DNA from: an uncultured Xanthobacteraceae bacterium
Lineage (GTDB): Bacteria; Pseudomonadota; Alphaproteobacteria; Rhizobiales; Xanthobacteraceae
DNA: 10,043 nt
Reading direction: 5' to 3'
Assembly: GCA_955652195.1 (NCBI GenBank)
Contig: CATPBC010000077.1
Location: 1 to 10,043 of the forward strand
This document shows positions 1 through 10,043 of this stretch, piece after piece; the first letter of the stretch is position 1, and each line of letters begins with the position of its first letter. Under the pieces are notes generated by a model that saw only the letters and a program-made list of their open reading frames with translations, searched no databases and was not told the origin of the DNA. A program made the position numbers and the translations under genes.

Positions 1-617
1 TCGGCATCATTCTCGGCGGCCGCATTGGTTATGTGCTGTTCTATAACTTCGCGCATTTTGCCGCCAATCCGATCGAGATTCTGCAGCTCTGGAACGGCGG
101 GATGTCGTTCCACGGCGGCGTTGTCGGCTGCATCCTCGCCGTCGTGTTGTTTGCGTTGCGGCGGCACATTCCAGTTTTGTCACTTGGCGACGTGACGGCG
201 GCAGTAGCGCCAATCGGATTGTTTCTTGGCCGCGTTGCCAATTTCATCAATGGGGAATTGTGGGGCCGCGCTACCGACGTGCCCTGGGCAATGGTCTTCC
301 CGCATGGCGGCGCCATCCCGCGCCATCCAAGCCAGCTTTATGAAGCGAGCCTTGAGGGCGTCGTACTGTTCATTTTGCTCGCCTTGCTGGTCCGTTCCGG
401 CGCGCTGAAGCGCCCCGGCGTTGTCACCGGCGTCTTCGCGATCGGCTATGGCGCAGCGCGGATCACCTGTGAATTTTTTCGCGAGCCGGACGTGCAGCTC
501 GGTTTCTTATGGGGCGGGCTCACGATGGGAATGCTGCTCTGCATCCCACTGCTGCTAGCCGGCATCGCGGTGCTTGCCATCGCATTCCAGCATGCGCCAA
601 AGCCAAAAAATGGCTGA
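1..617 (+). CDS. lgt: Prolipoprotein diacylglyceryl transferase, 3' part (5' end outside window)
   Basis: Lgt moves a diacylglyceryl group from phosphatidylglycerol to the lipobox cysteine of preprolipoproteins, in the inner membrane. The reading frame is open from base 3 (first full codon) with no start visible, leaving 204 residues of a family that is usually about 270-290, so roughly the first quarter is cut off by the window edge. Seen in the fragment: [11 protein letters not shown] at residues 5-15, GGMSFHGG with the essential-type histidine at 37, the family signature [14 protein letters not shown] at 76-89, HPSQLYEA at 108-115, and CEFFREPD near the C terminus. Several long hydrophobic segments alternate with short charged loops, as expected of a polytopic membrane protein. 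The stop codon (615-617) lies inside the start of the following methyltransferase gene, so the two are probably translationally coupled. Identification is very secure. Confidence 0.96.
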
Positions 618-1716
618 GGCGGTTGCGCCGCTAATTGATGAAATTCGCCGGCTCATTGCGGCTGGCGGTCCAATGCCAGTCGCTGCATATATGCGGCTGT
701 GCCTCACTCACCCAAGATATGGCTATTACATCAATCGCGATCCGCTCGGCGCTGGCGGCGATTTCATCACCTCACCGGAGATCAGCCAAATGTTCGGCGA
801 GCTGATCGGGCTTTGGATCGCGGCGGTGTGGCGGCAAATGGGTGCGCCGGAAAATCTGCGCCTCATTGAGCTCGGCCCCGGACGCGGCACCTTGTTGCAC
901 GACGCGCTGCGGGCAACGAAAGTAGTGGGCGGATTTCGCGACGCGCTAGTGCTGCATCTGGTCGAAATTAGCCCGGCATTGCGTGAAATTCAGGAGCGAC
1001 GGCTGGAGCCGATCGGCGCGCCGATCCTGTGGCACGACAAGCTCGAGGACGTCCCCGGCGGCCCAAGCATCATTGTTGCCAATGAATTTATCGATGCGCT
1101 CCCGGTTCATCAGGCCGTGAAAGCAGCCGACGGCTGGCACGAACGCGTGGTGGCCGTCACCGCCGAAGACAATCTCGTGTTCGACACCGCGCGCGACCCG
1201 CTACCGTTCTTTGAGGCATCGATGCCGCGCGCATTGCGCCAAGCCCCGCTCGGCTCGATCTATGAGTGGCGCGCCGATAATATCGCGCTCGAACTCGGTC
1301 GGCGAACACGCGAGGAAGGTGCCGCCTTGATCATCGATTATGGTCACGCCCATTCCGGTATGGGCGATACGCTGCAAGCGGTGGCACGGCATTCTTTCAC
1401 GGACCCGTTGCGCGCGCCGGGCACCGCCGATTTGACGGCACACGTCGATTTCGAGGCGCTGGCGCAATGCGCCGAGACCATGGGCGCTCGCATCCACGGG
1501 CCGATACGGCAACGCGATTTGTTTCTTCGGCTCGGCATCGAACAACGCGCCGCCGCCCTGAAAGCCGGCGCGCCACAGGAGAGAGCGGCGGAGATCGAAA
1601 TGGCACTCGCGCGGTTAATGGCGGGCGGCGCGCTAGGTATGGGCGAATTGTTCAAAGCGATCGCAATTGCAGCGCCGAAACTCGGTCCGCTGCCCGGTTT
1701 TGAAACAGCTCCATGA
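610..1716 (+). CDS. SAM-dependent methyltransferase, MidA/NDUFAF7 family (COG1565, DUF185)
   Basis: A 368-residue class I methyltransferase of the family that includes mitochondrial NDUFAF7/MidA, which dimethylates an arginine of the complex I subunit NDUFS2. Whether bacterial members do the same is not settled; that role here is inference. Seen: a conserved N-terminal block [19 protein letters not shown] (residues 34-52) followed by [14 protein letters not shown], then the SAM-binding glycine loop ELGPGRGT at 87-94, then [13 protein letters not shown], a hallmark of this family. I chose ATG 610, which overlaps the end of lgt by 8 bases and gives an N terminus ([16 protein letters not shown]) like those of relatives; ATG 592 in the same frame would add MRQSQK, and neither has a clear Shine-Dalgarno sequence, consistent with coupling to lgt. 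The stop overlaps the pgeF start as ATGA. Family assignment is strong; substrate is unknown. Confidence 0.92.
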
Positions 1717-2498
1717 AGATCGAAGCCGCCTCACTGATGCTGACCGGAATCCGGCACGCTTTTTTTACGCGCGCCGGCGGCATTTCCAGCGGCCTCTATG
1801 AGAGCCTCAACGGCGGCGTCGGATCACGCGACAGCCCCGGCAATGTCACAGAAAATCGTGCCCGTATGGCAGCGGCATTAGGAGTCGAGCCGCAGCGGCT
1901 GCTCACCGCCTATCAATCGCATTCGCCCAATGTCGTCGTCGCCGAGGCGCCGTGGACGACCGATAACCGTCCCAATGCCGATGCGATCGTCACGCGTATG
2001 CGCTCGCTCGCCATCGGCGTGACGACAGCGGATTGTGGCCCCATCTTGCTTGCCGACCCGCGAGCAGGCGTGATTGGCGCCACCCATGCCGGCTGGCGCG
2101 GCGCTCTGACCGGCGTCATCGAGGCGACAGTCGCGGCAATGGAACGGCTCGGCGCCGCAGCCGACCAGATCCGGGCCGCAGTCGGTCCCATGATTCGGCA
2201 ATCGAGCTATGAGGTTGGGGCCGAGCTTTTTGCCCGCTTTCATGCCGAAGACCCCGCCAGCAGCCGATTCTTCGCGCCGGCGAGCCGTACCGGGCACACG
2301 ATGTTCGATCTCGCCGGCTATATCGCGGCCCGGCTCAAGCGGGCCGGGGTCGTTCAAGTCGAGGATCTCGCTCTGTGTACCTATGCCGATCCCGGACGGT
2401 TTTTCAGTTACCGCCGCACCACCCACCGCGGCGAGGCCGACTATGGCCGGCACATCAATGCAATCGCATTGGCCGGCGAGTTACGCATGGCGGCTTGA
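1713..2498 (+). CDS. pgeF: Peptidoglycan editing factor PgeF (YfiH family, formerly 'polyphenol oxidase/laccase domain')
   Basis: A 261-residue cytosolic protein of the YfiH/DUF152 family, a usual family length. In E. coli the homologue acts in peptidoglycan quality control, keeping L-serine from replacing L-alanine in the stem peptide; older annotation calls the family laccase or multicopper oxidase, and some members have purine-nucleoside activity. Seen: HAFFTRAGGISSGLYESLN at 15-33, QSHS with His70, TTADCGPILLADP with Cys108, THAGWRG with His125, and AVGPMIRQSSYEVG further on. His70, Cys108 and His125 match the family's metal/active-site triad, so the enzyme looks intact. The ATG overlaps the preceding stop by four bases (ATGA), so it is coupled to the methyltransferase and, through it, to lgt. 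The lgt-methyltransferase-pgeF order is one I recall as recurrent in rhizobial genomes, consistent with an envelope-maintenance unit. Confidence 0.94.
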   Translation: MKIEAASLMLTGIRHAFFTRAGGISSGLYESLNGGVGSRDSPGNVTENRARMAAALGVEPQRLLTAYQSHSPNVVVAEAPWTTDNRPNADAIVTRMRSLAIGVTTADCGPILLADPRAGVIGATHAGWRGALTGVIEATVAAMERLGAAADQIRAAVGPMIRQSSYEVGAELFARFHAEDPASSRFFAPASRTGHTMFDLAGYIAARLKRAGVVQVEDLALCTYADPGRFFSYRRTTHRGEADYGRHINAIALAGELRMAA

Positions 2499-2603
2499 CC
2501 CAGCAATACTGCGCAGGCATGTGGCGGCCCCTCTCGGCCAACGAGCGTTAACCTCTTATTGCTCAAAGCAAAAAAACCGACGGGGGAAAGGTTTTGATTC
2601 ATA

Positions 2604-2632
2604 TTGCCAGCCCCGGACGCGGCTTGTATCAG
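2604..2632 (+). promoter_or_regulatory. Candidate sigma-70-type promoter for prs
   Basis: TTGCCA at 2604-2609 (5 of 6 to TTGACA) and TATCAG at 2627-2632 (4 of 6 to TATAAT) are spaced by exactly 17 bases. It is the best match I found by eye in the pgeF-prs gap. A start near 2639 would place the whole 2651-2717 palindrome in the prs leader. No experimental support. Confidence 0.4.
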
Positions 2633-2650
2633 GGCTATGCATTTGTTCGG

Positions 2651-2717
2651 GCATGATCTTTCCGCAAACGGCGGCCGCCGCGAGACGACGCACCGCTTGC
2701 GCTTTTCGGGATCATGC
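2651..2717. repeat. Imperfect palindromic intergenic element with GCATGATC/GATCATGC ends
   Basis: The element begins GCATGATC (2651-2658) and ends with its exact reverse complement GATCATGC (2710-2717). Inside, TTTCCGCAAAC on the left mirrors GCTTTTCGG on the right when a 3-base bulge is allowed (CCG and an A-run in both arms), giving a long hairpin over 67 bases with a GC-rich central loop. From memory, very similar units (a GCATGATC..TTCCG arm facing a TTTTCGG.ATCATGC arm) are scattered through intergenic DNA of Bradyrhizobium and related genera; that it is a dispersed family member here is inference from one copy. It ends 41 bases before the prs start codon, so it probably lies in the prs 5' untranslated region. 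Confidence 0.6.
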
Positions 2718-2758
2718 TCCGCGGATCACGCGCCAGAAAGCGGCGCCGGAGAGCGGGG

Positions 2759-3712
2759 ATGACGGGCAAAAACGGCGCGATCAAACTCGTCGCCGGCAAC
2801 TCCAATCCTGTGCTCGCCGCAGCCATCGGCAAGTACATCGGCACGCCGATGACCAAAGCCGTGGTCCGGCGCTTTGCCGACATGGAAATCTTCGTGGAAA
2901 TCCAGGAGAACGTGCGCGGCGCCGACGTGTTCGTCATTCAATCCACCTCGTTTCCCGCCAACGATCACCTGATGGAATTGTTGATCATCATCGACGCGCT
3001 GCGGCGCGCGTCGGCGCGGCGGATAACGGCAGTGATCCCGTATTACGGGTACGCCCGGCAGGACCGCAAACCGGGGCCGCGCACGCCGATCTCGGCGAAG
3101 CTCGTCGCCAATCTCATCACCCATGCCGGCGCCGACCGCGTGCTGACGCTCGATCTGCATGCCGGGCAAATCCAAGGCTTCTTCGATATTCCCACCGACA
3201 ATCTGTTTGCGGCGCCGGAAATGACGCGCGACATCCGCCAGCGTTTCGATCTTAGTAAGCTCATTGTGGTGTCGCCCGACGTCGGCGGCGTAGTGCGGGC
3301 GCGCGGTCTGGCCAAGCGCATCAATGCGCCGCTCGCCATTGTCGATAAGCGGCGAGAACGTCCGGGCGAATCCGAAGTGGCCAACGTGATCGGCGAGGTC
3401 GATGGCGGCGTCTGCGTGCTGGTTGACGACATCATCGATTCCGGTGGCACGTTGGTAAACGCCGCCGACGCGCTGCTCGATAAGGGCGCTAAAGAGGTTT
3501 ACGCCTACATCACCCATGGGGTGTTATCGGGCGGCGCAATTGAGCGCATCAGCAAATCTAGATTGAAAGAACTGGTCATCACCGACTCGATACAGCCGAG
3601 CAAAGCCGTCACCGAGGCGAAGAACATCCGCGTCTTGCCGGTTGCCACCCTGATCGGCGAAGCGATCAACCGAACGGCCGCGGAAGAGTCCGTGTCCAGC
3701 CTGTTCGACTGA
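2759..3712 (+). CDS. prs: Ribose-phosphate pyrophosphokinase (PRPP synthetase)
   Basis: Makes 5-phosphoribosyl-1-pyrophosphate from ribose 5-phosphate and ATP in the cytosol, feeding purine, pyrimidine, NAD, histidine and tryptophan synthesis. The product is 317 residues, typical of class I enzymes. Seen: [11 protein letters not shown] at 94-104 (ATP-side motif), [15 protein letters not shown] with the catalytic-type His134, the flexible-loop sequence [10 protein letters not shown], and the ribose-phosphate/PRPP loop DDIIDSGGT at 223-231. ATG 2759 is preferred because GGAGAG lies five bases upstream and translation then begins [16 protein letters not shown], matching the start of the fold; the upstream in-frame codon at 2714 would add a highly basic, non-conserved stretch and starts inside the palindromic repeat. 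The gene appears to be transcribed alone: 260 bases separate it from pgeF and 328 from the next gene. Identification is very secure. Confidence 0.97.
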
Positions 3713-4040
3713 GCCCGATCCAGCCCACCGATCCATCCCTGTCGAGCGAGCGCACGCGGTCACCCCGAGTCAACTTGTCGCAGTCCGAGCTGTGGACGGC
3801 AATCTTTTGCCGATTGTGCCGACCGGGCAAATCACTTCATGAGTGCCGGTAGTGATGTGCGTACAGCGTGTTGTGCGGCCTTTGGTGGATGGAATCAGGC
3901 CGATTATAGTCGGTGGACGGGCTGATTCGGGGCTTTCGTCAACAGGCACGCAAAAGTCGCTCCTGCGTCAAATTGCAGCCGGTATTTAGAACGGTGCTTG
4001 TGGCGTGCGTTCCACCCTCAGGGGACAGAGTGGAGACGGC
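3713..4040. other. 328-base gene-free gap between prs and ybjN
   Basis: I find no credible coding sequence: the open frames here are short, lack a ribosome binding site and resemble no family known to me. It holds a candidate promoter at 3882-3910, a small inverted repeat CCGA-TTATAG-TCGG at 3900-3913 that overlaps the -10 hexamer, and a TTTGCC/GGCAAA inverted repeat (3806-3811 with 3826-3831, 14-base loop) about 95 bases after the prs stop that could be a weak structure but has no T-run. No clear rho-independent terminator for prs is visible. Confidence 0.5.
3882..3910 (+). promoter_or_regulatory. Candidate promoter for ybjN-proC
   Basis: TTGGTG at 3882-3887 and TATAGT at 3905-3910 (5 of 6 to TATAAT) are 17 bases apart. 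The -10 sits within the imperfect palindrome CCGATTATAGTCGG (3900-3913), which could be an operator half-site pair or coincidence. A start near 3917 would leave a leader of about 120 bases before the ybjN ATG. Confidence 0.33.
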
Positions 4041-4541
4041 ATGGCACTCATCGAGTCTACGCGCGATCATCGTGACAGCCCACTCGACGTTGTCGAGCAT
4101 ATGGCTGCCGGCAATAACTGGCCATTTGAACGTGCCGGCGAAGACGAGATTGGTCTCGTAGTCACCGGCCGATGGACCAATTATCAGGTGTCGTTCACGT
4201 GGATGAGCGACATTGAAACGCTGCACCTTGCTTGTGCTTTTGACATGAAGGTGCCGGAGCCGCGGTTGGCGGAGGTGCAAAAACTGATCGCACTGGTCAA
4301 CGAGCAACTGTGGATCGGACATTTCGACGTGTGGACTCAGAACGGCGTCATCATGTTCCGCCATGCTATGGTGCTGGCGGGCGGCGTCGCGGCATCCGGG
4401 CGGCAATGCGAATCGGTCCTTGCAACCGCGCTCGACACCTCCGAGCGCTATTTCCCGGCTTTCCAATTCGTTATCTGGGCAGGCAAGTCGGCGCGGGAGG
4501 CGATGGATTCCGCGATGTTTGAAACCACGGGCCAGGCGTGA
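4041..4541 (+). CDS. YbjN domain-containing protein (function unresolved)
   Basis: A 166-residue soluble protein matching what I recall of the alphaproteobacterial YbjN-domain family found directly upstream of proC. The domain has a fold related to type III secretion chaperones; E. coli YbjN is linked to stress and motility phenotypes, but no biochemical activity is established for this branch. Seen: a central block of YbjN character from WPFERAGEDEIGLVVTGRW through SFTWMSDIETLHLACAFDM and LIALVNEQLWIGHFDVW, then a C-terminal helix-rich part ending AFQFVIWAGKSAREAMDSA. No signal peptide or membrane segment. ATG 4041 is chosen because GGAG (4032-4035) lies five bases upstream and homologues begin with a similar MALIES-like N terminus. 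The stop overlaps the proC GTG start as GTGA, so both proteins are probably made from one message and coupled, though no functional link to proline synthesis is known. Confidence 0.85.
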   Translation: MALIESTRDHRDSPLDVVEHMAAGNNWPFERAGEDEIGLVVTGRWTNYQVSFTWMSDIETLHLACAFDMKVPEPRLAEVQKLIALVNEQLWIGHFDVWTQNGVIMFRHAMVLAGGVAASGRQCESVLATALDTSERYFPAFQFVIWAGKSAREAMDSAMFETTGQA

Positions 4542-5401
4542 CCACCGCCGGCCGAAGTCGCAATCCAAGTCCGGACTTAAGTTCAGACCTGCGCGATTTC
4601 TCCGGCCTGCTCGTTCTGGTCGGCGCCGGCAAAATGGGCGGCGCTCTGCTCGAAGGCTGGCTCCGGCTTGGCCTCGATCCGCGCAAGCTCGTGGTAGTGG
4701 AGCCGCAGCCGCAGCCGCACATCGCGGCGCTGGTAAATCGGGGCGCTATGCTCAATCCGAATGGCGAAACGCTGCGCGGCGCGAACGTCGTGGTCATAGC
4801 GGTGAAGCCGCAAACGGCGCTCGAGGCGCTTGCGGCGCTGGGGCCGAATCTTTCTCCTTCCGTATTGGTCATCTCGATCATGGCCGGTCGCACACTGGCG
4901 TTTCTCTCCTCGGCATTGCCGCGCGCGCAGGCGATGGTGCGCGCGATGCCGAACACCCCAGCCGCGATCGGACGGGGCATCACCGTCGCGGTGCCGTGGA
5001 AGGCCGACGCGGCGCAGCGCGACCTTGCTCATCGGCTGCTCGGCGCGACTGGCGCGGTGGAATGGGTTGAGGACGAGGCCCTCATGGATGCGGTAACCGC
5101 GGTATCGGGCTCAGGGCCAGCTTATGTCTTTCTGCTCGCCGAAGCCCTGGCGCAGGCAGGAACAGCGGCAGGACTGCCGCCGGGTCTGGCGGAAAAGCTC
5201 GCGCGCGAGACCGTTGCCGGGTCCGGCGAGCTGTTGCACCGGTCGCGGGAGGATGCCGCGACTTTACGGGAAAACGTCACCTCGCCCGGCGGCACGACCG
5301 CCGCTGCACTGGCCGTCTTGATGCGTCCAAACGGTCTGATGCGGCTCATGACCGAAGCAATAGCCGCCGCAACAGCGCGCTCCCGCGAATTGGCTGGCTG
5401 A
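4538..5401 (+). CDS. proC: Pyrroline-5-carboxylate reductase
   Basis: Catalyses the last step of proline synthesis, NAD(P)H-dependent reduction of 1-pyrroline-5-carboxylate, in the cytosol. The product is 287 residues, slightly longer than the common 265-275 because of a polar N-terminal extension of about 20 residues before the fold. Seen: the Rossmann dinucleotide loop VGAGKMGGA at 28-36, VVIAVKPQ, the AMPNTPAAIGRG block, VSGSGPAYVF at 189-198, and the P5CR signature region RENVTSPGGTTAAAL starting at 244. GTG 4538 overlaps the ybjN stop by four bases (GTGA) and has only a weak AGG upstream, so coupling is likely to drive initiation; a start further into the extension cannot be excluded, since the first 20 residues are not conserved. 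Function is secure. Confidence 0.95.
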   Translation: MTTAGRSRNPSPDLSSDLRDFSGLLVLVGAGKMGGALLEGWLRLGLDPRKLVVVEPQPQPHIAALVNRGAMLNPNGETLRGANVVVIAVKPQTALEALAALGPNLSPSVLVISIMAGRTLAFLSSALPRAQAMVRAMPNTPAAIGRGITVAVPWKADAAQRDLAHRLLGATGAVEWVEDEALMDAVTAVSGSGPAYVFLLAEALAQAGTAAGLPPGLAEKLARETVAGSGELLHRSREDAATLRENVTSPGGTTAAALAVLMRPNGLMRLMTEAIAAATARSRELAG

Positions 5402-5439
5402 CTTCGGACGCCGAGTTCGAGCCTTGATTTCGAGCGCCG

Positions 5440-5475
5440 ATTTCGCGCCTCATTTCGCGCCTCATTTCGCGCCTC
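5440..5475. repeat. Perfect 12-bp tandem repeat, three copies
   Basis: ATTTCGCGCCTC occurs three times head-to-tail without mismatch at 5440-5451, 5452-5463 and 5464-5475. Upstream bases 5413-5439 look like two or so decayed copies (GAGTTCGAGCCTTG, GATTTCGAGCGCCG), so the array may begin just after the proC stop. It lies between proC and the tetR-type gene, upstream of the TATAAT box. Function unknown; copy number would be expected to vary by slippage. Confidence 0.85.
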
Positions 5476-5515
5476 TTGGAACGATCAGGCCCGCGCATAC
5501 ATTCCAAGCTATAAT
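5476..5515 (+). promoter_or_regulatory. Candidate promoter region for the TetR-family gene
   Basis: A perfect TATAAT stands at 5510-5515 but no good -35 lies 16-18 bases before it (5487-5492 reads AGGCCC). An alternative pair is TTGGAA (5476-5481) with TACATT (5498-5503), 16 bases apart. The TATAAT box sits in GCTATAAT followed by GCGAAA, nearly the same context as the bfr promoter at 6762-6774. Activator dependence for the TATAAT box is possible. Confidence 0.4.
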
Positions 5516-5522
5516 GCGAAAC

Positions 5523-5542
5523 CCCGGCAGCTGGCTGTCGGG
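5523..5542 (+). other. Strong hairpin at the predicted 5' end of the tetR-type transcript
   Basis: CCCGGCAGC (5523-5531) pairs with GCTGTCGGG (5534-5542) with one G-T wobble; opening the last pair leaves a four-base loop CTGG and an eight-pair stem. It begins about seven bases after the TATAAT box, so it would form at the very start of the message, where such stems often protect RNA or, if transcription comes from proC, could attenuate it. It is followed by GCCGGCTTTCGTT rather than a true T-run, so it is a poor intrinsic terminator. Confidence 0.5.
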
Positions 5543-5587
5543 CCGGCTTTCGTTAAGTCGTTATCCAACCGCCCGGATGCGGTAGGG

Positions 5588-5613
5588 GTTACCAAGTAGG
5601 GTTGCCAAGTAGG
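5588..5613. repeat. 13-bp tandem duplication covering the tetR ribosome binding site
   Basis: GTTACCAAGTAGG (5588-5600) is followed at once by GTTGCCAAGTAGG (5601-5613), identical at 12 of 13 positions. The second copy supplies the first part of the AGGAG Shine-Dalgarno (5611-5615) seven bases before ATG 5623, and the first copy carries a decoy AGGG 20 or so bases upstream. Confidence 0.8.
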
Positions 5614-5622
5614 AGTGTTGTC

Positions 5623-6330
5623 ATGGCTCGCAGGTCCGCTCGCAAATCGTCGGCTCGATCCACCCGTCGCCCCGCTGCCGCTGCGCCGACGAGCGATCGC
5701 GACAAGATCATTGCGGCCTTCCTGGACCTGCTCGCCGCAAAGCGCATCGAGCAGATTGGTTTTGCCGAAATCGCCGAAGCCGCCGGTGTGCCGCTGGCGC
5801 AGCTTCGCAACGAATTTCCTTCCACTTTGGCAATTCTGGCGGCTCACATTAAATCGCTCGACCGCGCGGTGTTGAGCGAGGATTTCGGCGACGTCGAGGA
5901 CGAGCCGCCGCGTGAGCGCCTGTTCGACGTGTTAATGCGGAGGCTTGAAATCCTCAGCCCACACCGTGAAGCGGTGCGATCGCTCATACGCTCGGCCAGG
6001 CGCAATCCGCCGCTTGCGCTGGCGCTTAACGGACTTGCGGTCCGCTCGCAGCAATGGATGCTGACAGCAGCCGGCATTAGCGCCTCGGGGCCGCGCGGCA
6101 TGATACGCGCCCAAGGTCTTGCCGCGCTGTTCGGCGGCGTGCTGCGGACCTGGATTCATGATGAAGATCCGGGCCTCGCCCGGACAATGGCTGCGCTCGA
6201 CCGGGCGCTGGCGCGAGGTCAGCGGTTTGCTGGCCTGCTCGAGGATTTGTGTCGAATACCGGCGCGACTTTGCCGATTGCGGCCGCGCCGGCGACGCGAC
6301 GAGCATTCGGAAGATTCCGCCGCGGCCTAA
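5623..6330 (+). CDS. TetR-family transcriptional regulator
   Basis: A 235-residue helical DNA-binding protein. After a basic, low-complexity leader of about 24 residues rich in Arg, Ser and Ala, the TetR-type N-terminal helix-turn-helix domain runs from about residue 25 to 75: DKIIAAFLDLLAAK, then the HTH FAEIAEAAGVPLAQLRNEF at 47-65, then STLAILAAHI. The rest is a helical ligand/dimerisation domain with no family-specific motif I recognise; relatives near proC in rhizobia look like this, but their ligand and targets are unknown to me. The C terminus is very basic (RLCRLRPRRRRDEH) and then acidic/alanine-rich. ATG 5623 is chosen over the upstream codon at 5602 because AGGAG lies seven bases ahead and the basic leader starts there. 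It has its own promoter candidate and is set apart from proC by 221 bases, so it may be autoregulated, but no convincing operator is proven. Confidence 0.85.
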   Translation: MARRSARKSSARSTRRPAAAAPTSDRDKIIAAFLDLLAAKRIEQIGFAEIAEAAGVPLAQLRNEFPSTLAILAAHIKSLDRAVLSEDFGDVEDEPPRERLFDVLMRRLEILSPHREAVRSLIRSARRNPPLALALNGLAVRSQQWMLTAAGISASGPRGMIRAQGLAALFGGVLRTWIHDEDPGLARTMAALDRALARGQRFAGLLEDLCRIPARLCRLRPRRRRDEHSEDSAAA

Positions 6331-6398
6331 TTGCCGCAACGGCATGAACTGGTCAGGAAAACGCCGCGCACACGCGAGCTGCAAATTAGAATGCCTAT

Positions 6399-6413
6399 AA
6401 AAAATGATTTTTT
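6399..6413. promoter_or_regulatory. A/T-rich perfect palindrome upstream of bfd, possible iron-responsive or UP-like element
   Basis: AAAAAATGATTTTTT is a perfect palindrome with seven-base arms around one G, striking in such GC-rich DNA. It ends two bases before the candidate bfd -35 hexamer, where an RNA polymerase UP element or an operator would lie. Just left of it, TTAGAATGCCTATAA (6386-6400) has a TTAGAA half-site reminiscent of the Irr box that governs bfr genes in rhizobia, but the second half is poor. A regulatory role is inference. Confidence 0.4.
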
Positions 6414-6415
6414 CT

Positions 6416-6444
6416 TTGCAAGCGCCGGCAGCCTGGACTATTGA
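6416..6444 (+). promoter_or_regulatory. Candidate promoter for bfd
   Basis: TTGCAA (6416-6421, 4 of 6) and TATTGA (6439-6444) are separated by 17 bases, leaving a leader of about 35 bases before the ATG at 6487. The 156-base gap between the tetR-type stop and bfd holds no gene; a short TGCCG-CAA-CGGCA hairpin (6332-6344) follows the tetR stop without a T-run. Confidence 0.33.
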
Positions 6445-6486
6445 AAGTTTCATATCGAACCAATTTTTCGCGGACTCCTCGCGACC

Positions 6487-6702
6487 ATGATTGTGTGTTC
6501 CTGCAACGTGTTCACGGACCACGATGTGCGTGCGACGCTCTCGACGGGCCGAGACATTCCGCGAACAACGGGGCAGGTTTACCATTGCCTGGGCTGTAGC
6601 GCACAATGCGGGCGTTGCGCGCGCACCATTCGCCGCATCATGGACGAAGCGCTCATGACCACCGAGCCCGAATGTTGCAGGACATCTCGTGCTGAGTCGT
6701 GA
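6487..6702 (+). CDS. bfd: Bacterioferritin-associated ferredoxin, [2Fe-2S]
   Basis: A 71-residue BFD-like [2Fe-2S] protein. In the best-studied case (Pseudomonas) Bfd docks on bacterioferritin at the haem and passes electrons inward so that stored Fe(III) is reduced and released. Seen: cysteines 4 and 6 in MIVCSCN, matching the CxC of E. coli Bfd, and QCGRC with Cys41 and Cys44, matching its CxxC; helices RATLS and RTIRRIMDEAL flank them. Between these sit two further cysteines, Cys34 and Cys37 (HCLGCSAQ), which I recall as common in alphaproteobacterial members, and the tail carries Cys-Cys at 62-63. The start has no obvious Shine-Dalgarno, but MIVCSCN is the conserved N terminus, leaving little doubt. 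It stands 120 bases before bfr, and that neighbour supports the role. A/T-rich palindromic DNA upstream suggests iron-linked control. Confidence 0.92.
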   Translation: MIVCSCNVFTDHDVRATLSTGRDIPRTTGQVYHCLGCSAQCGRCARTIRRIMDEALMTTEPECCRTSRAES

Positions 6703-6740
6703 CTGATTCCACAATCGTCATCTGATAAGCGCCGCGCCCG

Positions 6741-6769
6741 CTTTCAGCGCGCGGCACACCGGCTATAAT
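6741..6769 (+). promoter_or_regulatory. Candidate promoter for bfr
   Basis: A perfect TATAAT at 6764-6769 follows CTTTCA (6741-6746, 3 of 6 to TTGACA) at 17 bases. A start near 6776 leaves a leader of about 47 bases before the bfr ATG. It implies that bfr can be expressed separately from bfd. No clear Irr, Fur or RirA box is seen in the 6703-6822 gap. Confidence 0.45.
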
Positions 6770-6822
6770 CGAAAAGTCTCGAACGCCGAACGTGCAATAA
6801 CGGCCAATGCCAGGAGCAAATT

Positions 6823-7311
6823 ATGCGAGGGGAGCCGGGTGTCGTCGATTATCTCAACAAGGCGCTGCGGCACGAGTTGACCGCGGTCAATCAATATTGG
6901 CTGCATTATCGCCTGCTCGACAATTGGGGCTACAAATCGCTCGCCAAGCAATGGCGCAAGGAATCCATCGAGGAGATGCAGCACGCCGATAAGCTCGTCG
7001 AACGCGTCATCTTTCTTGACGGTTTTCCTAACATGCAGGTGCTCGATCCGCTGCATATCGGACAGAACGTGAAGGAAGTACTCGACTGCGATCTCGCCGC
7101 CGAGATTTCAGCACGCACGCTCTACGAGGAAGCCGCTACGCATTGCCATTCGGTTCGCGATTATGTGTCGCGCGATCTGTTCGAAAAGCTCATGCACGAT
7201 GAGGAGGAACACATCGATTTCCTCGAAACCCAGCTTGATCTCGTCGCCAAGCTTGGGCTTGAACTCTACGCGCAGCATCACATTGGCGAACTTGAAGAGG
7301 ACGAAGACTGA
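6823..7311 (+). CDS. bfr: Bacterioferritin (haem-containing iron-storage protein)
   Basis: A 162-residue subunit of the 24-mer bacterioferritin shell, which oxidises Fe(II) at a di-iron centre and stores it as a ferric mineral in the cytosol. Seen: the four-helix ferritin fold beginning with [19 protein letters not shown]; all di-iron ligands in family positions, namely Glu18, Glu51, His54, Glu94, Glu127 and His130; and Met52, the haem ligand shared by two subunits, so it should be a haem-binding, ferroxidase-active Bfr rather than a plain ferritin. The C-terminal tail is acidic (GELEEDED). Length is close to the usual 155-161. ATG 6823 has AGGAG (6812-6816) six bases upstream. bfd lies just upstream and should supply the electrons for iron release. 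Rhizobial bfr genes are typically under Irr/iron control; no convincing site is visible next to this one. Confidence 0.97.
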
Positions 7312-7354
7312 GCCGCCGCAGCCCCCGGCCGGCCGGTCGATTAATTAGAAAGCC

Positions 7355-7373
7355 GGTCGGCGCTTTGCCGGCC
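7355..7373 (+). terminator. Weak hairpin, possible bfr terminator
   Basis: GGTCGGC (7355-7361) pairs with GCCGGCC (7367-7373), with one G-T wobble, around the loop GCTTT, 44 bases after the bfr stop. It is followed by CTGTAAAG, not a T-run, so it may only block nucleases or act with Rho. The sequence just before it (7325-7336) is a CCGG-rich run that could compete in folding. Confidence 0.35.
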
Positions 7374-7466
7374 CTGTAAAGTAGCGCAGTCACGGGCGGT
7401 CTCGCCTGACGGCGCGCAATATCAGCCCAAGCGACCCGTTTAATCTTGCGACTTTTATTGTCTGGC

Positions 7467-7495
7467 TTGACGTCGGTCACCCGCTTCCTTATTTC
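7467..7495 (+). promoter_or_regulatory. Candidate promoter for serC-serA
   Basis: TTGACG (7467-7472, 5 of 6) and TATTTC (7490-7495) are spaced by 17 bases. The expected start, near 7502, falls exactly where the structured serC leader begins, which supports the call. Confidence 0.5.
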
Positions 7496-7501
7496 CGGCG
7501 A

Positions 7502-7548
7502 CGGGACACCCCTCCCCACCGAGGGGCGACTATCTGGAAGGATAGGCC
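7502..7548 (+). promoter_or_regulatory. serC leader RNA: two hairpins, the second enclosing the Shine-Dalgarno
   Basis: Two adjacent hairpins fill the leader. Hairpin 1 pairs CCCCTC (7509-7514) with GAGGGG (7521-7526) around CCCACC. Hairpin 2 pairs CTATCT (7530-7535) with GGATAG (7540-7545), last pair a U-G wobble, capped by GGAA, a GNRA-type tetraloop. The Shine-Dalgarno GGAAGGA (7536-7542) is the loop and 3' arm of hairpin 2, six bases before the ATG, so folding would hide or present it. Order, position and sequence fit the serC motif, a cis-regulatory RNA described by comparative genomics upstream of serC in alphaproteobacteria (Rfam serC family). The ligand or trans-acting factor is, to my knowledge, unresolved. 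The match is from memory, not from a covariance search. Confidence 0.75.
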
Positions 7549-8721
7549 ATGACCTCAGCGATGCCCTCCGTGCGGCCGGTAGTGCCGCATTTTTCGTCCG
7601 GCCCCTGCGCCAAGCGCCCCGGCTGGAGCCTGCAAAACCTCGCTGGCGCGCTGCTCGGCCGCTCGCATCGCTCGAAGCCCGGCAGGGTGAAGCTCAAACG
7701 CGCCATCGACCTGACGCGCGAGGTGCTGCAGGTCCCGGCCGATTACCGGATCGCCATCGTGCCGGCTTCCGATACAGGCGCCATCGAAATGGCCCTGTGG
7801 TCGCTTCTTGGACCGCAGCCGGTGACTATGCTCGCGTGGGAATCTTTCGGCGAGGGTTGGATCAACGACGTCGTCAAGGAGCTCAAGCTCAAAAATGTAA
7901 CCGTGCTGCGCGCGCCCTATGGCGAATTGCCCGATCTCGGCTCGGTCGATCCGGCGAGCGACATCGTGTTCACCTGGAACGGCACGACCTCCGGCACGCG
8001 GGTGCCGAATGCCGATTGGATCGCTGCCGCCCGCACCGGCCTCTCGATTTGCGACGCAACCTCTGCCGCATTCGCGCAAGCCTTGGACTGGCCGAAGCTC
8101 GATGTCGCAACGTTTTCCTGGCAGAAGGTGCTGGGCGGCGAGGCGGCGCATGGCATGCTGATTTTGTCCCCGCGCGCGGCGGCGCGGCTTGAAACGTGTA
8201 AGCCGCCCTGGCCGATGCCAAAAATCTTCCGCATGACCAAAGGCGGCAAGCTAAACGAAGGCATCTTTCAGGGCGAGACCATCAACACGCCGTCCATGCT
8301 GTGCCTCGAAGATTATCTCGATGCGCTGGAATGGGCGCAGTCGATCGGCGGGCGCAAAGCGTTGCACGCGCGCGCCGACGCCAACACCAAAGTCATCGCC
8401 GATTGGGCGGCGCGTACATCGTGGATTGATTTTTTGACCCGCGATCCGGCGCTGCGCTCCAATACGTCGGTGTGCCTGAAAGTCGTCGATCCGGCAGTTA
8501 CCCGTCTGCCGGGCGAGGTACAAGCTGCTTTCGTAAAGGGCATCGCGGCGGCGCTCGAGAAAGAAGGCGTCGCCTATGACATCGCCGCCTATCGCGACGC
8601 TCCCCCGGGTTTGCGCATATGGTGCGGTTCGACAGTCGAACGCACCGACGTCGAAGCGCTCACGCTGTGGCTGGATTGGGCCTATGCCACCGCCAAAGCC
8701 GCGCTTGCCACCGCGGCGTGA
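7549..8721 (+). CDS. serC: Phosphoserine aminotransferase (alphaproteobacterial/Methanosarcina-type SerC)
   Basis: A 390-residue PLP-dependent class V aminotransferase that converts 3-phosphohydroxypyruvate and glutamate to phosphoserine and 2-oxoglutarate in the cytosol. It belongs to the divergent branch (TIGR01365 type) rather than the E. coli-type SerC. Seen: FSSGPCAKRPGW at 15-26, IAIVPASDTGAIEMALWSLLG for the cofactor-phosphate region, FTWNGTTSGTRVPN, the Asp-containing CDATSAAFA, the Schiff-base lysine Lys193 in FSWQKVLGG, and EGIFQGETINTPSMLCLEDYLDAL. ATG 7549 has the Shine-Dalgarno GGAAGGA six bases upstream inside the leader hairpin; a second ATG at 7561 is less likely. serA starts 35 bases after the stop, so the two form an operon for the first two steps of serine synthesis, probably controlled through the leader RNA. 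Identification is very secure. Confidence 0.96.
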   Translation: MTSAMPSVRPVVPHFSSGPCAKRPGWSLQNLAGALLGRSHRSKPGRVKLKRAIDLTREVLQVPADYRIAIVPASDTGAIEMALWSLLGPQPVTMLAWESFGEGWINDVVKELKLKNVTVLRAPYGELPDLGSVDPASDIVFTWNGTTSGTRVPNADWIAAARTGLSICDATSAAFAQALDWPKLDVATFSWQKVLGGEAAHGMLILSPRAAARLETCKPPWPMPKIFRMTKGGKLNEGIFQGETINTPSMLCLEDYLDALEWAQSIGGRKALHARADANTKVIADWAARTSWIDFLTRDPALRSNTSVCLKVVDPAVTRLPGEVQAAFVKGIAAALEKEGVAYDIAAYRDAPPGLRIWCGSTVERTDVEALTLWLDWAYATAKAALATAA

Positions 8722-8756
8722 CGACGATCTCCGGCAGCTCTTGAGAGGACCAACGA

Positions 8757-10043
8757 ATGGCGCCGCGAGTCCTTATTTCGGATGCGCTTTCTCCGGCGGC
8801 GGTGGCGATTTTTAAGAATCGCGGCCTCGACGTGGAATTTCAACCCAACCTGGGCAAAGACAAGGAAAAGCTTGCCGCCGCAATTGACGGTTTCGATGGC
8901 CTGGCGATCCGATCCGCGACCAAGGTCACGGCCAAGCTGCTGGAGCATGCCAAGAGCTTAAAGGTGATCGGCCGCGCCGGCATCGGCGTGGACAATGTCG
9001 ACATCGCAGCGGCGACGGCGCGCGGTGTCATTGTTATGAACACGCCATTTGGCAATTCGATCACGACGGCGGAACATGCGATCACGCTGATGCTGGCATT
9101 GGCGCGGCAAATCCCGGAAGCCGACAGTTCGACCCGCGCCGGCAAGTGGGAGAAAAACAAGTTTCTCGGCGTTGAGATCTTCAGCAAGACGCTGGGCATC
9201 ATCGGCTGCGGCAATGTCGGCTCGATCGTCGCCGACCGTGCGCTCGGCTTGAAGATGAAGGTTATCGCCTACGATCCTTTCCTGTCCGTCGAACGCGCAC
9301 TCAAGCTCGGTGTCGAGAAGGTCGAACTGGACGAGTTGTGGCGCCGCGCGGATTTCATCACGTTGCATACGCCGCTAACCGAAAAGACGCGCAATATCAT
9401 CAATGCCGAAACTCTGGCGCAGATGAAGCGCGGCGTGCGGCTAATCAATTGCGCGCGCGGCGAACTGATCGACGAGGCCGCGCTCGCTACGGCGTTGAAA
9501 TCGGAGCAAGTCGCCGGCGCGGCGCTTGATGTCTTCCGGGAGGAGCCGGCCACCCAAAGCGTGCTATTCGGCTTACCCAATGTGGTGTGCACGCCGCATC
9601 TTGGCGCCTCGACCATGGAGGCGCAGGAAAACGTCGCGCTGCAAATCGCCGAGCAAATGTCGGACTACCTTCTGCGCGGCGCGATTTCCAATGCCGTCAA
9701 TTTCCCCTCGATCAGCGCCGAGGAAGCGCCCAAACTCAAACCGTTTATCGCGCTTGCGGAAAAGCTCGGTTCGTTCGCCGGCCAGCTCACCGAAAGCGGC
9801 ATCAAGCAGGTGCGGATTACCTACGAGGGCGGGGTCGCCGAAATGAACACCAAGGCGCTGACCTCCGCTGCGGTGGCGGGCCTGCTCCGGCCGATGCTAC
9901 AAGAGGTCAATGTCGTCTCGGCGCCAATTGTCGCCAGAGATCGCGGCATTGTCGTTGAGGAAACCCGCCGCGATGCCGAAGGCGACTACGACAGTCTGAT
10001 CACGCTCGCTGTCGTGACGGATCGGCAAACGCGCTCAGTCTCA
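8757..10043 (+). CDS. serA: D-3-phosphoglycerate dehydrogenase, N-terminal 429 residues (3' end outside window)
   Basis: Oxidises 3-phosphoglycerate to 3-phosphohydroxypyruvate with NAD+, the committed step of serine synthesis. The frame is open from ATG 8757 to the last base, with GAGAGGA (8743-8749) seven bases upstream of the start. Seen: RAGIGVDNVDIAAATARG, AEHAITLMLALAR, the NAD-binding GCGNVG at 150-155, and the catalytic set Arg234 (NCARGELID), Glu263 (VFREEP) and His281 (TPHLGAS). The protein continues past the catalytic core into the stretch from about residue 320 onward (AEEAPKLKPFIALAEKLG, then EMNTKALTSAAVAGLL), which is the allosteric substrate-binding (ASB) domain of the long, about 530-residue form; the C-terminal ACT domain would lie beyond the window. 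Expected to be feedback-inhibited by serine in this class, by family knowledge only. Transcribed with serC. Confidence 0.96.
   Translation, partial: MAPRVLISDALSPAAVAIFKNRGLDVEFQPNLGKDKEKLAAAIDGFDGLAIRSATKVTAKLLEHAKSLKVIGRAGIGVDNVDIAAATARGVIVMNTPFGNSITTAEHAITLMLALARQIPEADSSTRAGKWEKNKFLGVEIFSKTLGIIGCGNVGSIVADRALGLKMKVIAYDPFLSVERALKLGVEKVELDELWRRADFITLHTPLTEKTRNIINAETLAQMKRGVRLINCARGELIDEAALATALKSEQVAGAALDVFREEPATQSVLFGLPNVVCTPHLGASTMEAQENVALQIAEQMSDYLLRGAISNAVNFPSISAEEAPKLKPFIALAEKLGSFAGQLTESGIKQVRITYEGGVAEMNTKALTSAAVAGLLRPMLQEVNVVSAPIVARDRGIVVEETRRDAEGDYDSLITLAVVTDRQTRSVS

Follow-up and report, generated by a model that had tools for sequence, protein, structure and literature searches.

A serC leader in an uncultured Xanthobacteraceae bacterium: a conserved core, a candidate 5'-terminal pseudoknot and a second leader form

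What does the short leader of the serC-serA mRNA sense, and which part of it could do the sensing? Corbino et al. (2005) described the serC element, its position at a promoter and its hairpin at the ribosome-binding site (RBS), and proposed that a protein acts on it; where that paper treats in-line probing, L-Ser, L-Thr, PLP and four B6 compounds are given as causing no change (PMC1273637). PMC3766115, in its entry for serC, gives 32 sites and no known effector, and a 2020 review by Sherlock & Breaker still places it among the long-standing orphan riboswitch candidates (PMC7266159). Among the matches listed in a literature search by title, abstract opening and term counts, none reported a ligand for the serC leader. 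A 2018 article by Greenlee et al., which PMC9971707 cites as RNA Biol. 15:377-390, may pre-empt the pseudoknot or the second leader form described below. We analysed a 10,043-nt stretch of DNA from an uncultured Xanthobacteraceae bacterium (the window). A sequence-only reading of it had proposed a serC leader made of nothing but two hairpins, the second of which takes up the RBS and the ligand of which is unsolved; on sequestration and ligand it agrees with what Corbino et al. and the 2020 review say of the element.

Its assignment to the serC motif held up. The Rfam covariance model of the serC leader (RF00517) matched positions 7499-7550 of the forward strand over its entire 52 nt, at 69 bits against a cut-off of 35 (E 6e-14), and matched nowhere else in the source assembly, which is 85% complete. 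The match stands before a serC-serA operon, and the second hairpin (P2) ends at 7545 with the ATG of serC at 7549, within the ≤11 nt given by Corbino et al. (PMC1273637). The leader shares with the family of Corbino et al. the sequence, both stems, the GNRA-capped RBS hairpin, a predicted promoter directly upstream and the operon, and we found no notable difference: it is an ordinary RF00517 member, of the form that we call type 1. Of the named relatives found through SerC, the nearest, at 85% identity, is an uncultured Xanthobacteraceae bacterium.

Both hairpins are present in the window as first drawn, with the Shine-Dalgarno (SD) sequence in the loop and part of the 3' arm of P2, the innermost pair of which is U.G (Table 1). 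We gathered 173 leaders by a scan that required GGG and CCC, from which four rows were dropped: L084, which has no core and does not precede serC; L022, whose P1 is irregular (presumably the row with 3 P1 pairs); L104, with an unclear core; and L169, with a spacing of 10. The per-position counts use 134 distinct leaders. The alignments hold 85 distinct gapless cores (A1), 103 distinct P2 hairpins (A2) and 29 distinct rows of the second leader form (A3). The compensatory changes that the sequence-only reading had asked for occur in both stems, in counts that kinship among rows inflates: 147 cells changed on both sides in P1, against 42.6 (sd 5.6) in shuffles, and 131 in P2, against 37.4 (sd 7.0). 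The inner six pairs of P1 are unpaired in 3 of 510 cells, five of them have double-sided changes, and slid alignments reach at most 31 such cells. P2 is paired in 99.7% of cells, with a covariation of 0.620 vs 0.217; A2 was anchored on C-N-G-N-R-A-G-G, so its two invariant inner pairs are partly a matter of construction. Family match and covariation together make the leader more than a chance structure.

Table 1 Features of the serC leader region (positions in the window).
Feature	Position	Strand	Basis or remark
Bacterioferritin gene (TIGR00754)	6823-7311		serC leader lies downstream of it
-35 element TTGACG	7467-7472	+	TTG-to-GGG spacing, 36 nt in the window
-10-like TATTTC, weak	7490-7495	+	17-nt spacer after TTGACG, by eye
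Predicted +1	7502-7503	+	inferred from spacing
GGG at motif positions 5-7, putative 5' strand of S1	7503-7505	+	invariant in A1, though required by the scan
First loop N-C, motif positions 8-9	7506-7507	+	C9 in 124/134 distinct leaders
A10, facing C29	7508	+	A.C in 171/171 canonical-P2 leaders
P1 (hairpin 1) 5' arm CCCCTC	7509-7514	+	covariation
P1 loop CCCACC	7515-7520	+	sequence
Loop CCC at motif positions 17-19, putative 3' strand of S1	7515-7517	+	invariant in A1, though required by the scan
Third loop ACC (A[A/C]C)	7518-7520	+	A20 133/134, C22 134/134
P1 3' arm GAGGGG, pairing with CCCCTC	7521-7526	+	covariation
C29, facing A10	7527	+	171/171 canonical-P2 leaders
P2 (hairpin 2) 5' arm CTATCT	7530-7535	+	covariation
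P2 loop GGAA (GNRA)	7536-7539	+	sequence
SD-like GGAAGGA, P2 loop and part of 3' arm	7536-7542	+	sequence
P2 3' arm GGATAG	7540-7545	+	covariation
serC, phosphoserine transaminase (TIGR01365)	7549-8721	+	profile match
serA, phosphoglycerate dehydrogenase (TIGR01327)	8757-10043	+	profile match; continues past the window end

Folding energy did not single out the leader: the stretch 7503-7563 folds at -18.5 kcal/mol (z -0.13), and 87 of 200 shuffles were equally stable. The two-hairpin fold of this stretch has -17.1 kcal/mol against that minimum, in which GGGA pairs with UCCC and GAGGGGC with downstream bases; for stretches of 43-52 nt starting at 7503 the two-hairpin fold is itself the minimum. 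In that lower-energy fold, between 7521 and 7556, GAGGGGC pairs with GCC and CCTC around the ATG of serC; the downstream half of the fold is by eye not conserved among close relatives.

A transcription start near 7502 had also been predicted, and the promoter-like spacing, read by eye, puts +1 there or at the next base, but scanning with a strict E. coli-type promoter model gave no hit. The TTG of the -35 element lies 35 nt (56 leaders) or 36 nt (100) before the GGG in 156 of 173 leaders, a spacing by which the mRNA is predicted to begin with the GGG or one base before it; of the remaining leaders, 10 have other distances and 7 have no TTG within the range searched. As a control, GGG stands 35-36 nt after 122 of 128 TTGAC sites preceding a core, these being sites picked for a nearby GGG, and after 20 of 845 other TTGAC sites. 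The S. meliloti leader transcript SmelC653 is listed with 143 nt and a 34% overlap with RF00517 (PMC2873474); if the Rfam entry used there was 52 nt long, that overlap of ~48-49 nt means that the transcript begins at motif position 4-5, in agreement with the predicted start. Counted from the ATG, the GGG of the window leader starts at -46, as does that of S. meliloti Ak57, and the GGG of R. tumorigenes at -48; the A. tumefaciens construct described by Corbino et al. ran from -46 to +11 (PMC1273637). A leader peptide read from the GTG in GGTGGG was considered and rejected: 94 of 134 distinct leaders have C at position 4, so this start codon is not conserved.

We wondered whether the two hairpins are the whole of the element, as first claimed. 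Both are real, and they leave two things unexplained: an invariant GGG at the 5' end, and a CCC in the loop of P1 that is complementary to it. Against their pairing stands that any two invariant triplets have 1 chance in 64 of being Watson-Crick complementary. In H-type pseudoknots the first loop can be short where it spans the deep groove of 6-7 bp, and about 3 nt can span 3 bp. The GGG and CCC probably pair (helix S1) into a pseudoknot of this plausible geometry at the 5' end of the mRNA, in which S1 would have 3 bp, the first loop of 2-3 nt would cross P1 and the third loop of 3 nt would cross S1. P1 covaries and S1 does not, but covariation is uninformative on S1 because both of its strands are invariant in A1. 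At loci picked by SerC similarity alone (the best 80 of 584 confirmed relatives, near ones and chiefly Hyphomicrobiales), the GGG, the loop CCC and a P1 with 5 or more of its 6 pairs were present in 80 of 80, with GGG and CCC 9 nt apart in 79 and 10 nt apart in one. When 73 RF00517-negative SerC leaders were searched by P1 geometry alone, 15 placements had 6/6 pairs, with 2.95 expected from shuffling; GGG/CCC was present in 11 of these and absent in 4. Lengthening S1 to GUGGG/CCCAC was rejected, as position 4 is independent of the loop (C/AA 68, T/AA 31, C/AC 25, T/AC 9 and C/GC 1 of 134). The repeat GGCGAC, proposed as a possible part of the motif, does occur at 7497-7502 and 7525-7530, and proved to be chance: the window has 8 copies on the forward strand and 11 on the reverse, and of the 173 leaders 1 has it in the first place, 5 in the second and only the window leader in both.

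Comparison of leaders across the class showed a second form, type 2, in several alphaproteobacterial groups, in which the aligned core is kept and the canonical RBS hairpin is absent. With the window leader it shares the 5' GGG, P1, CCC-A[A/C]C and the serC gene downstream; it differs in having a seventh P1 pair, at position 10/29, and no canonical P2. The leaders concerned are L238-L262, L293, L299-L311, L082, L083, L088, L090, L092, L122, L124, L125 and L156, a list that includes some genomes twice, L082, L083, L088, L092 and L156 having been refetched with the orders. A model built from A1 (R1) was used to search three orders. It overlooked the leader of G052 although that row had been used to train it, so that its empty answers mean little; it matched 6 of 6 genomes in the order of G230, 19 of 36 in that of G107 and 24 of 61 in that of G109. 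The loci read numbered 6, 19 and 20 (of the 24), and all 45 stand before serC. Canonical P2 was absent from 25 of 25 loci in the first two orders and from 13 of 20 in the order of G109, where the other 7 are type 1 with P2; both types thus occur within one order. Nine leaders from the class draw lack it as well (L082, L083, L088, L090, L092, L122, L124, L125 and L156), and in L122, L124 and L125 a different hairpin covers the SD.

In type 2, P1 covaries on its own: its seven pairs are paired in 98.5% of cells, with 48 double-change cells against 14.5 (sd 3.6) in A3. The RNA that follows is almost unfolded (mean -1.4 kcal/mol over 33 leaders, three of them at -6.6), compared with a mean of -6.5 kcal/mol for the RNA past P1 in 158 canonical leaders. 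The AGG of the SD starts 8-13 nt after position 29 in type 2 and 11-12 nt after it in canonical leaders. None of 38 type-2 loci reached the Rfam cut-off, while 2 of 2 type-1 controls did; in the class draw, L082 and L083 had matched RF00517 at 28-29 bits, below the cut-off. By eye, 30 of 37 distinct type-2 leaders have an ACA starting 1-3 bases past position 29 (e.g. L246, L252, L293, L299, L301). In five genomes of one genus (L245-L249) the mmgR/suhB sRNA (RF00519) lies on the opposite strand, ~0.4 kb or less upstream of the type-2 leader.

Position 10/29 separates the two forms. All 171 leaders that have canonical P2 (131 distinct) show A.C there, and among 45 without it (34 distinct) the position is G.U in 27, G-C in 16, A-U in 1 and A.A in 1, the last being L262, the sole type-2 leader in which it is unpaired; by eye, L301, L302 and L305, additional to the 45, have G-C. 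The SerC tree requires 8 changes of leader type, with only 1 independent pair on well-supported branches. Several independent losses of P2 were considered, and a single clade of all non-canonical rows was not rejected (p-AU 0.679), so the coupling between 10/29 and P2 may rest on few events. The fixed GGG-CCC geometry contrasts with a variable P2 of 5 to 9 pairs joined by a linker of 0-4 nt (164 leaders). The core (5' GGG, P1 and loop CCC-A[A/C]C) is the most conserved part of the element, and P2 is replaceable.

The element follows one gene and is patchy. At E ≤ 0.001, RF00517 matched 84 of 289 genomes of the class, once per genome and 81 times above the cut-off; 83 of the 84 matches stand before serC, the exception being L084, below the cut-off. 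The search passed over five type-1 leaders (L087, L097, L118, L135, L141). With one match per matching genome in the class and order searches, no other gene was seen under the element. In a phylum draw 63 of 299 genomes matched, all 63 labelled with the same class or closer. SerC itself is present in 227 of the 289 class genomes, so many serC genes lack the element. Among the matches listed, SerC rows were followed down to ~E 1e-151; plasmid records with a SerC match numbered 28, and 8 of these were inspected. The core precedes serC in two, S. meliloti Ak57 and R. tumorigenes, and no core was found within 110 nt before the annotated start on the Deinococcus, Ilyobacter, Azospirillum lipoferum, Methylorubrum CM4, Agrobacterium sp. 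T29 and Prescottella plasmids; with 6 of 8 loci lacking it, a spread of the leader together with serC was rejected. The plasmid SerC proteins of Deinococcus proteolyticus (63% identity; L265) and Ilyobacter polytropus (55%; L267) are of the alphaproteobacterial kind and have no leader core, perhaps reflecting transfer of the gene without the switch.

Taken together, the two helices shown by comparison, with the SD inside P2, the conserved core and the form without canonical P2 suggest the following reading, to which we give a probability of about one half: the whole 5' UTR of ~46 nt would be a cis-acting, pseudoknot-based translational OFF element of the serC-serA mRNA. The GGG, at or adjoining +1, would pair with the loop CCC, and the core so formed would sense a product-side signal of serine synthesis, either a metabolite or a protein that senses one. 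In type 1 the occupied core would stack on P2 and keep the SD closed, A10.C29 being the joint that passes the state of the core to P2; in type 2 it would crowd the SD instead, making P2 one of at least two routes to the ribosome. With the core occupied and the SD shut or crowded, serine synthesis would be off at the level of translation. We favour an OFF switch, a direction argued from P2 closing the SD by default and from serC-serA making the precursor of serine. Switching through an anti-SD fold with the 5' half was rejected: there is no excess complementarity, and matched leaders pair core with SD region more weakly than permuted ones do, in all 40 permutations for two segments out of three and in 36 or 34 of 40 for the third, which is evidence against a competing fold. 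At ~25 nt the core is small for a metabolite pocket, and this counts against the preferred reading. We judge its more specific version less likely than not: that the switch is a 5'-terminal H-type pseudoknot of ~25 nt which controls the ribosome site on its own, type 2 mostly doing without an RBS hairpin, and which A10.C29 couples to P2 in type 1.

The rival that survives best, unlikely in our estimate, does without the pseudoknot: a regulatory protein, either PyrR-like or SerC/SerA itself, would bind to the two hairpins and open or hold that of the RBS, with GGG and CCC as its contacts. To our knowledge, no regulatory protein is known for the serC leader. Corbino et al., in their discussion of serC, suggested a protein and named PyrR leader regulation, a possible case of protein sensing on a short leader, and the seven small molecules that they describe had no effect (PMC1273637). 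The small core and the lack of covariation in S1 also suit a protein, but it would then be coincidence that GGG and CCC are exactly complementary at their fixed spacing.

We consider it improbable that a closed SD ends transcription early at a terminator hairpin with a U-run in the first serC codons, a translation-coupled attenuation. A terminator-like hairpin at 7570-7590 is followed by TTTTTC (1 found vs 0.4, sd 0.6, in shuffles), and the stretch before FSSGP is more stable than in GC-matched synonymous shuffles, both in 140 type-1 genes (-9.19 vs -7.30, sd 0.22) and in 31 of type 2 (-9.25 vs -7.71, sd 0.57), with no excess in 50 serC genes lacking the core (-4.61 vs -4.73, sd 0.40). TTT encodes the F of FSSGP in 104 of 165 type-1 genes, compared with 359 of 1472 other F codons, but TTT is not enriched in type 2 (17/39 vs 114/283), the place of the hairpin varies by lineage, and repeated CCGG from K-P-x-x-R-P codons may account for much of the structure. 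Quite improbable, too, is a plain RBS hairpin or thermosensor with no ligand; P2 covers the SD and is of moderate stability, as given above, but this leaves the conserved core unexplained, and the core survives the loss of P2. In pyrG-like initiation control, extra G's gained by slippage at a +1 GGG would pair with the C-rich loop when a nucleotide runs short; the GGG at or adjoining +1 and the C-rich stretch after it fit, but GGG is followed by different bases (C 65, A 53 and T 16 of 134), and we hold this to be very improbable. A DNA operator for a transcription factor just past +1 is scarcely credible despite conserved inverted repeats by the promoter, since the invariant U.G of P2 and the many G.U exchanges in the stems (A1, A2) break DNA symmetry and preserve RNA pairs, indicating that the element works as RNA and not as DNA.

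The fluoride (crcB) and preQ1-I riboswitches are small pseudoknots in which a tail pairs with a hairpin loop. The serC leader resembles them in its proposed topology and small size alone, its own pseudoknot being an inferred one. Should the pseudoknot reading be true and the core bind a metabolite directly, this would be among the smallest natural aptamers, and ligand tests on RNAs with a non-native 5' end may have missed the ligand. For a riboswitch candidate that dates from 2005, ligand searches gain concrete constructs from a proposed pseudoknot that can be tested at the exact 5' end and from a natural leader in which the core occurs apart from the RBS hairpin.
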